This document shows positions 1 to 64,000 of a stretch of DNA of 64,000 nt, one piece after another. Position numbers and translations under genes: made by a program. Below the pieces are notes generated by a model. That model was not told the origin of the DNA. It was given only the letters and a program-made list of their open reading frames with translations, and did not search any database. The stretch lies in NCBI RefSeq assembly GCF_003014535.1, contig NZ_PYGD01000009.1, positions 62,001 through 126,000 on the forward strand, read 5' to 3'. Within the stretch, counting starts at the first letter, position 1; each line of letters opens with the position of its first letter. The stretch comes from Taibaiella chishuiensis (GTDB lineage Bacteria; Bacteroidota; Bacteroidia; Chitinophagales; Chitinophagaceae).

Positions 1-2780
1 TTGGTAATTACCGGCTCATTATAATCGAAGTAGATCGCGGCTGTATTGGTAAACACCGTACCGAGCGGCAGGTTCGACCTGGTGCGGATGCTGTAGGTAA
101 ACATACCGTTGCTGCCTGCTTCATCGTGCATCTTGGCCGGCAGGTTAATATTCTTGTAGGTATATTTTAATACGCCGGTTTCGCTGATCTGGATATTGCT
201 GGTCTTATGCGAGCTGTAAACAGGGCGCAGGGTCTTCCAATCCAGGTCGGGGTCGAGGGTATCGATCACTACGATGTTCTGTGCAAAATAAGTACCCAGG
301 TTCTGGAAATGGACCATGTACTGCAGGTTGGAGTCGGCACGTTCGATATTACCCGCGGCGCCGATACCTTGTGGAATTACCTGTTTGAAGTTGGGGTCGT
401 AAGAGCTTACCACCGTGGTGTTCACCTGGTTTACATTATTCCAGGGCGAGTAGTCGCTCAGCCAGTTGCTCATAGGGCTAGTGTAGGCCACCGAGTCTTT
501 AACGGCAACCAGTGTAGCCATTGGTATATTGGTCGGTACGTTGTAGTTGATATTAAATGCTGCCGATGTGCCCGGTGCAAGGTTGGGCATACCGCTGCCA
601 GTGGTATACCTGTTGGCGCCGCTTGCGCCAAATATGCCGGAAGGGACAAACGTCGCTGTATTGAGCTGCCCGTCTGTATTATAGCTGGCTATGGCAGCAG
701 GTTCGGCAACAGTGCCCTGGTTGCTGACAATGCATTTCTGTACATAGGTATTGCCGGGTACGGCAGCGGTAAAGTCCCAGGTGCTGATCTGCATATCATG
801 AATCGGGTTCACGGTATTGGCAAAGTTTACGGTCTGCACACAGCCGGTACCCGCAGTGGTGGTTACGGATTGTGTATTGCTCTGGCAGGATGCCAGCGGG
901 TACATGCCCAGTACATTTTCAGATACCGTGTAGGTGCCTGAAGGAACCTGGAAAGCATACTGGCCGTTGGCATCGGTAAATACGGAACCCGAATTGCTGC
1001 AATGTATAAGAATGTTAGGTATGCCCGGTTCGCCGGCATCGCGTACACAGTTGTTGTTCATGTCGTGATATACGGTACCGCTTATGGTGCAGTAGCAACT
1101 GCTGTTTGCCGTATTATAACCCAAGCCGGTATACTCGCCGCCGGTACAGCCATTGGCGTCTGTTACATGTACATTGTAATTGCCGGCGTGTAACCCGGTC
1201 GCATTGGCTGTGGTTTGCCCGTTACTCCAGGAGTACGTATAGGGTGCTGTACCGCCGCTGGCGGTAGCGAGTATACTGCCATCGCCGGTAAATATGCAGG
1301 ATGCAGGTGTGCTTACCAGGCCCACATGTACCGGGGAGCTGGTGGATATGTTGCGGGAACGAGTGGTAGCGCAACCGTTGGCATCGGTAACGGTTACGGT
1401 GTATATGCCGGCGGCAAGGCTGTTCAGCGTTGCTGTGCTGGCGCCGGTATTCCAGCTGTAGGTATAGGGTGCGGCGCCGCCGGATGGCGTAACAACAATA
1501 CTACCGTTAGCCGAGGTACAGCTGGCATTACTACCGGTCATATTGACTGCGACGGTTGCAACGGGTGGAATGACTGCCGTGCCGGTCCGCACGCATCCGT
1601 TGGCATCGGTTACCGTAAAGCTGCAGGAGCCCGCAGGCAGGTTATTGGCTGTAGTGCCGGTTTGCGCCGGGAAGGTGCTCCAGTTGGTTGTGTACGGCGC
1701 CTGTCCGCCCGATATGGAAAGGGTTGCCGTGCCTGTTGCTGCGGTGCAGGAACTGGGCGTTGCGCTATAGGTTACGTTAACCGGCGTCGAAGTGCCGATA
1801 TAACCGCCGCCATGGCCGGTACAGCCATTGGCATCGGTTACCGTTACCGGGTAATAACCGGGGGCAAGGTTAGTCTGGGTTTGAGTGGTAGCGCCATTGC
1901 CGTAAAGATAGCTGTATGGCGGAGTGCCACCCGATCCGAATACCATAATAGCGCCGTTGTTCTGCAGGCAGGTGCTATTGGTCGGTGTGGTATTAACCCC
2001 GATCTGTACAGCCTGCGTTACTTCTGCAATACGGTCGCGGCTGCATCCGTTGGCGTCTGTAACCGTTACGGAGTACACACCCTGGGTCAGGTTACTGATC
2101 GATGGGGTGGATGCACCATTGGACCAGGCATAACTATACGGCGCCAGGCCGGTACCGGTAATTGTGCCGACAGCAGCGGTACCATTGGTACAGTTTGCCG
2201 GGGTGGTGGTAATGTTGAAGTTGAAGGGAGCAATGCCCTGTATGAACAGGGAATCGGGAATAATGTGCGAACCGGAGACACAACCGTTGGCATCGGTAAT
2301 CTTAACGGAATACTGGCCCGCGGGCAGGCTTGCCGGGTTGCTTGTAGAGACTATGGTATTCGAAGCATTAAGCCACTGGTACGTATAAGGCGCTACACCG
2401 CCCGAAGGTGTAGCGGTTGCAGTACCCAGGGCTGGGCAGGCTGCCGGCGTTGACGTTGTGGTATACGTAAAAGGCGGCGCCGAAAAAGAGGCGTAGACGC
2501 TTAGACCATTGGAGCCTGTGGCGGTAACTGATACCGCAGCACCCGAGTAACCGGTTAACTGGTCGGTGGGCGTGTTGATATTGCTGTGTGTCGTCACAAC
2601 GCCGATTACATTCCATTGCAGGGTTACCGGGTAACTGAGTCCCGAAAGGTGCGCAGTGAGGATACCATTGTTGTTACAGGGCGCCTGGGTGAGGGTAATG
2701 GAGACGCTCTGCGCCGCCGCGTCTTCTGCTAACATGACGCCCGCAGCCAGACATAAGGATTGTAAAATCTTTTTGTACAT
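1..2780 (-). CDS. SprB-repeat surface protein, C-terminus beyond window edge
   Basis: Reading the minus strand from ATG at 2780 gives an open frame that runs to the window edge (about 926 codons, C-terminus missing). It opens with a signal peptide (MYKKILQSLCLAAGVMLAED...AAAQ). Residues about 110-545 hold six SprB-type repeats of 75-80 residues, each with a PY-x-Y-x-W core and ending in V-T-D-A-N-G-C. An SdrD B-like domain follows near residue 570 (YHDMNNNCVRDAGEPGIPN), and from about residue 795 there is a DUF7619-like module (SYDPNFKQ, HFQNLGT, AAIYFDYNEP). SprB is the mobile gliding adhesin of Flavobacterium, and proteins of this layout usually end in a T9SS sorting domain, which would lie left of the window. 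An extracellular adhesin or matrix protein is inferred; substrate unknown. The start is firm because the signal peptide begins there. Confidence 0.88.
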   Translation of the reverse strand, partial: MYKKILQSLCLAAGVMLAEDAAAQSVSITLTQAPCNNNGILTAHLSGLSYPVTLQWNVIGVVTTHSNINTPTDQLTGYSGAAVSVTATGSNGLSVYASFSAPPFTYTTTSTPAACPALGTATATPSGGVAPYTYQWLNASNTIVSTSNPASLPAGQYSVKITDANGCVSGSHIIPDSLFIQGIAPFNFNITTTPANCTNGTAAVGTITGTGLAPYSYAWSNGASTPSISNLTQGVYSVTVTDANGCSRDRIAEVTQAVQIGVNTTPTNSTCLQNNGAIMVFGSGGTPPYSYLYGNGATTQTQTNLAPGYYPVTVTDANGCTGHGGGYIGTSTPVNVTYSATPSSCTAATGTATLSISGGQAPYTTNWSTFPAQTGTTANNLPAGSCSFTVTDANGCVRTGTAVIPPVATVAVNMTGSNASCTSANGSIVVTPSGGAAPYTYSWNTGASTATLNSLAAGIYTVTVTDANGCATTRSRNISTSSPVHVGLVSTPASCIFTGDGSILATASGGTAPYTYSWSNGQTTANATGLHAGNYNVHVTDANGCTGGEYTGLGYNTANSSCYCTISGTVYHDMNNNCVRDAGEPGIPNILIHCSNSGSVFTDANGQYAFQVPSGTYTVSENVLGMYPLASCQSNTQSVTTTAGTGCVQTVNFANTVNPIHDMQISTWDFTAAVPGNTYVQKCIVSNQGTVAEPAAIASYNTDGQLNTATFVPSGIFGASGANRYTTGSGMPNLAPGTSAAFNINYNVPTNIPMATLVAVKDSVAYTSPMSNWLSDYSPWNNVNQVNTTVVSSYDPNFKQVIPQGIGAAGNIERADSNLQYMVHFQNLGTYFAQNIVVIDTLDPDLDWKTLRPVYSSHKTSNIQISETGVLKYTYKNINLPAKMHDEAGSNGMFTYSIRTRSNLPLGTVFTNTAAIYFDYNEPVIT

Positions 2781-2920
2781 GATGTGTAAGTTTAGTGAAA
2801 ATGAAGGAACAGGTATTCGTGAAAGGCGTGCTTAAAAGAAGACAGCCACCCTCATCCCTGTGGTTGGATTTTTACATGTTTTTTTTAAAATAAATATTTT
2901 AAGTTTATGATGTAAGCAAG

Positions 2921-2958
2921 ACAGCCCTGTGCCCGCCGGAAGGCAGGTACAGGGCTGT
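2921..2958 (-). terminator. Hairpin downstream of the PKD protein gene
   Basis: Ten-base arms acagccctgt and acagggctgt enclose an 18-base loop, 37 bases past the stop codon of the minus-strand gene that ends at 2995. No strong T tract follows on the minus strand, so it may serve as a 3' end stabiliser rather than a strict intrinsic terminator. Confidence 0.5.
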
Positions 2959-2994
2959 TGTTTGTTCCGGGAAAGCCGGAACTGTTTTTTTGTT

Positions 2995-5892
2995 TTACTG
3001 TTTCGTGATGGTCATTCTTGCAGTTTGTTCTTTGCCGTTAATCAGCAGGAAGTATACGCCGGGTACCAATCCTGTAGTAGCAATTACATTATTGCCCTGT
3101 TTGATGGACTGGCGGTGTACTACCTGCCCGGTTACGGTTACAAAAGATACCTGGCTGTAGTGTCCTGCCTGGTTATCGATCGTGATCTCGCCCCTGAACG
3201 GGTTGGGGTACACTTTAATATCCTTAAGGGTAGCAGCGTCTTTCAGGCTGGTAATGTTCTTCGGAAGAATTGCGTTTTCTGTTCTCTCAAAATCTATACC
3301 GGTCCTGCTCAGCGATCCGTCGCCGATAACCACCGCGGCCGGAGTCGTGTTGTAGTTGATGGCTTCGGGGTATACGCTGTAAGCGCCTGCCGGCAGGTGT
3401 TCGAAGCTAAAGTCGCCATTGGCATCGGTAATGGCCGTGCTTACGAGCTGGCTGCTGCCGTTGCGCAGGAAGATAAGCATACCGGGTATGCCGGTAGTCG
3501 TGCCGCGGCCTGCGCCAAGGGCTACGTTGCCCGCAATAAAGCCGGGGCCTGAAGTAACGGTGCCTGTTTGCATCCAGATGTTTTTGTTGGTGGTTGCACC
3601 GCCGCTGTGTACTACGTTTGTAGCTGTACTCCAGTACAGGCTGGAAGTATGGTAGGTAGGTACAAAACCTGTAGTGCCGGGAACAGAGGCAAGGCTTGCT
3701 GCTTTGATAAGATAAATACCGGCAGGCTGTGCGCCGAAGGTATACGGTACATTGCCTCCGAATGGTGACGCCAGGGTAGAATCTACTGCCGTAAGCGTGT
3801 TCGCGATAGAGTCAAACGTGATCAGCCATACTTTAAAGGTATCGTAGGCTGGAACCGGCATCATGCTATCCCAGGTAATATAACCGGAGATCTGGTTGCC
3901 TGCAGGGTTACCTACTACTACCTGCTGGTAAATGGAATCGAAGCATATAACGGTATTGCTGCTGTCTTTCCAACGGTTAATCATAATGACATTGTAAGTG
4001 CCGGCAGCCGGGTAGGTATGGTTCACCGTATTGGCAGAGCTTACCGTGCCATCGCCCAGCGACCATAAAGCATCATTGCTCAGGCCGGGGAAGGTAGCAG
4101 AGGTATTCTGGAAGTAGCGGGAAAGCGGGCCGGTTGTGGTTATCGCCATATAAGCATGCAGGGAGTCGCAGATAGAACCGCCGCCTGAACCCAGGGTGAC
4201 GGGCAGGATCATCGTATCGGAACAAACAACAGCCGGGTTGAGGCTATCGCTCCAAACGGTTACCAGCATTACGTTATAGGTGCCGGGAGTAGCATAGGTA
4301 TGGTTCTGGAAATTGCCGGTTGCGCTGGTGCCGTCGCCAAAGTACCAATGGGCCTGCATGTTCAACCCCGGGGCTGCTGTAGAATAGTTCTGGAAACTGC
4401 GGGAAAGCGTACCGGTTGTGGTTACCGCCATATATGCATGCAGAGAGTCGCAGATAATGCTGCCGCCGCCTGAACCCAGGGTGATGGGCAGGATCATCGT
4501 ATCGGAACAAACAACAGACGAGTTGAGGCTGTCGCTCCAAACGGTTACCAGCATTGCATTATAGGAGCCGGGAGCCGCATAGGTATGGTTCTGGAAATTG
4601 CCGGTTGCACTGGCGCCGTCGCCGAAGTACCAATGGGCCTGCATGTTGAGCCCGGGGCTTACAGTAGAATAGTTCTGGAAGCTGCGGGAAAGCGTGCCGG
4701 TTGTGGTTACCGCCATATATGCATGCAACGAGTCGCATACAGATACGGGGCCAAGCGTATAATTCTGCATGGCTGAGTCGGTGCAAACGACCACATTGGT
4801 CAAGCTGTCTTTCCAACGGTTTACCAGGGTAATATGATAGGTGCCCGGCGCTGCGTAAATATGAGTCGGGTTGTCCGATGTGCTGGTAGCGCCATCGCCG
4901 AAGCTCCATTGCGAGGTTTTAACCAGGTTCTGGGCATTGTTAGAAGTATTGTGCAGGCTTACGGTAAGCGGGGCAGTGGTGTTGACCTGCATGGAAGCAT
5001 GTAAAGCGGCACATATATTGCCACCTGCAACAATCGTAACTATCTGCATGGCAGAGTCTGTGCAAAGCACTGCATTGGTAAGGCTGTCCTTCCATTTATT
5101 AACCAGGGTTACGCCATAGGTACCGGCGCTGGCATAGATATGGCTGGGGTTCGCGGAGGTACTGGAACTGCCGTCGCCAAAAAACCAGAGCGAAGTATTG
5201 TAGGTGCCGCTGTGCGTAGTCGAGGTATTGTTCAGTTGCGCGGTCATCGGGGCCGGTAAGGAAACCAGCATGGCGGCGCTAAGGGTGCTGCAATCAATAG
5301 CGGAAGAAGGCAGGTTGATGGTCTGATTTTTTACAGAGGTGCAGCCGCCGGCACTGGTTATCAGGGTTACGCTATGGGGCGTATTGCTGCTGAAGGTATG
5401 GCTTACCGGGTTGCCGGTTACCACGGGACTGCCATCGCCGAAGTTCCAGTTATGTATGGCGCCGGGTGTTGCTACGGGCATGGAGGCCGTAAAGCTGTAG
5501 GTGCCCGGGCTTGTGGCGGTGGCTGCGAAGGTTGCATAGCAGGGCTGGTAGTTAACCACAACCTGGTGCATTACGCTGTCTGTACAGGATACCAGGTTAG
5601 TAAGCGAATCGTACACCGTGGTAATCATCCAGGCACTATAGGTGCCGGGGCTGGCATAGTTGTGGCTTACGGTGCCGGAGAATCCATACTGCCAGGAACC
5701 GTCGCCAAAATTGAGCCGGTTGATAACGGTAGCCGGTGCAGCGGGTGGTACAAAGGTAGAGGTATTGGTAAAGCTGGCCTGTAGCGGTGCTGCGCTTCCC
5801 GGCGTCAGGGCCCAGGTAAATTGGGGACTGCATTGCGCCATAGCTGCGGCTAGATGGAGCAACGCGGCAGTCGTAAGCAATAGTTTTTTCAT
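2995..5892 (-). CDS. PKD-repeat protein with T9SS type A sorting domain
   Basis: 965 residues. A signal peptide (MKKLLLTTAALLHLAAAMAQ) precedes seven PKD-type beta-sandwich repeats (about residues 20-690), recognisable by FGDG followed 10-15 residues later by H-x-Y-x-x-x-G-x-Y. Repeats five and six are nearly identical in protein and DNA. A carboxypeptidase-regulatory-like domain lies near residues 785-865 (ITDANGDFSF...LPAGAYSVYPEA), and residues about 893-965 form a type A sorting domain (VYPNPFRGEITI ... GLVPGVYFLLI). Export by Sec and then T9SS, with attachment to or release from the cell surface, follows from that domain. PKD domains in such proteins usually mediate carbohydrate or protein binding; no catalytic domain is visible. 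The gene sits directly downstream (minus strand) of pruA's promoter region and next to another surface protein on the same strand. Confidence 0.9.
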   Translation of the reverse strand: MKKLLLTTAALLHLAAAMAQCSPQFTWALTPGSAAPLQASFTNTSTFVPPAAPATVINRLNFGDGSWQYGFSGTVSHNYASPGTYSAWMITTVYDSLTNLVSCTDSVMHQVVVNYQPCYATFAATATSPGTYSFTASMPVATPGAIHNWNFGDGSPVVTGNPVSHTFSSNTPHSVTLITSAGGCTSVKNQTINLPSSAIDCSTLSAAMLVSLPAPMTAQLNNTSTTHSGTYNTSLWFFGDGSSSTSANPSHIYASAGTYGVTLVNKWKDSLTNAVLCTDSAMQIVTIVAGGNICAALHASMQVNTTAPLTVSLHNTSNNAQNLVKTSQWSFGDGATSTSDNPTHIYAAPGTYHITLVNRWKDSLTNVVVCTDSAMQNYTLGPVSVCDSLHAYMAVTTTGTLSRSFQNYSTVSPGLNMQAHWYFGDGASATGNFQNHTYAAPGSYNAMLVTVWSDSLNSSVVCSDTMILPITLGSGGGSIICDSLHAYMAVTTTGTLSRSFQNYSTAAPGLNMQAHWYFGDGTSATGNFQNHTYATPGTYNVMLVTVWSDSLNPAVVCSDTMILPVTLGSGGGSICDSLHAYMAITTTGPLSRYFQNTSATFPGLSNDALWSLGDGTVSSANTVNHTYPAAGTYNVIMINRWKDSSNTVICFDSIYQQVVVGNPAGNQISGYITWDSMMPVPAYDTFKVWLITFDSIANTLTAVDSTLASPFGGNVPYTFGAQPAGIYLIKAASLASVPGTTGFVPTYHTSSLYWSTATNVVHSGGATTNKNIWMQTGTVTSGPGFIAGNVALGAGRGTTTGIPGMLIFLRNGSSQLVSTAITDANGDFSFEHLPAGAYSVYPEAINYNTTPAAVVIGDGSLSRTGIDFERTENAILPKNITSLKDAATLKDIKVYPNPFRGEITIDNQAGHYSQVSFVTVTGQVVHRQSIKQGNNVIATTGLVPGVYFLLINGKEQTARMTITKQ
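4145..4740. repeat. Tandem 282/285-bp PKD-coding repeats
   Basis: The phrase gccatata(t/a)gcatgca recurs at 4145, 4427 and 4712, so the period is 282 then 285 bases, exactly 94 and 95 codons. The first two units match almost base for base, including silent positions, which points to recent duplication or gene conversion inside the PKD gene. Confidence 0.8.
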
Positions 5893-6079
5893 AGGTAGAA
5901 CATTTTGTGATAAAATAACCTGGCTTGGTTTTTTGCCTTTGGTTTGTTTTTTAGGTGAAAACGAATTTTAAAAAAATCCTGAAGTTTGTGTTAGTACCTA
6001 TAACAACCGGAGCTTTGGAAAACCCTTAGTCGACCCCAAAAAATATTGCTTTTGATTATAATAACTTTAGAAACAGGCA

Positions 6080-6111
6080 TTTCCTGGCGCGGTAATTAAT
6101 AGTTATCTTTG
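6080..6111 (+). promoter_or_regulatory. Promoter of pruA
   Basis: A -7 box TATCTTTG (6104-6111) matches Bacteroidota TAnnTTTG exactly. A TTTC at 6080-6083 resembles the -33 TTTG, with a 20-base spacer. The predicted start near 6116 leaves a leader of about 39 bases. Confidence 0.6.
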
Positions 6112-6154
6112 CCGGGCAAATTTTTTAGTCCTCAACAACTACTATTAAAAGCAT

Positions 6155-7783
6155 ATGAACAACGGATATTTCTATTTCGGACAGCCGGTCAATGAACCCG
6201 TCCGGAGTTATGCCCCGGGTTCCGCCGATGCGGAAAACCTTAAAAAAGCGATTGCCGAACTGAAAAGCCAGCAACGCGATATTCCTATGTATATCAACGG
6301 GAAGGAAGTGCGTACCGGCGATAAAAAAGAAATCCGTCCGCCCCACGAGACCGGTCATTTATTAGGACATTTTCATGCAGGCGACGAAAGCCATGTACAG
6401 CAGGCAATCGATGCTGCATTAAGTGTAAGGGAGCAGTGGGCTGCCACCAGTTGGGAGCACCGTGCCGCCATATTTATGAAAGCCGCCGAGTTGCTGGCTA
6501 CGAAATACCGTTTCCGCATGAACGCGGCTACCATGCTGGGCCAGAGTAAAAATGCCTACCAGGCCGAAATCGACAGTGCCTGCGAACTGATCGATTTCCT
6601 GCGGTTCAATGTGCACTTCCTGAGCGATATCTACAGGCAACAGCCTATTTCTCCCGAAGGATTCAGCAATCGTATGGAGTACCGTGCGCTCGAAGGTTTT
6701 GTGCTGGCCGTTACACCGTTCAACTTTACGGCTATCGGCGGCAACCTGCCTACCGCGCCGGCTATGTGCGGCAACGTAGTGGTATGGAAGCCCGCCAATA
6801 CACAAATTTATTCTGCCAGCGTGTTTATGGAGATCCTGCAGGAAGCAGGCCTGCCTGCCGGTGTGATCAACCTGGTATATACCAATGGCCCTGTAGTAGG
6901 CGATATCTGCTTTGCACACAAAGACTTTGCCGGGGTACACTTCACCGGTTCTACCGGCGTATTCCAGGGTATGTGGAAGACTATCGGTAACAATATCGCT
7001 AAATATAAATCTTATCCGCGTATCGTAGGCGAGACCGGCGGTAAGGACTTTATCTTCGCTCACCCTACGGCTAATATCGATTCGCTTGTTGCCAATATGG
7101 TACGCGGCGCCTTCGAATACCAGGGGCAAAAATGCTCTGCAGCTTCGCGGGTATACCTGCCTTCCAATATCGCCGAAGAGGTTAAAACTAAATTCATCGC
7201 CGAACTGAAAACCCTGAAAATGGGTGTGGTGGATGATTTTACCAATTTCATCAACGCGGTGATCGATGAGAAATCATTCGATAACCTGGCTAAATATATC
7301 GATGGCGTAAAAGGAAGCGCCGATGCAAAAATCATCCACGGCGGCAGCTACGATAAATCGAAAGGTTATTTTATCGAGCCTACCGTAATCGAAACCACCA
7401 ACCCCGATTATGTAACCATGTGCGAAGAGCTGTTCGGACCGGTACTGACCATTTATGTATACAACGAACAGGAGTGGGAAACCCTGCTGGATAAGGTAGA
7501 TCATACTTCCGGTTATGCCCTTACCGGCGCCATCTTTGCCCAGGACCGTTTCGTGGTAGAATACCTGACTAAAAAACTGGTAAATGCTGCCGGTAACTTC
7601 TATATCAACGATAAGCCTACCGGGGCTGTAGTAGGCCAGCAGCCGTTTGGCGGCGCCAGGGCTTCCGGTACCAACGATAAGGCCGGTTCTTTCCTGAACC
7701 TGTATCGCTGGCTGAGCGCCCGTACCATTAAGGAAACCTATGTACCGGTTACCAATTACCGGTATCCGTTCCACCAGGAATAA
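6155..7783 (+). CDS. pruA: L-glutamate gamma-semialdehyde (1-pyrroline-5-carboxylate) dehydrogenase
   Basis: 542 residues, the usual length for the stand-alone bacterial P5C dehydrogenase. It oxidises glutamate semialdehyde, in equilibrium with P5C from proline or ornithine, to glutamate with NAD+. Aldehyde dehydrogenase hallmarks are present: VTPFNF (186-191) and WKPANT of the cofactor fold, general-base Glu293 in VGETGGK, catalytic Cys327 in GQKCSAA, and ELFGPVL and QPFGGARASGTNDK near the C-terminus. No proline dehydrogenase domain is fused, unlike PutA of enterobacteria, and no putA-like gene is in the window. The ATG at 6155 fits the promoter 44 bases upstream and the start typical of the family (MNNG.F). 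A strong hairpin terminator follows, so the gene appears monocistronic. Confidence 0.96.
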   Translation: MNNGYFYFGQPVNEPVRSYAPGSADAENLKKAIAELKSQQRDIPMYINGKEVRTGDKKEIRPPHETGHLLGHFHAGDESHVQQAIDAALSVREQWAATSWEHRAAIFMKAAELLATKYRFRMNAATMLGQSKNAYQAEIDSACELIDFLRFNVHFLSDIYRQQPISPEGFSNRMEYRALEGFVLAVTPFNFTAIGGNLPTAPAMCGNVVVWKPANTQIYSASVFMEILQEAGLPAGVINLVYTNGPVVGDICFAHKDFAGVHFTGSTGVFQGMWKTIGNNIAKYKSYPRIVGETGGKDFIFAHPTANIDSLVANMVRGAFEYQGQKCSAASRVYLPSNIAEEVKTKFIAELKTLKMGVVDDFTNFINAVIDEKSFDNLAKYIDGVKGSADAKIIHGGSYDKSKGYFIEPTVIETTNPDYVTMCEELFGPVLTIYVYNEQEWETLLDKVDHTSGYALTGAIFAQDRFVVEYLTKKLVNAAGNFYINDKPTGAVVGQQPFGGARASGTNDKAGSFLNLYRWLSARTIKETYVPVTNYRYPFHQE

Positions 7784-7810
7784 GCATCCATAAGCATAGC
7801 AATAAGATAT

Positions 7811-7838
7811 AAGCCCCGGATCACAGGATCCGGGGCTT
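7811..7838 (+). terminator. Terminator after pruA
   Basis: A perfect 12-base stem (aagccccggatc / gatccggggctt) with an acag loop, followed by attgttgtt. It lies between convergent genes and can serve both strands. Confidence 0.8.
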
Positions 7839-7866
7839 ATTGTTGTTAAAAGGACAGGGGGAATTA

Positions 7867-8202
7867 TTATTCGCCGGCTTGTGGCCGGGCTGCCAGTTTT
7901 TTGATCATCTTGTCTGAAATAGGATCGGAGTAAACGCCAAATGCATTGACCATGATACCTTTTACATCATGATGCCCGGAAGAGATCGCGTAAACGATAT
8001 TTTCGTCGCCGGGGTCGGTCATGCCTTCAAAGCGGAAGATGCGGTCAATATTAAATTCGTCGGGGCTCAGCCTTTTCTGGCCGCCATCGTAGCTGATGCA
8101 ATCGTTATCCAGGTTAAAGTCGTAGGTATAACCCTGGTCTTCCAGCCATTTTATCGCATCTGTTACCGTTGCAAATTCGGGATGTTCATTAAGCGTTGCC
8201 AT
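7867..8202 (-). CDS. Small cytoplasmic protein of the family often labelled phosphoribosylpyrophosphate synthetase
   Basis: 111 residues from ATG at 8202 (MATLNEHPEF). A start at 8313 is also open but would overlap dps by 83 bases with unconvincing sequence. The chain has the pattern YTYDFNLDNDC, LSPDEFNIDRIFRFEGMTDP, ENIVYAISS and KGIMVNAFGVYSDP seen in a small Bacteroidota family that databases frequently call PRPP synthetase. At this length it lacks the PRPP-binding loop and catalytic flap of real Prs enzymes, so that name is almost certainly wrong and the function is unknown. It lies 28 bases behind dps on the same strand and is probably co-transcribed, which suggests a link to starvation or oxidative stress (inference). 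Confidence 0.8.
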   Translation of the reverse strand: MATLNEHPEFATVTDAIKWLEDQGYTYDFNLDNDCISYDGGQKRLSPDEFNIDRIFRFEGMTDPGDENIVYAISSGHHDVKGIMVNAFGVYSDPISDKMIKKLAARPQAGE

Positions 8203-8230
8203 AAAATGTGATTTTTGGTTCTGTAAAAAA

Positions 8231-8761
8231 TTATTTCGCAGTTGCGCGCAGCATCCAGGCCATGGTTTCATGGGCTTCGATAAGACCGGTAATAAAATCG
8301 GCGCTGCCTGCATCTTTATATTTATCCTGGAACTTGTCGATATCGGAACGTAAGCGGCGGATGATCGTTTCGTGATCGTCCAGCAGTTGGGCCAGCATGG
8401 AGGATGCGGGTGTTTCGTTGTCGGAATGCTCGAGCAGCGAGGTCTCCTTCAGGAACTGGCTCATGGAGCCCAGGGCATAGTGCCCTATTTTACGGATACG
8501 TTCTGCAACCGAATCCATGATGTCGGCCAATTGGGTATATTGTTTTTCGAAAAACAGGTGCAGGTCGTGAAACTGCGCCCCTTCTACGTTCCAGTGGAAT
8601 TTACGGGTTTTGGTATAGAGCAGGAATTCGTCGGACAATAATTTATTCAGTTCGTCGGCTACGGCCTGTTTATTGGCTTCACTGATGCCGATATTGGCTT
8701 CAGAAAGATCCACTGCTGTTTTTGTTGCTTTTGTTGCGGGTTTGGAAGTTGACTTTGCCAT
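8231..8761 (-). CDS. dps: Dps-family ferritin-like DNA-protection protein
   Basis: 176 residues. The core (about 25-176) is a Dps four-helix bundle: LLSDEFLLYTKTRKFHWNVEG, then FHDLHLFFEKQYTQLADIMD and VAERIRKIG. The ferroxidase ligands of Dps, a His in K-x-H-W-N-V and the D-x-x-x-E type pair in the following helix, are visible. These dodecamers oxidise and store iron with hydrogen peroxide and often bind DNA. The first 20 residues are a Lys/Ser/Thr-rich tail (MAKSTSKPATKATKTA), as in Dps proteins that bind DNA through a flexible basic N-terminus. The small gene at 7867-8202 follows after 28 bases. No clear -7 box was found upstream. Confidence 0.93.
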   Translation of the reverse strand: MAKSTSKPATKATKTAVDLSEANIGISEANKQAVADELNKLLSDEFLLYTKTRKFHWNVEGAQFHDLHLFFEKQYTQLADIMDSVAERIRKIGHYALGSMSQFLKETSLLEHSDNETPASSMLAQLLDDHETIIRRLRSDIDKFQDKYKDAGSADFITGLIEAHETMAWMLRATAK

Positions 8762-8868
8762 GATACTGTATTTAGATGTTTTTGTTTGTGTAGGAAGACA
8801 AACAAAGCCCTGAAATGTTTGCTAAAACCGTGTTAGATTTTGAAAATTAACGGTTTCCGGATATGCAA

Positions 8869-8898
8869 CGAGGCCTCCTGCAATTGCAGGAGGCCTCG
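8869..8898 (-). terminator. Terminator after dpp7
   Basis: A perfect 30-base palindrome centred on caattg with arms cgaggcctcctgc / gcaggaggcctcg. It lies 25 bases past the dpp7 stop codon on the minus strand. Confidence 0.75.
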
Positions 8899-8923
8899 TG
8901 TTATAATAAAGCAGGGGAGTAGC

Positions 8924-11074
8924 TTAATTCAGGGTCATTTCGTTGATCAGGTTTTGTGCGCCGCCGTATTTATCGATCAGCCACAGTACAAAGCGGATGT
9001 CTACAGCGATCGTACGCTTGTATTTTTTGTCGAAAGCGATATCGCCGCTCATGGCTTCCCAGTTACCGTCGAATGCAAGTCCCAGCAGTTCGCCGTTGGC
9101 ATTGATCACGGGGCTGCCGCTGTTACCGCCGGTAATGTCGTTATTGGTAATAAAGCAGGTTACCAGTTCGCCGCTGGCATCGGCATAACGGCCGTAGTCG
9201 CGGGTTTTGCACAGTTCCAGGAAATCTTTCTGGAGGTCGAATTCGTAATCGTTGGGTTTGTACTTAGCCAGCAAACCTTCGATGGTGGTATAGTAGTTAT
9301 AGGAAACGGCATCCTGCGGGCTATAGCCGCCTACTTTACCGTAAGAAAGGCGCATGGTGCTGTTGGCATCGGGATAGAACAGTTTACCTTCATTTTTCAG
9401 CATCAGGCCTTTAATGTATTCTTTGCTCAGGGCTTCGCGGTCTTTGGTATACTGGGCCAGTTTTGGCTGGTAGTTGTCCTCGTAGTTATGAGCAAAGCTC
9501 AGGGCATATTGCACCGCCGGATCGGCAGCCAGTACTTCCTGCGATGGGTTGGAGGTAAAGTTTTCAAACTTGATATCGTTCAGCAGGAAGGTATTGGCAA
9601 AGGTATATTGGGCAAAGTCGTTAAAGGTTTTGGTCCAGTCGTCGTTGCCGAATTGCTTGAAGATAAATTTCTGGTACACATCGGGCAACTGGCTTTGGGG
9701 CACATCCTTATAGAACAGTTCGGCGGTACGGGCCAGCATTTCCTGTTCTACAGCCGGTACAAATTCCTTCATCATGTCCTTGCGGGCTTTCTTCAGTTCT
9801 GTAATCTCTTTGGAGATGGAGTCTGCTTTGCCTTTGCGGTCGCCCAGCATGCGGTACAGGTTGCTGGTACGGGCAGCAAACTTTGCCAGGGCTGCGCCGC
9901 CAAAGCACTCGGCATAATAGGTATTATGTTTGGCATAAGGACGGTAAGCGGTATAGATTTTGGCATAACGGTTCATCAGGCCATCGTATTCGCGGTTGCT
10001 GGCTTTGGCCCAGGCCGTAAACTCCTGCTCCTGCTGTTGCTTTTCTTCGATCACATGCAGGCGTTTCAGTTGTTCGGTCTGGCCTATAAAGTATTTCCAG
10101 TAGTTGGCGATACGGGCATAATTGCTGGCGAGCTTCAGGTTTACAGCTGGGTCTTTGCGCATATAGTTACGCATCAGCGCCAGGCGCATATCGCGGATCT
10201 TTACGATAGAGGGATTCACTTCGTTGATCGCCATGTCCACACCGTACGAAGTTTCGTAACGGTTGGTGCGGCCGGGATAGCCGAGTATCATCGCATAGTC
10301 GTTTTCATGTACGCCTTTGGTCGATACCGGCAGGAAGTGTTTGGGTTTGTAGGGTACGTTGTTTTTGGAGTAGGCAGCAGGGTTGTTGTCCTTATCTGCG
10401 TATACACGGAATACCGAGAAGTCGGCGGTATGGCGCGGCCACATCCAGTTGTCGGTATCGCCGCCGTATTTGCCCAGCGACTTAGGCGGGGTAGCTACCA
10501 GGCGGACATCGGTAAATACCTGGTATACCAGCAGGATGTACTGGTTGCCGTTAAAATAGGTCGTCAGCTGTGCGGTATATTTACCACCCTCTGCCGCTTT
10601 CTTTTCCAGGTCGGCTTTGTATTTGGTAAAAGATTTCTGTTGCTTGGCTTCATTGCCTTTCGACTTCACCTTGTTTACTTCTTCGGTAACATCTTCCATG
10701 CGTACCAGGAACTTAACCGAGAGGCCGGGTGCGTTCAGCTCTTCGTCCTGTTTTTTTGCCCAGAAGCCGTTTTCCAGGTAGTTCTTTTCCACGGTGCTCA
10801 GGTCGGCGATATTGCCGTAACCGCAGTGGTGGTTGGTAATGAGCAGGCCTTGCGGAGAAATGATCTCGCCGGTACAGCCGCCGCCGAAATGAACAACGGC
10901 ATCCTTGAGGCTGGATTTATTCGCATTGTACAGGTCGTCTGCGGAAAGCTTAAGACCCAGGCGCTGCATTTCTTCATAATTTTTCCCGATCAGCATCGGT
11001 ATCCACATGCCTTCATCGGCGCGTGCGGAAAGTAAAGTGACAGAAGCAAGTATGCTTAATAGAAATTTTTTCAT
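8924..11074 (-). CDS. dpp7: S46 family dipeptidyl-peptidase, DPP7 type
   Basis: 716 residues with a signal peptide (MKKFLLSILASVTLLSARA), so periplasmic. S46 enzymes release dipeptides from oligopeptides and are typical of Bacteroidota that live on peptides. The chymotrypsin-like triad is visible: His in TNHHCGY (82-83), Asp218 in RHTADFS and Ser652 in GGNSGSP. The residue 18 positions after the Ser is Gly (AFDGNW). In Porphyromonas this position is Gly in DPP7, which prefers hydrophobic P1 residues, and Arg in the acidic-specific DPP11, so a DPP7-like preference is inferred. A possible -7 box, TATTTTTG (11082-11089), ends only seven bases before the start codon. Leucyl aminopeptidase lies upstream on the same strand. 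Confidence 0.93.
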   Translation of the reverse strand: MKKFLLSILASVTLLSARADEGMWIPMLIGKNYEEMQRLGLKLSADDLYNANKSSLKDAVVHFGGGCTGEIISPQGLLITNHHCGYGNIADLSTVEKNYLENGFWAKKQDEELNAPGLSVKFLVRMEDVTEEVNKVKSKGNEAKQQKSFTKYKADLEKKAAEGGKYTAQLTTYFNGNQYILLVYQVFTDVRLVATPPKSLGKYGGDTDNWMWPRHTADFSVFRVYADKDNNPAAYSKNNVPYKPKHFLPVSTKGVHENDYAMILGYPGRTNRYETSYGVDMAINEVNPSIVKIRDMRLALMRNYMRKDPAVNLKLASNYARIANYWKYFIGQTEQLKRLHVIEEKQQQEQEFTAWAKASNREYDGLMNRYAKIYTAYRPYAKHNTYYAECFGGAALAKFAARTSNLYRMLGDRKGKADSISKEITELKKARKDMMKEFVPAVEQEMLARTAELFYKDVPQSQLPDVYQKFIFKQFGNDDWTKTFNDFAQYTFANTFLLNDIKFENFTSNPSQEVLAADPAVQYALSFAHNYEDNYQPKLAQYTKDREALSKEYIKGLMLKNEGKLFYPDANSTMRLSYGKVGGYSPQDAVSYNYYTTIEGLLAKYKPNDYEFDLQKDFLELCKTRDYGRYADASGELVTCFITNNDITGGNSGSPVINANGELLGLAFDGNWEAMSGDIAFDKKYKRTIAVDIRFVLWLIDKYGGAQNLINEMTLN

Positions 11075-11081
11075 AAGTACG

Positions 11082-11089
11082 CAAAAATA
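11082..11089 (-). promoter_or_regulatory. Possible -7 box of dpp7, very close to the start codon
   Basis: Minus-strand TATTTTTG matches TAnnTTTG. Seven bases separate it from ATG at 11074, so a message starting here would have a leader of only about two bases. No convincing -33 box is seen. Confidence 0.35.
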
Positions 11090-11152
11090 TAAAATGTTTA
11101 TGGGTATTTCCGTAACCCTTTACGGGGTAATTCAAGCGTTGATGCGGCTGAT

Positions 11153-12580
11153 CTAGCGGCCATAGCCGCTCAGGAAGTCGACGATCAGCCGCAGGCCGTA
11201 GGCCGTGCCGCCGGTGGTGCGGTAATCCTTTTTGGCCGTGTTATGCGATACGCCGGCGATGTCGAAATGCATCCAGGGGTAATCGGTAAAATGCTCCAGG
11301 AATTTGCCGGCGGTCATGGCACCGCCTTGCGGCCCGCCTATATTTTTAAGATCGGCAATGTCGGATTTGATCATCTCCCCGTACTCGTCCCAGAGGGGCA
11401 TTTCCACCAGGCGTTCATACTGGCGGAAGCCGCAGTCCTTCAGGCGGTCTTTGGTGTCGGCGGTAGCGGTGCCCATGCACACAATGCCGGCGTCGCCCAC
11501 GGCTGCAGAGGCTGCGCCGGTAAGGGTAGCAAAATCGAGTACCAGTTCGGGCTGGTATTTTTTTGCATAGTGCAGGGCATCGGCCAGGATCATACGGCCT
11601 TCGGCGTCTGTATTCAATACTTCTACGGTAGTGCCGCTATACATGGTAATCACGTCGCCGGGCACATAGGCATTCTCTCCCGGGCGGTTTTCGGTGGCGG
11701 GCACCAAACCTATAATATGCAGGGGGAAGTCCAGCCGGGCTGCTACGTACATAATGCCGGCTACCAGGGCGCCGCCGCTCATGTCGCTTTTCATACGGTC
11801 CATCGAGTTGGGGGTGGGTTTCAGGCTCAGTCCGCCGGTATCGTATACCACGCCTTTGCCTACCAGTACGATGGGGTTTTTGTTGATCGCTTTTACCGGC
11901 CGGTGCTCCATTACGGTAAAGGTGGGGGGCAATATGCTACCCCGGTTTACAGCGAGCAGGCCGCCCATATTAAGTTGCTCGATTTTTGCTTTGCCCAGTA
12001 CGCTTACCCGGAACCCGCCTTCTTTACCTATGGCCGTTATTTCTTTGGCCAGCTGCTCGGCGGTCAGGTAACTCAGGGGCTCGTTTACCAGGTTACGCAC
12101 CAGGTAAGCCGCTTCTGTTACCGCTTGCAGCTGTTTCAGGTCTTTAAGGGTAATGCTTTGTTTCTCGAAACCGATATCCGTTAAGGTATGGCTGCGCTTT
12201 TTGGCATCAGACCGGTACTTGAGGAATTGATAGGCTGCGAGGGCAAGACCTTCTGCCAGGTAATAGGCAGCGAGTGGGGTAGCGCTGAGACTGGTAATGG
12301 TAATCTCTTTGCTTTTTAATTTATAAAGAATATCCTGTAGCTGCGCGCCTTGTTTGCGTAAGTGTTCTGCGATCTGCCAGGATTCTTTTTGCGGGGTAGT
12401 AACGATGATGTATAACTGGGTTTCAAAACGGTTAAGCTCCAGTAACTTCCTGTCGTTCCTGAGTTGCTGCTCGGCAAAGCCCAGCTCTTCTTTAGAAAGG
12501 TTGACCTGTTTTAACTGTGTTGCCTGGTCGATAATGTAGACCAGCTGCCCCTTTGGGCTTTTCTGCATTTTAAAAAACAT
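11153..12580 (-). CDS. M17 family leucyl aminopeptidase
   Basis: 475 residues; a cytoplasmic two-metal aminopeptidase that removes N-terminal residues from peptides. The C-terminal catalytic domain shows GKGVVYDTGGLSLKP (241-255) with the metal-site Lys242 and Asp247, followed by the D/M-rich segment DRMKSDMSGG and the family signature NTDAEGRM (323-330) with metal ligands Asp325 and Glu327. The N-terminal regulatory domain (1-165) is less conserved, as usual in M17. ATG at 12580 and an alternative ATG four codons on are both possible; a promoter with -7 box TACTTTTG ends 23 bases upstream. With dpp7 next to it, the pair would handle sequential peptide breakdown in periplasm and cytoplasm. 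Confidence 0.92.
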   Translation of the reverse strand: MFFKMQKSPKGQLVYIIDQATQLKQVNLSKEELGFAEQQLRNDRKLLELNRFETQLYIIVTTPQKESWQIAEHLRKQGAQLQDILYKLKSKEITITSLSATPLAAYYLAEGLALAAYQFLKYRSDAKKRSHTLTDIGFEKQSITLKDLKQLQAVTEAAYLVRNLVNEPLSYLTAEQLAKEITAIGKEGGFRVSVLGKAKIEQLNMGGLLAVNRGSILPPTFTVMEHRPVKAINKNPIVLVGKGVVYDTGGLSLKPTPNSMDRMKSDMSGGALVAGIMYVAARLDFPLHIIGLVPATENRPGENAYVPGDVITMYSGTTVEVLNTDAEGRMILADALHYAKKYQPELVLDFATLTGAASAAVGDAGIVCMGTATADTKDRLKDCGFRQYERLVEMPLWDEYGEMIKSDIADLKNIGGPQGGAMTAGKFLEHFTDYPWMHFDIAGVSHNTAKKDYRTTGGTAYGLRLIVDFLSGYGR

Positions 12581-12602
12581 AGGGTGTACATTTTTTGAAA
12601 TG

Positions 12603-12636
12603 CAAAAGTACCAATACCGCGGATTAAATCGGGAAA
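12603..12636 (-). promoter_or_regulatory. Promoter of the leucyl aminopeptidase gene
   Basis: Minus-strand -7 box TACTTTTG (12610-12603) and a -33-like TTTC (12636-12633) with a 22-base spacer. The predicted start near 12598 gives a leader of about 18 bases. Confidence 0.55.
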
Positions 12637-12648
12637 AGACTTGGTGCT

Positions 12649-13038
12649 TTATTCGGAATGTCGCAGGATGCGGAGCGCCTCCTGGTGGCTGGAGATCATG
12701 GTTTTAATTTCATCTTTTAATTGCTGGATTTCTTCCCGGAGCGCCTGGTGGGCTTCTATCAGCGAGTGGATGTCTGTGTTGCCCGTGGTGGTGGTAGTGG
12801 TGTTGGCGGCTTGTGTGGCTGCTGCCGTGTTTTCTTTGCCCAGTAAGGTTTCCAGGTCTACGTTAAGCTTGTCGGCGATGGAGGTAAGGAGTAGGATGTC
12901 GATCGATTTTTTTTCGCCCCGTTCGATCTTGGCATAACTTCTTTCATCCATGTAGAGGCGGCTGCCCATTTCTTTTTGGGTAATGCCTTTGGTGCGGCGT
13001 AGCAATTTTATTTTTTCACGTATATAGGTAATGTCCAT
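12649..13038 (-). CDS. XRE-family transcriptional regulator with C-terminal coiled coil
   Basis: 129 residues. Residues 3-65 form a Cro/CI-type helix-turn-helix (IREKIKLLRRTKGITQKEMG, then RSYAKIERGEKKSIDILLLT and ADKLNVDLETLLG). A Thr/Ala-rich spacer (about 68-88) leads to a heptad-like helix (94-125: IEAHQALREEIQQLKDEIKT), probably for dimerisation. There is no peptidase or ligand domain. Short XRE proteins of this form are common in Bacteroidota and mostly uncharacterised. An inverted repeat 37-57 bases upstream of its start could be its own operator. It stands at the edge of a long AT-rich gap facing the HYR adhesin, so it might regulate that gene (inference). Confidence 0.85.
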   Translation of the reverse strand: MDITYIREKIKLLRRTKGITQKEMGSRLYMDERSYAKIERGEKKSIDILLLTSIADKLNVDLETLLGKENTAAATQAANTTTTTTGNTDIHSLIEAHQALREEIQQLKDEIKTMISSHQEALRILRHSE

Positions 13039-13074
13039 GGGGTTTTGGTTTTTAGGTTTTGTTAGTAAAACTTT

Positions 13075-13095
13075 AGCATATTGAGGAGGTATGCT
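13075..13095. promoter_or_regulatory. Inverted repeat, possible operator of the XRE gene
   Basis: Perfect six-base arms AGCATA (13075-13080) and TATGCT (13090-13095) are separated by nine bases, 37 bases upstream of the XRE start codon. Size and position suit a dimeric helix-turn-helix repressor, but no second copy was found. Confidence 0.3.
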
Positions 13096-13447
13096 CAGGG
13101 TAAGACTATTGGCGTAAGTAAAAATAAACTTTATTAATTATGTATAGAAACTAAATGAGTATATTCTATAACTTACTTGTTTTTCGAGTGTAGTGGACGG
13201 TTTAAAAGTACAATAATTTTTGAAGACATTTATAAATTTATTTTTATCTACTTTATTTTTGTCTGTATAATAATTTATTAATGGATAAAATCTGCGTATT
13301 TTATGTCATTTAGGGTTATGTATTAATTGTAAATATTTATATATGAACATTAATTTTTTATAAATTTTTATTTAATTAATCTATATGTACTGATTATAGG
13401 CAGATCACCTACCGAATTTGGTTGTGTGGTCTTTTTTCTTTTCATTC

Positions 13448-13455
13448 TACTTTTG
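13448..13455 (+). promoter_or_regulatory. -7 box upstream of the HYR adhesin
   Basis: TACTTTTG matches TAnnTTTG exactly. A TTTG at 13417-13420 is a possible -33 box, though its 27-base spacer is long. A start near 13460 would give the adhesin message a leader of about 370 bases that contains the small frame at 13567-13722. Confidence 0.4.
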
Positions 13456-13566
13456 TCCTAGATTTTTTAACAAATCCATAGGCTTGCATTAACATTGAAA
13501 ACTGCCATCAAATCTCCCCATATGTAAAAAAAAATTTACCCCAATTAACCAATTCCCACCAAAACC

Positions 13567-13722
13567 ATGAATGCTAAATCTACCATATCCTGGATTTCCC
13601 TACACAGGATTGTTACCGCTCCCAACGGTATCTTTTTTCCCCTGCTTACAGCCCCCTTGCGCCTGAATGGCCGGCCGGAGTTACAACTCCCCTGGCACTA
13701 CCTGTCGTCGCCCGGTGTTTAA
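13567..13722 (+). CDS. Possible 51-residue leader ORF ahead of the HYR adhesin
   Basis: ATG at 13567 to TAA at 13722 encodes 51 residues (MNAKSTISWISLHRIVTAPN...). GC content rises to that of coding DNA exactly over this frame, and it is preceded by ccaccaaaacc, similar to leader sequences of other genes here. There is no recognisable domain, signal peptide or transmembrane segment. It could be a leader peptide, a remnant or chance. It lies 107 bases ahead of the adhesin start. Confidence 0.25.
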   Translation: MNAKSTISWISLHRIVTAPNGIFFPLLTAPLRLNGRPELQLPWHYLSSPGV

Positions 13723-13829
13723 TACCCGCGGTGCGCATTGTTGTACCCGCCAGGGCTGTAATATCTATGAAAACACCATGTTGACCTATAGTTTTTCATT
13801 TTTTCACTTTTTCTAAACCCACTAAAGTT

Positions 13830-16800
13830 ATGACACGACTTTATCATGCTCAAGGTAACGAGCGAGGCCGGGGCTCCGGAATCGCACGTATGCTCGCTTT
13901 TTTGATTATGGCGAGTCTGGGGCTGGTCACACAGGCCAGCGCCCAGGTAACACGAACATTCACATCCGGGGGGACATTTGATGTACCCACCGGGGTAACC
14001 AGTATTAAAGTAGAAGCCTGGGGCGCCGGTGGCGGTGGCGGTAACGTTAATGGCCGCGATGGCGGCGGTGGCGGCGGCGCTTATGCCGTTAAGACCTTTA
14101 CCGTAACTCCGGGTGCTTCCTACAATGTTGTGATCGGCACCGGCGGTGTGCCCGGTAATAGCGGTACCAGTACCACTTTCGGCGCCAATGTTGTGGTGGC
14201 TGCAGGCGGAGCTTCGGGCCAGGCTAACCGCAGCGGTGGCCAGGGCGGCCAGGCATCGGCCAGTACCGGCGATGTTACACATTCCGGCGGTAACGGCGGT
14301 AGCGCCGGCAACAATAGTACCGGCGGCGGCGGCGGTGGTTCGGCATTAACCTCCGGCAACGGCGGCACTGGTAATCCCGGTGCTAATGGCAGCCCCAACT
14401 TCGGCGGCAGCGGCGGTACGGGTACCGGTAACGGTGGCGACGGCGGCAGCACGAACTCATTTGATGCAGACAACGGCGGCAACCCCGGTGGCGGTGGTGG
14501 CGGCGGCGGTACCAATACCAATTCCGGTAATGGCGCCCGCGGCGAAGTCCGTGTTACCTATACCTGTCCTTCTGCGACTATTGCTTATTCCGGTTCTCCT
14601 TTCTGTCATAACCTGACTTCCGTAAGCCCTACTTTAACAGGCGCTGCGGGCGGTACTTATTCTGCAGCTCCTGCGGGTCTTTCGATCAACAGCACTACCG
14701 GTGCTATCGATCCTTCCAACAGTACTGCGGGTACTTATACCGTTACTTACAACATTCCTACATCCGGCGCCGGTGTTTATACCTGCGCTGCGGTAAATGC
14801 AACGGCTAATGTTGTAATCAGGACTACATCTTTTGCTTCTATAGCAGGTGCTTCCAATACCCAGATCTGTTACGGACAAGGCGTTAGTGTAAACGTAAAC
14901 GTAACAGGTGCTGTTCCGTTTACCGGCAACTTCAACATCGCCGCGGAAACATCGCCCGGGGTATTTGGTACACCAGTTACCTTCGGACCTTTTAATGTTA
15001 CCACTACCGGTGCATCGGCTGTAGCTATTCCTGCTTCATCCCTGCCTAATACCGGTTCTTCTACGCTTAAATACCGTATTTCCTGGCAGTCGGGTTCCGA
15101 CGCAAACGGTTGTACTGCAACACCGCTTACCGGTTTTGTAGATATTACCGTTAACCCGCTCCCTGCGATCAGCGTAAGCGCCCAGTCGACCGGAACGGTA
15201 TGTCCCGGATCTACCCTCAACTTTACGGTTTCTGAAACCAACAACGTAGGCGGTACCTTTAACTGGATAGCCCGCGATGCGAATGGTGTAGGCCTCGACA
15301 GTGCCGTGAATGTAGCCTATGCTACCGGCGTACATACCAACCTGGGCGGCGTTTGCCTTTCTGCAGCACGCAACCCGGTTACCTTTACCTTTACCCCGGT
15401 AGGCCCGATCACCCTGAATTGCCAGGGCATATCGCTTCCTTTCCCGGTAACAGTAATGGATACGGTTAAACCTACCTGGAGCACTACTGCTGCTTCCCTG
15501 AACAGGACGGTATCCTGCAGCGATGCTGCCGGTCTTACTGCAGCCCAGGCGCTGCACCCTACGGCCAGCGACAACTGCGATACCAGCGTAGCTAATCCTG
15601 CCCATATCGTAAAAACTGCAGGTGCATTTGTGCCCAGCGTTTCTTGTGCCAATGCAGGTACTTATACCAATACCTGGACCGTAACGGACCGTTGCAATAA
15701 TACCAGCAATGTCTTCACCCAGGTAATCAATGTGGTAGATACTACAAAACCAACCTGGACGACTGTAGCCGGTAACCTGAACAGGACCGTATCCTGCAGC
15801 AGCACGGCCGATCTTACGGCAGCCCAGGCTTTGTTCCCGGTTGCCAGCGATAATTGCGATAACGATGTAACCAATGTCGTAAAAACGGCTGGTTTATTTG
15901 TGCCCAGCGTTTCCTGTGCCAATGCCGGTACCTATACCAATACCTGGACGGTAACGGATGATTGCGGTAATGCAAGCGCCGTATTTACCCAGGTAATTAA
16001 TGTGGTAGATACGGTTAAGCCAACCTGGACTACTGTAGCCGGTAACCTGAACAGGACCGTATCCTGCAGCAGCACGGCCGATCTTAATGCAGCCCAGGCG
16101 CTGTTCCCGGTTGCCAGCGATAATTGCGATAATGATGTAACCAATGTCGTAAAAACAGCGGGTTTATTTGTGCCTAGTGTTGGTTGTGCCAACGCCGGTA
16201 CCTATACCAATACCTGGACGGTAACCGATGATTGTGGTAATGCAAGTGCTGTATTTACCCAGGTGATCAATGTAGTAGATACTACAAAACCAACCTGGAC
16301 TACCGTAGCCGGTAGCCTGAACAGGACAGTATCCTGCAGCGATGCAGCCGGTCTTACCGCAGCCCAGTCGCTGTTGCCAACCGCAACGGATAACTGCGAT
16401 GCCGATGTAAGCAATATCGTAAAAACCACCGGTGCATTTGTACAAGGTTCCTGCACTAACGCCGGTACCCGTACCAATACCTGGACCGTTACCGATGATT
16501 GCGGTAATATCAGTGCCAGCTTTACACAGGTGATTACGATCATCGATACGACTAAACCGGTATGGGTTACCGTAGCCGGCAACCTCGACCGTACCGTAGC
16601 CTGTAAAACAGGTACCGCCTATGCTGCTGCAGAAGCGTTGTTCCCTGTTGCTTCCGACAACTGTGATGTCGATGTAACCAATATCTCTAAAACTACCGGT
16701 TCTTTTGTACCTAGCGTTGGTTGTGCCGAAGAGGGTACCTATACCAATACCTGGACGGTAACCGATGATTGCGGTAACATAAGCGGTAGCTATACCCAGG

Positions 16801-19298
16801 TAATTACTGTAGAGAACGAAGACTTTGTAATGCCTGCCAATGCAGGAAGCACCGTAGCCTGCGCATCCAATGCCGTAGCGCCTACCCTGCCTAATGTAAC
16901 GGATAATTGCGGTAACGTGCTGACGCCGTCGGCTCCCGTAATCAGCCAGGCGCCGGTTTGCAATGGTTCTATGACCTATACGTATACCTATACCGATTGC
17001 GAGGGTAATACACACAATTGGGTGTATACCTACACGATCCTGGACAATATCAAACCTGTGCTGGTAGCACCGGCAACGCAACGTCTTAACGTAGGCGCAG
17101 GTGCTAACTGTACCGTAACCATGCCTGACTACAGGTCGCTGGTTACTGCTACAGACAATTGTGGCGGTTCTGTAACCCTGGTTCAGCTTGCTCCCAACGA
17201 TCCGGGTTCCAGCGTGATCGGTTATGGCGGTACCCGTACCATCAAAATTAAAGGTACAGACTGTGCCGGTAACTCCGACACCACTACCTTCCAGCTGGAA
17301 CTGGTAGACTCTACTGCTCCTGTTGCGATTACACATCCTGTTACGGTTTACCTGGATGCAGCCGGTCATGCGAGCGTAACTGCCGCTATGATCAATAATG
17401 GCAGCCATGATAACTGTTCGCCGGTAACTTTAAGCATCAGCCCGAGCACATTTGATTGCAGTAATGTTGGTTCCGGCAATACCGTAACCCTTACCGTTAA
17501 AGATGCATGGATGAATACGGCTACAGCACCTGCTACCGTAACCGTGATCGACACCGTTAGGCCTGTTATTACGGTATGTGCTCCTAACATCACTGTAGGT
17601 AAAGGACCGCTGTGCACCAACGAGCTCCTGAACTATACAGGGCTGGTTACCGCTACCGATGCCTGTGGTATCGATACCGTAATGCAGTCTCCTGCACCGG
17701 GTACTATTATTGCTGCACTCGTGCCGACTATCCCGGTTACCCTTACCGTTAAAGATAAGAGCGGTAATATGACTTCCTGCTCTTTCACGATTACTTATGT
17801 AGATACTACGGCTCCTGTAATCGTTGGCTGTCCTTCAGACATCGTTGTGGGTAATGCGCCGGGCCAGTGCGGTAATACCGTAAGCTGGAAAGCGCCTGTG
17901 GCTACCGACAACTGTACCGACCTCGGTCCTGTTGTACTGACTTCTAACCACAACCCGGGCGATGCCTTCCCTAAAGGAACTACAACGGTTACGTATACCG
18001 CAACCGATGCTTCCAACAATGTAAGCACCTGCTCCTTTACCGTAACGGTTAACGATACCGAAGCCCCTGTACTGAGCAACTGTCCTTCTGATGTTGCTGT
18101 AAATACCGGTGTGGGCGCTACCAGCTGCAGTGCTGCTGCTACCTGGACCGAGCCTGGTGCTACCGACAACTGTGTATCTTCTGCTCACCTGATCTGGACC
18201 AAGAGCCATACACCGGGATCGGTATTCCCTGTAGGAACCACACAGGTTACCTATACCGCTACCGACTCTTCCGGCAACGTAAGCACAGTATGTTCTTTCA
18301 ACGTTGTGGTTACTGATAATACCGTGCCTGAGTTCTCCTCCTGCCCGGCTAATATCAATAGCAATACCAATATCGCAGGTTGTAAGGCCAGCGTAGTCAC
18401 TCCAGATCCTGTTGTTGGCGACAACTGCGCCATGAGCACCCTGACCTGGACCCTGAGCGGCGCTACAACTGCTGCTTCTCCGCTTACAGGCACCAATAAC
18501 ATCGGCACACATGTGTTCGAGGTAGGTACCACTGTGGTTACTTATACTGCCACCGATGCCTCCGGCAATACCGCTACATGTTCGTACAATGTAGTAGTAG
18601 TCAATAACCTCGAAGGTCATATTGCCGGTTCCAGCACGGTAGCGCAGAATGCGAATACGACATCTACCATTTCCTTCACGGCAAATGGCGGCCAGGCGCC
18701 GTATACCTTCCAGTATACTGTTAATGGTGGTTCTGTACAAACCATTGCCACTACCGGTGTGAATACCATCGTAACCGTTCCGCAATCCAATGCAGTGCTC
18801 GGCGACTTTATCTACAACCTGGTAAGCGTAACGGATGCCAATGGCTGTACAGGTACCCTGCCTGCTGATCATAGCGATACCGTTAAAGTGGTACTGGTAG
18901 TGCCTGTTGCAGATCTTATCCCGAACCTGGTAGTAAGTTCTCCGATATTCACCCCGGCAAACAACAGCCGTCCGTATACACTCGATGTGTACAATATCGG
19001 AGTCGTGCCTACCAATGGCCAGATTCAGCTTTACATCCTTAAGCCAACCTCTGCGTTCGCTATCTCTCTTAACGAGACGAATACCTGGAGTATCACTGAT
19101 TTCGGTGCTTACTATGAAATAACCGGTAGCCCTGTGATCGGTGTGAACGGTAGCACAACCATTACCGGTGACATCACGACGAATGCTAACGTTTCGCTTG
19201 GAACGTCGACCATTTCCGTGACCATTACCCCGGGCTCAGGTGGTGAGACTAACGGTAACAACAACTCCGTAAACGCGGTACTGAACGTAACCAACTAA
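13830..19298 (+). CDS. Giant glycine-rich and HYR-domain surface adhesin (1822 residues)
   Basis: The N-terminus carries a signal peptide with a long basic n-region and hydrophobic core (MLAFLIMASLGLVTQASAQ, 21-39). If M21 were the true start the mature protein would be unchanged. Residues about 40-245 form a glycine-rich domain with runs of six to eight Gly. Residues 547-997 hold five repeats of 89-94 residues, each with R-T-V-S/A-C, a DNCD motif and T-N-T-W-T-V-T-D-x-C-G-N; central copies are nearly identical. Residues about 1060-1605 contain HYR-type Ig-like modules (P-V-I-x-x-C-P, TVTYTATDASGN). The tail (about 1690-1822) resembles DUF11/CARDB beta-sandwiches and ends in NAVLNVTN with no T9SS type A motif, although two sorting-domain proteins follow directly. 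Function as adhesin or matrix scaffold is inferred. Confidence 0.88.
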   Translation: MTRLYHAQGNERGRGSGIARMLAFLIMASLGLVTQASAQVTRTFTSGGTFDVPTGVTSIKVEAWGAGGGGGNVNGRDGGGGGGAYAVKTFTVTPGASYNVVIGTGGVPGNSGTSTTFGANVVVAAGGASGQANRSGGQGGQASASTGDVTHSGGNGGSAGNNSTGGGGGGSALTSGNGGTGNPGANGSPNFGGSGGTGTGNGGDGGSTNSFDADNGGNPGGGGGGGGTNTNSGNGARGEVRVTYTCPSATIAYSGSPFCHNLTSVSPTLTGAAGGTYSAAPAGLSINSTTGAIDPSNSTAGTYTVTYNIPTSGAGVYTCAAVNATANVVIRTTSFASIAGASNTQICYGQGVSVNVNVTGAVPFTGNFNIAAETSPGVFGTPVTFGPFNVTTTGASAVAIPASSLPNTGSSTLKYRISWQSGSDANGCTATPLTGFVDITVNPLPAISVSAQSTGTVCPGSTLNFTVSETNNVGGTFNWIARDANGVGLDSAVNVAYATGVHTNLGGVCLSAARNPVTFTFTPVGPITLNCQGISLPFPVTVMDTVKPTWSTTAASLNRTVSCSDAAGLTAAQALHPTASDNCDTSVANPAHIVKTAGAFVPSVSCANAGTYTNTWTVTDRCNNTSNVFTQVINVVDTTKPTWTTVAGNLNRTVSCSSTADLTAAQALFPVASDNCDNDVTNVVKTAGLFVPSVSCANAGTYTNTWTVTDDCGNASAVFTQVINVVDTVKPTWTTVAGNLNRTVSCSSTADLNAAQALFPVASDNCDNDVTNVVKTAGLFVPSVGCANAGTYTNTWTVTDDCGNASAVFTQVINVVDTTKPTWTTVAGSLNRTVSCSDAAGLTAAQSLLPTATDNCDADVSNIVKTTGAFVQGSCTNAGTRTNTWTVTDDCGNISASFTQVITIIDTTKPVWVTVAGNLDRTVACKTGTAYAAAEALFPVASDNCDVDVTNISKTTGSFVPSVGCAEEGTYTNTWTVTDDCGNISGSYTQVITVENEDFVMPANAGSTVACASNAVAPTLPNVTDNCGNVLTPSAPVISQAPVCNGSMTYTYTYTDCEGNTHNWVYTYTILDNIKPVLVAPATQRLNVGAGANCTVTMPDYRSLVTATDNCGGSVTLVQLAPNDPGSSVIGYGGTRTIKIKGTDCAGNSDTTTFQLELVDSTAPVAITHPVTVYLDAAGHASVTAAMINNGSHDNCSPVTLSISPSTFDCSNVGSGNTVTLTVKDAWMNTATAPATVTVIDTVRPVITVCAPNITVGKGPLCTNELLNYTGLVTATDACGIDTVMQSPAPGTIIAALVPTIPVTLTVKDKSGNMTSCSFTITYVDTTAPVIVGCPSDIVVGNAPGQCGNTVSWKAPVATDNCTDLGPVVLTSNHNPGDAFPKGTTTVTYTATDASNNVSTCSFTVTVNDTEAPVLSNCPSDVAVNTGVGATSCSAAATWTEPGATDNCVSSAHLIWTKSHTPGSVFPVGTTQVTYTATDSSGNVSTVCSFNVVVTDNTVPEFSSCPANINSNTNIAGCKASVVTPDPVVGDNCAMSTLTWTLSGATTAASPLTGTNNIGTHVFEVGTTVVTYTATDASGNTATCSYNVVVVNNLEGHIAGSSTVAQNANTTSTISFTANGGQAPYTFQYTVNGGSVQTIATTGVNTIVTVPQSNAVLGDFIYNLVSVTDANGCTGTLPADHSDTVKVVLVVPVADLIPNLVVSSPIFTPANNSRPYTLDVYNIGVVPTNGQIQLYILKPTSAFAISLNETNTWSITDFGAYYEITGSPVIGVNGSTTITGDITTNANVSLGTSTISVTITPGSGGETNGNNNSVNAVLNVTN
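14018..14545 (+). repeat. Glycine-codon low-complexity tract
   Basis: Dense GGC/GGT/GGN codons encode the glycine-rich domain of the adhesin. The opposite strand reads as proline-rich open frames only because of this composition. Confidence 0.75.
15468..16820 (+). repeat. Five tandem 267-279-bp repeats in the HYR adhesin gene
   Basis: Units begin at the K-P-x-W or K-P-T-W codons at 15468, 15747, 16017, 16287 and 16554. Units two and three are 270 bases each and almost identical, including silent sites. This implies recent expansion or conversion and possible length variation between strains. Confidence 0.85.
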
Positions 19299-19381
19299 GT
19301 TTATTGCTCCCGGGCGGGCCCGTTCCACCCGGGAGCATAAAAACGAGAAACCCAATTAATAAACAAGAAAAAATACTTCAT

Positions 19382-20419
19382 ATGAAAAAGGTTTTGCAAA
19401 GTTTCCTGGTGGCGGGAGTACTCCTCGTCGCAGCCAGTACAGAAAGTTATGCTCAGCCTACCGTGGATCTTACATTGACGGGGTCGCCCAATCTCGGTAC
19501 TTACACCGGGATCGGTATTGCTGGAACATTTGGTCTTACCTTCCAGAACCCCTCAACTACAAATCTGCTGGCCGGCGCTTTCCAGATCGTTTTAACCGTA
19601 CCTACCGGTATCCAGTTCGATGCTACTTACCCGGGCACGCCGCCAGGTTGGACTTATACCCGTACCAGCCTGCAATCTGCGCTGCTGGTGCCTACCGCCC
19701 AGGTAGTGGGTATTATTCCCAGTGTACCGGCGAGCATTGTCGTGTTTAATGTGCCCTTTACCACTACGCAGGCGGTAACGGCTCAAACCTACTCTGCCCA
19801 GATCCAGCGTACCGGTTTACCGCAGTACAACGATCCGAATCCAAACAATAACAGCCCAACCGGTACGGTGAGTGTAACTGTTCCGCTGGCGATCACTTTC
19901 GAGTCTTTCGAGGTAAGCGCCAAAGGTTGCCAGGCCATCCTGAGCTGGGCCACTTCTTTCGAAAGGAATAATGAGTACTTCAATGTAGAAAGAAGCGTTA
20001 ACGGTGTCGATTTCGAAGCTATCGGCAAGGTGAAATCTGCAGGTTCGGGTGCTGTGCGCAGGACCTATAGCTATGTAGATGCACATCCGCAGCATGGCAA
20101 AAATTTATACCGCATCGTACAGGTTAATACCGACCGGTCTACCTCGGTAACGCCTACGCGTGACCTCAGCTTCGACTGTAAAGGCCCGGGCGTGGAGTTA
20201 TATCCTAACCCCGCCAAGGTTAAACTGTACGTAAAAGGGCTGAAGGGCAAGAACACCATCCGCGTGTTCAATGCACTGGGCCAACAGGTGCTGGAACGGA
20301 CTACAGAGCTTGCTGTTTATGAACTCGATGTGCATGGACTGGCTGCTGCCGTTTACCAGATACAAGTATCGGACGCAACTGATATAGTATATAGTGGGAA
20401 ATTCCTCAAAGGGGAATAG
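19382..20419 (+). CDS. T9SS cargo protein with FN3-like and type A sorting domains
   Basis: 345 residues from ATG at 19382 (MKKVLQSFLVAGVLLVAAST, signal peptide to about residue 23); an upstream in-frame ATG at 19304 would only add a non-signal extension. Residues about 25-165 form a beta-sandwich of DUF11-like character. A Bacteroidota fibronectin-like module follows (about 178-270: ILSWATSFERNNEYFNVERS, then YRIVQVNTD). Residues 275-345 form a T9SS type A sorting domain (VELYPNPAKVKLYVKGLKG ... AAVYQIQV). It begins 83 bases after the giant adhesin with no terminator between them, so co-transcription is likely, and it shares the DUF11-like fold with the adhesin tail. A role as partner or anchor for the adhesin is inference only. 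Confidence 0.88.
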   Translation: MKKVLQSFLVAGVLLVAASTESYAQPTVDLTLTGSPNLGTYTGIGIAGTFGLTFQNPSTTNLLAGAFQIVLTVPTGIQFDATYPGTPPGWTYTRTSLQSALLVPTAQVVGIIPSVPASIVVFNVPFTTTQAVTAQTYSAQIQRTGLPQYNDPNPNNNSPTGTVSVTVPLAITFESFEVSAKGCQAILSWATSFERNNEYFNVERSVNGVDFEAIGKVKSAGSGAVRRTYSYVDAHPQHGKNLYRIVQVNTDRSTSVTPTRDLSFDCKGPGVELYPNPAKVKLYVKGLKGKNTIRVFNALGQQVLERTTELAVYELDVHGLAAAVYQIQVSDATDIVYSGKFLKGE

Positions 20420-20441
20420 GTTGTGTTCAAAAGTGAAAAGG

Positions 20442-20470
20442 GAGGCTGTCCGAAAGGACAGCCTCTTTTT
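20442..20470 (+). terminator. Rho-independent terminator after the adhesin operon
   Basis: A ten-base stem (gaggctgtcc / ggacagcctc) with a gaaa loop, followed by five T residues, 22 bases past the stop codon. This is the textbook form. Confidence 0.9.
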
Positions 20471-20554
20471 ATTGGAGAAATTCCGTACGTAGCGCTTTTG
20501 TATAAAAGAGCGAATTAGGATAATGTTAAGAATAGGACCTCAGCTTTTTTGCTT

Positions 20555-20562
20555 TACATTTG
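20555..20562 (+). promoter_or_regulatory. -7 box of the second T9SS cargo gene
   Basis: TACATTTG, an exact TAnnTTTG match. A start near 20567 gives a leader of about 21 bases to ATG at 20588 and rules out the earlier in-frame ATG at 20549. Confidence 0.6.
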
Positions 20563-20587
20563 CACTGCATCCAAACAAAAAAAAGAC

Positions 20588-21733
20588 ATGAAAAGAATTA
20601 CACTCTTACTGGCCTCTATGGGCTTGAGTATGGCCCTGTTTGCGCAAGTACAGGCAACCCTGACCCCGGCAACATCCGGTCAGAATTACCAGGCAGTTGT
20701 CCGCCTTAAAAACAGCGGCACAGCCGTTACCGGTAATATCTCCAGTTTTACTGTGGGCATCCGTATTCCCGACCAGGGCGCAAATAACCCGACGCTCAAC
20801 ATTAACGGCCTGAATGGTACCACTGCAGGCGGTCCAACAACCAATATCGCACCTTCGCTTGTTCTTGGAGGATATGCTTACTACCTCGTAGCGCCTAACT
20901 TCAATAACTCTCCTTTCGCGATGACCACCAACCAGGAGAAAGACTTACTGGGCCTGGCTTTTTACGGTACCAGCGGTACTGCTGCCATTATTCCTTCCGT
21001 AGAGATGATCACCTTCCAGGGAGGTAACCCTCCGGGCGCACCGTCAGTTCCCAACTACCAGATGGAGTACTATGTATTTATCAGCGGCGATAAAACAGAA
21101 ACCAATAACTCTTTCTATGCTTCTCCTTCTTCTGTAAACCTGAACAATGCCACTAACCCCAAAGTAGTAGGGCTTAACTCTGTACCGCTGTCTGTAAGCT
21201 GGTTGTCGTTCACTGCAGAAAAAGCAGGCGACCACGCGCTGCTGAACTGGGCTACAGCAAACGAAACCAACAATGCCGGTTTCGAGGTAGAACGCAGCGC
21301 CGATGGTAAAACCTTCAGCAAAATCGGTTTTGTAAGCACCCTGGCGGTTGCGGGTAACAGCAACGAAAAACTGGCGTATAGCTTTACCGACAGCAAACCG
21401 CTGAACGGCGATAATAACTACCGCCTGAAACAAACCGACCGCGATGGTAAAGTAAGCTATAGCAAAACAAACCGTGTAACCTTCGGTGGTGGTATTGCTA
21501 CAAGCGTAGCCGTTTATCCTAACCCGGTTAGCGGCACAACCGTACGTGTAAAAGGTAACAACATCAGCAATGTAACCGTATTCAATATGGCCGGTCAGCA
21601 GATCGTAGTACCGGTTACCTATGGTGTTACTGAAAACGTACTCAACGCTTCAGGCCTGGCCTCCGGCAGCTACACGATCCGTGTACAGGCCGACGGTGCA
21701 GCTACTAACCACAAACTGGTAGTACAACACTAA
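20588..21733 (+). CDS. T9SS cargo protein, unknown N-terminal domain plus FN3-like and sorting domains
   Basis: 381 residues from ATG at 20588 (MKRITLLLASMGLSMALFAQ, signal peptide). Residues about 20-205 form a domain I do not recognise, rich in beta-strand and Asn/Thr. A fibronectin-like module follows (LSWLSFTAEKAG, LLNWATANETNNAGFEVERS, NNYRLKQTDRDG), and residues about 310-381 are the type A sorting domain (VAVYPNPVSGTTVRVKG ... GLASGSYTIRVQADG). It has the same back half as the gene upstream (345 residues) and as the gene at 54888-55910, with different front domains. It has its own promoter and a strong terminator, so it is a separate unit. The protein is secreted; ligand unknown. Confidence 0.88.
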   Translation: MKRITLLLASMGLSMALFAQVQATLTPATSGQNYQAVVRLKNSGTAVTGNISSFTVGIRIPDQGANNPTLNINGLNGTTAGGPTTNIAPSLVLGGYAYYLVAPNFNNSPFAMTTNQEKDLLGLAFYGTSGTAAIIPSVEMITFQGGNPPGAPSVPNYQMEYYVFISGDKTETNNSFYASPSSVNLNNATNPKVVGLNSVPLSVSWLSFTAEKAGDHALLNWATANETNNAGFEVERSADGKTFSKIGFVSTLAVAGNSNEKLAYSFTDSKPLNGDNNYRLKQTDRDGKVSYSKTNRVTFGGGIATSVAVYPNPVSGTTVRVKGNNISNVTVFNMAGQQIVVPVTYGVTENVLNASGLASGSYTIRVQADGAATNHKLVVQH

Positions 21734-21772
21734 TCCCCCGGTTCTTCTATCGGATAACACTTGTTATACATA

Positions 21773-21800
21773 AAGAGGCTGCTCCTGTGAGCAGCCTCTT
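21773..21800 (+). terminator. Bidirectional terminator between convergent genes
   Basis: A perfect 12-base stem (aagaggctgctc / gagcagcctctt) with a ctgt loop, followed by cctatttatt. It lies between the T9SS cargo gene and the convergent gene at 21843. Confidence 0.85.
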
Positions 21801-21842
21801 CCTATTTATTCTGTACCTGTTTGCTGTGGATGCAAAAAGCTA

Positions 21843-22796
21843 TTATTGTTTTTTTATCCGGATCAATGCTCTTTTACCGATCGTGTTATGGGCAATTACC
21901 TCGTAACTTTCGGTGCCGTCGGTGAGCAGTATATTAGCCGTATTGGGCGGTTCGTTGCCTTCGTTCAGGGCGATTACGGTAATGATGTTCAGTTCATTAC
22001 CGCCTATGGGTAATACCAGCTTTTTCTTCTCTTTGGTGAGCACATAATTGGTGAGCACTTCCTGGCCGTTATACAGGATGGTTACCTTATCGTTATCCAC
22101 GGTATTGCCATCCCATACTTCCAGTTGCACCTGCCCGGTTTTCCAGAGGTAAGTTTTGTCTTTGCCCTCGGTAATGTTATCTGCCCTGGGCGTTACGGCC
22201 ACAGGCTGTTGCCGGGGCTGTTTTGGAGCATTGCCGATAAAGGGATTGTCTTCGGGGCCCAGTTCCTTTTTGGGGGCAGCCGGTGTTTTAGTGCCTGCAG
22301 GTTTGGTTGCCACCGCCTGCTGCGGTGACGCCGGAGGCGGATTAAACAGCTGTTCCAGTTCTGCAGCGCTGGCGAAAGTAATACCGCCGCTGCTGCAATT
22401 GGCGCCATTGCCGGACGTTTTGGTAATAAGCGGGCCGGATATGGTGCGGGCTTGTGCACTATAGGTAAGCAAGGCTTCCACCAGGCATATGGTGGCCTTA
22501 CTTTCGAAGTGGTTGTTGGAGAGGATCTCTCTTTCCCGGATGTTCAGCGTTTTGTTTTCCCGGTCTACGATCGCGGTTACATAGGTTTTTACCGTATTGG
22601 GCTCCTGCGCATAGGTATAGGCATAACCACCCAGTATATTTCCTGCAGAGTCGTGGAGGTCGAGTTTATAAGTAAAGGACTCGCCGCCCTGTACGCCCAT
22701 AAACCCCTTGAGTTCGTAATGGCGTTGCTGTTGGGCATGGCTGGCCGGGTTAAGGCCGGTAGCCAGCAGGCCGGTTATAATAAGATACCGTTTCAT
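21843..22796 (-). CDS. Exported protein of unknown function
   Basis: 317 residues with a signal peptide (MKRYLIITGLLATGLNPASHAQ). Residues about 25-145 form a beta-rich domain (YELKGFMGVQGGESFTYKLD). A Pro/Ala/Lys-rich linker (about 150-205) then leads to a second beta domain (about 215-317) with VTILYNGQEVLTNYVLT and NTANILLTDGTESYEVIA. The second half is reminiscent of C-terminal domains found in Bacteroidota lipoproteins and OmpA-like proteins that take extracellular or periplasmic signals, but I cannot name it. There is no T9SS sorting motif and no lipobox, so the periplasm is the likely location. The VOC gene ends 38 bases upstream on the same strand. Confidence 0.75.
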   Translation of the reverse strand: MKRYLIITGLLATGLNPASHAQQQRHYELKGFMGVQGGESFTYKLDLHDSAGNILGGYAYTYAQEPNTVKTYVTAIVDRENKTLNIREREILSNNHFESKATICLVEALLTYSAQARTISGPLITKTSGNGANCSSGGITFASAAELEQLFNPPPASPQQAVATKPAGTKTPAAPKKELGPEDNPFIGNAPKQPRQQPVAVTPRADNITEGKDKTYLWKTGQVQLEVWDGNTVDNDKVTILYNGQEVLTNYVLTKEKKKLVLPIGGNELNIITVIALNEGNEPPNTANILLTDGTESYEVIAHNTIGKRALIRIKKQ

Positions 22797-22833
22797 AAAA
22801 TAGACCGCTTGTTTGCTCCCGGGACTCCGCTGC

Positions 22834-23193
22834 TTATTCCCCCGAATTGAACAGGATATTATTGCCGAAGGGATCGGTTACCTGGATATAATGGCCGCCC
22901 CAAGGGGCTTTTTCCAGGCCCGGTTTGTTGTATTTGTAATTTTTGTCCAGCAGCATTTTATGATAGGCCGGCAGGTCGCCGGTAAATTCGATAAATGCTT
23001 TGGAGCCCGGCGTGGCATCGCCATGATGCTCGCTCAGGTGAAAAACAATGTCATCCATCGAAACCTGCATATACAGCGGGAAGTTGTCGCCATAACGGTG
23101 TTCCCAGTCTATGGTGAAGCCCAGCCAGTCTATATAAAAGGCTATTGCTTTTTCAACATCGAAGATCCTGAAGACAGGTTTGACGGATGACAT
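22834..23193 (-). CDS. VOC-superfamily protein (glyoxalase/bleomycin-resistance-like)
   Basis: 119 residues. Paired beta-alpha-beta-beta-beta modules are clear: VFRIFDVEKAIAFYIDWLGF, then LYMQVSMDDIVFHLSEHHGD and the C-terminal YIQVTDPFGNNILF. It closely follows the small Glyoxalase_7 type that databases call bleomycin resistance protein. Such proteins dimerise and can bind drugs or small metabolites; true resistance is rarely shown. The D-P-F-G-N motif and the segment HLSEHH with candidate ligands are intact. It lies between lysS (20 bases upstream on the same strand) and an exported protein. A housekeeping role is as likely as drug binding. Confidence 0.85.
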   Translation of the reverse strand: MSSVKPVFRIFDVEKAIAFYIDWLGFTIDWEHRYGDNFPLYMQVSMDDIVFHLSEHHGDATPGSKAFIEFTGDLPAYHKMLLDKNYKYNKPGLEKAPWGGHYIQVTDPFGNNILFNSGE

Positions 23194-23213
23194 GTATTGA
23201 TTTTAAGTTTCGG

Positions 23214-24749
23214 TTAAGCATTCACTTTCTCCGGACGCATCTGCGGGAAGAACAACACATCCTGGATGGAAGGCTGCCCGGTAAGCATCATGGACAAACG
23301 TTCGATACCGATACCGATACCGGAAGTTGGCGGCATACCGTATTCCAGGGCACGCAGGAAGTCGTGGTCGATAAACATGGCTTCGTCGTCGCCGCGCTCC
23401 ATCAGTTTTACCTGGTCTTCAAAACGCTCGCGCTGGTCGATAGGATCGTTCAGCTCGCTATAGGCATTGGCCAGTTCTTTACCATTTACCATCAGCTCGA
23501 AGCGTTCTACCAGGCCTTCTTTGCTGCGGTGTTTTTTAGTCAGCGGGCTCATCTCTACCGGGTAGTCGATAATGAAGGTCGGCTGTATGTATTTGCCTTC
23601 GCATTTTTCACCAAACAGCTCGTCGATCAGTTTGCCACGGCCCATGCTTGGCGTAACCGGGATGTGCAGTTGTTTGCAGGTATCGCGCAGTTCGTCCTCG
23701 TTCATATTGCTGATGTCGATACCGGTATGCTCTTTAATGGCGTCGTATATGCTTACGCGCGGGTAGGGCGCTTTAAAGTCAATCTCCACGCCGTTTACAA
23801 CACTTACCGAAGTACCATTGGTCGCTACGGCAGTGCGTTCCAGCATTTGTTCGGTGGTTTCCATCATCCAGTAGTAGTCTTTGTAGGCCACGTAAAATTC
23901 GAGGATGGTAAACTCGGGGTTATGCGTGCGGTCCATGCCTTCGTTCCTGAAGTTGCGGCTAAACTCGTATACCCAGTCGAAACCGCCTACGATCAGGCGT
24001 TTCAGGTACAGCTCGTTGGCAATACGCAGGTACAGGGGCATGTCCAGTGCGTTGTGATGCGTAATGAACGGGCGTGCAGCTGCACCGCCCGGTATGCTTT
24101 GCAGCACGGGGGTGTCTACTTCGAGCGCGCCTTGTTCATTCAGGAATTCGCGGATCGCATTTTTCATTTTCGTGATCTTCACAAAGGTTTCCTTTACGCC
24201 CGGGTTCACGATCAGGTCGGCATAACGCTGGCGGTAACGGAACTCGGGATCGGTAACCTCGTCAAACACATTGCCTTCTTCATCGCGTTTTACCACGGGT
24301 AGTGGCTTCAGCGATTTAGACAGCAGGGTCAGCGATTCGGTATGCAGCGATACCTCGCCGGTTTTGGTAGTAAACACATAACCCGTGGCGCCGATAAAGT
24401 CGCCGAGGTCGAGGCCATGCCGCACCACGTTATCCCAGAAGGATTTGTCCTCGCCTGGGCACAGCTCATCACGCTTGGTATAGAGTTGAAAAATGCCTTT
24501 GCTGTCCTGGATCTTGATGAAGAATACCTTTCCCTTATCCATAATGCTTACAATACGTCCGGCTACGCATACCTTGCTGAATGCTTCCTTATGTTCTTCA
24601 GTATATGCAGCTTTGATATCGGCGGAGTAGTGCGATACGGGATAAAGCGGGGCAGGGTACGGATCTATACCGGCCTCCTGGAGCTTGGCGAGTTTTTCTC
24701 TGCGTACAATTTCTTGTTCGCTAAGTGTGATTTGCATGTTAGTGATCAA
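23214..24749 (-). CDS. lysS: Lysyl-tRNA synthetase, class II
   Basis: 511 residues. It charges tRNA-Lys with lysine using ATP. The N-terminal OB-fold (about 60-150: VAGRIVSIMDKGKVFFIKIQ) binds the anticodon. The catalytic domain has class II motif 1 (MKNAIREFLNEQGALEVDTP), motif 2 (FRNEGMDRTHNPEFTILEFY) and motif 3 (GIGIGIERLSMMLTGQPSIQ near the C-terminus). Two starts are possible: ATG at 24749 and ATG at 24737 (MQITLSEQE). The promoter box at 24772-24779 allows either, with leaders of about 18 or 30 bases. The gene is single in this window and complete. Confidence 0.96.
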   Translation of the reverse strand: MITNMQITLSEQEIVRREKLAKLQEAGIDPYPAPLYPVSHYSADIKAAYTEEHKEAFSKVCVAGRIVSIMDKGKVFFIKIQDSKGIFQLYTKRDELCPGEDKSFWDNVVRHGLDLGDFIGATGYVFTTKTGEVSLHTESLTLLSKSLKPLPVVKRDEEGNVFDEVTDPEFRYRQRYADLIVNPGVKETFVKITKMKNAIREFLNEQGALEVDTPVLQSIPGGAAARPFITHHNALDMPLYLRIANELYLKRLIVGGFDWVYEFSRNFRNEGMDRTHNPEFTILEFYVAYKDYYWMMETTEQMLERTAVATNGTSVSVVNGVEIDFKAPYPRVSIYDAIKEHTGIDISNMNEDELRDTCKQLHIPVTPSMGRGKLIDELFGEKCEGKYIQPTFIIDYPVEMSPLTKKHRSKEGLVERFELMVNGKELANAYSELNDPIDQRERFEDQVKLMERGDDEAMFIDHDFLRALEYGMPPTSGIGIGIERLSMMLTGQPSIQDVLFFPQMRPEKVNA

Positions 24750-24771
24750 TAAGTTATTTTAATAATAGTTG

Positions 24772-24779
24772 CAAAAATA
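24772..24779 (-). promoter_or_regulatory. -7 box of lysS
   Basis: Minus-strand TATTTTTG matches TAnnTTTG; predicted start near 24767. Confidence 0.5.
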
Positions 24780-24814
24780 CAGAATTAAGGCGTCGAAAAC
24801 CAGTAAAAGAAAAA

Positions 24815-24839
24815 GGCGCCCCCCGGTCGGGAGAGCGCC
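24815..24839 (-). terminator. Hairpin terminator after the sigma/barrel operon
   Basis: Arms ggcgc / gcgcc extended by a C-rich and G-rich inner stem; on the minus strand it is followed by tttttcttttac. It lies 28 bases past the stop codon of the gene ending at 24867. Confidence 0.7.
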
Positions 24840-24866
24840 ATAAACTTATATTGCGGCCTGTACCGG

Positions 24867-26102
24867 TTAATTGACTGGGATATTGTATTTAAACTGTACC
24901 TGGAAATAACGGCGGTTTACATACTTGTTACCATCGTTCTTCAACAGGTTGCTCAATCCTTCGCGGTACATGAGGCCGGCCTGGATATTGGGCGTAATAT
25001 TGAATTCGGATTTGGTGGTCAGACCTACGTCGAAGGCGGGGAAGATCTTGGCGTTATCAGCAGCGAGCTGCACTTTTTCCGCACCATCGGTACGGCTCAG
25101 CATCTGCTGGAAGTCGCTGCCCACGCTCAGGGCGATATTCCTGTCGATCTGGTAGCCAATAGAGGGGTTTACCTGTACATAATAGAGGTTCTGGATCGGC
25201 TCTACCGCAGGCGAAGCCGGTAATTGGGCCGCCGATGGCCGGGCCAGTCCTTTGGCCGTAGCCGCGCCATTGTAGTTAACCACATTGGAGGTGTTGTTAT
25301 TATACATCATGGCCACGGTACCATCTACGAAAAAGTTACCTGCGATTTTTGTCCTTGCGCTCACGCCTACGGTATAACCGGTGTTGAGGTTACCGTAGTT
25401 TACGCCGCCACCCAGCGAGATACTGGTCTTGTTGGCTTTGGCGCCGCTGTTGAACGCCGATCGCGGGTTGTCGAAATTATCGGCATACGTAGGATAAGCC
25501 GGTTGCCTGTTTTCGTTCTTAGCGATAACCGGTGCGGCTTTAGGCTCCTTGTGTTCCGCGGGTACGGCAGCGGGCTGCTCCTGCGTTTTGGCGATATGCT
25601 CTTCAGCAGGGGCTTGCGGGGGCTGCTCCTGTGGTACAAGGCCTGGTGCCGGCGCAGGATTTGGCTGCGGCGTGTTGGGTACTGCCTGTTGGGGCAATGC
25701 CGGTTGTGGTTGCGATGAATTGCCGGTAAGTACCGGTGGCTGGGCTTGTTTGCCAGGCATAACAGGCGTGGTACCGGTTGTGCTTTGCTGTTCCGTTCCC
25801 GGAGCTGGTGCCGGCGCCTGTACGCCAGGCTGCCCGGACTGGGCCTTTTCCTGTGCCAGCGACGGGGCTTGCACAGGGGTGTTGTTTTTGTCCACCAGCT
25901 TCATATAGAATACAGCAGCCAGCACGAAGGCGGCAGCGGCAGCGATACCCGTTGCAATGGCCCACTTCTTACCCCGGTTTGCGGCGGGGGCAAGCGAAGG
26001 CGGCAACAGCTGGGACAAATGTTCCCAGTGCTTCGGGTCGTACTCCAGGTCCTCTTCCCCCAGCTTTTTTAAGAGCAATTCATCAAATTCGTTTTTGCTC
26101 AT
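24867..26102 (-). CDS. Trans-envelope protein: cytosolic tail, TM helix, Pro/Gln linker, outer-membrane-type beta-barrel
   Basis: 411 residues. Residues 1-46 are hydrophilic and charged (FDELLLKKLGEEDLEYDPKHW) and have no signal-peptide character. Residues 47-67 form one transmembrane helix (WAIATGIAAAAAFVLAAVFY). Residues about 70-200 are a Pro/Gln/Ala-rich, probably disordered linker. Residues about 210-411 show alternating amphipathic strands typical of an eight-stranded outer-membrane barrel, ending VNRRYFQVQFKYNIPVN. The start overlaps the end of the ECF sigma gene by 20 bases, so the two are translationally coupled. Paired with a sigma factor, the cytosolic tail is a plausible anti-sigma element (inference); no known anti-sigma domain is recognisable. 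The gene pair at 35774-38390 has the same plan. Confidence 0.82.
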   Translation of the reverse strand: MSKNEFDELLLKKLGEEDLEYDPKHWEHLSQLLPPSLAPAANRGKKWAIATGIAAAAAFVLAAVFYMKLVDKNNTPVQAPSLAQEKAQSGQPGVQAPAPAPGTEQQSTTGTTPVMPGKQAQPPVLTGNSSQPQPALPQQAVPNTPQPNPAPAPGLVPQEQPPQAPAEEHIAKTQEQPAAVPAEHKEPKAAPVIAKNENRQPAYPTYADNFDNPRSAFNSGAKANKTSISLGGGVNYGNLNTGYTVGVSARTKIAGNFFVDGTVAMMYNNNTSNVVNYNGAATAKGLARPSAAQLPASPAVEPIQNLYYVQVNPSIGYQIDRNIALSVGSDFQQMLSRTDGAEKVQLAADNAKIFPAFDVGLTTKSEFNITPNIQAGLMYREGLSNLLKNDGNKYVNRRYFQVQFKYNIPVN

Positions 26103-26667
26103 AACACTTAATTTCTGTAAACTGATTTGCTTTTATTTTTTGCTGCAGGTTTTTGCGGGCATTGTTGACATGCCATTGGGAAGTCCCTTCGCTCATATCC
26201 AGCAGCGCACCTATTTCTTTATGGGTATATCCTTCAAATACAAAAAGGTTAAACACGGTTCTGCTCATGGGAGGCAGGGTTTGTATAATACCGAGCAGGT
26301 CCTTCATGGCAATTTTATCTAATGCATTGTTCTCCACGCTGAATGTTGCGCTTTCTCCTATTTCATTCGGGAAATGCAGCTGCATGGCATTTTTCAGGTA
26401 TTTACTTTTCAGGTAGTCCAGGCAGGTGTTCACCACGATACGCCGCATCCATCCTTCAAACGATCCTTTGCCGCTGTAGTCGTTAATGTGGTTAAAAATC
26501 TTCAGAAAACCGTCCTGCATCAGCTGTTCCGCATCATGCATATCCTTTGCATAACGGGCACAGAGCTTCAGGAATAAACTGTAATATTTTTTATACAGAT
26601 ATTCCTGATGCATACGGTTGTTCCGCCGGCATCCCTCAATTATATCCAGTTCCGTGTATTCCGCCAT
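26083..26667 (-). CDS. ECF-type RNA polymerase sigma-70 factor
   Basis: 194 residues. Region sigma-2 lies at about 20-95 (YLYKKYYSLFLKLCARY, DAEQLMQDGFLKIFNHI, GSFEGWMRRIVVNTCLDYL) and region sigma-4 at about 125-180 (ALDKIAMKDLLGIIQTLPPM, FNLFVFEGYTHKEIGALLDM, EGTSQWHVNNARKNL). The S-E-G-T-S-Q/K-W-H-V motif in the recognition helix is also present in the second sigma factor at 37812-38390. It directs RNA polymerase to alternative promoters. Its gene overlaps that of a membrane protein likely to control it. Which genes it activates cannot be read from the window. Confidence 0.92.
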   Translation of the reverse strand: MAEYTELDIIEGCRRNNRMHQEYLYKKYYSLFLKLCARYAKDMHDAEQLMQDGFLKIFNHINDYSGKGSFEGWMRRIVVNTCLDYLKSKYLKNAMQLHFPNEIGESATFSVENNALDKIAMKDLLGIIQTLPPMSRTVFNLFVFEGYTHKEIGALLDMSEGTSQWHVNNARKNLQQKIKANQFTEIKCYEQKRI

Positions 26668-26794
26668 GTTTTAATACAATCGTACTGCGTATGGTGTTTT
26701 TGGTTTATAGGATTAACAAACGGCTGAAAACATTAAATATTATTACGTCCTGTAGGAATAAAGACGAGTTTTTTTGCAAAAAACTGGGGCCGGG

Positions 26795-27790
26795 TTATTC
26801 ACGAATGTGGAAAACTACCCCTTCGGTACCCGCGGTCCAGAGACTGCCGTCGGGATGAAAGGCCAGGCAACGCAGGTCGGAGCCCGTAAAGGGTTTAAGC
26901 TCCATCCAGTGCAGGCCGCCATCTTCGGTTTTGAGTAAAAGACCTTTGTCGCCTGCTGCATACCCGGTATGGGCATCTTTGAACAGGATGGCCCGCAACC
27001 GGTACCGTTTCAGCAGCGGGTCGTCGCCGTTGCGCAGCCGCTGCCAGCTGGCGCCGCCATCCCGGGTACAGATAATGCTGCCGTTATAACCGGCAATCCA
27101 TACATGTTGCTCATCCAGTACGCATACCGATTTAAAATAATCGCCTCTAGCCTGCTGCAGTATCCAGGTACCGCCCCCATCGCTGGTTTTCAGTACGGCG
27201 CCGAACCCGCAGGCATAGCCTACGGCCGGCGAAGCGAAGCCGATAGCCGTAAGTTCGTATTCAAAACTATCGACGCTGAGGATATTGCCGGCGCCGTCGG
27301 TGCGGAGTATGCGGCCATTGTTATAAGCATTGCCCGCTACGATAAATCCTTTACCTGTTTCGGAGAAGGTGATATCCTGGAACCATTCCCACCAGCTGGT
27401 TTGTACATAACGCCAGGAGGCCATGCCGGCATCGTTTTTGATAAAAATTTTGCCATCGAAACCTACGCCATATATATTACCGTTGTTCGCCGCAAGACCG
27501 TAGATCGCTTTTTTGCCGTCGCCGTCCATATGGAACAGCGACCAGGTATTGCCGCCGTCTGTGGTATGCAGGATGTCGGACTGCTCGTAGCGCAGGCCGC
27601 CTACGATATAACCTTCGTCCTTACTGGTAAACAGGATTTTATTAAGATCAGCGGTAGAGGGTGTGGTTACCTGCGTTACGCGGGCGGTTTCGATCTGGTC
27701 CTTTTTGCAGGAAACGGCAAGCAGGCTCCATAAGCATAAACCTATGGCAGTAAAAAAATATCTTTTTTTATATGAAAATGAATAATGCAT
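26795..27790 (-). CDS. Ycf48/BNR-repeat beta-propeller lipoprotein
   Basis: 331 residues. The N-terminus has a lipoprotein signal with lipobox LAVSC (Cys28), followed by KKD. The body has four or more Asp-box motifs (TTDGGNTW, TSDGGGTW, TRDGGASW, TEDGGLHW) interleaved with x-G-Y-x-V/A-G strands, the pattern of Ycf48-like seven-bladed propellers. Ycf48 is a photosystem II assembly factor in phototrophs; in Bacteroidota these are surface or periplasmic propellers of unknown role, so the photosynthesis name should not be carried over. It is divergent from dnaX, with a 137-base interval between start codons. Confidence 0.85.
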   Translation of the reverse strand: MHYSFSYKKRYFFTAIGLCLWSLLAVSCKKDQIETARVTQVTTPSTADLNKILFTSKDEGYIVGGLRYEQSDILHTTDGGNTWSLFHMDGDGKKAIYGLAANNGNIYGVGFDGKIFIKNDAGMASWRYVQTSWWEWFQDITFSETGKGFIVAGNAYNNGRILRTDGAGNILSVDSFEYELTAIGFASPAVGYACGFGAVLKTSDGGGTWILQQARGDYFKSVCVLDEQHVWIAGYNGSIICTRDGGASWQRLRNGDDPLLKRYRLRAILFKDAHTGYAAGDKGLLLKTEDGGLHWMELKPFTGSDLRCLAFHPDGSLWTAGTEGVVFHIRE

Positions 27791-27927
27791 GGTATGGAAA
27801 TCTGAACCCGGTAGCGTTATATTGCAAAGGACGTACCGCCTGTCTTTACAAAACTAATCAATCCTTTTTATTCGGCCCCCGGCTATCCTTTTTTGCTCAT
27901 ATCCTGCAAATTTCAGAACTTGCACCC

Positions 27928-29808
27928 ATGTCGGAACAGTACATTGTGTCAGCCCGTAAATACCGTCCTCAAACATTTGACACCGTTGTTGGGCAACAAC
28001 ATATTACCACCACTTTAAAGAACGCGATACGTACACAGCATCTTGCACATGCCTACCTGTTTTGCGGTCCGAGGGGTGTGGGTAAGACAACCTGTGCCCG
28101 TATCCTGGCCCGCACGATCAATTGCGAAAACCCGACACCGGATATGGAAGCCTGCGGCGAATGCAGCACCTGTCTTTCCTTCCAGGACAATACTTCCTTT
28201 AATATTTTCGAGCTCGATGCCGCGAGCAACAACTCTGTAGACGATATCCGCTCTCTTACGGAACAGGTGCGTTACGCGCCGCAGCACGGTAAATATAAGA
28301 TCTATATTATCGATGAGGTGCACATGCTCAGCACCGCGGCATTCAACGCGTTCCTGAAAACGCTGGAAGAACCGCCTTCCTACGCTATTTTTATCCTGGC
28401 TACTACCGAGAAGCATAAGATCCTGCCGACGATCCTGTCGCGCTGCCAGATTTTCGACTTTAAAAGGATACAAACGGAAGACATCGTTGGGCACCTGGCT
28501 TCGATCTGTACCAAGGAGCAGGTGGTTGCCGAGAATGCAGGCCTGCACATCATCGCACAAAAAAGTGAAGGCTGTATGCGCGATGCGCTGTCGATGATGG
28601 ACCGGATCGCCGGCTTTACCAACGGGCAGCTGACTTATGCGCAGACTGTTGAGCACCTGAACATACTCGATGCCGATGTATACTTCAAGCTGGGCGATGT
28701 ATTGCTGAGCAAAGATGTAGGCGGCGCTTTATTACAACTCGATAATGTGTTGCAGCGCGGTTTTGAAGGCGATGTGATCCTGAACGGCTTTGCCGAACAC
28801 TTCCGTAACCTGCTGCTGAGCAAGGATGGCCGTATGGCCCGCCTGCTGGATGTACCCGAAGATCATAAGCGTATTTATTTCGAAAAAGCGCAGATCATTC
28901 CTGCCGATTATATTTTATCCGCACTCAGTTTGTTAAACGATGCGGAAATGGGCTTCCGTACGGCCCTGAATAAGCGGTTGCATATAGAGTTATGCCTTAT
29001 CCGGTTGTGTTATCTTAACGATATGCTGAGTCCCGCTGCATCTGCTGATGCGGATGCAAAAAAAAAACGGCTTGAACCAGGTAATGGCATAAGCCAGCAG
29101 GCGCCACAGCCGGTACCACAACCCGTTGCGCAGCCTGTACCCCAACCGGTTGCTCCTCCTGTTACGCACACCATGGCGCCTCCCGCGCCACAGCCACATC
29201 CTGTAATGCAGCCTGCACCTGCGCCGCAGCCTACTGCTCAACCTGCCTATACACCACCGCCGGTACCGAAGCCTGAAGCCGTGGTGGCCGAACCTGCACC
29301 GCCCGTTTATAGCGGCAACGTTGCTGCTCCCATACCTGATCTGGCCCGCAAACCCAAGCTGGGCCGCAACTTCCTGCAAGACATCCATACCCAGATCGGG
29401 CAGGAGGTAGAAGACCAGGGCGAGCGTATGGTGCTCGATCAGCAGAACGTGGAACAGCTGTTCCAGGATTTTAAATCATATGTGCGCAATGAACTGAACC
29501 AGGTACCGGTAGCAGAGCAACTGGGGATGATGTCTATCCATCATATCTCGGAGAACGAGATTAAGGTGGTCTGCGTATCGACGGTAAACCAGATCTATGG
29601 CAATAACCAGCGCGAGGTATTCCTGGATTTTGCCAAGAAGAAGACCTTTATCCCCGATCTGCGGGTGATGGTGCAACTGGACCCTACCGCCCGTAAAGAG
29701 GTGGTGATCGAAAGGCCCATGAATAAGCTGGAAATTTTTGAAGAGATGGCCAGCAAGAACCCGGCGCTGCGCCAATTGCGCGAAAGCCTGAACCTGCAGG
29801 TGGAGTAG
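27928..29808 (+). CDS. dnaX: DNA polymerase III subunit gamma/tau
   Basis: 626 residues from ATG at 27928 (MSEQYIVSARKYRPQTFDTV). An earlier in-frame ATG at 27772 would prepend unrelated residues and overlap the divergent gene. It is the AAA+ clamp-loader subunit that loads the beta clamp and bridges the replisome. Walker A is GPRGVGKTT (47-55), a zinc site uses Cys66, Cys76, Cys79 and Cys82, and Walker B is IIDEVHML (127-134). A Pro/Gln/Ala-rich linker (about 385-470) leads to a C-terminal tau-like domain (about 480-626: LEIFEEMASKNPALRQLRES). The poly-A run at 29058-29066 encoding Lys-Lys-Lys, just before the linker, is the sort of slippery site that yields the short gamma form in E. coli by frameshift; that is a possibility here, not shown. 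Confidence 0.95.
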   Translation: MSEQYIVSARKYRPQTFDTVVGQQHITTTLKNAIRTQHLAHAYLFCGPRGVGKTTCARILARTINCENPTPDMEACGECSTCLSFQDNTSFNIFELDAASNNSVDDIRSLTEQVRYAPQHGKYKIYIIDEVHMLSTAAFNAFLKTLEEPPSYAIFILATTEKHKILPTILSRCQIFDFKRIQTEDIVGHLASICTKEQVVAENAGLHIIAQKSEGCMRDALSMMDRIAGFTNGQLTYAQTVEHLNILDADVYFKLGDVLLSKDVGGALLQLDNVLQRGFEGDVILNGFAEHFRNLLLSKDGRMARLLDVPEDHKRIYFEKAQIIPADYILSALSLLNDAEMGFRTALNKRLHIELCLIRLCYLNDMLSPAASADADAKKKRLEPGNGISQQAPQPVPQPVAQPVPQPVAPPVTHTMAPPAPQPHPVMQPAPAPQPTAQPAYTPPPVPKPEAVVAEPAPPVYSGNVAAPIPDLARKPKLGRNFLQDIHTQIGQEVEDQGERMVLDQQNVEQLFQDFKSYVRNELNQVPVAEQLGMMSIHHISENEIKVVCVSTVNQIYGNNQREVFLDFAKKKTFIPDLRVMVQLDPTARKEVVIERPMNKLEIFEEMASKNPALRQLRESLNLQVE

Positions 29809-29891
29809 GGGGAAATCGGGTAGTGGGTAGTGAGTATTGGGAGGGTGCATGCTTCCTCAGATACGTAACACTCCATTGAAGCCGGCTAACC

Positions 29892-30001
29892 GATGACATC
29901 CTTCGCTGTGCTCAGGATGGCAGGCTCCCTCTTGGTACTTGACGCTTTACACGCTGGTAAAGCCAGCAAATTGATGAGATCCTTCGCTGCGCTCAGGATG
30001 A
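29892..30001. repeat. Two copies of a short hairpin-forming repeat
   Basis: Copies at 29892-29920 and 29973-30001 share gat-ga-(c/g)-atccttcgctg(t/c)gctcaggatg. Each contains complementary atcct and aggat around a short GC-rich middle, so each can fold into a hairpin. They sit in the intergenic gap after dnaX. Their form resembles dispersed REP-like elements (inference). Confidence 0.55.
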
Positions 30002-30005
30002 CATC

Positions 30006-30047
30006 TAACATCTAATACCTAACATCTAATACCTAACATCTAACACC
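30006..30047. repeat. Three tandem copies of a 14-base unit
   Basis: The unit taacatctaatacc occurs at 30006, 30020 and 30034; the third differs by one base (c for t). The array has no spacers and is too short for a CRISPR. It lies 16 bases before the stop codon of the convergent winged-helix gene. Confidence 0.8.
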
Positions 30048-30062
30048 TTTATACCCAATACC

Positions 30063-31133
30063 TCACATGCTCAGGGTCTCGCCCAGGAAGGTAGCGTAAG
30101 CTTTGAGGGCAGGTTGCAAGGCCTTGGCGGTAAGCGCATCTTCGGCGCGGAAAAAGTCGGAGCTTACCTGCGTCTTCCCTTTTTGTACCGTCCGTTTCCA
30201 GGAGCCTTTTATTTTTCCCTTGCCCGCAATCATCGGTTTAAAGATGCCGTTGGCGGTAATCACCGCACCGCCCAATGCCGGGTCCAGGCTGGCGCTCCGG
30301 TCTTTGTAACTCACCATAAACTCGTCGAAAGCAGGCAGCAGGTGCACTTCCTGGCGGGCCGCACTATGCGCGGGTCCGGCAGCCGGCAGCCAATATTCCT
30401 GTTCTTTTATCCGGATGCACGCCAGGTGTTCCCGGTTATCTTCCAGCCCTTGCCTGATCTCTTTGAGCGGCAGGTTGCTCCACCAGGCAAAGTCGGCAAC
30501 GGTAGCGGGTCCGTGGCTGGAGAAGTAGCGCAACGTAAGCCGGGCTACGGCTTCCGGCCTGCTTATTGCAGGGGCGGCCGCTACCCGCTCATCGAGCAGG
30601 GCATAGGTATGTTGTTTGCCCCGAACAGGGCCATTGCATACAAGTCCCGAGATTTCGGCGCCAAACATAATATGACTGGAGCGGAACTCATCAGTCCGGA
30701 TCTTCTGGTTGGCGAGCAGGGTCATCAGTTCCGGGCGGGTAAGGTGTTTGTTGCCGCTCAGCGCCTTTTCGATCAGCCCGAAGCTTTTTTTGAGTAGTGC
30801 GGGTGTAAGTTCCAGTTTGTTGTTGAGCGAACGCAGGCTGGTCTCCAGCCGGGGCGCGCTCAGGGCCGTCATCCACCGTATATCCTGTGCCGATACAAAA
30901 TGCCAGGTTGGGCGTAGGATGTGGGTTCGTATAATATCGCCTTCGGTAACAGCAGCTTCTATAGCGGCTTCCGTATGCCCGGGCAGGCGTATGCCGATGC
31001 CCCATTTGGCCATGGTATAGTCCTGGGCCTGCATAGCGCCCAGCCAGCCTACAATATCCTGCGGCCTGTGCAGGCCTTTACCGCCTATATGCTGGTGTTG
31101 TAAGCGCAGGCGGGCAATGTCGGTTGTTGCCAT
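30063..31133 (-). CDS. Winged-helix protein of the AlkZ/YcaQ-like family
   Basis: 356 residues. It belongs to the winged-helix DNA-binding domain family (HTH_42) that includes the DNA glycosylases AlkZ and YcaQ: WLGAMQAQDYTMAKWGIG (residues 29-46), TEGDIIRTHILRPTWHFV, and the C-terminal LLPAFDEFMVSYKDRS and GTVxxG-like strands. Family glycosylases use a Q-x-Q motif for catalysis, and Q-A-Q is present here (about 35-37). An N-glycosylase removing alkylated or crosslinked bases is therefore possible, but many members remain untested. It is followed on the same strand by short repeats and preceded 24 bases upstream by a PH-domain protein. Confidence 0.8.
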   Translation of the reverse strand: MATTDIARLRLQHQHIGGKGLHRPQDIVGWLGAMQAQDYTMAKWGIGIRLPGHTEAAIEAAVTEGDIIRTHILRPTWHFVSAQDIRWMTALSAPRLETSLRSLNNKLELTPALLKKSFGLIEKALSGNKHLTRPELMTLLANQKIRTDEFRSSHIMFGAEISGLVCNGPVRGKQHTYALLDERVAAAPAISRPEAVARLTLRYFSSHGPATVADFAWWSNLPLKEIRQGLEDNREHLACIRIKEQEYWLPAAGPAHSAARQEVHLLPAFDEFMVSYKDRSASLDPALGGAVITANGIFKPMIAGKGKIKGSWKRTVQKGKTQVSSDFFRAEDALTAKALQPALKAYATFLGETLSM

Positions 31134-31157
31134 AAGTTAACGGGAATAGAAGTCTGT

Positions 31158-31661
31158 TTAATTGGTGTCGTATTCGCCAACGCCTTTTTCGTTCCTGCGT
31201 TTTTCGACCAGGTGGCGCAATTGTTCCCTTACCGAAGCCGCATGTTTAATGGCCGTCAGTTCGAATACCGGGACGCTGCGCTGCGAGGAGATAAGCGAAA
31301 TATTGCCCAGCGAGAAAGGCCGGTAGTAGATCGGTTCAAAAAGGTGTACATCCTTTACCCGGTACAGTTCTATTTCGAAGGTGGTACGGTTAAAGACGCC
31401 CGAGCGCCTGATAATACGCTGGCTGGTGATGGTATAAGTAGCCGAGTTGATGATCAGGAATTTGTAAAATGCATAACCTGCCGCCGCCACGCACACGAGG
31501 AACAGGTAACCGCTGAACCGTACGGCGCACCAGGCGCCGGCCACGAGGAAGATGAGGGCGATCAAAAAATGTTTGAGGTTGAGCAGTTGGGAAGACTTGC
31601 CTTCCCATACCACGTTTTCGCCGGAACCGGCAATTGCTTGTGTGTAGCCGTTATTACTCAT
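31158..31661 (-). CDS. Membrane protein with bacterial PH domain (bPH2)
   Basis: 167 residues. Two adjacent transmembrane helices span about 31-67 (FLIALIFLVAGAWCAVRF and YLFLVCVAAAGYAFYKFL). A bacterial pleckstrin-like domain follows (YTITSQRIIRRSGVFNRTTFEI, RVKDVHLFEPIYYRPFSLGN, ISSQRSVPVFELTAI). This is the order of YdbT/YdbS-type proteins, whose function is poorly known. A charged C-terminal tail (VEKRRNEKGVGE) would be cytosolic. It lies between the winged-helix gene and the thioesterase gene on the same strand, with a terminator hairpin separating it from the latter. Confidence 0.82.
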   Translation of the reverse strand: MSNNGYTQAIAGSGENVVWEGKSSQLLNLKHFLIALIFLVAGAWCAVRFSGYLFLVCVAAAGYAFYKFLIINSATYTITSQRIIRRSGVFNRTTFEIELYRVKDVHLFEPIYYRPFSLGNISLISSQRSVPVFELTAIKHAASVREQLRHLVEKRRNEKGVGEYDTN

Positions 31662-31723
31662 GACAGGGCAGCTTTAAGCGCTTAAGTGCGGAAGATGTTT
31701 TTCCAATTACAAATTAAAATAAA

Positions 31724-31750
31724 AAAAGCAGGACTTGCGTACCTGCTTTT
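31724..31750 (-). terminator. Terminator after the acyl-CoA thioesterase gene
   Basis: A nine-base stem (aaaagcagg / cctgctttt) with T-rich flanks on both strands, eight bases past the thioesterase stop codon. Confidence 0.8.
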
Positions 31751-31757
31751 CGAATAT

Positions 31758-32273
31758 TCAGACAAATAAAGCTTTTAGTTCCCCGGCATCTTCCGGTTTC
31801 ATTTTGCCGGCAAGGATCAGGCGCAGCTGGCGGCGGCGCAGCGCCCCGTTAAAGCGTTCGATCTCTTGTTCGGTTTCGGGTATCACCTCAGGCACAGTAT
31901 AGGGCCTGCCATTGGCGCCCAGCGACACAAAGGTAAAATAGGCCTCGTTGGACAGGTAACGATGCTGCGCCCTGAGGTCTTCGCCCCATACCTGGAGGTG
32001 TACCTCCATAGAGCTGTTAAAGGACCGGGTAACTTTCGATTCGATGGTCAGCAGGTCGCCCAGCTTGATGGGGTTGGAAAAAGAAATATTGTCTACCGAA
32101 GCAGTTACGGCTACGGTATTGCAATGTTTTTGGGCAGCTATGCCTGCGGCGATATCCATCCAGTACATCAGCTTGCCACCCATAAGATTACCCAGGGTAT
32201 TGGTTTCGCCGGGTAAAACCAGCTCGCTCATGGTGGTAAAAGAGTTGGCGGCTGTTTTTGATTTGTTAGACAT
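31758..32273 (-). CDS. Acyl-CoA thioesterase, hotdog fold
   Basis: 171 residues. The hotdog core has the ACOT/YciA signature N-T-L-G-N-L-M-G-G-K-L-M-Y-W-M-D-I-A-A (25-43), in which the conserved Asn and Asp near the helix carry out thioester hydrolysis. VDNISFSNPIKLGDLLTIES and EAYFTFVSLGANGRPYTVPE match the second half of the fold. It cleaves acyl-CoA to free acid and CoA in the cytoplasm; chain-length preference cannot be read from the sequence. tsaB lies 39 bases upstream on the same strand. Confidence 0.9.
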   Translation of the reverse strand: MSNKSKTAANSFTTMSELVLPGETNTLGNLMGGKLMYWMDIAAGIAAQKHCNTVAVTASVDNISFSNPIKLGDLLTIESKVTRSFNSSMEVHLQVWGEDLRAQHRYLSNEAYFTFVSLGANGRPYTVPEVIPETEQEIERFNGALRRRQLRLILAGKMKPEDAGELKALFV

Positions 32274-32312
32274 TATATAGAAAATTGAGAAAATGAAAAT
32301 GGATACCCAGCC

Positions 32313-32969
32313 TTATTTTTTGCTTTGCGTGGTAAATGCCGCCTTCAGGTAAAAGGGCTCGCTGTAAGCCAGGTCGTCGAAGCGGCCTGTAGCAAAACGG
32401 GCCGTGGCAAAGGCGATCCAGCTGTCCATACCGGCGGCATAATCGGCCGGTATCATAACCCGGGGGCCTGTATACGGTAGGTCGGTATCGCTTAGGAGCA
32501 GGGCTTCCTGCCCTTGAAGCAAGGTGTCGAGGTCGGCTTCGAACAGGTGTTGCGGTTCGGTCAATACCGTATGGGCTGCATCGTAACGGGCCACGAAGTA
32601 TTCGCCCAGCCTGGCTTTCAGAGCCACAACCAGCTGCGAAGCCGTATGTTGGGTATTGAATTCGCGGGCGATCAGTTCCAGTTTGTTAAACAGCATCAGG
32701 GGTTTGTCCAGGGCGAAGGCAATGCCTTTTGCCGTGCTGAGGCCCACCCGCAGGCCGGTATAGGATCCGGGGCCGGCGCATACACAAAGCGCATCGAGAT
32801 CGCGGAGTTGTAAGTTGCATTCCTGCAGCAGGTCTTCGATCAGCAGGTTGATTACCGCTGCCTGCTCCTGCGCCTGGTGGTGCCTGCGCAGGGCCTTAAG
32901 CCCGCCGTTTGCAGACAGCGCAATGGTAGCGGTATTGCCCGAAGTATCGATATAAAGTAGGGTCGGCAT
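32313..32969 (-). CDS. tsaB: tRNA N6-threonylcarbamoyladenosine biosynthesis protein TsaB
   Basis: 218 residues. TsaB is the inactive ASKHA partner of TsaD in the complex that makes t6A37 in ANN-decoding tRNAs. Hallmarks are LLYIDTSGNTATIAL at the N-terminus, CAGPGSYTGLRVGLSTAKGI (about 64-83) and the dimerisation helix segment HHQAQEQAAVINLLIEDLL. The C-terminal half is short and variable, as usual. It is divergent from ridA with a 38-base interval between start codons that holds back-to-back promoters. Confidence 0.93.
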   Translation of the reverse strand: MPTLLYIDTSGNTATIALSANGGLKALRRHHQAQEQAAVINLLIEDLLQECNLQLRDLDALCVCAGPGSYTGLRVGLSTAKGIAFALDKPLMLFNKLELIAREFNTQHTASQLVVALKARLGEYFVARYDAAHTVLTEPQHLFEADLDTLLQGQEALLLSDTDLPYTGPRVMIPADYAAGMDSWIAFATARFATGRFDDLAYSEPFYLKAAFTTQSKK

Positions 32970-32986
32970 CTGAAATAATAAGAATG

Positions 32987-33020
32987 CAAAAGTATTACAT
33001 TTGCCTCATGGAAAAACAAA
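32987..33020 (-). promoter_or_regulatory. Promoter of tsaB
   Basis: Minus-strand -7 box TACTTTTG (32994-32987) and -33 box TTTG (33020-33017) with a 22-base spacer. The -33 box lies inside the first codons of ridA. Predicted start near 32982, leader about 13 bases. Confidence 0.55.
32996..33003 (+). promoter_or_regulatory. -7 box of ridA, implying a leaderless message
   Basis: TACATTTG (exact TAnnTTTG) is separated by only cctc from the ATG at 33008, so transcription would start at or beside the start codon. It is one base away from the -7 box of tsaB on the other strand. Confidence 0.5.
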
Positions 33021-33388
33021 TCATCAATACAACTGCTGCACCTGCACCTATCGGCCCTTATAACCAGGCGGTTTGCGTGGGTAATCTTTTATTCGTATCC
33101 GGGCAGATACCCCTGGACGCCGCTACCGGAACCCTCGTGGAAAGCGGGATACAGGACGAAACTGAAAAGGTGATGGAGAACCTGGCTGCTATCCTGAAGG
33201 AAGCGGGCATGGACTTTTCGAATGTAGTAAAGAGCAGTATTTTCCTTACCGATATGAACCAGTTTGCCGCGGTAAACGAAATCTATGGTAAATACTTTAC
33301 CGAAAATGCACCGGCGCGGGAATGCGTACAGGTCGCCGCCCTGCCCAAGTTTGTACGGGTAGAGATCTCGGTGATTGCCGCCCAATAA
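33008..33388 (+). CDS. ridA: RidA family enamine/imine deaminase
   Basis: 126 residues from ATG at 33008 (MEKQIINTTAAPAPIGPYNQ). RidA hydrolyses reactive enamines and imines made by PLP enzymes such as threonine dehydratase, releasing ammonia. Key residues are Tyr18 in GPYNQA, Arg104 and Cys106 in ARECVQV, and Glu119 in VRVEI, the active RidA set. It is a homotrimer in the family, cytosolic. Length and motifs are complete. An ATG at 32984 is in frame but would make the protein begin upstream of the -7 box. Confidence 0.93.
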   Translation: MEKQIINTTAAPAPIGPYNQAVCVGNLLFVSGQIPLDAATGTLVESGIQDETEKVMENLAAILKEAGMDFSNVVKSSIFLTDMNQFAAVNEIYGKYFTENAPARECVQVAALPKFVRVEISVIAAQ

Positions 33389-33729
33389 AACGTTAAAAAA
33401 ATAAGGCGGTACAGGCCCCGCCCATACAAACTGTCTGCTGTGGTACGACTGAATAGCATACCGCGGCAGGCATTTTTTGCTTTATGCTGCCAGGGCGCCA
33501 AGCCGGGGCAAATGCCCGGTATTATTGCGTAGACAGCATCGTGGACGTCTTGCTGCGTGCCGCGCCTGTACCCCGTCTGCGCCATTTTTTGACAAGGCCA
33601 TCCGCGGTGGTGTGACGATTTGGCATTATTGGCAAATGGTTTGATATTTGTTGTACTTTCTTCGCAGGCCTTCCGTTTTTTGGATGGAAATGCCTTAAGT
33701 TTATCTTTTATTATTCAACCCATATTAAA
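33389..33729. other. Intergenic region before clpP
   Basis: No gene, RNA or strong hairpin is evident. The only promoter-like string is TAAGTTTA at 33696-33703, seven of eight bases matching TAnnTTTG, which would give clpP a leader of about 22 bases. Its GC content is ordinary. Confidence 0.4.
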
Positions 33730-34425
33730 ATGGATCACAACGAATTTCGTAAATACGCAATCAAGCATCAGGGTATCAGCAGCAATACTTTTGATAGCTA
33801 TGCCAAGCATGTAAGTGCGCAGCCTATGGCGCTTACACCATACATTATAGAGGAACGTCCGATGAATGTGGCTTCTATGGATGTATTCAGCCGCCTGATG
33901 ATGGATCGTATCATCTTCCTGGGTGAGCCTATCAACGACTATGTCGCAAACATCGTTACGGCACAGCTGTTGTTCCTCGAAAGCACCGACCGTACCCGCG
34001 ACGTGCAGATGTACATCAACAGCCCCGGCGGTAGCGTGTATGCCGGCCTGGGCGTGTATGATACCATGCAGATCGTTAACCCCGATATCGCAACCATCTG
34101 TACCGGTATTGCCGCCAGTATGGCCGCCGTATTGATGTGCGCCGGTACCCATGGCAAACGTACCGCGCTGACCCACAGCCGTATTATGATGCACCAGCCC
34201 AGCAGCGGCATCGGCGGACAGGCTACTGATATCGGTATTACCGTAAACGAGATCAAAAGGGTAAAACATAACCTGTACAGCATTATCGCCGAGCATACCG
34301 GTCAGCCTATCGAAAAAGTAGAAACCGACAGCGACCGCGACTTCTGGCTGCTGGCCGAAGAAGCCAAGGCTTACGGTATCGTGGACGAAGTGCTGAAAAG
34401 CAATCCTAAAAAGGCTAAGAAATAA
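33730..34425 (+). CDS. clpP: ATP-dependent Clp protease proteolytic subunit, first copy
   Basis: 231 residues. This serine protease subunit forms two stacked heptamers and degrades proteins fed by ClpX, ClpA or ClpC. The catalytic triad is visible: Ser130 in TGIAASMAA, His155 in RIMMHQPSS and a likely Asp204 in DSDRDFW. The oxyanion segment NSPGGSVYAGLGVYDTM is intact. The N-terminus is longer than in E. coli ClpP (about 40 extra residues before the core), with no obvious propeptide processing motif. It is followed after 61 bases by a second clpP, a tandem arrangement known in several Bacteroidota that may give mixed ClpP1P2 tetradecamers. Confidence 0.94.
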   Translation: MDHNEFRKYAIKHQGISSNTFDSYAKHVSAQPMALTPYIIEERPMNVASMDVFSRLMMDRIIFLGEPINDYVANIVTAQLLFLESTDRTRDVQMYINSPGGSVYAGLGVYDTMQIVNPDIATICTGIAASMAAVLMCAGTHGKRTALTHSRIMMHQPSSGIGGQATDIGITVNEIKRVKHNLYSIIAEHTGQPIEKVETDSDRDFWLLAEEAKAYGIVDEVLKSNPKKAKK

Positions 34426-34486
34426 GTGCATGCCCTGCCCAGGACAGCCGGAATATTCACCTTTATATCAACCTAACAATAATAAT

Positions 34487-35134
34487 ATGAATCAATATAA
34501 TCTTGCCCAGCTGGGCTTGCTGAATAAAAGCGAAGACGAAGATGAAGAGGAAGAAAAACCCGTCATCGACAAGCCATCTCCGATGGGGATGATGGCCAAG
34601 AAGTCGGAAGAAATGTTCTTTAAAAACCGTACCGTATATCTCTGGGGACCGGTAGAGGACAAGTCGGCCAAGGACGTGGTTTCCAAACTGCTGTTGCTGG
34701 ACGCCGATAAGCCCGGTAAAGAAATCAAATTCTACATCAATAGCCCGGGTGGCGTGGTAACCAGCGGTATGGTGATCTATGATGTAATGCGTATGATCAA
34801 GTCGCCGGTATCTACCATCTGTATGGGACTGGCTGCCAGTATGGGTTCTATCCTGCTGGCCGGCGGCGAAAAAGGCAAACGTTTTATATTCCCGCACGGT
34901 GAGGTCATGATCCACCAACCGAGCCTGGGTGGCTACTTCCAGGGCGTATCTGCCGACCTGGAGATCCATGCTCACCAGATCCAGAAAACCAAAGAGCTGG
35001 GCGCCAAGATCCTTTCTGAGGCCTGCGGGCAGCCTTTCGAAAAAGTGCTGAAAGACCTGGAGCGCGACTACTGGATGGATGCCAACGATGCCCTGACTTA
35101 TGGTATCGTAGATAAAATCGTAGACAAACTGTAA
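34487..35134 (+). CDS. clpP: ATP-dependent Clp protease proteolytic subunit, second copy
   Basis: 215 residues from ATG at 34487 (MNQYNLAQLG). An upstream in-frame ATG at 34430 would overlap the linker and is less likely. An acidic segment (about 14-24, EDEDEEEEK) precedes the core, unusual for ClpP and absent in the first copy. The core keeps Ser118 in GLAASMGS, His143 in VMIHQPS, a likely Asp194 in LERDYW and NSPGGVVTSG. The two copies differ across the chain, so they are not recent duplicates. A strong terminator closes the clpP pair. Confidence 0.93.
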   Translation: MNQYNLAQLGLLNKSEDEDEEEEKPVIDKPSPMGMMAKKSEEMFFKNRTVYLWGPVEDKSAKDVVSKLLLLDADKPGKEIKFYINSPGGVVTSGMVIYDVMRMIKSPVSTICMGLAASMGSILLAGGEKGKRFIFPHGEVMIHQPSLGGYFQGVSADLEIHAHQIQKTKELGAKILSEACGQPFEKVLKDLERDYWMDANDALTYGIVDKIVDKL

Positions 35135-35166
35135 CCGGCCTGTTGCCGTAAATAAATTAATGATCA

Positions 35167-35205
35167 AAAGACCTGCCCCCTTAAGGAGCAGGTCTTTTGT
35201 TTTTT
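35167..35205 (+). terminator. Rho-independent terminator after the clpP pair
   Basis: An 11-base stem (aaaagacctgc / gcaggtctttt) followed by gttttttta, 32 bases past the stop codon. Confidence 0.9.
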
Positions 35206-35718
35206 TATAATTAGTCCTGGAGCAAGCGGAATTTCCGGGGGTATTAAAAATGTGATCCCGTGAATTTCATTTTTTCTCGCAGCGAGCGCCGTGTCGCTGC
35301 GAAAAAAAATGGGGATAGATTAAACGAATTGCTTTGTTGGGCCCAATATGCTTCTTTGTCTTTTTGCCTTACCGGAAGTGTCTGTAAAAAGCGCACTTCT
35401 CCGCAATGTATCCTGCTAAGAATGCTGCACATAGCATGACGCGGACATGGACCGCGGCTTTAATCTAATCTTAAATCCTTACAGGCAGCCGTTCATTGCT
35501 CCCCGTTACCTCAGGTTAGTGGTTGTTCTGTTTTTTAGAGTTCAAATCTATAAAGTGTCTTTTATAGAAGAAATACAAGGCCCTGATCTGGTCCCTGACT
35601 TTTAAGCTTGATCCTTAGCCTCCCCTGAAAACCTGCTGGCAATAGGGACGAAGCTACCTGCTGTGCGAACTCCGAAAAGAATGGAGTAGGGTACACCATC
35701 GGGAATAAGGGGAAAGGG
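35206..35718. other. Intergenic region with one orphan hairpin
   Basis: About 510 bases without a convincing gene between the clpP terminator and the terminator of the convergent barrel gene. A 62-residue minus-strand frame (35244-35432) has no domain or codon-use support. The most structured element is the hairpin at 35271-35309. Confidence 0.5.
35271..35309. other. Orphan hairpin with T- and A-tract arms
   Basis: Arms cgcagcga and tcgctgcg around an eight-base loop, extended by a run of T on the left and of A on the right, make a long near-perfect stem. It could end transcription on the minus strand, but no gene lies directly in front of it. Confidence 0.5.
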
Positions 35719-35750
35719 AAAGGCCTGCCCCGGTTACAGAGCAGGCCTTT
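35719..35750 (-). terminator. Terminator after the second sigma/barrel pair
   Basis: A ten-base stem (aaaggcctgc / gcaggccttt) with T-rich flank, 24 bases past the stop of the minus-strand gene at 35774. The other strand also shows a T run. Confidence 0.8.
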
Positions 35751-35773
35751 TTTGTATAGGTATATTTATGGTC

Positions 35774-37804
35774 TTATCTTCTGTCCATGATGTACACCAC
35801 TTTTTCCTTCCGGCCAAAGTAGTAACCCAGCGAGAGTTGCAGAGAGGGCTGGCGGAACAGTTTGTTGATGCCTTCCGTACCTCCTTTGGCATTATCGAAG
35901 AGGATCTGCGTCATACGGGCATCTACCGATAACTTACGGGAGAAGTCGTAGCTCATACCCATGGCATAACCCAATCCAAACCGGGAGCCGAAGTCGTGTA
36001 CCTCGTCCAGTTGGCCAAACTTGTTCTGGTAAGGGTTTTTATCCTGGTCCACCTGGCTTTCTACAAAGTTGGTATTGGTACTGGTCCTCTTTTCCCAGCT
36101 TATCGGGAAAGCATAGGCCAGGTCGAGGCCGCCGAATACTGATACGCGGCCCAGGTTATAACTCATGGTTACCGGCATATGTATGCTGCCATAGCTATTG
36201 ACCTTGTATGAGGAGGTGTTAACCAGTTCCTTGCCTGAAAAGAGCCATCCGGCGCCATTCTGGGTTTTGCTTACCTCGTAGGATACGGATTGGTCCTGCA
36301 GGTTGTAGTTACTGAAATAATGGTTCATGTACTTCAACTCTGCTACCAGAGTCCAGCGTTCGCTGAGGGCGAGCAGGCCCGCTACGCCGATCTGCATACC
36401 AAAAGCGCCCGGGTTGCCAAATGAGCCGTTGCCGCCTACCATTACTGCAGCATAGAAGTTGCGGGAGCCGTCGAAGTAACCGGCTACGCCACCTGCCGTA
36501 TTCTGGATCAGCTTGTTGAAGGAGCTGGGATCTACGCTGCGGCTTGCCACTTTATAGTTGCTGAGCGGTACCAGGTTTACATGTTCGCGGGCTACCGTGC
36601 CGGCGCGTAATTTGGCCAGGGGCACCAGTTCTCTCACCGTAATGTTGACATTCAGTTTTTTCAGTTCTGCAATGTCGATTTTGGTCAGCGGTACATAACG
36701 TATGTTTTCGATACGGGTTACCGCTACGGTATCCGTAATCAGTTTGGGTGCTGTGTTCCTGGCGGCCTTGCCATGCGGGTATACATAACGTTCTACCAGG
36801 TCGATGCGTTTAAAGGTATCGCGTTGCTCTTTGTAGTAGTTGCCGTCGGGCGATTGTACAATTTTCTTGTTGTTCACTATCGCCTTGGTTTTCCAGGTCC
36901 ATGGCGTGGCACTGTTGTTGGTATTGCCGGCGCTGTTTGTCGTGTTTGTATTATCGCCCGCAGCCGTAGCGCCTTTGTCGCCGGTGGCGGAAGCCAGTGC
37001 AGTTGATGTGTTATTGTTATTATTGTTGTTACTGTTGTTACTGTTGTTGGTATTGTTGTCCTGGTGTTTAATCGTTTCCAGCACCTGTTGCTGTTTAACC
37101 ACGGTGGGTTTAACTGCGGCTATGGTGTTAGCCTGGTTGCCGGAGGCTGGGGTATTGCTGCCGTTGTTGCCTGCAGGCGCACCGGTATGGGACGCAACGG
37201 TTTGATGCGTTGGTTTTGCCTGCCGGGTTTTGTTCCGGGAAGCGGTTTGATCGCGGTTATCGGCAACTGCGCCGTTTTTGCGGGCTGCCGTGCCGGCTGT
37301 GGCATGCGTGGCCGAAGCTGCGGGGGTACCGCCGGCATGGCTCCTGCCTGTAGCCTGGCTTGCTGCCCCGCCTGTTTGTGTACCCGGACCGGCCTGCTGC
37401 TGCCCGCCGTGTGTGGCCTTAGCTTTGCCGGAATGGGTGGCAGGTGTGGTAGCGGCCAGTGTTGTTGCACGGTCGTTTTTGCTATTGCCGGAATACGGGT
37501 TATTGCCTCCGGTTGATGTATTAAGTGTACCCGCCGGTTGCGTGGCTTCGGTAAGCACCGCATCGGCTTTTTTGTCGCCGGTTACTTTCCAGTAAGCGGC
37601 TCCGCCGCCCAGCAACAGTAACGCAACTGCAGGGATGATATAACGACGAACAGACCTTCCTCCTGACACTACTCCTCCTACAGGCATTTCTGCATCCAAA
37701 AGGCCCTTCATGTTCAACCATGCGCCGGAGCCTTCGCGCTCCTCGCCGTTGCGTAAGTTCTTAAATACATCGTCAATATGGATGAAATCTTTGTTGGGAT
37801 CCAT
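35774..37804 (-). CDS. Trans-envelope protein: cytosolic tail, TM helix, Asn/Thr-rich linker, outer-membrane-type beta-barrel
   Basis: 676 residues. Residues 1-53 are hydrophilic (IDDVFKNLRNGEE, GAWLNMKGLLDAEM). A single transmembrane helix spans 54-73 (YIIPAVALLLLGGGAAYW). Residues about 80-310 are a low-complexity Ala/Gly/Thr/Asn/His linker containing an Asn/Ser run. A short conserved-looking segment follows (about 325-435) and then a C-terminal barrel (about 440-676) with strands such as NFYAAVMVGGNGSF, WTLVAELKYMNHYFS and LQLSLGYYFG. The plan matches the gene at 24867-26102, and again an ECF sigma gene lies immediately upstream (7 bases). A linker of about 230 residues could cross the periplasm. 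Role as sigma-controlling sensor is inference. Confidence 0.82.
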   Translation of the reverse strand: MDPNKDFIHIDDVFKNLRNGEEREGSGAWLNMKGLLDAEMPVGGVVSGGRSVRRYIIPAVALLLLGGGAAYWKVTGDKKADAVLTEATQPAGTLNTSTGGNNPYSGNSKNDRATTLAATTPATHSGKAKATHGGQQQAGPGTQTGGAASQATGRSHAGGTPAASATHATAGTAARKNGAVADNRDQTASRNKTRQAKPTHQTVASHTGAPAGNNGSNTPASGNQANTIAAVKPTVVKQQQVLETIKHQDNNTNNSNNSNNNNNNNTSTALASATGDKGATAAGDNTNTTNSAGNTNNSATPWTWKTKAIVNNKKIVQSPDGNYYKEQRDTFKRIDLVERYVYPHGKAARNTAPKLITDTVAVTRIENIRYVPLTKIDIAELKKLNVNITVRELVPLAKLRAGTVAREHVNLVPLSNYKVASRSVDPSSFNKLIQNTAGGVAGYFDGSRNFYAAVMVGGNGSFGNPGAFGMQIGVAGLLALSERWTLVAELKYMNHYFSNYNLQDQSVSYEVSKTQNGAGWLFSGKELVNTSSYKVNSYGSIHMPVTMSYNLGRVSVFGGLDLAYAFPISWEKRTSTNTNFVESQVDQDKNPYQNKFGQLDEVHDFGSRFGLGYAMGMSYDFSRKLSVDARMTQILFDNAKGGTEGINKLFRQPSLQLSLGYYFGRKEKVVYIMDRR
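37009..37059. repeat. Trinucleotide run encoding Asn/Ser
   Basis: About 17 units of gtt/att with act interruptions on the plus strand, coding for Asn and Ser on the minus strand inside the linker of the barrel protein. Slippage would change linker length without frameshift. Confidence 0.75.
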
Positions 37805-37811
37805 ACCGTAT

Positions 37812-38390
37812 TTATTTTTTTAAATGTAAATTTTGTTGTTCCACTTTTTCTTTTAGCATTCTCCTCGCTTCAGACACATGCCATTTGGATGTGCCTTCGC
37901 TGATTCCCAAGGTCTTGGCGATATGCTTATGGGGCATATCGTCAAGCACAAACATGTTGAATACCACACGCGTTGCCTCGGGTAATTCCTGTATCAGTTT
38001 CAGTAAATCGTTGTAATAAAGCTGATTAGCATGATCCTTGTGCACAAACTCATCTTTCTCCGCCAGTACGATGCTTTGTTTATACTTGATATTGGAAGAT
38101 GCATAATCGGCGATGGCATGGAAAATGATCCTGCGCAGCCAGCCTTCGAACGAACCCTTAAAGGAGAAGGTGCTCATTTTCTGGAAGGCGCGTAGAAAGC
38201 CATTGTTGAGTATCTCCTCCGCATTCACCTGCTCGGGAAAATACCGTTTAACCATACTCATCATCCGGGGGTAGAAAAGGTGATATATCTTCGCCTGGGC
38301 GCTTCGCTCGTTGCGAATGCACCCTTCTATAAGCTCCTGAAGTTCATCAGTTTTTACTGAGACGTTGTTATATGCCAATGCTACGGACAA
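37812..38390 (-). CDS. ECF-type RNA polymerase sigma-70 factor, probable TTG start
   Basis: 192 residues. Sigma-2 lies at about 25-95 (AKIYHLFYPRMMSMVKRYFP, NAEEILNNGFLRAFQKM, GSFEGWLRRIIFHAIADY) and sigma-4 at about 125-185 (LLKLIQELPEATRVVFNMFV, DDMPHKHIAKTLGISEG, TSKWHVSEARRMLKEKV). No ATG lies in frame before Met43 and Met44, which are inside sigma-2, so initiation must use TTG at 38390 or the TTG four codons on. It shares layout and the S-E-G-T-S-x-W-H-V motif with the sigma factor at 26083-26667. The membrane protein gene follows after seven bases. Confidence 0.9.
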   Translation of the reverse strand: MSVALAYNNVSVKTDELQELIEGCIRNERSAQAKIYHLFYPRMMSMVKRYFPEQVNAEEILNNGFLRAFQKMSTFSFKGSFEGWLRRIIFHAIADYASSNIKYKQSIVLAEKDEFVHKDHANQLYYNDLLKLIQELPEATRVVFNMFVLDDMPHKHIAKTLGISEGTSKWHVSEARRMLKEKVEQQNLHLKK

Positions 38391-38514
38391 TATTTTTTGC
38401 AGGTTTTTTATTTCGTCCTTGCCGTTAAAGACGGTCCTCTTAACACAAAGGTTGGGCTATGAAGATAAGAAAACCATACATTTCCCGCACTTATTTTTTG
38501 CGGGATATACAGGC

Positions 38515-38547
38515 AAAAGCCCCCGCTGGACAACAACGGAGGCTTTT
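38515..38547 (-). terminator. Terminator after the M1 aminopeptidase gene
   Basis: Arms aaaagcc / ggctttt with inner C/G pairs and flanking T tract on the minus strand side; 20 bases past the stop codon at 38567. Confidence 0.7.
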
Positions 38548-38566
38548 CTATTACAGTCGGATATGT

Positions 38567-40459
38567 TTATTTATCCTTCAGGATCTCGTCGATCGTTTTT
38601 TGGGCCAGGGGGTGGTAGTTGGGCCTTGCTTTCTGGTAAATCTCCTTAGCCATAACAATGCCTTCCGGTGTGGCGATCATCGCCTTGTACAGGGGCTCCA
38701 GGAATTTCTGCCTGCCGGTTACATATAGGAACGATTTCATGGCAGGGTAGGCTGCGGCATACTTGGCGCGGATCGCCAGCAGGAACCACAGGTCGGCAAT
38801 CTCGCTGTTGCCGGTTTGTGTAAAATGGAAAGTCTTATCGAGGTCCGCCATCTTTTCGGCGCTCAGGTCTTTGGGCAACAGGCGCAGGAAATGCATCCAC
38901 TCATAGGTGCTCCAACCCTTGGTTTGCAACTGGGCCGCAGCGGTGCCGTTTAAGAAGGCCTGGTTTTGGGCTTCGGCTTTTTTAAATCGCACCTGGTCGG
39001 CATGCGGGTAATCGGCCGGGATGCCGGGTGCATATACCCAGGCATCGATATTGATCTTTTTCTGCCATTCAGAGTTCTGCTTCAGCAGGTTGTCGTAAAG
39101 GTATACGAGGAAATCCTCGGTATTGATCGTTTTAAAGGCATGGCTGTCGAAATAGCCCCGGAGAAATTTATCCATGTTCTCGCGGCCTACGGTCCTTTCG
39201 ATCAGGTACAGGAAGGCAGCGCCTTTTTCGTAGGCTACATCAGTAAGCCCTACGTCCGGGTCCCTGCCTTTGAGGTCCAGTTTCAGCCAGGTATCCTTGC
39301 TGTCTTTGCCCAGGTCGTTTACGGTAGCGGCCAGGTCCTGGTAGCCCAGTTCCCAGAGCATATCGGCATAGTCCTTATCATAAGTGGCTTCCGTAATGCG
39401 GCGTTCGAAATAAACGGTAAATCCTTCGTTCAGCCAGAAGTCGTTCCAGGTGGCATTGGTAACCAGGTTGCCGCTCCAGTTGTGCGCCAACTCGTGGGCG
39501 ATCAGGTTTACCAGCGATTTGTCGCCTGCCAGTATCGTAGGCGTACTGAAGGTCAGTTTCGGGTTTTCCATACCTCCGATCGGGAAACCGGAAGGCAGGA
39601 TCAGCACATCATAACGACCCCAGCGGTAAGGACCATACAGGTTCTCCGCAGTATGGACCATAGTGCCCATATCCTCCAGTTCTTTGCGGGCCTTGCCTAA
39701 AATGGAGGGCTCGGCATATACGCCGGTGCGTTCGTCTACCGGCTGGAAGGCGATATCACCTACTGCCAGCGCCATCAGGTAAGCCGGTACCGGTTTGTCC
39801 ATTTTGAAGGTATAGGTACCGTCTGCCGATTTCTTTTGCGGGTTTTCTGCGCTCATAAGCGCCAGCAGTCCTTTGGGTACATGCACGGTAGCATCGTAGG
39901 TATAGCGGATGCCCGGGCCGTCCTGGCAGGGTATCCAGCTGCGGGCATAGATCGATTCGCTTTGGGTATAGAGGAACGGTGTTTTCTTGCCAAAGGTTTG
40001 TGCAGGCTCCAGCCATTGGAGCGCTACGGGGTTGGCCCCGGTCTGGTAGTAAATGGTAAGTGCTTTATTGCCCAGTTTCAGGGGTATACGCAGCGCGCTG
40101 CCCAATATGGGATCTGCCTTTGCCAGGTTGAAATCCGCCTTGCTGCCATCGTCGAGTATTACGCTGTCTATGGTCAGGTCCTGCGTATCGAATACAATGT
40201 CGCCTGCCTTTTGTGCATTATTAAAATCCCAGTGTGCCGATCCGCTTATTTTCTTCTTGTCGAAGTCTACACGGATATTCAGGTTGAGGTGGGTAACCCG
40301 TACGCTGTCGGCATTGGACAGGGTATGGTAATCTTTGCCCTTTTCGTCAGTTTTTTTTGTTTCCGAGGCCTGGCCGGCGCCGTTCTTTTCATTACCGGAC
40401 TGGCAGGCTGTTAAGCTCAGCAGACCGGCAAGCGGATAAAGGAGTACGTTTTTGTTCAT
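38567..40459 (-). CDS. M1 family metallo-aminopeptidase lipoprotein (leukotriene A4 hydrolase-like)
   Basis: 630 residues. The lipobox is LTAC (Cys19), so the enzyme is anchored in the envelope. M1 hallmarks are GGMEN (295-299), which binds the peptide N-terminus, and the zinc site HELAHNW (322-328) with the third ligand Glu345 in FWLNEGFTVYFE. The C-terminal helical domain (about 480-630) matches the leukotriene A4 hydrolase type. It removes N-terminal residues from peptides outside the cytoplasm and would complement DPP7 encoded at 8924-11074. A -7 box TATATTTG lies 39-46 bases upstream of the start. Confidence 0.93.
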   Translation of the reverse strand: MNKNVLLYPLAGLLSLTACQSGNEKNGAGQASETKKTDEKGKDYHTLSNADSVRVTHLNLNIRVDFDKKKISGSAHWDFNNAQKAGDIVFDTQDLTIDSVILDDGSKADFNLAKADPILGSALRIPLKLGNKALTIYYQTGANPVALQWLEPAQTFGKKTPFLYTQSESIYARSWIPCQDGPGIRYTYDATVHVPKGLLALMSAENPQKKSADGTYTFKMDKPVPAYLMALAVGDIAFQPVDERTGVYAEPSILGKARKELEDMGTMVHTAENLYGPYRWGRYDVLILPSGFPIGGMENPKLTFSTPTILAGDKSLVNLIAHELAHNWSGNLVTNATWNDFWLNEGFTVYFERRITEATYDKDYADMLWELGYQDLAATVNDLGKDSKDTWLKLDLKGRDPDVGLTDVAYEKGAAFLYLIERTVGRENMDKFLRGYFDSHAFKTINTEDFLVYLYDNLLKQNSEWQKKINIDAWVYAPGIPADYPHADQVRFKKAEAQNQAFLNGTAAAQLQTKGWSTYEWMHFLRLLPKDLSAEKMADLDKTFHFTQTGNSEIADLWFLLAIRAKYAAAYPAMKSFLYVTGRQKFLEPLYKAMIATPEGIVMAKEIYQKARPNYHPLAQKTIDEILKDK

Positions 40460-40497
40460 GAATTTTGTGTTTTCAGCCGCTTGTATCGGGACTTTTG

Positions 40498-40505
40498 CAA
40501 ATATA
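40498..40505 (-). promoter_or_regulatory. -7 box of the M1 aminopeptidase gene
   Basis: Minus-strand TATATTTG matches TAnnTTTG exactly; predicted start near 40493, leader about 34 bases. No clear -33 box. Confidence 0.45.
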
Positions 40506-40855
40506 AATTTATGCAGGGAGTTTGGCTTATTTTTTTGTGCCTTGTCTGCCCTGGTTGCTACACGGATAAGGCGGGGCTCAAACCTTTTTCTTCTTCTTGC
40601 CGTCTTTGTTGCTGAAGCCTTGCCTGGTTATAATAAATTAATATTAAACAATTTGTGTTTTACCCTGATGGATAGCTAAATGTGTTTTCTTTAATTAATT
40701 ATTTGTTGTTGATTTGTTTGTGCAGGCATAAATTATTACTGCCCGTCCTTCTTTTTGTATACGGTTTTATTAAGTTTAAGCAAGCTAACCACTTTATGTA
40801 CAGGGGGATAGTGCCGAAAACCCTTTTTTAGAGTAGGCAAAACGAAAACCAAGAT
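40506..40855. other. Intergenic region before the first beta-helix protein
   Basis: AT-rich in its second half (40640-40800) with no gene, RNA or strong hairpin. The only weak promoter-like string is TAAGTTTA near 40770. It separates divergent genes. Confidence 0.4.
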
Positions 40856-43800
40856 ATGAAACCAACCTTATCCCGTGTCAACAACCCGGCGTTGCCCAAG
40901 GTATGCCTGTTACTCTTTGCCCTGCTTACGGGCGTTGCCCTTGCCCGGGGCCAGTCGGTTATCAGTACGGCCTCTTCGCTGAGTAACAATGAGACCGTTG
41001 CGACTGTTACCCTCAATTTTCAGAACACCAATGCATTCCCCGTTGTGATTACCGATATCTCGGGTGTACTAACGGACTACGGTAGCCAGACCGTATCGCT
41101 ATGGTATAAGAACTCGGCGGTAAACGGTGTGCCGGGTCCGATTGATGCAACCAATGGCTGGACCTTGAATGGCAGCACCAGTGTTAATAGTTACGGCAAC
41201 AGTACCACTACGGCCACCCAGCCTTTTTTCCAGGGCATCAGCCTTACGGTGCCGGGTAATACGACCTACGGACTGGCTATCCTGGGCATGTCCTCGGTGG
41301 GCACTTTGCGCGTAGGGGTACTTACTGCGCCCATTACGGTCTCGGCGGATGGTTGCAGTATTCATACCGGGCCTGCTATAGGTTTTGGCGGTGCATCGGC
41401 GCCTCCGGCTGCCCCTGCTATTGCTTCCCGCGGTTGGATCGGCAGTATTAAATTTATGCCGGCCGCATCCTGTACGGGTAGTCCCGTTGCCGCAGTGGTT
41501 ACGGGCCTGGGCAGTATTTGCTCCGGCACTGCCTTTACCTTATCTGCCAGCGGGTATACAACAGCCGCAGGCGTTACGCACCAATGGCAGTATTATAACG
41601 TTGCCGCTGCCCTCTGGAGCGATATCGCCGGCGCCACAGGGCCGGAGCTTGTTGTTGCTTCCGGGATCACGGCGGCTACACAATACCGTATGGTGTCGAC
41701 CTGTGTTGCTTCTGGTCTGCAGGGCATTTCCAATGCTTTTACTATGGGGATCGGCGCAGGCCTGGCTGCCGGTACTTATACCATCAACAAAAATCAACCT
41801 GCTTCGGCAACCAATTTTGTTTCTTTTGCTGCTGCCACTGCTGCTTTGGGCTGTGGTATAACGGGGCCTGTAGTGCTCGACGTGACGCCGGGATCGGGGC
41901 CATATACAGAGATGCTGCGCGTTGGGAACATACCGGGAGCCAGCGCCGTCAACACCGTTAAGATAAACGGCAATGGTAACCGGGTACAGTACTATAACGT
42001 GTATGACATGGAAAATCTGCAACTGCTGAGGCTTACCGGTGCGAAATACGTGAAAATAGATAGCCTCACGTTCAAAACCCTGTCCCCATTGGAAGGTTGC
42101 GGGGCCTTGTTCACCGGTGGCTGCGCCTACGACAGTCTTACCCGTTGTTTTTTTGATATGACTTCGATCACCGGAAATACCGGTCCGACCGGTTTAACCA
42201 ATTCAAACGGTATTATGTTTTCGTCCTCACCTATAATGGCTGGTGCTATAGGCGAAAATGGCCGGAATTGTTATATTGGTTATAACCATGTTAAAGGCCC
42301 GGCTGTAAACGGAGGTCCCTTTTATGGCATCAGCTTAGGATACAGTGTGAGCGACAGCAATAACGTAATTGCGCATAACGAGGTGGAAAACTTTGCCTAT
42401 TTAGGTATCCATGCAAATAGTTCCCGTAATGTGAAGATCCTGTACAATAATATTCACCGGAGTACAAAAGTTACTGATAACTATTTTTACGGCATCAATA
42501 CCGGCTTTTATTCTAATTACCTAAACTATAATATGCCTTCCCGGGTTGAGGTTATCGGTAACCGTATCCATAATCCATCGGCCGGTAATACGTTTAGCGG
42601 AACATTCTATGGCATCGGGACAGGTAACGGGACCTGGTGGAGTGACACGCTACATAATGATACCATAATTATCGCCAATAACGCGATCTATAATATTGCG
42701 TCCGAATCTGCGGCACAATGTTGGGGCATCTTTTTGGGTAACGGGAATTCAACCAGCCACTATATCTATCATAATACGGTTGCTATTAGCGGTAGTGCCG
42801 GCAATACCGGCATCAGACGGGGTATATGGTTGAATAATTATTCCCCGTTGGGTAATGATACCAATACGGTTCAGCTTAAAAACAACCTGGTAACCGTTAC
42901 CGGCGGTACACCGGGAACAACGTATGGTTTTCTCTACAACTATTTTAACGGGGCTGTAAGCTGGAACGTTAATGCGCAACGCAATAACTTCTATGTGGGC
43001 GCCCCCGCGGCGGGGCAGTTCTATGGTGGCCGGCAGAGTGTCGATTATCCAACAATGGCCGCTTACCAGGCGGCGTTCCCTACCCAGGAAGTAGGGTCGT
43101 TGAGCGTAGATCCGCAATATCTTGCCCCGGCTGCCGGCGACCTGACACCCCAAAACATAAGCCTGCAGGGCAATGGGGTCAATCTCCTGTCTGTAGTACC
43201 TTTGGATATTAATGGCAGGGCGCGTTCTGCTACGCCTACACCCGGCGCTTTCGAGTTCTCGACCGATGCCGGGGTTACCGCCTTGAATGCGCCAGTGGGC
43301 CCGTTCTGCAGCAGCCTCAAGCAGGTTAAGGTAACGATCGCTAACCTGGGGCTTAATGTAATCAATACCGTGCAGGTTAACTGGTCGCTGAATGGCATAC
43401 TGCAAACACCAGTATCCTACAGCGGTACGCTGGCAGTAGCAGGCAACCCCGGCAGTACGGCCGTCGTTACCCTGGGCAACGGTTTGTTCCTGCCCAACAG
43501 CATCACCGAGCTTAAGGCCTGGACCAGTATGCCCAATGGTTTTCCCGACGGGATCAACGATAACGATACGCTGGTAACCCTGCTACAGCCATCCAGCAGC
43601 CTGTCGGTAAATCTCGGTCCCGATGCGGCTATCTGCACCGGTACTACCTACCAGCTTAATGCGGGTTTTGCCGGCGCCACCTATCTCTGGGATAATGGCG
43701 CTGTTACACAGACCCGCAATGTGGCAACGGCGGGCGCCTATTATGTAAAAGTTACCGGGGCCAATGGTTGTATCGGTATGGATACCTTCCAACTGAGCCT

Positions 43801-44542
43801 GCGGCCCCTGCCCCTGGTCGACCTGGGCCCCGACCAGGCCATCTGCTACGGTACCACCACTACGCTCGACCCCGGTAATATAGGCCTGGCCTACCTCTGG
43901 GATGATGGCTCCACGAACCAGTCCCGTACCGTGGATACTTCAGGCATTTATACCGTGGATGTAACTGATGTTTTCGGTTGCGTGGGTACCGACGATGTGA
44001 CGGTGGTGCTGAAAGATATACCACGGGTAGACGGGATCAATGCTGTTTACGGCGATACGGCTACCTACACCTTTAACCCGATCAATCCTTTATTTGTCCT
44101 GAATTATACCTGGAATTTCGGCGATGGTTCGCCGCTTAAAACCGGGGCCGTGGTACAACACCGCTACGCCGTAAACGGCATCTATACCGTAGACCTTATG
44201 GTGGAAGGGGAATGTACCGGTTTGATCCGCCACCAGTCCCGGACCGTAGATGTGTTTGATGCCGGTGGCGGCACCGGGCTGGCGGTGCTCGACGATCCCG
44301 GCGGCATCCTGGTCTATCCGAACCCGGCCAGGGGCTGGCTGACGGTGACGGTGAAAGGCGGGCTAAAGATCCGGTCGGTGACGGCGATGAATATGCTCGG
44401 GCAAAAAGTATACCAACAGGAAGCGGATAAGAGGAGCAGCCTGGTACTGCCCACTTCGGGACTTGCCGCCGGTATATACACCTTGAAAATAGAAACCGAT
44501 CAAGGCATACGCAGCCGTAAATTCGAGGTAAGATATCCTTAA
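40856..44542 (+). CDS. Large T9SS protein with right-handed beta-helix, Ig-like and PKD domains, first paralogue
   Basis: 1228 residues with a signal peptide (core VCLLLFALLTGVALARG, to about residue 33). The order is: N-terminal beta domain (35-195); an Ig-like segment (about 205-300); a parallel beta-helix region (about 310-700: VVLDVTPGSGPYTE, VKINGNGNRV, then repeated I-x-x-N-x-I and N-N-I/V turns); a CARDB-like domain (about 810-905); two short repeats each with L-G-P-D-x-A-I-C and Y-L-W-D-x-G; a PKD domain with WNFGDGSP; and a T9SS type A sorting domain (about 1150-1228: VYPNPARGWLTVTVKGG). Beta-helix domains in secreted proteins often bind or cleave polysaccharides; no catalytic residues could be assigned. 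A paralogue follows directly. Confidence 0.88.
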   Translation: MKPTLSRVNNPALPKVCLLLFALLTGVALARGQSVISTASSLSNNETVATVTLNFQNTNAFPVVITDISGVLTDYGSQTVSLWYKNSAVNGVPGPIDATNGWTLNGSTSVNSYGNSTTTATQPFFQGISLTVPGNTTYGLAILGMSSVGTLRVGVLTAPITVSADGCSIHTGPAIGFGGASAPPAAPAIASRGWIGSIKFMPAASCTGSPVAAVVTGLGSICSGTAFTLSASGYTTAAGVTHQWQYYNVAAALWSDIAGATGPELVVASGITAATQYRMVSTCVASGLQGISNAFTMGIGAGLAAGTYTINKNQPASATNFVSFAAATAALGCGITGPVVLDVTPGSGPYTEMLRVGNIPGASAVNTVKINGNGNRVQYYNVYDMENLQLLRLTGAKYVKIDSLTFKTLSPLEGCGALFTGGCAYDSLTRCFFDMTSITGNTGPTGLTNSNGIMFSSSPIMAGAIGENGRNCYIGYNHVKGPAVNGGPFYGISLGYSVSDSNNVIAHNEVENFAYLGIHANSSRNVKILYNNIHRSTKVTDNYFYGINTGFYSNYLNYNMPSRVEVIGNRIHNPSAGNTFSGTFYGIGTGNGTWWSDTLHNDTIIIANNAIYNIASESAAQCWGIFLGNGNSTSHYIYHNTVAISGSAGNTGIRRGIWLNNYSPLGNDTNTVQLKNNLVTVTGGTPGTTYGFLYNYFNGAVSWNVNAQRNNFYVGAPAAGQFYGGRQSVDYPTMAAYQAAFPTQEVGSLSVDPQYLAPAAGDLTPQNISLQGNGVNLLSVVPLDINGRARSATPTPGAFEFSTDAGVTALNAPVGPFCSSLKQVKVTIANLGLNVINTVQVNWSLNGILQTPVSYSGTLAVAGNPGSTAVVTLGNGLFLPNSITELKAWTSMPNGFPDGINDNDTLVTLLQPSSSLSVNLGPDAAICTGTTYQLNAGFAGATYLWDNGAVTQTRNVATAGAYYVKVTGANGCIGMDTFQLSLRPLPLVDLGPDQAICYGTTTTLDPGNIGLAYLWDDGSTNQSRTVDTSGIYTVDVTDVFGCVGTDDVTVVLKDIPRVDGINAVYGDTATYTFNPINPLFVLNYTWNFGDGSPLKTGAVVQHRYAVNGIYTVDLMVEGECTGLIRHQSRTVDVFDAGGGTGLAVLDDPGGILVYPNPARGWLTVTVKGGLKIRSVTAMNMLGQKVYQQEADKRSSLVLPTSGLAAGIYTLKIETDQGIRSRKFEVRYP

Positions 44543-44557
44543 CCTGCACACTGAAAA

Positions 44558-44590
44558 CAGGAGGTCCGGAGCCGGACCTCCTGTTTTTTT
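44558..44590 (+). terminator. Rho-independent terminator after the first beta-helix gene
   Basis: An 11-base stem (caggaggtccg / cggacctcctg) with a gagc loop followed by seven T residues, 16 bases past the stop codon. Confidence 0.92.
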
Positions 44591-44615
44591 ATGAGACATA
44601 AGAAATGTAAAACGT

Positions 44616-44650
44616 ATATGTTAATAAATTGTAAATTTGCATATGTTAAT
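44616..44650 (+). repeat. Direct repeat flanking a -7 box
   Basis: ATATGTTAAT occurs at 44616-44625 and 44641-44650, 25 bases apart, on either side of the -7 box at 44632-44639. It may be a regulator-binding site or chance in AT-rich DNA. Confidence 0.45.
44632..44639 (+). promoter_or_regulatory. -7 box of the second beta-helix gene
   Basis: TAAATTTG, an exact TAnnTTTG match. Predicted start near 44644 leaves a leader of about 81 bases. Confidence 0.5.
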
Positions 44651-44724
44651 GCCCCCAATCCCTAACCCGCCTACCTGAATATTTGCCTTGTGGCAATTTG
44701 CAGGCAGGTACAAAATGAAAACCA

Positions 44725-47700
44725 ATGCAAAAAGCCAATCGATTATTCCTGCTCTTCCTGCTGGCAATATGCCCGCTGGCGATGCGGGCACAGACCGCCT
44801 ATTTCACCGATGGCACCGCCCAAACTCCGACCCCTGATTATGGACCTGTATACCGCAGTTCTGCAGCCTCTTCCGATGATCTGAGCCGCTACGCTTACCT
44901 CTATACCGAGGCAGAGCTGGCGGCCAAAGGCATTCTGCCGGGAGCTACCATTACCCAGCTGGGTTGGGTAAAGAACAATACGGCAGCTACCACGGGTGGC
45001 GGTGTTTTCAGGATTTTTATGAAAAACTCGCTGACTGCCGCTTATGCCCCTTTCGACGCTTCCTGGGCCGGTCTGAAAGGCGGGACCTCGCTGGTATATG
45101 AAAACCTGAACCAGAGCATACCTGCTACCGTAACGCCCAACTATGTCACCTTTGCGCTAAGCGCCCCCGGATTTGTCTATACCGGCGGATCGTTGGAGAT
45201 CCTTACTGAATGGGATATCAGCCAGGTAAGCGGCAATCCCACCACAGGCGCTTTCAACTGGATGTTGTCGCTCGTAGATCAACGCACCTACGGGCGCAAC
45301 GGCAACAACCCGGCCAATCTTACTACCGTGGGAAGAACGGTTACCGGCCGGCGGCCTTACCTGATGATGAGCTATACGCCCGGCCTTGCCTGTTCGGGAA
45401 CGCCTGTAGCCGGTATTGCCACGATCAACAAGACCTCCGACTCGGTATGCCCCCTGGCCCCGCTCGTGCTTGGGCTAACCGGCAGCGGTGCCAATACAGG
45501 ACTTACTTACGAATGGGAAAGTTCGCCCACCGACAACCCCTTTACGCCTACGAGTATCAGCACTGCCTCCCCGGTGGCATCGCTGGGTATTACCGCCTCC
45601 TTGAACACCACCTGGTACCGGGCAAAAGTGCGCTGTAACAATGGCACCCCGGCCTACTCCGTTCCGCTGCTGCTGCCGGTTGTTGCGGGGCTCCCCGCTG
45701 GTAATTATACGATCAATAAAAGCCTGCCTACAGGCGGTGCCAATTTTACTTCGTTTAAGGATGCCCTCATCGCCCTGGATTGCGGTATTACCGGTCCTGT
45801 GGTTTTTGACGTCGTACCCAACCCGGCTCCCTACGAAGAGCCCGTATTTTTTTCGGAAATACGGGGCGCCTCGGCGGTAAATACGGTAAAGATTAATGGA
45901 CATGGTGCTTTCCTGTACTATTATACAGGCATTATCTCGCGCCAGGTACTTACCTTGTCCGGTACCAAATACCTGAAAATTGACAGCCTGAATATAACCT
46001 GCGGCGGCATGAATTTCGGTACTTCCGGCTGGGCAGCGCTCATCACCAATGGCGCGGCCTACGACAGTATTACCAATTGTGTCATTAACGTAAACAATAG
46101 CGGACCCCTGGGCAGCAATATCAACGGTATCTGTTTCAGTGCCTCGAATACTTCGCCCACCGTAGCAGGGAACAACGGATCGCATATCTACCTGGGTGGA
46201 AACCGGATAAGGGGAATCACGCTTGAAGGTGGTCCTGAGTATGCGATTACCATTTGCGGGGCATCAGACAGCAATACCATTGCAAACAATATCCTGGAGA
46301 ATTTCGCATCAACCGGTATCTATATCGACGGGGCTACCGGTACAAAAGTGCTGAACAACGAGCTGCACCGGAAAACGAAAACCAATGTTCCCGATTTCTA
46401 TGGTATACGTACTGCAGGCATTGCGCCAGGTACGATTGTTACCGGTAACCGGATACATAGCCCGGGCGGTACGCTTATAAATTTTGGCGGTAGTGTCTAC
46501 GGCATTTATGCCGCCGGTAAAGGAACGCCGGCCAACAGGAACCTGTATGCCAACAATGCCATCTATAATATTAACCAGGGAGGAGTTATATACGGTATCC
46601 ACGCGCCTGCCGCGACGCAGTCCGATTTTATACATAATACCGTCGATATCGCGGTGCCCATAAACGCATGGCCTACGGGCTTTGTGCGGGGTATTTCCGT
46701 TTCGGGAACGAATACCGGTATCCAGGTACGCAACAATATAGTATCCATAACCGGGGGCAACAACGGGGCCAAGTATGGCTTCTACTACGACCTGGCTACT
46801 GCCGTTGCCGATGCGGGGCGCAATAACTTTTATGTCAACTCCACGCAGCCGGGTGCTCAATCCTATGGTTATTACACCACGGCCTATGCCACCATGGCTG
46901 CTTTCCAGGCTGCTTACCCGGCGCTGGAAGTGGGCTCTTTAAGCCAGGCGCCGCAGTACGCCAATGTCACGGGCGGTAACTTTCTGCCGCTTAACGGCAA
47001 TCTTTATAACAACGGCCTCAACATGCAGACCCTGGTACCCACAGATATCAACGGGATTGCAAGACCTGCAGCACCCACGCCAGGCGCTTTCCAGGTGTCC
47101 TCTTCGCAAATCAACAATGCCGGCGCCCTGGCGCTGATCCAGCCCTCCGGCTCCTTCTGCAGCGGCCCGAGGCCGGTTAAGGCAGCCATCGTTAACGCAG
47201 GCATCAATACCCTGAATACCGTGGAGGTGCACTGGATGGTGAACGGGGTAACGCAGCCTGTGCTCAGTTATACCACGCCCATTCCCGGTATGGGCAGCAG
47301 CGACAATGTGGATACGGTAGATCTTGGTACTGCCGTATTCCCTGCGGGCGTACTCTCGGTGGTTAAAATATGGACGGCTATGCCCAATGGTCAGCCCGAC
47401 GGCCTTACCGCCAACGATACGCTTACCGTTTCGGTGCAACCCGTTTACAGCATAATGCCAGGACTGGGCAATGATACCGCGATATGTGCGGGCGATACAC
47501 TGGCGTTAAATGCCGGTAACCCCGGAGGCAGCTATCTGTGGAGCGATGGCAGTACGGGCCAGGGTATAGCGGTGACTGCCGCGGGCACGTACTTTGTTAC
47601 CGTTACTGCCGCCAATGGCTGTGTGGGCTCCGATACGCTGCATCTTACCGTTACACCGCTACCCCTGGTGAACCTGGGCAATGATACGGTCATATGTCCC

Positions 47701-48378
47701 GGCACAGCATTGGTGCTGGATGCCGGTAACCCGGGGGCGGCCTACCTCTGGAACGATGGCAGCACAGGTCAGACCCTTACGGTATCGGCCGGGGCAACCT
47801 ATAGCGTGGCCGTAACGGCAGATGCTTGTACCGGCGTCGATTCCATTACCGTATCGCTGACCAGCCTGCCTGTAGCCGACAGTATTAACGCGGTTTACAA
47901 CAGCGCGGCGACTTATACCTTCACGGTATACAATCCGCAGTTTGCACATACGTACACCTGGAACTTCGGCGACGGCACGCCGGTGGCAACGGGCGTGTCG
48001 GTAGCCCATACCTACACCGCTAATGGTACTTACGTCGTTACCCTGTCTATGGACGGCGACTGCAGCGACACCACCGTTACCATGAGCCTAAGCCTGGTGG
48101 TATCCGATGCGGTTACCGGTATCGAAGACCGTTATGCGGCCGGCGATTGGCTGCTGTATCCTAATCCTGCTAAAAATTTCCTGTTGTTGGAAAGTAAGTC
48201 GGGAGCAGCCTTTAAACAGGTTGAGATATTTACGGCCACCGGGCAGCGGGTATTCCATATGGCTACAGGCAAGAGCCGGTTACGTATCGGGACTGCCGGC
48301 TGGGCGCCGGGCGTTTACCTGCTTAAGGTCGGTGCTGCCGATGGCCCGGCTATGCGCAGGTTCGAGATCCTGAAATAA
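44725..48378 (+). CDS. Large T9SS protein with beta-helix, Ig-like and PKD domains, second paralogue
   Basis: 1217 residues with signal peptide MQKANRLFLLFLLAICPLAM. The N-terminal domain (about 24-225: YTEAELAAKGILPGATITQL, GRRPYLMMSYTPG) differs from that of the first paralogue. From about residue 225 on the order is the same: Ig-like, beta-helix (TINKSLPTGGANFTSFKDAL, GPVVFDVVPNPAPYEE), CARDB-like, two L-G-N-D-T-x-I-C repeats with Y-L-W-x-D-G-S-T-G-Q, PKD (WNFGDGTPVATG) and a type A sorting domain (WLLYPNPAKNFLLLESKSG). The pair thus arose by duplication with exchange or loss at the N-terminus. It has its own promoter and terminator, so the two can be expressed independently. Confidence 0.88.
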   Translation: MQKANRLFLLFLLAICPLAMRAQTAYFTDGTAQTPTPDYGPVYRSSAASSDDLSRYAYLYTEAELAAKGILPGATITQLGWVKNNTAATTGGGVFRIFMKNSLTAAYAPFDASWAGLKGGTSLVYENLNQSIPATVTPNYVTFALSAPGFVYTGGSLEILTEWDISQVSGNPTTGAFNWMLSLVDQRTYGRNGNNPANLTTVGRTVTGRRPYLMMSYTPGLACSGTPVAGIATINKTSDSVCPLAPLVLGLTGSGANTGLTYEWESSPTDNPFTPTSISTASPVASLGITASLNTTWYRAKVRCNNGTPAYSVPLLLPVVAGLPAGNYTINKSLPTGGANFTSFKDALIALDCGITGPVVFDVVPNPAPYEEPVFFSEIRGASAVNTVKINGHGAFLYYYTGIISRQVLTLSGTKYLKIDSLNITCGGMNFGTSGWAALITNGAAYDSITNCVINVNNSGPLGSNINGICFSASNTSPTVAGNNGSHIYLGGNRIRGITLEGGPEYAITICGASDSNTIANNILENFASTGIYIDGATGTKVLNNELHRKTKTNVPDFYGIRTAGIAPGTIVTGNRIHSPGGTLINFGGSVYGIYAAGKGTPANRNLYANNAIYNINQGGVIYGIHAPAATQSDFIHNTVDIAVPINAWPTGFVRGISVSGTNTGIQVRNNIVSITGGNNGAKYGFYYDLATAVADAGRNNFYVNSTQPGAQSYGYYTTAYATMAAFQAAYPALEVGSLSQAPQYANVTGGNFLPLNGNLYNNGLNMQTLVPTDINGIARPAAPTPGAFQVSSSQINNAGALALIQPSGSFCSGPRPVKAAIVNAGINTLNTVEVHWMVNGVTQPVLSYTTPIPGMGSSDNVDTVDLGTAVFPAGVLSVVKIWTAMPNGQPDGLTANDTLTVSVQPVYSIMPGLGNDTAICAGDTLALNAGNPGGSYLWSDGSTGQGIAVTAAGTYFVTVTAANGCVGSDTLHLTVTPLPLVNLGNDTVICPGTALVLDAGNPGAAYLWNDGSTGQTLTVSAGATYSVAVTADACTGVDSITVSLTSLPVADSINAVYNSAATYTFTVYNPQFAHTYTWNFGDGTPVATGVSVAHTYTANGTYVVTLSMDGDCSDTTVTMSLSLVVSDAVTGIEDRYAAGDWLLYPNPAKNFLLLESKSGAAFKQVEIFTATGQRVFHMATGKSRLRIGTAGWAPGVYLLKVGAADGPAMRRFEILK

Positions 48379-48407
48379 GAGACAGGTATCCATATTGGTT
48401 CGTGTTG

Positions 48408-48472
48408 TTACAGCCCGCTTTCAGCGGGCTGTAACTTTTTTCGCCCTGAAGGCGGGTTGATTTTTTTTAACG
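48408..48472 (+). terminator. Double terminator after the second beta-helix gene
   Basis: The first hairpin has a 12-base stem (ttacagcccgct / agcgggctgtaa, 48408-48434) followed by ctttttt. A second, cgcc-ctgaa-ggcg (48442-48454), is followed by a run of eight T. Confidence 0.88.
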
Positions 48473-48733
48473 TAAAACGGGTAATCGCGCGTGCCGGAGC
48501 GCTATTGCGGATCATCTTTTCTGTCTTCTTTTTATACCGGTGTTATATGCTTAGCATAAATTTAACTTAAAGTAAACCAGGTTATTGTATTTGCTATATC
48601 CGGATTCGTCCCTGCAAAGAGGGCGAACAGATTATTTTTAAAAACGAATTATTTTTAGCTGTACTATTTATCCGTTTTTTGGTTTTATATTAGCATTAAA
48701 TTAATTTCTAAAATCAAAAAACCAACCCAAAAA
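48473..48733. other. Intergenic region before the three-gene small exported family
   Basis: AT-rich in its right half (48540-48730). No gene is visible. TATATTAG at 48687-48694 is a weak -7 candidate following a ttttttgg, and a leader rich in A (aaatcaaaaaaccaaccc) precedes the first ATG. Confidence 0.4.
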
Positions 48734-49138
48734 ATGAAAAAAACAATCCTCTCCCTGGTGGCTATCCTGGGATGCGCAATCGGAGCCTCTGCACAGGTTA
48801 ATATGAAGCTGGAAAACAATACCCAACAGTATTTTACCGGTACCCTGCTCGACAATACCTGGACCGGCACCACTCCTCCGATGTATATGGATATTCCCAA
48901 TAACCAGGCATCCATCCGCTATAGCCCACCGGTACAGACCGGCGGTCCGCTGACCAGCACTGCGGCCTGGAGGGGTATCCAGTTACGCGCTTATCCGTCC
49001 GGTATCTATTATTCACCGGTTTATTTCACCACTACGCCTTTTGCGGCTTCGCCCATCCCATTCGGTCCCGGCATCCCGGTTAATGTTTTCTGCGACGTTA
49101 TCAGCCCTACCGATATCCTGGTGCGGATCAATCCATAA
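48734..49138 (+). CDS. Small exported protein, tandem family copy 1
   Basis: 134 residues with a signal peptide (MKKTILSLVAILGCAIGASA). I do not recognise the mature domain (about 113 residues, beta-rich, no Cys pair). It shares with copies 2 and 3 the sequence Q-x-N-x-x-L-x-x-N-N-T/S-x-Q-Y-F, D-N-x-W-x-G-T-T/A-P-P-x-Y-x-D, W-R-G-I-x-L-R-A-Y-P-S, Y-Y-x-P-V-Y-F and a C-terminal P-T/N-D/N-I-x-V/I-x-I. It carries no T9SS sorting domain and no lipobox, so periplasmic or secreted. It follows a double terminator, so these three form their own unit. Confidence 0.85.
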   Translation: MKKTILSLVAILGCAIGASAQVNMKLENNTQQYFTGTLLDNTWTGTTPPMYMDIPNNQASIRYSPPVQTGGPLTSTAAWRGIQLRAYPSGIYYSPVYFTTTPFAASPIPFGPGIPVNVFCDVISPTDILVRINP

Positions 49139-49246
49139 TAACGACTCTATTGGCGCCGGAAGCATGGTCTTCCGGCGTTGTTATTGACCAGCGGTCCGCC
49201 GTTTCGTGGTCGCTCCTTGTTTTTAATCACCTATCCTTTTCTCCTT

Positions 49247-49651
49247 ATGAAAAAAATATTACTCTCCCTGGTCTTGCTGGCAGGCCTTTTCCGTGCTTCG
49301 GCGCAGCCTGTTACCCTGACTGTAGACAACAATACGCCCCAGTATTTTATCGGCACGATCGTGGATAATAACTGGACCGGCGCCACGCCGCCCAGTTATA
49401 TGGATATGCCCAACAATATGACCTCGGGTGTGTTGGGCGTGCCGGTACAAACCGGCTTCCCGCTGGCCTCGGTATACGACTGGCGCGGTATTGTGCTGCG
49501 GGCTTATCCTTCATTATTGTATTACTTCCCGGTGTATTTTAACGCACCGCCCTATGCGGCTCCCATGCAGGGATTGCCCGGTACGATACCCTATAATATC
49601 GATTGCCGTATTACAGGACCGAACGATATCTATATCCGTTTTACGCCCTGA
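49247..49651 (+). CDS. Small exported protein, tandem family copy 2
   Basis: 134 residues from ATG at 49247 (MKKILLSLVLLAGLFRASAQ, signal peptide); an upstream in-frame start at 49178 would bury the signal peptide. The mature part repeats the family pattern: VDNNTPQYFIGTIVDNNWTG, ATPPSYMDMPNN, DWRGIVLRAYPS and YYFPVYF. It is the most diverged of the three, with PFLASV-type changes in the middle. The gap to copy 1 is 108 bases and to copy 3 is 75 bases, without terminator hairpins, so one transcript is likely. Function unknown. Confidence 0.85.
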   Translation: MKKILLSLVLLAGLFRASAQPVTLTVDNNTPQYFIGTIVDNNWTGATPPSYMDMPNNMTSGVLGVPVQTGFPLASVYDWRGIVLRAYPSLLYYFPVYFNAPPYAAPMQGLPGTIPYNIDCRITGPNDIYIRFTP

Positions 49652-49726
49652 GCTGAGCGCCTCTATACCCGTATAAATCCATAACCCCGATTCCTTAATT
49701 CAACAACCAAACCATTTTTAAACACG

Positions 49727-50122
49727 ATGAAAAAAATCATGCTTTCCCTGTGTGCGGTACTGGGCATCAGTGCCGCCGCCTCCGCCCAGATCAGCCTTAC
49801 GGTCAATAACAATTCGCCGCAGTACTTTACGGCCTGCCTGCTGGATAATGCCTGGGGCGGTACCACACCACCCATGTACCTGGACCTGGTCAATAACCAG
49901 GTACAGGTGAGGCAGCCGATTACCTGGAATGGGACTGCCCTTACTGCTATCGCTAATTGGAGAGGCATTTACCTGCGCGCTTATCCTTCCGGTATTTATT
50001 ATTTCCCCGTGTATTTTACCACGGTTCCTTATGCCGGCGTGGCTTCGGGCCCGGGCGTTACGGCTTACAACATTACCTGTAGCGTAACCAGCCCTACCAA
50101 TATCTTTGTAAAGATCAACTAG
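49727..50122 (+). CDS. Small exported protein, tandem family copy 3
   Basis: 131 residues (MKKIMLSLCAVLGISAAASA, signal peptide). The mature part reads VNNNSPQYFTACLLDNAWGG, TTPPMYLDLVNN, NWRGIYLRAYPSGIYYFPVY and ends in SPTNIFVKIN, closest to copy 1. The absolutely shared W-R-G-I and L-R-A-Y-P-S blocks suggest a common binding or folding core. It ends 24 bases before a terminator. Without database search I cannot exclude that this is a named DUF. Confidence 0.85.
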   Translation: MKKIMLSLCAVLGISAAASAQISLTVNNNSPQYFTACLLDNAWGGTTPPMYLDLVNNQVQVRQPITWNGTALTAIANWRGIYLRAYPSGIYYFPVYFTTVPYAGVASGPGVTAYNITCSVTSPTNIFVKIN

Positions 50123-50145
50123 TACAGGATAGGTTCAGAAGACAG

Positions 50146-50167
50146 CAGCCCCGCAATAGCGGGGCTG
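50146..50167 (+). terminator. Terminator after the small exported family
   Basis: A nine-base stem (cagccccgc / gcggggctg) with an aata loop followed by tttgttt. Confidence 0.85.
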
Positions 50168-50192
50168 TTTGTTTGCCGGCGGGCACGAAAAA

Positions 50193-50210
50193 GCCTCCCG
50201 GAAGGGAGGC
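50193..50210 (-). terminator. Terminator after the DUF937 gene
   Basis: A seven-base stem (gcctccc / gggaggc) with a ggaa loop, followed on the minus strand by ttttcgtgccc; 25 bases past the stop codon. Confidence 0.75.
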
Positions 50211-50234
50211 CTGTCGTTATGGGGTCAACCTGTA

Positions 50235-50786
50235 CTAAGAAATCAGTTTGCCAAGATCGTTAAGGTCCACATCGCCGTCGCCGTCTTTATCCAGTCCGAA
50301 TTTAGCGCCGATATTGCTGATCGTGTCCATAATGCCACCGCCGCCTTGCTGGGCCTGGCCACCGGTATTGCTGCCGCCGCCCGTGAGGGAAGAAAGCAGT
50401 CCGCCGAGATCAAAGCCACCGCCGCCGGGCTGTGCGTTTCCTCCTTTATTCATCACCTTGCTCAATACCATGGGAATAATGGCGGAAGCGATCATGGCCG
50501 CGGTGCCTTTATTCAGACCGAACTTGTCCATGATACTACCCATGAAATTGTTGGAGATGTTCTGTACTGCGGGATGATCCGTAGCGGCCTGCCCGTTCTG
50601 TACAGACTCCATCAGGGTGTTCAGCTGCCCGGTAGCTGCCAGTTGCTGAAGACCGCTCGTAATGGATTGCTGCGCCTCGTTCATGATCGCCTCATTGTTT
50701 TCGTTGGGTACCTCATTGTTTTCAACAACGGCTTGTTGCCCGCTTTGCTGAATGAGTTGCATTAACTGGTCTAACATGGGAAACAA
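50235..50786 (-). CDS. DUF937-family protein with C-terminal EF-hand-like motif
   Basis: 183 residues from ATG at 50786 (MFPMLDQLMQLIQQ); an alternative ATG three codons on is possible. Residues about 30-130 match the DUF937/YidB-like helical domain: NEAQQSITSGLQQLAATGQL, NISNNFMGSIMDKFGLNKGT, IASAIIPMVLSKVMNKG. A Gly/Gln/Asn-rich linker (about 112-155) follows. The C-terminus carries DKDGDGDVDLNDLGKL, a canonical EF-hand/dockerin calcium loop (D-x-D-x-D-x-x-x-x-x-x-D variant). There is no signal peptide, so cytoplasmic. DUF937 function is unknown; calcium binding by the last residues is inferred from the loop. Confidence 0.82.
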   Translation of the reverse strand: MFPMLDQLMQLIQQSGQQAVVENNEVPNENNEAIMNEAQQSITSGLQQLAATGQLNTLMESVQNGQAATDHPAVQNISNNFMGSIMDKFGLNKGTAAMIASAIIPMVLSKVMNKGGNAQPGGGGFDLGGLLSSLTGGGSNTGGQAQQGGGGIMDTISNIGAKFGLDKDGDGDVDLNDLGKLIS

Positions 50787-50870
50787 TTTTAAAGGTTATT
50801 AAATTTAAACCAGATATAAAATTGCAAATTTTGTGCCAGATATCTATGTTAAATCCTGGTGATATAAGAA

Positions 50871-50898
50871 ACGCCCCTGTAAAGCTTTACAGGGGCGT
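50871..50898 (-). terminator. Terminator after the ABC-F gene
   Basis: A perfect 28-base palindrome (acgcccctgtaaag / ctttacaggggcgt), 40 bases past the stop codon. Confidence 0.78.
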
Positions 50899-50938
50899 CA
50901 TAACTATTTTTTTAACATGCCGGTTGCGGCGCGGTGTA

Positions 50939-52825
50939 TCAGAGCTCACTTAACTCGAGCCAGCGCATTTCTTTCTCTTCCAGCAGCGCGGTAATCTGTG
51001 CGATCCGTTCGCCGTTGCGTTGCAGATCTTCGAAACCCAGGGCGCCGGTACTCATCGCGGTTTCCAGCGTTGTTTTTTCCTGTTCCAGGGCCGGCATCTC
51101 GGCTTCGAGCGTCTCCAGTTCCCTTTTTTCTTTAAAGGAGAGTTTGCGGGTCTCGGTCTTCGGCTTAGCGGCTTCCGCTTTAGGAGCGGCAACAGGCTGA
51201 GGTTCCAGCTCTTTGTACTTTTCTTCTTCCCGCTCCATCTCGCGGTATTGCGAGTAGTTGCCCGGGAAGTCGCGCACTACGCCATCGCCTTCGAACACAA
51301 ACAGGTGATCGACCAGTTTGTCCATAAAATAACGGTCGTGCGATACGATGATCAGGCAACCCTGGAAGTCGGCCAGGAACTCTTCGAGAATGTCGAGGGT
51401 GGGCAGGTCCAGGTCGTTGGTCGGTTCATCCAGTACCAGGAAATTGGGGTTGCGGAACAGGATCGACAATAATTGCAATCTTTTTTTCTCGCCGCCGCTC
51501 AGCTTCGAAATATAGGTATATTGTTTTTCGGGGCTAAAGAGAAAACGCTGCAGGAACTGCGCTGCGCTTACCTTGGTGCCATCGGCCAGGGGGAAGAATT
51601 CTGCGATGTTTTTTACAAACTCGATCACCCGTACATCTTCCTTGATCAGCAGGCCATCCTGGGAGAAGTCGCCGAATACAATGGTTTCGCCCACATTGAT
51701 CTTGCCGCTGTCGGCTGCTTCCTTATCGAGCAGCATATTGATAAAGGTCGACTTGCCCACACCGTTCTTACCCACCACGCCTACGCGCTCGCCACGTTTG
51801 AAGGTATAGTCGAATCCTTTCAGGATCGCCTTGTCGCCATAGGATTTGTATACTTTTTTCAGTTCGAGGATCTTGCCACCCAGGCGGGTCATTTTGACCT
51901 GCAACTCCAGTTCGGCCTGTTTTATTTTTTGCGTAGCCCGCTCCTTCCAGTCATAGAAAGCATCCTGCCGGGCTTTGGACTTGGTCGACCTGGCCTTGGG
52001 CTGCTTGCGCATCCATTCCAGCTCCTTACGGTAGCGGTTACGGGCTTTCTCCACGCTGGCCTGTTCGTTTTCCAGCCGGGCGGCCTTCTGCTCCATATAT
52101 TTTTCGTAGTTGCCCTTGCATACATACAGTTGGCCGTTATCCAGTTCCAGGATCTCGTTGCAGACATTATCGAGGAAATAACGGTCGTGGGTTACGAGCA
52201 ACAGGGTTACGTGCTCCTGGCCCAGGTAGTGTTCCAGCCACTCGATCATCTGTACATCGAGATGGTTGGTGGGCTCATCCATGATCAGGAGGGTATGGCG
52301 GTGCTCAAAGTCCATATCGATCAGTACTTTGGCCAATGCGATCCTTTTTTTCTGCCCGCCCGACAGGGTGCCTACTTCCTGTTCGAGATGGTGGATATTG
52401 AGTTTGCCCAGGATCTCTTTTACCTTGGCGTCAAAATGCCAGGCATTCAGTTCGTCCATATCCTGCATGGCTGCCGCGAGTGCTACGGGGTCGGGCTCCT
52501 GTCCCGATTCGGTCAGTTGTTCGTAGCGTTTAATGGCGTTGAGTACGGGGTGTTCGTGGGCAAAAATATTTTCGAGAATATTCCGTTTATCATTTATAGC
52601 CGGGTTCTGATCGAGCAGCACCACTTTTACATCTTTGTGCACCCATACTTTCCCCTCATCGGGAATTTCGATGCCGCAAAGTATTTTAAGCAGGGTAGAT
52701 TTGCCTGCCCCATTCAGGGCTACCAGGCATATTTTGTCGCCTTCTTCTATATTAAAAGAAATGTTTTCGAACAAAGGCTTATCGGCGTAGGTCTTACTCA
52801 GGTTTTCGACAGAAACGTAATGCAT
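50939..52825 (-). CDS. ABC-F family ATPase (Uup-like)
   Basis: 628 residues with two ATP-binding cassettes and no membrane domain. Cassette 1 has Walker A LNGAGKST (about 37-44), LSGGQKKR and LLIMDEPTNHLD; cassette 2 has VGKNGVGKST, LSGGEKKR and LVLDEPTNDLD. Between them lies the P-site tRNA-interaction linker (EKARNRYRKELEWMRKQPKA). The C-terminus (about 555-628) is a coiled coil (SFKEKRELETLEAEMPALEQ), typical of Uup, which binds branched DNA and the ribosome. It may rescue stalled ribosomes or aid ribosome assembly; antibiotic resistance is not implied. The -7 box TACCTTTG ends four bases before ATG, suggesting a leaderless message. Confidence 0.9.
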   Translation of the reverse strand: MHYVSVENLSKTYADKPLFENISFNIEEGDKICLVALNGAGKSTLLKILCGIEIPDEGKVWVHKDVKVVLLDQNPAINDKRNILENIFAHEHPVLNAIKRYEQLTESGQEPDPVALAAAMQDMDELNAWHFDAKVKEILGKLNIHHLEQEVGTLSGGQKKRIALAKVLIDMDFEHRHTLLIMDEPTNHLDVQMIEWLEHYLGQEHVTLLLVTHDRYFLDNVCNEILELDNGQLYVCKGNYEKYMEQKAARLENEQASVEKARNRYRKELEWMRKQPKARSTKSKARQDAFYDWKERATQKIKQAELELQVKMTRLGGKILELKKVYKSYGDKAILKGFDYTFKRGERVGVVGKNGVGKSTFINMLLDKEAADSGKINVGETIVFGDFSQDGLLIKEDVRVIEFVKNIAEFFPLADGTKVSAAQFLQRFLFSPEKQYTYISKLSGGEKKRLQLLSILFRNPNFLVLDEPTNDLDLPTLDILEEFLADFQGCLIIVSHDRYFMDKLVDHLFVFEGDGVVRDFPGNYSQYREMEREEEKYKELEPQPVAAPKAEAAKPKTETRKLSFKEKRELETLEAEMPALEQEKTTLETAMSTGALGFEDLQRNGERIAQITALLEEKEMRWLELSEL

Positions 52826-52829
52826 GCTG

Positions 52830-52837
52830 CAAAGGTA
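52830..52837 (-). promoter_or_regulatory. -7 box of the ABC-F gene, implying a leaderless message
   Basis: Minus-strand TACCTTTG (52837-52830) matches TAnnTTTG and is followed by cagc and ATG at 52825, so a start five bases past the box coincides with the A of the start codon. Confidence 0.5.
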
Positions 52838-52905
52838 AGCGGATAATCGTTAAGGTTTGACCCGGGCATGCAACGGAAGAAGAGGCCGTACTTTATCAGC
52901 CCTTA

Positions 52906-52940
52906 TTCGTGCCGAAAGCCGGCCGGATACGGTATATTTG
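52906..52940 (+). promoter_or_regulatory. Promoter of the 611-residue T9SS protein
   Basis: TATATTTG at 52933-52940 matches the -7 consensus exactly; TTCG at 52906-52909 is a weak -33 match with a 23-base spacer. The predicted start near 52945 favours ATG at 52983. Confidence 0.5.
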
Positions 52941-52982
52941 TCTTTTATTGTTTCGCAGCACCGTTTTAACCGTTTATACCCG

Positions 52983-54818
52983 ATGCGTTTTATACTACCG
53001 TTTTTGCTACTGTTTTGTATCACCCGGCTGCAGGCCCAGGAGTATACCGCGCCATTGCGGGAAAATCCCGACCTGCTGAAACACGGGCAACCGGCTACCG
53101 GCAGTGCAGCGCGGCCTACCTTGCTGGGCCTGCCTTTTTTCGAGGACTTTACGGATCATAATGCCTATCCTTCGCCGCTGCGCTGGACCGATCAGCTCGT
53201 CTATATCAATAATACGATGGGCGTAAACATGATCAGCCGTGGTGTAGCCACGTTTGATGCGCTCGATAAAAGAGGGGTGCCCTACGATTCGGTAGTGGCC
53301 TACCACCAGGTATATGCTGATAGTCTTACCTCGCAGCCGGTGGACATGAGTAGCTACAGCCCCGCCGACTCGGTATACCTCAGCTTTTTTTACCAGCCCA
53401 AAGGCAATGGTTTTTCGCCACGGCCGGCCGACTCCCTGATGCTGTACCTGTTGAAGTCGAACGGTACCTGGGAAAAAGTATGGTCGATGAAGGGCGATAC
53501 CCTGCTGCCGTTTCGCCAGGCTATGATCCCCATTACCGATACCGGCTATTTCAATAACGGATTCCAGTTCCGCTGGGTCAACCTGGCGACGAAGGGTATT
53601 GGCGATTCCCACTGGCACCTCGACTATATCCGGCTCGACAAAGGCCGTACTTACCTCGACACAGCCGTCCGGGATATTGCCTTTACCAGCGAGCCTTTAT
53701 CCATACTCAACGATTTTACGGCTATGCCCTTCCGGCATTTCAAGACCAATCCCGCCTCCTTCCTGGCTACAGAATTAAACTGTACGTTGCGGAATAACGG
53801 TAATGTACAGCAAAACGTACTAGCCGGTTATGTGGCTAAAGTAAAAGCTACGGGCGCCAGCCTGGGCACGGGTACGGCCAACTCTTCGCTGCCTGTTAAT
53901 GTCAATTTTACCCGCACTTTCCCGATGTATAATGCCGGTGGTTTTTCGCCTGCCGACCCTAACGGCGCCGTGGTGTACGAACATACCTATTACTGCAACA
54001 GCAACTATCCCGGCGAATCGAAGGTCAACGATACCACCGTCTTCAGCCAGGTATTCGATCAGTACTTCGCTTACGACGACGGCTCGGCCGAGCAGGCTTA
54101 TTTCCTGAACCTGCTGCCCAGCGCGCCGGGCACAACGGCTGTAGAGTACGCCGTATACCAGCCCGATACGCTCAGGGGCATTGCCATCAGGTTTGCAAGG
54201 CAGGTACCCGCCGGTACCCATAAAGAGTTCTCCATCGTCGTGTATAAAGACATCGCCTTTAACGGAGGCTCCAACCAGGTACTCTACCAGGAAGACTTTT
54301 TGCTGCCGGCTTACGAGGACACGGCCAATAAGCTGTCGGTGTACCGGTTTGAGCAGCCGCAGCTGCTCAGCACCGGCGTGTTTTATATCGGCATTATCCA
54401 GCCTGCAGGCGGCATCAGCGACTCGCTGTATATCGCACTCGATGTAAACCGTAAAGGGGGTAATCACAGGTATTATAATGTAGACGGTACCTGGCAGTCG
54501 TCGCAGCTTGACGGGGCCCTGCTGTTGCGGCCCCTGGTCGGTCCGGCACTGCCTGTAACGGGTATCGCAGATAAAACAAAAACGCAGCTCAACTGGAGCC
54601 TGGCTCCCAACCCGGCCAGCGACTATATTCATATACAGGTAGCCGATAAAGGTACTTTCGATTACCGGATCTCCGATGTGCAGGGTCGTATACTGGATAA
54701 GGGCCGTATCGTGGGGAATGCCGATATCCCCGTGGGTAAGCTTAGCCCGGGTATGTACTTTATACAGGTGGGCAACGGTAAAGGTTATGCCGCCCCCCGG
54801 AAGCTGCTTAAGTTATAA
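52983..54818 (+). CDS. Conserved T9SS cargo protein with type A sorting domain
   Basis: 611 residues from ATG at 52983 (MRFILPFLLLFCITRLQAQE, signal peptide). An earlier ATG at 52857 would precede the promoter. The body (about 40-530) follows a recurring Bacteroidota pattern: LPFFEDFTDHNAYPSPLRW, GVATFDALDKRGVPYDS, FFYQPKGNGFSPRPADSLML, FAYDDGSAEQAYF and VLYQEDFLLP. I know this as a widespread family without assigned function. The last 75 residues are a type A sorting domain (LAPNPASDYIHIQVADKG ... LSPGMYFIQVGNG). No catalytic motif is visible. It converges on the cargo gene at 54888, with a terminator hairpin between them. Confidence 0.88.
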   Translation: MRFILPFLLLFCITRLQAQEYTAPLRENPDLLKHGQPATGSAARPTLLGLPFFEDFTDHNAYPSPLRWTDQLVYINNTMGVNMISRGVATFDALDKRGVPYDSVVAYHQVYADSLTSQPVDMSSYSPADSVYLSFFYQPKGNGFSPRPADSLMLYLLKSNGTWEKVWSMKGDTLLPFRQAMIPITDTGYFNNGFQFRWVNLATKGIGDSHWHLDYIRLDKGRTYLDTAVRDIAFTSEPLSILNDFTAMPFRHFKTNPASFLATELNCTLRNNGNVQQNVLAGYVAKVKATGASLGTGTANSSLPVNVNFTRTFPMYNAGGFSPADPNGAVVYEHTYYCNSNYPGESKVNDTTVFSQVFDQYFAYDDGSAEQAYFLNLLPSAPGTTAVEYAVYQPDTLRGIAIRFARQVPAGTHKEFSIVVYKDIAFNGGSNQVLYQEDFLLPAYEDTANKLSVYRFEQPQLLSTGVFYIGIIQPAGGISDSLYIALDVNRKGGNHRYYNVDGTWQSSQLDGALLLRPLVGPALPVTGIADKTKTQLNWSLAPNPASDYIHIQVADKGTFDYRISDVQGRILDKGRIVGNADIPVGKLSPGMYFIQVGNGKGYAAPRKLLKL

Positions 54819-54836
54819 AACCGCTGATAAAAACAA

Positions 54837-54866
54837 GGAGCCGTCATTCGATAATGACGGCTCCTG
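54837..54866. terminator. Bidirectional terminator between convergent T9SS cargo genes
   Basis: A perfect 13-base stem (aggagccgtcatt / aatgacggctcct) with a cgat loop, midway between stop codons at 54818 and 54888. Confidence 0.85.
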
Positions 54867-54887
54867 CATTAAGGGCATCCAAACAAC

Positions 54888-55910
54888 CTACTGTTTAACA
54901 AGCTGGGTGTTAAACAGGGCCCCTATTTTTAGCCAGTAAGTTCCTGCAGCAATACCGCTGAAATCCAGGTCGAATGCATTCGCACCCTTTACCAGCAACA
55001 GTTCGCGTGTTGCAATTACTCTTCCGGCAATATCGAGCAGGTTGCATTGCTCTTTGCCGTCGTCCTGTGCATTCAGGTCTATATGAAGCCTGGAGGCAAA
55101 AGGATTGGGATATACGGAAATGCCTGCGCCGGCTCCCGGTCCGAAGAATACCGACTCGGTCCTGGAATAGGTAAAGCCACCATCGCGGTCTACCTGTTTC
55201 AGGCGGTAATAGTTCCAACCGGCCTTCGGACTGTTATCGTAGTCCTGGTAGCTGTGTTCGCCGGCGATACTGCCCCGGGCCTCCCGCGAGAGCAGGAAAC
55301 TAAAGTGGGTCGCATCGTCCGAACGTTCCACGTCAAAATGATCGCAGTTGAATTCGTTGGCGGTAACCCAGGAGATCAGCGACTTCTGCCCTGCTGCTTT
55401 TACCTTGAAATCGATAAGGTGTACGGGCAGCGGCGTGCCATTATTTACCGAGGTTATTTTCTTGATCGTAAGGGTATTGATCCCGGTTGTGGCCAGCACG
55501 TAATGGTTGCTGTTGTCGATGGTAGCTGCGCCGGCTGCGTTAAAGCCGCTTACCCCGTCGCTGTAAGCAAACGACAGCAGTGCAGCGGTATTCCCGTTCA
55601 GCTCGGCATCGGTATAATAAAGCCCCGTGTTGCCGCGGAACGCGAGGGAGGGCGTTATCTCGTATACCCGTTTGATACTGCCCAGGCCGGGGCCAACGGG
55701 CGGTACGGGGGTATAACCATGCGTAATCTGTACGTTAGCCAGGCTCATGGGCGCAACAGCAGGCTGAAAGGTAAGACTGTCGATAAACACAGCCGTACCG
55801 GGGGCCACATAGAATCCGCTACCGGAACTGAACTGCGCCCGGGCGCCATAAGCCAGCAACAGCAGCAGGATACAGGCATACCCTTGTTTAAGCTTCAGAT
55901 ATTTGTTCAT
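54888..55910 (-). CDS. T9SS cargo protein with FN3-like and type A sorting domains
   Basis: 340 residues with a signal peptide (core ACILLLLLAYGARAQ, to about residue 26). Residues 27-165 form a beta-rich domain (FYVAPGTAVFIDSLTFQP, IKRVYEITPSLAFRGNTGLY). Residues about 168-262 are the Bacteroidota fibronectin-like module (SLISWVTANEFNCDHFDVER, YYRLKQVDRDGGFTYSR). Residues about 268-340 form the type A sorting domain (ISVYPNPFASRLHIDLNAQD ... IAAGTYWLKIG). It is the third protein in the window with this back half. Upstream on the same strand are a small exported protein (10 bases) and the 806-residue surface protein, so the three may be one operon. Confidence 0.87.
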   Translation of the reverse strand: MNKYLKLKQGYACILLLLLAYGARAQFSSGSGFYVAPGTAVFIDSLTFQPAVAPMSLANVQITHGYTPVPPVGPGLGSIKRVYEITPSLAFRGNTGLYYTDAELNGNTAALLSFAYSDGVSGFNAAGAATIDNSNHYVLATTGINTLTIKKITSVNNGTPLPVHLIDFKVKAAGQKSLISWVTANEFNCDHFDVERSDDATHFSFLLSREARGSIAGEHSYQDYDNSPKAGWNYYRLKQVDRDGGFTYSRTESVFFGPGAGAGISVYPNPFASRLHIDLNAQDDGKEQCNLLDIAGRVIATRELLLVKGANAFDLDFSGIAAGTYWLKIGALFNTQLVKQ

Positions 55911-55920
55911 AGCTGCAGGT

Positions 55921-56289
55921 TTACTGGGTTAAGTTTTTCGGAGTTTCCGGCATTTTTATAGGTGCTGTTTTCTCCGCTTTTTTATCGCTTGCAACACCGG
56001 TAGCTGATGCTGAAGATTGCTGGGTCGCAGCGCTGGCGCCGCCCGTATTGCTGGTCTTATACGGTACGCCCGGCAGTGTATTTTCTTTCAGCTGCGCACC
56101 ATAGCTTTTTTGCGGCACAGCGCCTGCCTTGCTTGTTTTTACCGAAGGGTCGCTGTAGCGGGCGCCCGGTAAACTGTTGTTGACATACTGGCTGCGTACA
56201 CTTGCTCCTGTTCTGTAGCGCGACTGCGACTGTGCCTGTGCGGTAGCCCCGATGGCCAGGGCAAAAAATAAAACGATTATATTTTTCAT
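55921..56289 (-). CDS. Small exported Ser/Lys-rich protein
   Basis: 122 residues from ATG at 56289 (MKNIIVLFFALAIGATAQAQ, signal peptide); a start at 56313 is open but makes the n-region longer. The mature chain has two related segments, NSLPGARYSDPSVK and NTLPGVPYKTSN, each preceded by Q-Y or A-Q-L-K-E, and then a Ser/Thr/Ala-rich tail ending PETPKNLTQ. It is likely disordered. No domain is recognised. It lies 28 bases downstream of the 806-residue protein and 10 bases upstream of the cargo gene, so probably accessory to that operon. Confidence 0.72.
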   Translation of the reverse strand: MKNIIVLFFALAIGATAQAQSQSRYRTGASVRSQYVNNSLPGARYSDPSVKTSKAGAVPQKSYGAQLKENTLPGVPYKTSNTGGASAATQQSSASATGVASDKKAEKTAPIKMPETPKNLTQ

Positions 56290-56317
56290 GATTCTTTTTT
56301 TTGAAGTGAGCAATGAA

Positions 56318-58738
56318 TTATTTAATGTTTACGAAAACATTGATCTTGCCGTTACCGGTACCGGAATAGTTCTGCAATGCTTTGCCGATTACCTGGCCGG
56401 TTTTTACTTTTTTAAGATCGGCTTTCATCGCTACGCCCCGTTGAGAAGAAGTAACCAGCAGGTCGCCGCGTTTGATGGCGCCGCCTTCCAGGCAAACTTT
56501 AGTAGGGATAACGCCTACGACACCCATCGGTACTTTGCCTTTCAGGTCGCTGTCGATACCTTCTTCGGTAAGCAATACACCCGGTTTGGTGGCATATACG
56601 CCCAGTACCAGCGAAGAGTAAGCGCCGCTGCTCTTTTCTACGGTACGGTCTGCATCTTCAGCAATGCTCAGCACATCGCCGGGTTCGTATTCGGCTACAT
56701 CTTCGGTTACATCAAATGCTTCTGCCAGATCCGCACCGCTGTTTTGCGTACCGTCGTTAAAGAACCCTTTACCGGCTTTGTTGATACGCGCTACGTTTGT
56801 GCCGCCGCTCTGGAAGATGGCCAGGTTGCCGGAGGGGCCGGTATGGTTGGCCAGGATAGTGGAGCCGGTACCGGTGGTGGTAATATGTACAACCGGGTTG
56901 CCATTAGCATTATTAAAGTTGGCAAAGCGGCCTGCACGACCCGTACCGAAGTTGGGAATAAAGCCATACACAGCATTGCCGCTACCATCGCAGGACGATT
57001 CGATGCCATCGCCGGTGCCGCCTGCATTGGCAGTAATCGCGTTACCTGAACCTTCGGTGAGTGAGAGTACGCCGGGGCCGTTACCTGCAGGGTTAGAGGC
57101 GTAGAAAAGGCCCGCATAGCCACCGGTACCTTCGGAACGGCCATAAATACCTGCGGTGCCGAAGTTGGCAAATATGGAATTGACAGTACCTAAAACCGCA
57201 GCGGAGGTGCCGGTTGTTCTGTCTACCATAAACTCTCCGGCGTTACCGTTACCCACGGTTTTTGCCGTTACTACCGCAAAGTCGTTGTCCGCACTGAAGT
57301 GGCGGAATTCGGCTGCACGGCCGGAGTCGCTGAAGCTCGGAACCCAAGCATATAAGGAGCGGCCATTACCATCGATATTGGCTTCAACCGCATTGCCGTT
57401 TTTGCCGGCATTGGCGGTGATGGCATTACCATTGCCATCGGTAATAGCCACGAGCGAGGGTCCGTTGCCATTGGTGTTGGAGGCATGGAAAAGGCCTGCG
57501 AAACCGCCTGTTCCGGAACTTTTGCCGAAAATGGCCGCAGCGCCGAAGTTGCCGAAGATGGTGTTCACCTCGCCGCGCACGGCTGCGCCAACGCTATTGG
57601 TGTTATTTAAAACAAATGAAGATACATTGCCCTTTGTGTTGTCGGGGATATTGCCGTTGCCGTTGGAAGCAACTTCCATGGTATTGGCAACGATATTGGT
57701 CTGGCTGAAATTTTCGAAACGCCCGGCCCGGCCGCGACTTCCGTTTACACCCACACGACCGTATACACCAATACCGGTGCTTGTCGTATCGGTTCCGATA
57801 AAGCCGTGTACACCGTAGCCGCCGCCATCGTTGCGGCCTACTACCGCACCCGCGATATTGGACGTGTTACGGCCTACAATCGCTTCACCCCCGGCGTTGT
57901 TATCCGCAACAACCCCGGCTGAAGTCTGGTTGGCAGTAATACCGTGTATCGCAAAGCCCGAGGTAGTGTTGGCAAGCAGGCCTTTACCTGTACCGGTGGT
58001 GCTAATGCTTACCACATTTCCGTTGCCGACGGTAGAGGCCGTCAGTGCATTGTTGCTGTTGGCATTATTGTTGATCACCACAGAAGCCGCAACACCATTG
58101 GTAGAGGTGGCATTGAGGCCGGTGCCGCTATTACTGTTGGCATATACGCCGTAACCGTTTGTGGTGGCGTTGCCATACACACCCAGGCCATTGGGGGTGC
58201 TGCCGTATACGCCCCAGCCGGAGCCGTCCTGCGAACCCCATACACCGATACCCAGTCCGCCGGTACCATTGTTGATACCTCTTACGGCGGAAGAGAACCC
58301 GCCCGGGGCCGTAGAGCTGATCTGGCCACGTACCGCTGCCACACTGGATGTGGTAGTACTATTGACGCCTTCGATCGAGGTGCCGTCATTGTTGTTGGTC
58401 AGCGAGAATAGCGTACCTGCATTGTTTTCAATACTCGCATAGGGAATAGTGAAGCCGCCACTCGTGATCTGGGTCCAGCCGGGACCCGTTTTGTTGAACC
58501 AGAATGTCTTGGTGTCGGTATCGTATACCAGCAGGCCGTCGGCCGGCGTGGCGATAGCCGTACGCTGGGCGGTGGTCATCCTGGGTACCAGTACGCCTTT
58601 GTTGGTGGAAGTAACATCGAGTTGTGCACTTGCATGAGGTGTCAGCGTGCCAATCCCAGTCTGGGCATGCGCCATCTCTGCATAACCTGCACCCAGCAGC
58701 ATGAGGCATGCCGCCTTAATTGCATAATTTTTTTTCAT
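56318..58738 (-). CDS. 806-residue repetitive surface protein with tail-spike-like body
   Basis: A signal peptide (MKKNYAIKAACLMLLGAGYA to about 26) is followed by the motif TGIGTLTPHASAQLDV and KGVLVPRMTTAQR, a head found in many Bacteroidota exported proteins that resemble phage tail fibres. Residues about 85-660 are Gly/Asn-rich and repeat short strands such as GVYGN, GVWGS, AGRFENF, GNGNAITAN, probably a beta-helical or trimeric stalk; two long units (about 370-480 and 520-610) are clearly related. The C-terminus (about 665-806: ADLAEAFDVTEDVAEYEPGD, GVVGVIPTKVCLEGGAIKRG, GQVIGKALQNYSG) is a distinct compact domain in place of the endosialidase chaperone often seen. There is no T9SS motif. 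Adhesion is inferred; function unknown. Confidence 0.83.
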   Translation of the reverse strand: MKKNYAIKAACLMLLGAGYAEMAHAQTGIGTLTPHASAQLDVTSTNKGVLVPRMTTAQRTAIATPADGLLVYDTDTKTFWFNKTGPGWTQITSGGFTIPYASIENNAGTLFSLTNNNDGTSIEGVNSTTTSSVAAVRGQISSTAPGGFSSAVRGINNGTGGLGIGVWGSQDGSGWGVYGSTPNGLGVYGNATTNGYGVYANSNSGTGLNATSTNGVAASVVINNNANSNNALTASTVGNGNVVSISTTGTGKGLLANTTSGFAIHGITANQTSAGVVADNNAGGEAIVGRNTSNIAGAVVGRNDGGGYGVHGFIGTDTTSTGIGVYGRVGVNGSRGRAGRFENFSQTNIVANTMEVASNGNGNIPDNTKGNVSSFVLNNTNSVGAAVRGEVNTIFGNFGAAAIFGKSSGTGGFAGLFHASNTNGNGPSLVAITDGNGNAITANAGKNGNAVEANIDGNGRSLYAWVPSFSDSGRAAEFRHFSADNDFAVVTAKTVGNGNAGEFMVDRTTGTSAAVLGTVNSIFANFGTAGIYGRSEGTGGYAGLFYASNPAGNGPGVLSLTEGSGNAITANAGGTGDGIESSCDGSGNAVYGFIPNFGTGRAGRFANFNNANGNPVVHITTTGTGSTILANHTGPSGNLAIFQSGGTNVARINKAGKGFFNDGTQNSGADLAEAFDVTEDVAEYEPGDVLSIAEDADRTVEKSSGAYSSLVLGVYATKPGVLLTEEGIDSDLKGKVPMGVVGVIPTKVCLEGGAIKRGDLLVTSSQRGVAMKADLKKVKTGQVIGKALQNYSGTGNGKINVFVNIK

Positions 58739-58953
58739 AAGAAGGTTTTAAATGGTTAAAAATAAAAGGGCCGTGATCCGCCGGTTGTTTGGTGTGTGAG
58801 GAGAGAGGATGTAAAGCCGGGTTATTTTCAATACAAAATTAGAAGGGCATTGGCCCTTCTGAAATACGTAAAAACACGTATTTTAAGGGGAATTGTGTTA
58901 AAAGTTGCGTGCAACAACGAATGGCCGGCCGCCATAAGGCTCCTGCAATTCCT

Positions 58954-58961
58954 TACTTTTG
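58954..58961 (+). promoter_or_regulatory. -7 box of paaY
   Basis: TACTTTTG, an exact TAnnTTTG match, 20 bases before ATG at 58982; predicted leader about 16 bases. It excludes the longer frame starting at 58796. Confidence 0.55.
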
Positions 58962-58981
58962 CTCAAAATATTTTACTTCAA

Positions 58982-59578
58982 ATGGTCTATGCATTCAAGG
59001 GGTTTATCCCGGTCGTACATCCTTCTTCTTTTATCCATCCGCTGGCAACGGTAACCGGTAATGTCGTAATCGGGCGCAATGTTTATATCGGTCCCGGCTG
59101 TGCCCTGCGCGGTGACTGGGGCGGGATCGAGATCGCCGATGGTTGTAATGTGCAGGAAAACTGTACCATCCATATGTTCCCCGGTGTTACCACCCGCCTG
59201 GAAGAAGGCGCCCATATCGGTCACGGCGCTATTATACATGGTGCGCACATCGGCCGTAATGCCATGGTGGGTATGAACGCTGTAGTAATGGACGATGTGG
59301 AGGTAGGCGATGAATGCATCATCGGTGCGCTTTCCCTCGTTACCGCGAATACCATACTGCCGCCAAGATCGCTGGTAGTCGGCAACCCCGGCAAGATCAT
59401 TAAAGAAGTAAGCGACGATATGATCGCCTGGAAAACCAAGGGTACCCGGCTGTATCAGGCATTGCCCGCCGATATGCAGCAGTTCTGGCAGGCCTGCGAT
59501 CCGCTGAGCGAAATGCCCGCCGACCGCCCGGCACAGGAAAGCCTCTACGAAACCTGGAACAAGATCAAAGGATCCTGA
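58982..59578 (+). CDS. paaY: PaaY-like hexapeptide-repeat thioesterase
   Basis: 198 residues from ATG at 58982 (MVYAFKGFIPVVHPSSFIHP). It is a left-handed beta-helix of hexapeptide repeats of the gamma-carbonic-anhydrase type: VTGNVVIGRNVYIGPGCALR, NCTIHMFPG, HIGHGAIIHGAHIGRNAMVG. Metal-ligand His residues are present in the IHMFP and HIGHGAIIHG segments. The C-terminal extension (about 170-198: SLYETWNKI) and overall length match E. coli PaaY, which hydrolyses dead-end CoA thioesters in phenylacetate degradation. paaB and paaC lie 2.7 kb downstream, supporting this. A plain gamma-carbonic anhydrase remains the alternative. Confidence 0.85.
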   Translation: MVYAFKGFIPVVHPSSFIHPLATVTGNVVIGRNVYIGPGCALRGDWGGIEIADGCNVQENCTIHMFPGVTTRLEEGAHIGHGAIIHGAHIGRNAMVGMNAVVMDDVEVGDECIIGALSLVTANTILPPRSLVVGNPGKIIKEVSDDMIAWKTKGTRLYQALPADMQQFWQACDPLSEMPADRPAQESLYETWNKIKGS

Positions 59579-59683
59579 TAACCCGGTTGGCCTGCTTGTA
59601 CATGAACTGTTAAGATCGTCGCAGTGCTTAAACTTTTGCTTTACCCGCTTATCTATTCCTGTAGTAACCAAATCATTTTTGTT

Positions 59684-60157
59684 ATGAAAAAGGTATTTGT
59701 AATGGCATGTTTGCTGGCCGGGTTTATGATGATGCATGGCGATGTTGCTGCCCAGGGCAGGGGACACGGGTACGATAAGCACCATAAAGAAGATAAAGCG
59801 TATCGTAAAGGTTACCGGAAAGGATATAATACCGCGGCAAGACAGAACGGTCCGCCCGCCTGGGCGCCTGCACATGGCTACCGCGCCAAAAACCATGTGT
59901 ATTTTCCCGATTATTATACCTTTTACGACCCGAGTCGTAATGGTTATGTATACTGGCAAAATAATGCCTGGCTCTTTTCCCGTACGGTACCCTCCTTTAT
60001 GGCCAGTGTAGACCTGGGCAGGGCAAGGATACAGGTACTGGGCGACCTGCCCTTGGCTACGCGTCCCGAGCCTAACTTCAGCAGGTATTACCGGATGTAC
60101 CCTCCGGGGCCATCGGTAAACATTAATATTCCGCATCCGCCGTTTCCACGCCGTTAA
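59684..60157 (+). CDS. Small exported basic protein, unknown function
   Basis: 157 residues from ATG at 59684 (MKKVFVMACLLAGFMMMHGD, signal peptide to about residue 24). An open GTG at 59624 is upstream but would add 20 residues of non-signal sequence. The mature N-terminus is highly basic and His/Tyr-rich (YDKHHKEDKAYRKGYRKGYN). The middle has aromatic patches (DYYTFYDPSRNGYVYWQNNA), and the C-terminus is Pro-rich (PGPSVNINIPHPPFP). No Cys pair or lipobox is present. It may bind the cell surface or an acidic polymer (inference). A terminator follows. Confidence 0.75.
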   Translation: MKKVFVMACLLAGFMMMHGDVAAQGRGHGYDKHHKEDKAYRKGYRKGYNTAARQNGPPAWAPAHGYRAKNHVYFPDYYTFYDPSRNGYVYWQNNAWLFSRTVPSFMASVDLGRARIQVLGDLPLATRPEPNFSRYYRMYPPGPSVNINIPHPPFPRR

Positions 60158-60178
60158 TAATAAAAGAACAAACAAGTA

Positions 60179-60209
60179 AGCAGCCTGCCGGTACCACCGG
60201 CAGGCTGCT
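60179..60209 (+). terminator. Terminator after the basic exported protein gene
   Basis: A 14-base stem (agcagcctgccggt / accggcaggctgct) with an acc loop, 21 bases past the stop codon. No T run follows, but the stem is very stable. Confidence 0.75.
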
Positions 60210-60420
60210 GATGTAAACGGGACAGTGGTTTATATATTAAAGAAACGGGCTTGCCGGGTGGAATAGCTCACTGATCCCGGTTGCAAAGCCATTCCGCGTG
60301 CTGCCTTCTGTATACCTGGCGGGCCGCAGGCAACCGGCCGGTACCGGGCAGCACCTTATTATTGCCCGATGTATTAACTAATGCCACATTTTAAGTAACT
60401 TCGCGGCCTATTTAAGTAAC

Positions 60421-62217
60421 ATGAAGCATATCCGTAATTTTTGCATTATTGCCCATATCGACCATGGGAAGAGTACCCTTGCCGACCGCCTGCTGGAGCA
60501 TACCAAAACGATATCCTCGCGGGATATGCAGGCCCAGGTGCTCGACGACATGGACCTGGAACGAGAGAAAGGCATTACGATTAAGAGTCACGCCATCCAG
60601 ATCGACCATGTGCATAAAGGCGAAAAATACACGCTTAACCTGATCGATACCCCGGGTCACGTAGACTTCTCCTATGAGGTGAGCCGTGCGCTGGCTGCCT
60701 GCGAAGGCGCGCTGCTGCTGGTAGACGCCTCCCAGGGTATACAGGCACAGACCATTTCCAACCTCTACCTTGCTATCGAAAACGACCTGGAAATTATCCC
60801 GGTTATCAATAAGATCGATATGGACGGGGCCATGATCCCCGAAGTAACCGACCAGATCGTAGACCTGATCGGCTGCAAACCCGAAGATATTATCCTGGCC
60901 AGCGGTAAAAGCGGTATCGGTATCGACGAAATCCTCGAAGCCATTATCGACCGGATACCCTCACCCAAAGGCAATGAAGAAGCGCCTTTGCAGGCCCTGA
61001 TCTTCGATTCGGTATTCAACTCCTTCCGCGGTATCATCGTATACTACAGGGTAGTAAACGGTACCATCAAAAAAGGCGATAAAGTAAAATTTGTACATAC
61101 CAGTAAAGAGTACGGCGCCGACGAGGTGGGTATTCTGAAACTGGGCCTCAGCCCCAAGCAGGAAGTAAGAGCCGGCGATGTGGGTTATATCATTACGGGC
61201 ATTAAAAATGCCAAAGAAGTAAAAGTGGGTGATACCATTACCCTGGTAAGCAATCCTACGCAGGAAGCCGTAAAAGGTTTCGAGGATGTGAAGCCCATGG
61301 TATTTGCCGGTATCTTCCCGGTAAGCACCGACGAATTCGAGGAGCTGCGCGACTGCATGGAAAAACTGCAGCTTAACGACGCTTCGCTTTCGTTCGAACC
61401 GGAGACCTCGCAGGCCCTGGGCTTCGGGTTCCGTTGCGGATTCCTGGGCATGTTGCACATGGAGATCATCCAGGAAAGGCTGGAAAGGGAGTTTAACCAG
61501 ACGGTGATCACTACCGTGCCGAACGTTAGTTTTTATGCCTATACCACCCGGGAAAAGGATGTGAAAATTATCGTGAACAACCCGGCGCAGATGCCGGATC
61601 CCAGCAGGCTGGACCGTATCGAAGAGCCGTTTATCCGGGCGCAGATCATTACCCTGCCGGACTATATCGGTAATATTATGACGCTTTGCCTGGGTAAAAG
61701 GGGTATCCTGATCAACCAGAACTACCTGACGCCAACCCGTGTAGAGCTGATCTTCGAAATGCCGCTGGCCGAGATCGTGTTCGACTTCTACGATAAACTG
61801 AAATCCAGTACCCGTGGTTACGCCTCGTTCGACTACCAGCCACTGGACTACCGCGAAAGCGATATCGCTAAAATGGATATCCTGCTGAACGGCGATAAAG
61901 TGGATGCGCTGAGCGCACTGATCCACCGCAGCCGCGCCCAGGACTTCGGCCGCAAACTGTGTTCCAAACTGAAAGAGCTCCTGCCGAGCCAGCAGTTTAT
62001 GATCGCGATACAGGCTGCCATCGGTTCCAAGATCGTAGCCCGCGAAACCATTTCTGCACAGCGTAAGGATGTAACGGCAAAATGTTATGGCGGTGACATC
62101 TCCCGTAAACGTAAACTGCTGGAGAAACAGAAGGAAGGTAAGAAACGTATGCGCCAGATCGGTAACGTAGAAGTGCCCCAGGAAGCATTCCTTGCCGTAT
62201 TGAAACTCGACGATTAA
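60421..62217 (+). CDS. lepA: Elongation factor 4 (LepA), ribosomal back-translocase
   Basis: 598 residues, the family length. The G domain has G1 AHIDHGKST (about 11-19), G3 DTPGHVDF (about 78-85) and G4 NKIDM (about 132-136). Domains II, III and V follow, with [15 protein letters not shown] and the LepA-specific C-terminal domain ([40 protein letters not shown]). This GTPase acts on stalled or misassembled ribosomes under stress. ATG at 60421 is supported by the start [16 protein letters not shown] of LepA proteins. TAACTTCG (60396-60403) is a near match to a -7 box. paaB begins only 33 bases downstream, so the two may be co-transcribed, which is unusual. Confidence 0.96.
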
Positions 62218-62249
62218 ATAATACTAAGTACCATACTAAAAACGAATTT

Positions 62250-62534
62250 ATGAATAACGAATGGCCGCTGTGGGAGATCTTTATCCGCAGCAAAACAGGA
62301 CTGGATCATAAACATGTAGGCAGCCTGCATGCAGTAGATGCGGAAATGGCGATCGAAAATGCCAGGGACGTGTATACCCGCCGTATGGAAGGGGTAAGCA
62401 TCTGGGCCGTGGAGAGCAAATACATCCACGCTTCCAATCCCGATGATGCCGGTGAGCTGTACGATCCTGCGAATGATAAGGTGTACCGCCATCCTACCTT
62501 TTATGAATTACCGATAGAATTAAAACACATGTAA
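62250..62534 (+). CDS. paaB: Phenylacetyl-CoA epoxidase subunit PaaB
   Basis: 94 residues, matching the family length. WPLWEIFIRSKTGLDHKHVG, LHAVDAEMAIENARDVYTRR and the YRHPTFYELP C-terminus are diagnostic. PaaB bridges the PaaA-PaaC heterodimers of the multicomponent epoxidase, which turns phenylacetyl-CoA into the ring-1,2-epoxide. It has no catalytic site of its own. It lies 33 bases after lepA and 48 bases before paaC; the catalytic subunit gene paaA is not in the window. Confidence 0.93.
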   Translation: MNNEWPLWEIFIRSKTGLDHKHVGSLHAVDAEMAIENARDVYTRRMEGVSIWAVESKYIHASNPDDAGELYDPANDKVYRHPTFYELPIELKHM

Positions 62535-62582
62535 GCTGCGCCCCCCGGGGCTTATAGCTTATGCTTAATTTTTTTGCGGAGC

Positions 62583-63398
62583 ATGTCGATCAATAAACTC
62601 AAATATGTGCTGCAGCATGCAGACAATGCCCTGATCATGGGGCACCGTATCAGCGAGTGGTGCGGGCATGGTCCTATTCTTGAACAGGACATTGCCCTGA
62701 CCAATACTGCGCTCGACCACCTGGGCCAGGCACGCAGCCTGTACCAGTACGCCGCAGACCTGTACAATGGCCTGCCGGATGCGGAAAAAGCAGATTTTTT
62801 CTCTTCTCCTGTATTTGCCGGTCTGCAAACCCCGGTTACAGAAGATACCCTTGCTTACCTCAGGGATGGCTGGGACTTCAGGAATGTATTACTTGCAGAA
62901 CAAGGAAACGGTGATTGGGCTTATACCATAGCCCGTTCGTTCCTGTACGATAATTATACCGTATTGCTCTATACTGCCCTGCAGCAGAGTAACGACGAGC
63001 GTCTGGCCGCCATTGCCGAAAAATCCCTTAAAGAAGCGCTGTACCATCGTAAGTGGAGCAGCGAATGGGTGATACGCCTGGGCGACGGTACCGAAGAAAG
63101 TCATGCCCGGATGAAAGAGGCTATGGAAGAACGCTGGTCGTTCGCCGGCGAAATGTTTATCGGATCGGAGGCTGACAAAGCAATGCTTGCCGAAGGCGCA
63201 GGCGCAGATCTCGAAGCCCTGAAGAGCCAGTGGAGCAACCGGGTGAACGAAGTGCTGACCGAAGCCACCCTCGACCTGCAACCGGCCGATGCCTGGATGC
63301 AAACCGGTGGTAAAGACGGCAATCACTCTGAACATCTCGGTTACATTCTCGCTGAAATGCAGTACATGCAGCGGGCTTATCCCGGTATGGAATGGTAA
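62583..63398 (+). CDS. paaC: Phenylacetyl-CoA epoxidase subunit PaaC
   Basis: 271 residues from ATG at 62583; an open TTG at 62574 is three codons upstream but less likely. It is a ferritin-like four-helix bundle: NKLKYVLQHADNALIMGHRI, EWCGHGPILEQDIALTNTAL, DHLGQARSLYQYAADLYNG and the C-terminal HLGYILAEMQYMQRAYPG. PaaC is the structural partner of the catalytic PaaA and itself lacks a working di-iron centre. It is somewhat longer than E. coli PaaC (248). It is followed 24 bases on by a polysaccharide deacetylase gene rather than paaD. Confidence 0.92.
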   Translation: MSINKLKYVLQHADNALIMGHRISEWCGHGPILEQDIALTNTALDHLGQARSLYQYAADLYNGLPDAEKADFFSSPVFAGLQTPVTEDTLAYLRDGWDFRNVLLAEQGNGDWAYTIARSFLYDNYTVLLYTALQQSNDERLAAIAEKSLKEALYHRKWSSEWVIRLGDGTEESHARMKEAMEERWSFAGEMFIGSEADKAMLAEGAGADLEALKSQWSNRVNEVLTEATLDLQPADAWMQTGGKDGNHSEHLGYILAEMQYMQRAYPGMEW

Positions 63399-63422
63399 AA
63401 AAGAACCTGTAAATTTTTAGTT

Positions 63423-64000
63423 CTGAACACTAAGTTTCATTATTTCTCCCTGTTTGCACTCCTGCTATTCCTTCATGTAATAGCAGGAGTCTGTTTTAAT
63501 GGCTATTCCGCCTGGTGGATCCTGGTGTGTATCCTGGCCTATGTAACGACACTGGCCTTGGGTAGTTTTTTTATAGGCTGGAATTTTTATATGCGGTCTA
63601 TGAATAAGTTGCCCCTGTTGCGTATCGGCTTCCAGCAGGCGCAGTTCCAGGTGGCGCACCGGGGTAAAGAGGTGGCGCTCACCTTCGACGACGGTCCGGC
63701 AGCGCCCACGGCAGCTATATTGGATGTGCTGGCCAAAGAAAAGGTGCCGGCAACTTTTTTCCTGATCGGTAAAAACATAACCGGCAATGAGGCCCTGGTT
63801 AAACGCATGGCCAACGAAGGGCATACGATCGGCAATCATAGCTTTAACCATGCCGTTGGCTTCGACTGGCAGTCGGTCGGTGCGATGCAGTTGGAACTGG
63901 AACAAACCTCCGCTGCGATAGAAGCAGTAACCGGTAAACCGGTAAGCCTGTTCCGGCCACCCTACGGCGTTACCAATCCTAACCTGGCCAGGGCCGTTGG
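63423..64000 (+). CDS. Polysaccharide deacetylase (NodB), membrane-anchored, partial
   Basis: The C-terminus is cut by the window edge. The NodB core shows catalytic base and metal Asp in ALTFDDGP (about residues 86-93), the zinc pair in NHSFNH (HxxxH) and RPPYG. It removes N- or O-acetyl groups from chitin-like or peptidoglycan polymers. Upstream in frame lie two transmembrane helices (FHYFSLFALLLFLHVIAG and WWILVCILAYVTTLALGSFF), as in related Bacteroidota enzymes. No ATG, GTG or TTG precedes helix one after the paaC stop codon; CTG at 63423 (CTG-AAC-ACT-AAG) is the likeliest start. A GTG inside helix two and an ATG after it would lose the anchor. Confidence 0.85.
   Translation, partial: MNTKFHYFSLFALLLFLHVIAGVCFNGYSAWWILVCILAYVTTLALGSFFIGWNFYMRSMNKLPLLRIGFQQAQFQVAHRGKEVALTFDDGPAAPTAAILDVLAKEKVPATFFLIGKNITGNEALVKRMANEGHTIGNHSFNHAVGFDWQSVGAMQLELEQTSAAIEAVTGKPVSLFRPPYGVTNPNLARAV

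Follow-up and report, generated by a model that had tools for sequence, protein, structure and literature searches.

Organization of the Two Gene Pairs

The stretch of DNA analyzed here (hereafter, the window) is 64,000 nucleotides long and covers positions 62,001-126,000 of the Taibaiella chishuiensis contig NZ_PYGD01000009.1; all the coordinates given below count from its first nucleotide. It harbors two gene pairs on the reverse strand, each composed of a gene coding for an ECF sigma factor and a downstream gene coding for a putative anti-sigma factor of the Dma/Reo type.

The first pair (24867-26667) embeds the gene for a sigma factor of 194 residues (26083-26667; Pfam Sigma70_r2, 1.3e-16, and Sigma70_r4_2, 1.4e-10), falling in a clade with 100/100 support (see below), and the gene for a 411-residue partner (24867-26102), whose predicted trans-envelope architecture was drawn from its open reading frame, an AlphaFold2 model, Foldseek matches, and amino acid composition. 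The two genes overlap by 20 nucleotides (26083-26102), precisely as the first-pass annotation had read them; coordinates and strand are exact as well. No shared promoter was seen upstream of the sigma gene in the window and in four related genomes.

The partner starts with a predicted cytosolic tail (residues 1-46; 25965-26102) containing nine acidic and seven basic residues, which AlphaFold2 folds into two helices (3-16 and 23-32); Trp26 is invariant across 38 aligned partners, the window protein being one of them. A transmembrane (TM) helix follows according to hydropathy (residues 47-65; 25908-25964), which AlphaFold2 extends to residues 45-72. The next 149 residues (73-221; 25440-25886) form a tether, composed of 20% Pro and 13% Gln (50% Pro, Gln, and Ala together), which is predicted to be disordered on account of its composition, a low pLDDT, and the lack of secondary structure (residues 73-225 of the model). 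The C-terminal region (222-411; 24870-25439) is predicted to be an eight-stranded outer-membrane-type beta-barrel, all eight strands lying between residues 226 and 410. The model, built from a 38-sequence alignment, reaches block-mean pLDDT values of up to 96 over these strands, the overall value being 62 and low along the tether. Among solved structures, Foldseek ranks designed barrels, OmpA, Ail, and OmpX highest; 35 matches were retrieved at E<=0.001, and the first twelve have TM-scores (by target length) of 0.44-0.70, save one full-length OmpA model with 0.26. In Pfam, the sole match at E<=1 is Autotransporter (0.057); thus, Pfam alone would miss this barrel. The tail of 46 residues, the single TM helix, and the outer-membrane-type barrel had all been proposed in the first-pass annotation, and the models agree with each of them; the Pro/Gln-rich linker is likewise present and disordered, but longer than the approximately 130 residues then estimated.

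The second pair (35774-38390) includes the gene for a sigma factor of 192 residues if read from a TTG codon (37812-38390; the true start may be downstream), identified by Pfam (Sigma70_r4_2, 5e-13; Sigma70_r2, 5.7e-10) and by its position in the tree. A 7-nt gap separates it from the gene for its partner, a protein of 676 residues (35774-37804) assigned to the Dma/Reo type on the basis of its open reading frame, its orthologues, an AlphaFold2 model, and a match to OMP_b-brl_2 (2.1e-05) that, with 25.1 bits, is just below the curated Pfam cut-off of 27. The order of the parts is the same as in pair 1, that is, tail, TM helix, tether, and barrel, in agreement with the earlier reading of this second pair as a diverged case of the same plan; the AlphaFold2 model behind this is weak (mean pLDDT 48.8, six-sequence alignment). 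The tail (residues 1-55; 37640-37804) has two predicted helices (10-20 and 28-38) and a Trp29 that is invariant among the six aligned sequences. The TM helix comprises residues 56-74 (37583-37639) by hydropathy and 50-75 by AlphaFold2. The disordered stretch (76-303; 36896-37579) is longer than that of pair 1, with 228 residues, and rich in Thr, Asn, Ser, and Gly instead of Pro and Gln. It is followed by a beta-rich stretch predicted with low confidence (304-413; 36566-36895) and by a putative barrel of eight strands (450-663; 35816-36457). The predicted parts of both partners agree with the proposal, already made from the sequence, of a single chain built to bridge the inner membrane, the periplasm, and the outer membrane, and paired with a sigma factor.

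Conservation and Distribution of the Sigma-Partner Pairs

A search of three further genomes of the genus found the partner of pair 1 in all of them (49-55% identity); it was also found in one out of 20 searched genomes from other genera of the family (by its barrel, at E<=1e-5), and in none of 15 searched genomes from other families of the order. The pair 2 partner is also present in the three genomes of the genus. In each of these three genomes the two partner genes share a contig, at a distance of about 14-19 kb, compared with about 10 kb in the window. The presence of both partners in all three genomes searched indicates that the observation is not due to chance.

In the host genome, 28 places match Sigma70_r2. 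The class of interest accounts for five of them, namely both sigma factors of the window, L012, L015, and L011/L184, which in an alignment show identities of 31-38% to the first. The partner of L012 has a barrel-like end, that of L015 (231 residues) lacks one, and that of L011/L184 is 903 residues long. A model of these five sigma factors, run on 296 genomes of the phylum, matched 295 of them at E<=1e-15, a loose threshold that also catches other ECF sigma factors.

Two sets of pairs were assembled. The first one comprises 153 non-Bacteroides pairs with sigma scores above 150 bits, taken from the strongest of the matches listed and from the loci of the host genome and of the searched relatives; being drawn from the highest-scoring matches listed, this set leans towards window-like sigma factors. 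It derives from 165 sigma open reading frames (155 after deduplication), one having been dropped for a score below 150 bits and one for having no downstream reading frame. The second set comes from a scan of named-species genomes, which gave at least 592 pattern matches; there were 440 relatives among the matches listed, and the best 80 of the 440 were kept. The record titles of nearly all 80 name Bacteroides or another member of the Bacteroidales, and none names B. thetaiotaomicron. A PDB FecR sequence, used as a probe for a B. thetaiotaomicron genome, had no match at the strict cut-off in any of 295 genomes; two other genomes and the named-species scan supplied the Bacteroides pairs. One of the 80 lacks a partner at a contig end, so that 79 were analyzed. 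Loci L073 and L107 were retained in the counts despite their odd downstream reading frames (probably a wrong frame or a neighbor).

The partner was defined as the longest open reading frame starting between -90 and +150 nt around the sigma stop codon; hence, the closeness of the partner is partly built in, while the overlap is not. In the first set, 139 out of 153 partners start no more than 30 nt away from the stop codon of the sigma gene, and 103 overlap it; in the second set, 78 out of 79 partners overlap the sigma gene. The survey of relatives suggested in the first-pass annotation thus speaks for a conserved pairing. A TM helix is present within the first 200 residues in 223 out of 232 partners.

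To place the window sigma factors, a maximum-likelihood tree was built with 62 sequences, 44 hand-picked sigma factors having tail+TM partners (38 from the surveyed pairs and six others, with both window sigma factors and five from named Bacteroidaceae included) and 18 other ECF sigma factors of the host genome. The latter represent 18 of the 23 other Sigma70_r2 places; L001, L002, and L004 were excluded as primary-type-like by eye, L021 and L026 for their long extra domains. The two groups are split by a branch with 100/100 support, recovered in 100% of 200 bootstrap trees; several branches outside the class are long, and the split is nonetheless stable. Both window sigma factors share the clade with the five Bacteroidaceae ones.

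The N-Terminal Tail Module

A profile of the tail was seeded on Bacteroides tails and grown on the whole set of partners, with L033 and the window's genus held out. Its consensus, IDDLFREKLEDAEMPPSDGFWEKLEADL, covers 183 of the 222 training partners. The held-out tail of window protein 1 scores 7.4 bits, the maximum among 500 shuffles of it being 6.6; that of window protein 2 scores 0.9 bits, a value equaled or exceeded by two shuffles out of 500. For seven of the 11 held-out proteins, none of the 500 shuffled versions of the tail scores as high as the tail itself, and the scores of the other four are reached by one to three shuffles. When the 74 open reading frames of the window were ranked with the model, protein 1 came first (6.4 bits, the runner-up having 2.8) and protein 2 sixth (0.5 bits), and 17 partners of other host ECF sigma factors, used as negatives, did not score above 3.5 bits. 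The held-out score relative to the shuffles, the negatives, and the rank in the window lead us to consider the pair 1 tail as probably related to the tails of the Bacteroides anti-sigma factors. Over the whole set, most of which trained the model, a positive hit was obtained for 224 of the 232 tails vs 25 of 232 shuffled ones, and a score above 5 bits for 211 vs none; a Trp was found in 227 out of 232 tails.

Only the broadened model recognizes a window tail, and only that of pair 1. A narrower model, based on Bacteroides tails only, detects 53 out of 154 partners at E<=1 (one out of 154 when shuffled) and leaves the window tails unrecognized (E 14 for pair 1 and 1.2 for pair 2). According to the tail model, the pair 1 tail resembles a two-helix, Trp-centered module and the pair 2 tail hardly does; the membership of pair 2 rests on its layout, on a tail predicted to hold two helices and a central Trp, and on the position of its sigma factor in the tree. 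At E<=1, Pfam assigns no anti-sigma domain to the window proteins.

Covariation between Tail and Sigma Factor

A mean-field coupling analysis was carried out on 224 tail-sigma pairs (effective number 134), using 109 within-clade re-pairings as the null. The mean of the top ten couplings is 1.27 (null maximum 1.18) and that of the top 20 is 1.19 (null maximum 1.06), neither value being reached by any of the 109 re-pairings; the strongest single coupling is not above chance, since 28 of the 109 re-pairings reach it. Sigma columns 50-80 account for ten of the 20 strongest couplings (4.9 on average and 9 at most in the null), an interval chosen after viewing the list of couplings, and within-clade ancestry is only partly controlled by the null; another eight lie further along the sigma factor, in the linker or in region 4. 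By a consensus reading, columns 50-80 would correspond roughly to regions 2.1-2.3. Two smaller runs of 15 agree with the main one. Overall, covariation lends moderate support to a putative contact between the tail and the sigma factor.

Other C-Terminal Heads and Tandem Tails

The C-terminal stretches of 158 partners (the 153 of the first set and the five from named Bacteroidaceae) were clustered. The five Bacteroidaceae proteins all fall into one cluster of 75 with window protein 1; the other clusters comprise three proteins including window protein 2, 24 short proteins, 15 rich in plug-like ends, some smaller groups, and 15 singletons, with the caveat that such clusters can chain, because linkage was single and the stretches may include linker. 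The many clusters into which the partner C-termini fall indicate that the barrel is one head among several.

The tail+TM unit was also observed with SusC plug, VWA, and T9SS sorting-domain heads. The partner encoded at L184 of the host genome, for instance, carries CarboxypepD_reg, Plug, vWF_A/VWA, and YfbK_C domains. Chains with the order tail-TM-Plug-VWA and a type IX sorting domain at the C-terminus occur in seven out of 30 genomes of one genus (the discovery genome counted), all seven with a sigma gene upstream; the type IX domain was checked with Pfam in three of them (L186, L288, and L291). In four more genomes the similarity to the sorting-domain chain is confined to its first 314-317 residues; in one of them (L297) the head is of the YfbK type according to Pfam, while L296 and L298 end alike. 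Another two genomes have the head only, without the tail, and no sigma gene was seen upstream.

Two or more segments matching the tail model were found in 26 out of 232 partners vs one out of 232 when shuffled. By eye, 11 of the 232 carry true tandem tails (L032, L039, L054, L064, L070, L076, L083, L122, L133, L144, and L149), and in the remaining 15 of the 26 a single module seems to be interrupted by an insertion. Four copies, the most seen, are present in L054, and two in L032, a direct orthologue of the window gene.

It is conceivable, and we propose it tentatively, that a sigma-holding module of about 28 residues centered on the Trp, together with the TM helix, represents a portable unit fused to varied heads in Bacteroidota; each head would be a client of the outer-membrane export or assembly route on which it reports, a different route for each, its failed assembly would free the sigma factor, and tandem copies might set the number of sigma factors held. 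The heads that this module might carry are, just as tentatively, the barrel, a plug of the SusC type (alone or joined to VWA), and plug-VWA with a type IX sorting domain. Neither tandem tail modules nor T9SS-tailed anti-sigma factors of this clade were found in literature titles and abstracts, a weak negative in that most subscription papers lay outside the search. The nearest among the titles listed concerns a protein of Porphyromonas gingivalis with a sorting domain, PorA, which affects signaling to the sigma factor SigP (PMC7712824).

A Probable Mechanism and Its Alternatives

On the whole, we consider it very probable that an envelope-spanning chain holds the sigma factor through its tail and that stress of the outer membrane, felt through the barrel, sets it free. 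The two-helix tail would bind the sigma factor and keep it at the inner membrane, the contact probably being at region 2, where the sigma factor meets RNA polymerase. The TM helix would anchor the chain, the disordered tether would cross the periplasm, and the barrel would be inserted in the outer membrane. Damage to the outer membrane, or a failed assembly of the barrel, would then change the barrel or lead to the loss of the full chain, ending the hold, likely by proteolysis, and the freed sigma factor would switch on envelope-protective genes.

The nature of the signal is taken over, by analogy, from the work on Phocaeicola vulgatus. According to the published excerpts, the P. vulgatus pair is induced by the toxin BcpT (PMC9308784), and the pair named EcfO-Reo is induced by BcpT or by Bd-A (taken to be bacteroidetocin A), outer-membrane stress being the signal proposed (PMC13114119, 2026); Bd-A binds and inhibits BamA (PMC9308784). 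Given that two toxins induce the nearest pair studied so far, and that one of them inhibits BamA, stress of the outer membrane or of barrel assembly is the most likely signal also for the window pairs. No barrel is seen in many partners of this sigma clade; the barrel is thus dispensable for this kind of sigma control.

The main rival to a stress signal is ligand sensing: the barrel might be a surface receptor, and an external ligand, such as a glycan, would bind its loops and trigger the release. The strong divergence of the barrel sequences across paralogues and lineages is what would be expected of receptors, and glycan sensing is favored for Dma2 by the authors of PMC13088901; however, the induction of EcfO-Reo by two different antibacterial toxins hints at a general stress, and no ligand is named in the passages of the EcfO-Reo and Dma literature considered, so that we regard this reading as possible and clearly the less probable one. 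The chain might also act as a ruler or a tension sensor, with the tether reporting the distance between the membranes or shear, which would fit two long tethers of unequal size, one of 149 and the other of 228 disordered residues, and a chain with both ends predicted to be membrane-anchored. Yet 149 residues at 0.34 nm each could extend to about 50 nm, and the usual periplasm is narrower than 50 nm; the tether should thus be slack, and a role of this kind appears improbable.

Lastly, barrel proteins are usually exported by means of an N-terminal signal, and the partners could in principle be ordinary outer-membrane proteins of this sort, with the signal cleaved or not and the adjacent sigma factor otherwise controlled. 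The charged N-terminal region of 46 residues, the tail module, its covariation with the sigma factor, and the conservation of the pairs all argue against this, as do the published genetics of Reo and Dma, where, in the passages considered, the phenotypes of anti-sigma loss depend on the partner sigma factor (PMC9308784, PMC13088901); we therefore hold it to be very unlikely.

Comparison with Known Systems

The first-pass annotation knew of no described mechanism for such genes; this was mistaken, as the Reo and Dma proteins are described in PMC9308784, PMC13114119, and PMC13088901, and the window pairs match these anti-sigma factors of Bacteroides and Phocaeicola, their parts fitting the published plan. 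As far as the excerpts go, PMC9308784 (2022) reports for P. vulgatus an anti-sigma factor that, by prediction, crosses the periplasm and ends in an outer-membrane barrel, and mentions a similar pair in B. fragilis; protection from the toxin was gained in the presence of the sigma factor without a functional anti-sigma factor, and was absent in strains lacking both. In PMC13114119, Reo is said to span all five compartments. The EcfO/Reo pairs of B. fragilis and P. vulgatus thus share with those of the window the order of an ECF sigma factor and a cytosolic-TM-periplasm-spanning-barrel chain (all predicted), the clade of the sigma factors, and, in pair 1, a related tail; in contrast, the barrels are barely alike and the window tethers are longer. 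We infer from layout and ubiquity, rather than from locus tags, that the Bacteroides loci L201-L280 are ecfO-reo.

Homology between the barrels of the window's genus and those of Bacteroides was tried and rejected: the profile match involves just 22 columns (probability 27%, E 7e-4), and the short alignment suggests that the heads may be of separate origin. An iterated whole-protein search linked the two groups at tiny E-values and was discarded as evidence, because TM and low-complexity sequences can drive such values.

The Dma family and its parts were named in the PNAS 2024 paper on Dma1 and in PMC13088901 (J Bacteriol 2026). The latter, in the excerpts considered, lists for Dma an N-terminal sigma-binding domain, a TM helix, a disordered tether, and a C-terminal barrel, with an adjacent ECF21 sigma factor. 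All four parts are predicted in both window pairs, which we liken by description to the Das/Dma systems of B. thetaiotaomicron (Dma1, Dma2, and Dma3); the chain of Dma3 includes its own sigma domain, whereas the sigma factors of the window are separate. Among the marks of the Dma/Reo kind in the literature excerpts is that its loss derepresses a regulon and alters vesicles. The two window pairs extend this kind to another lineage of Bacteroidota and set it inside a wider sigma clade whose partners share the tail.

In FecR-type signaling, an outer-membrane event controls an ECF sigma factor via a membrane-anchored regulator, a scheme that the window pairs resemble. Unlike it, neither window partner has a FecR domain at E<=1 (Pfam, NCBIfam), and neither gene pair includes a separate TonB-dependent receptor; moreover, the window sigma factors belong to a clade other than that of the remaining host ECF sigma factors; judged by eye, the partners of several of the latter are FecR-like.

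Regarding the known anti-sigma classes, the portions of PMC7406223 considered indicate that class I (RseA-like) domains, through helix 4, make their main contact with regions 2.1 and 2.2, the part of the sigma factor that binds the clamp of RNA polymerase. Columns 50-80, which hold half of the top 20 couplings, correspond to about this area. The same source reports class I domains near only 6% of the ECF sigma factors of Bacteroidetes, suggesting broken synteny or other classes, and regards domains shorter than 50 residues as possible divergent class II; in view of that survey, such a further anti-sigma class has a specific candidate in the short tail module. A class II domain (CnrY-like) is short, with two helices wrapped on the sigma factor. 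For the tail of pair 1, AlphaFold2 predicts two short helices in 46 residues.

Partners with Plug and VWA heads

In seven of the 30 genomes, all of one genus and including that in which the arrangement was discovered, the partner of the sigma class studied here combines the cytosolic tail module and the TM helix with a Plug domain, a VWA domain and a type IX secretion sorting domain (locus L186:835-3147 of genome G246; also loci L288-L293); the sorting domain was confirmed by Pfam in L186, L288 and L291. Such a chain is a possible second route from the cytosol to the cell surface on one polypeptide. In other genomes of that genus, a YfbK-type VWA head is joined to the same N-terminal part. In the window's own genome, the partner of another sigma of that class (L184:859-3567, 903 aa) carries the tail, the TM helix, CarboxypepD_reg, a SusC-type Plug, vWF_A/VWA and YfbK_C.

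The tail module, counted by eye, is found in tandem ahead of the TM helix in loci L032, L039, L054, L064, L070, L076, L083, L122, L133, L144 and L149, with four copies in L054; L032, which is directly orthologous to the window gene (24867-26102), has two.

Genes surrounding the two pairs

Visual inspection revealed a lipoprotein-like gene with propeller-like repeats (26795-27790) that directly precedes sigma 1, likewise on the minus strand, and is possibly a target of this sigma or its operon partner. Two adjoining clpP-like genes (33730-34425 and 34430-35134, plus strand; by eye) lie between the pairs, and two neighbouring plus-strand genes (40856-44542 and 44725-48378) encode, as judged by eye, very large, mutually similar secreted proteins with apparent type IX sorting tails.

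A split arrangement resembling Dma3

In locus L200 (genome G266), a sigma-like ORF appears to end in a hydrophobic stretch and shares its last 4 nt with a second ORF, apparently linker plus barrel. By eye, this two-ORF arrangement resembles the Dma3-type chain, as if that chain had been divided in two.
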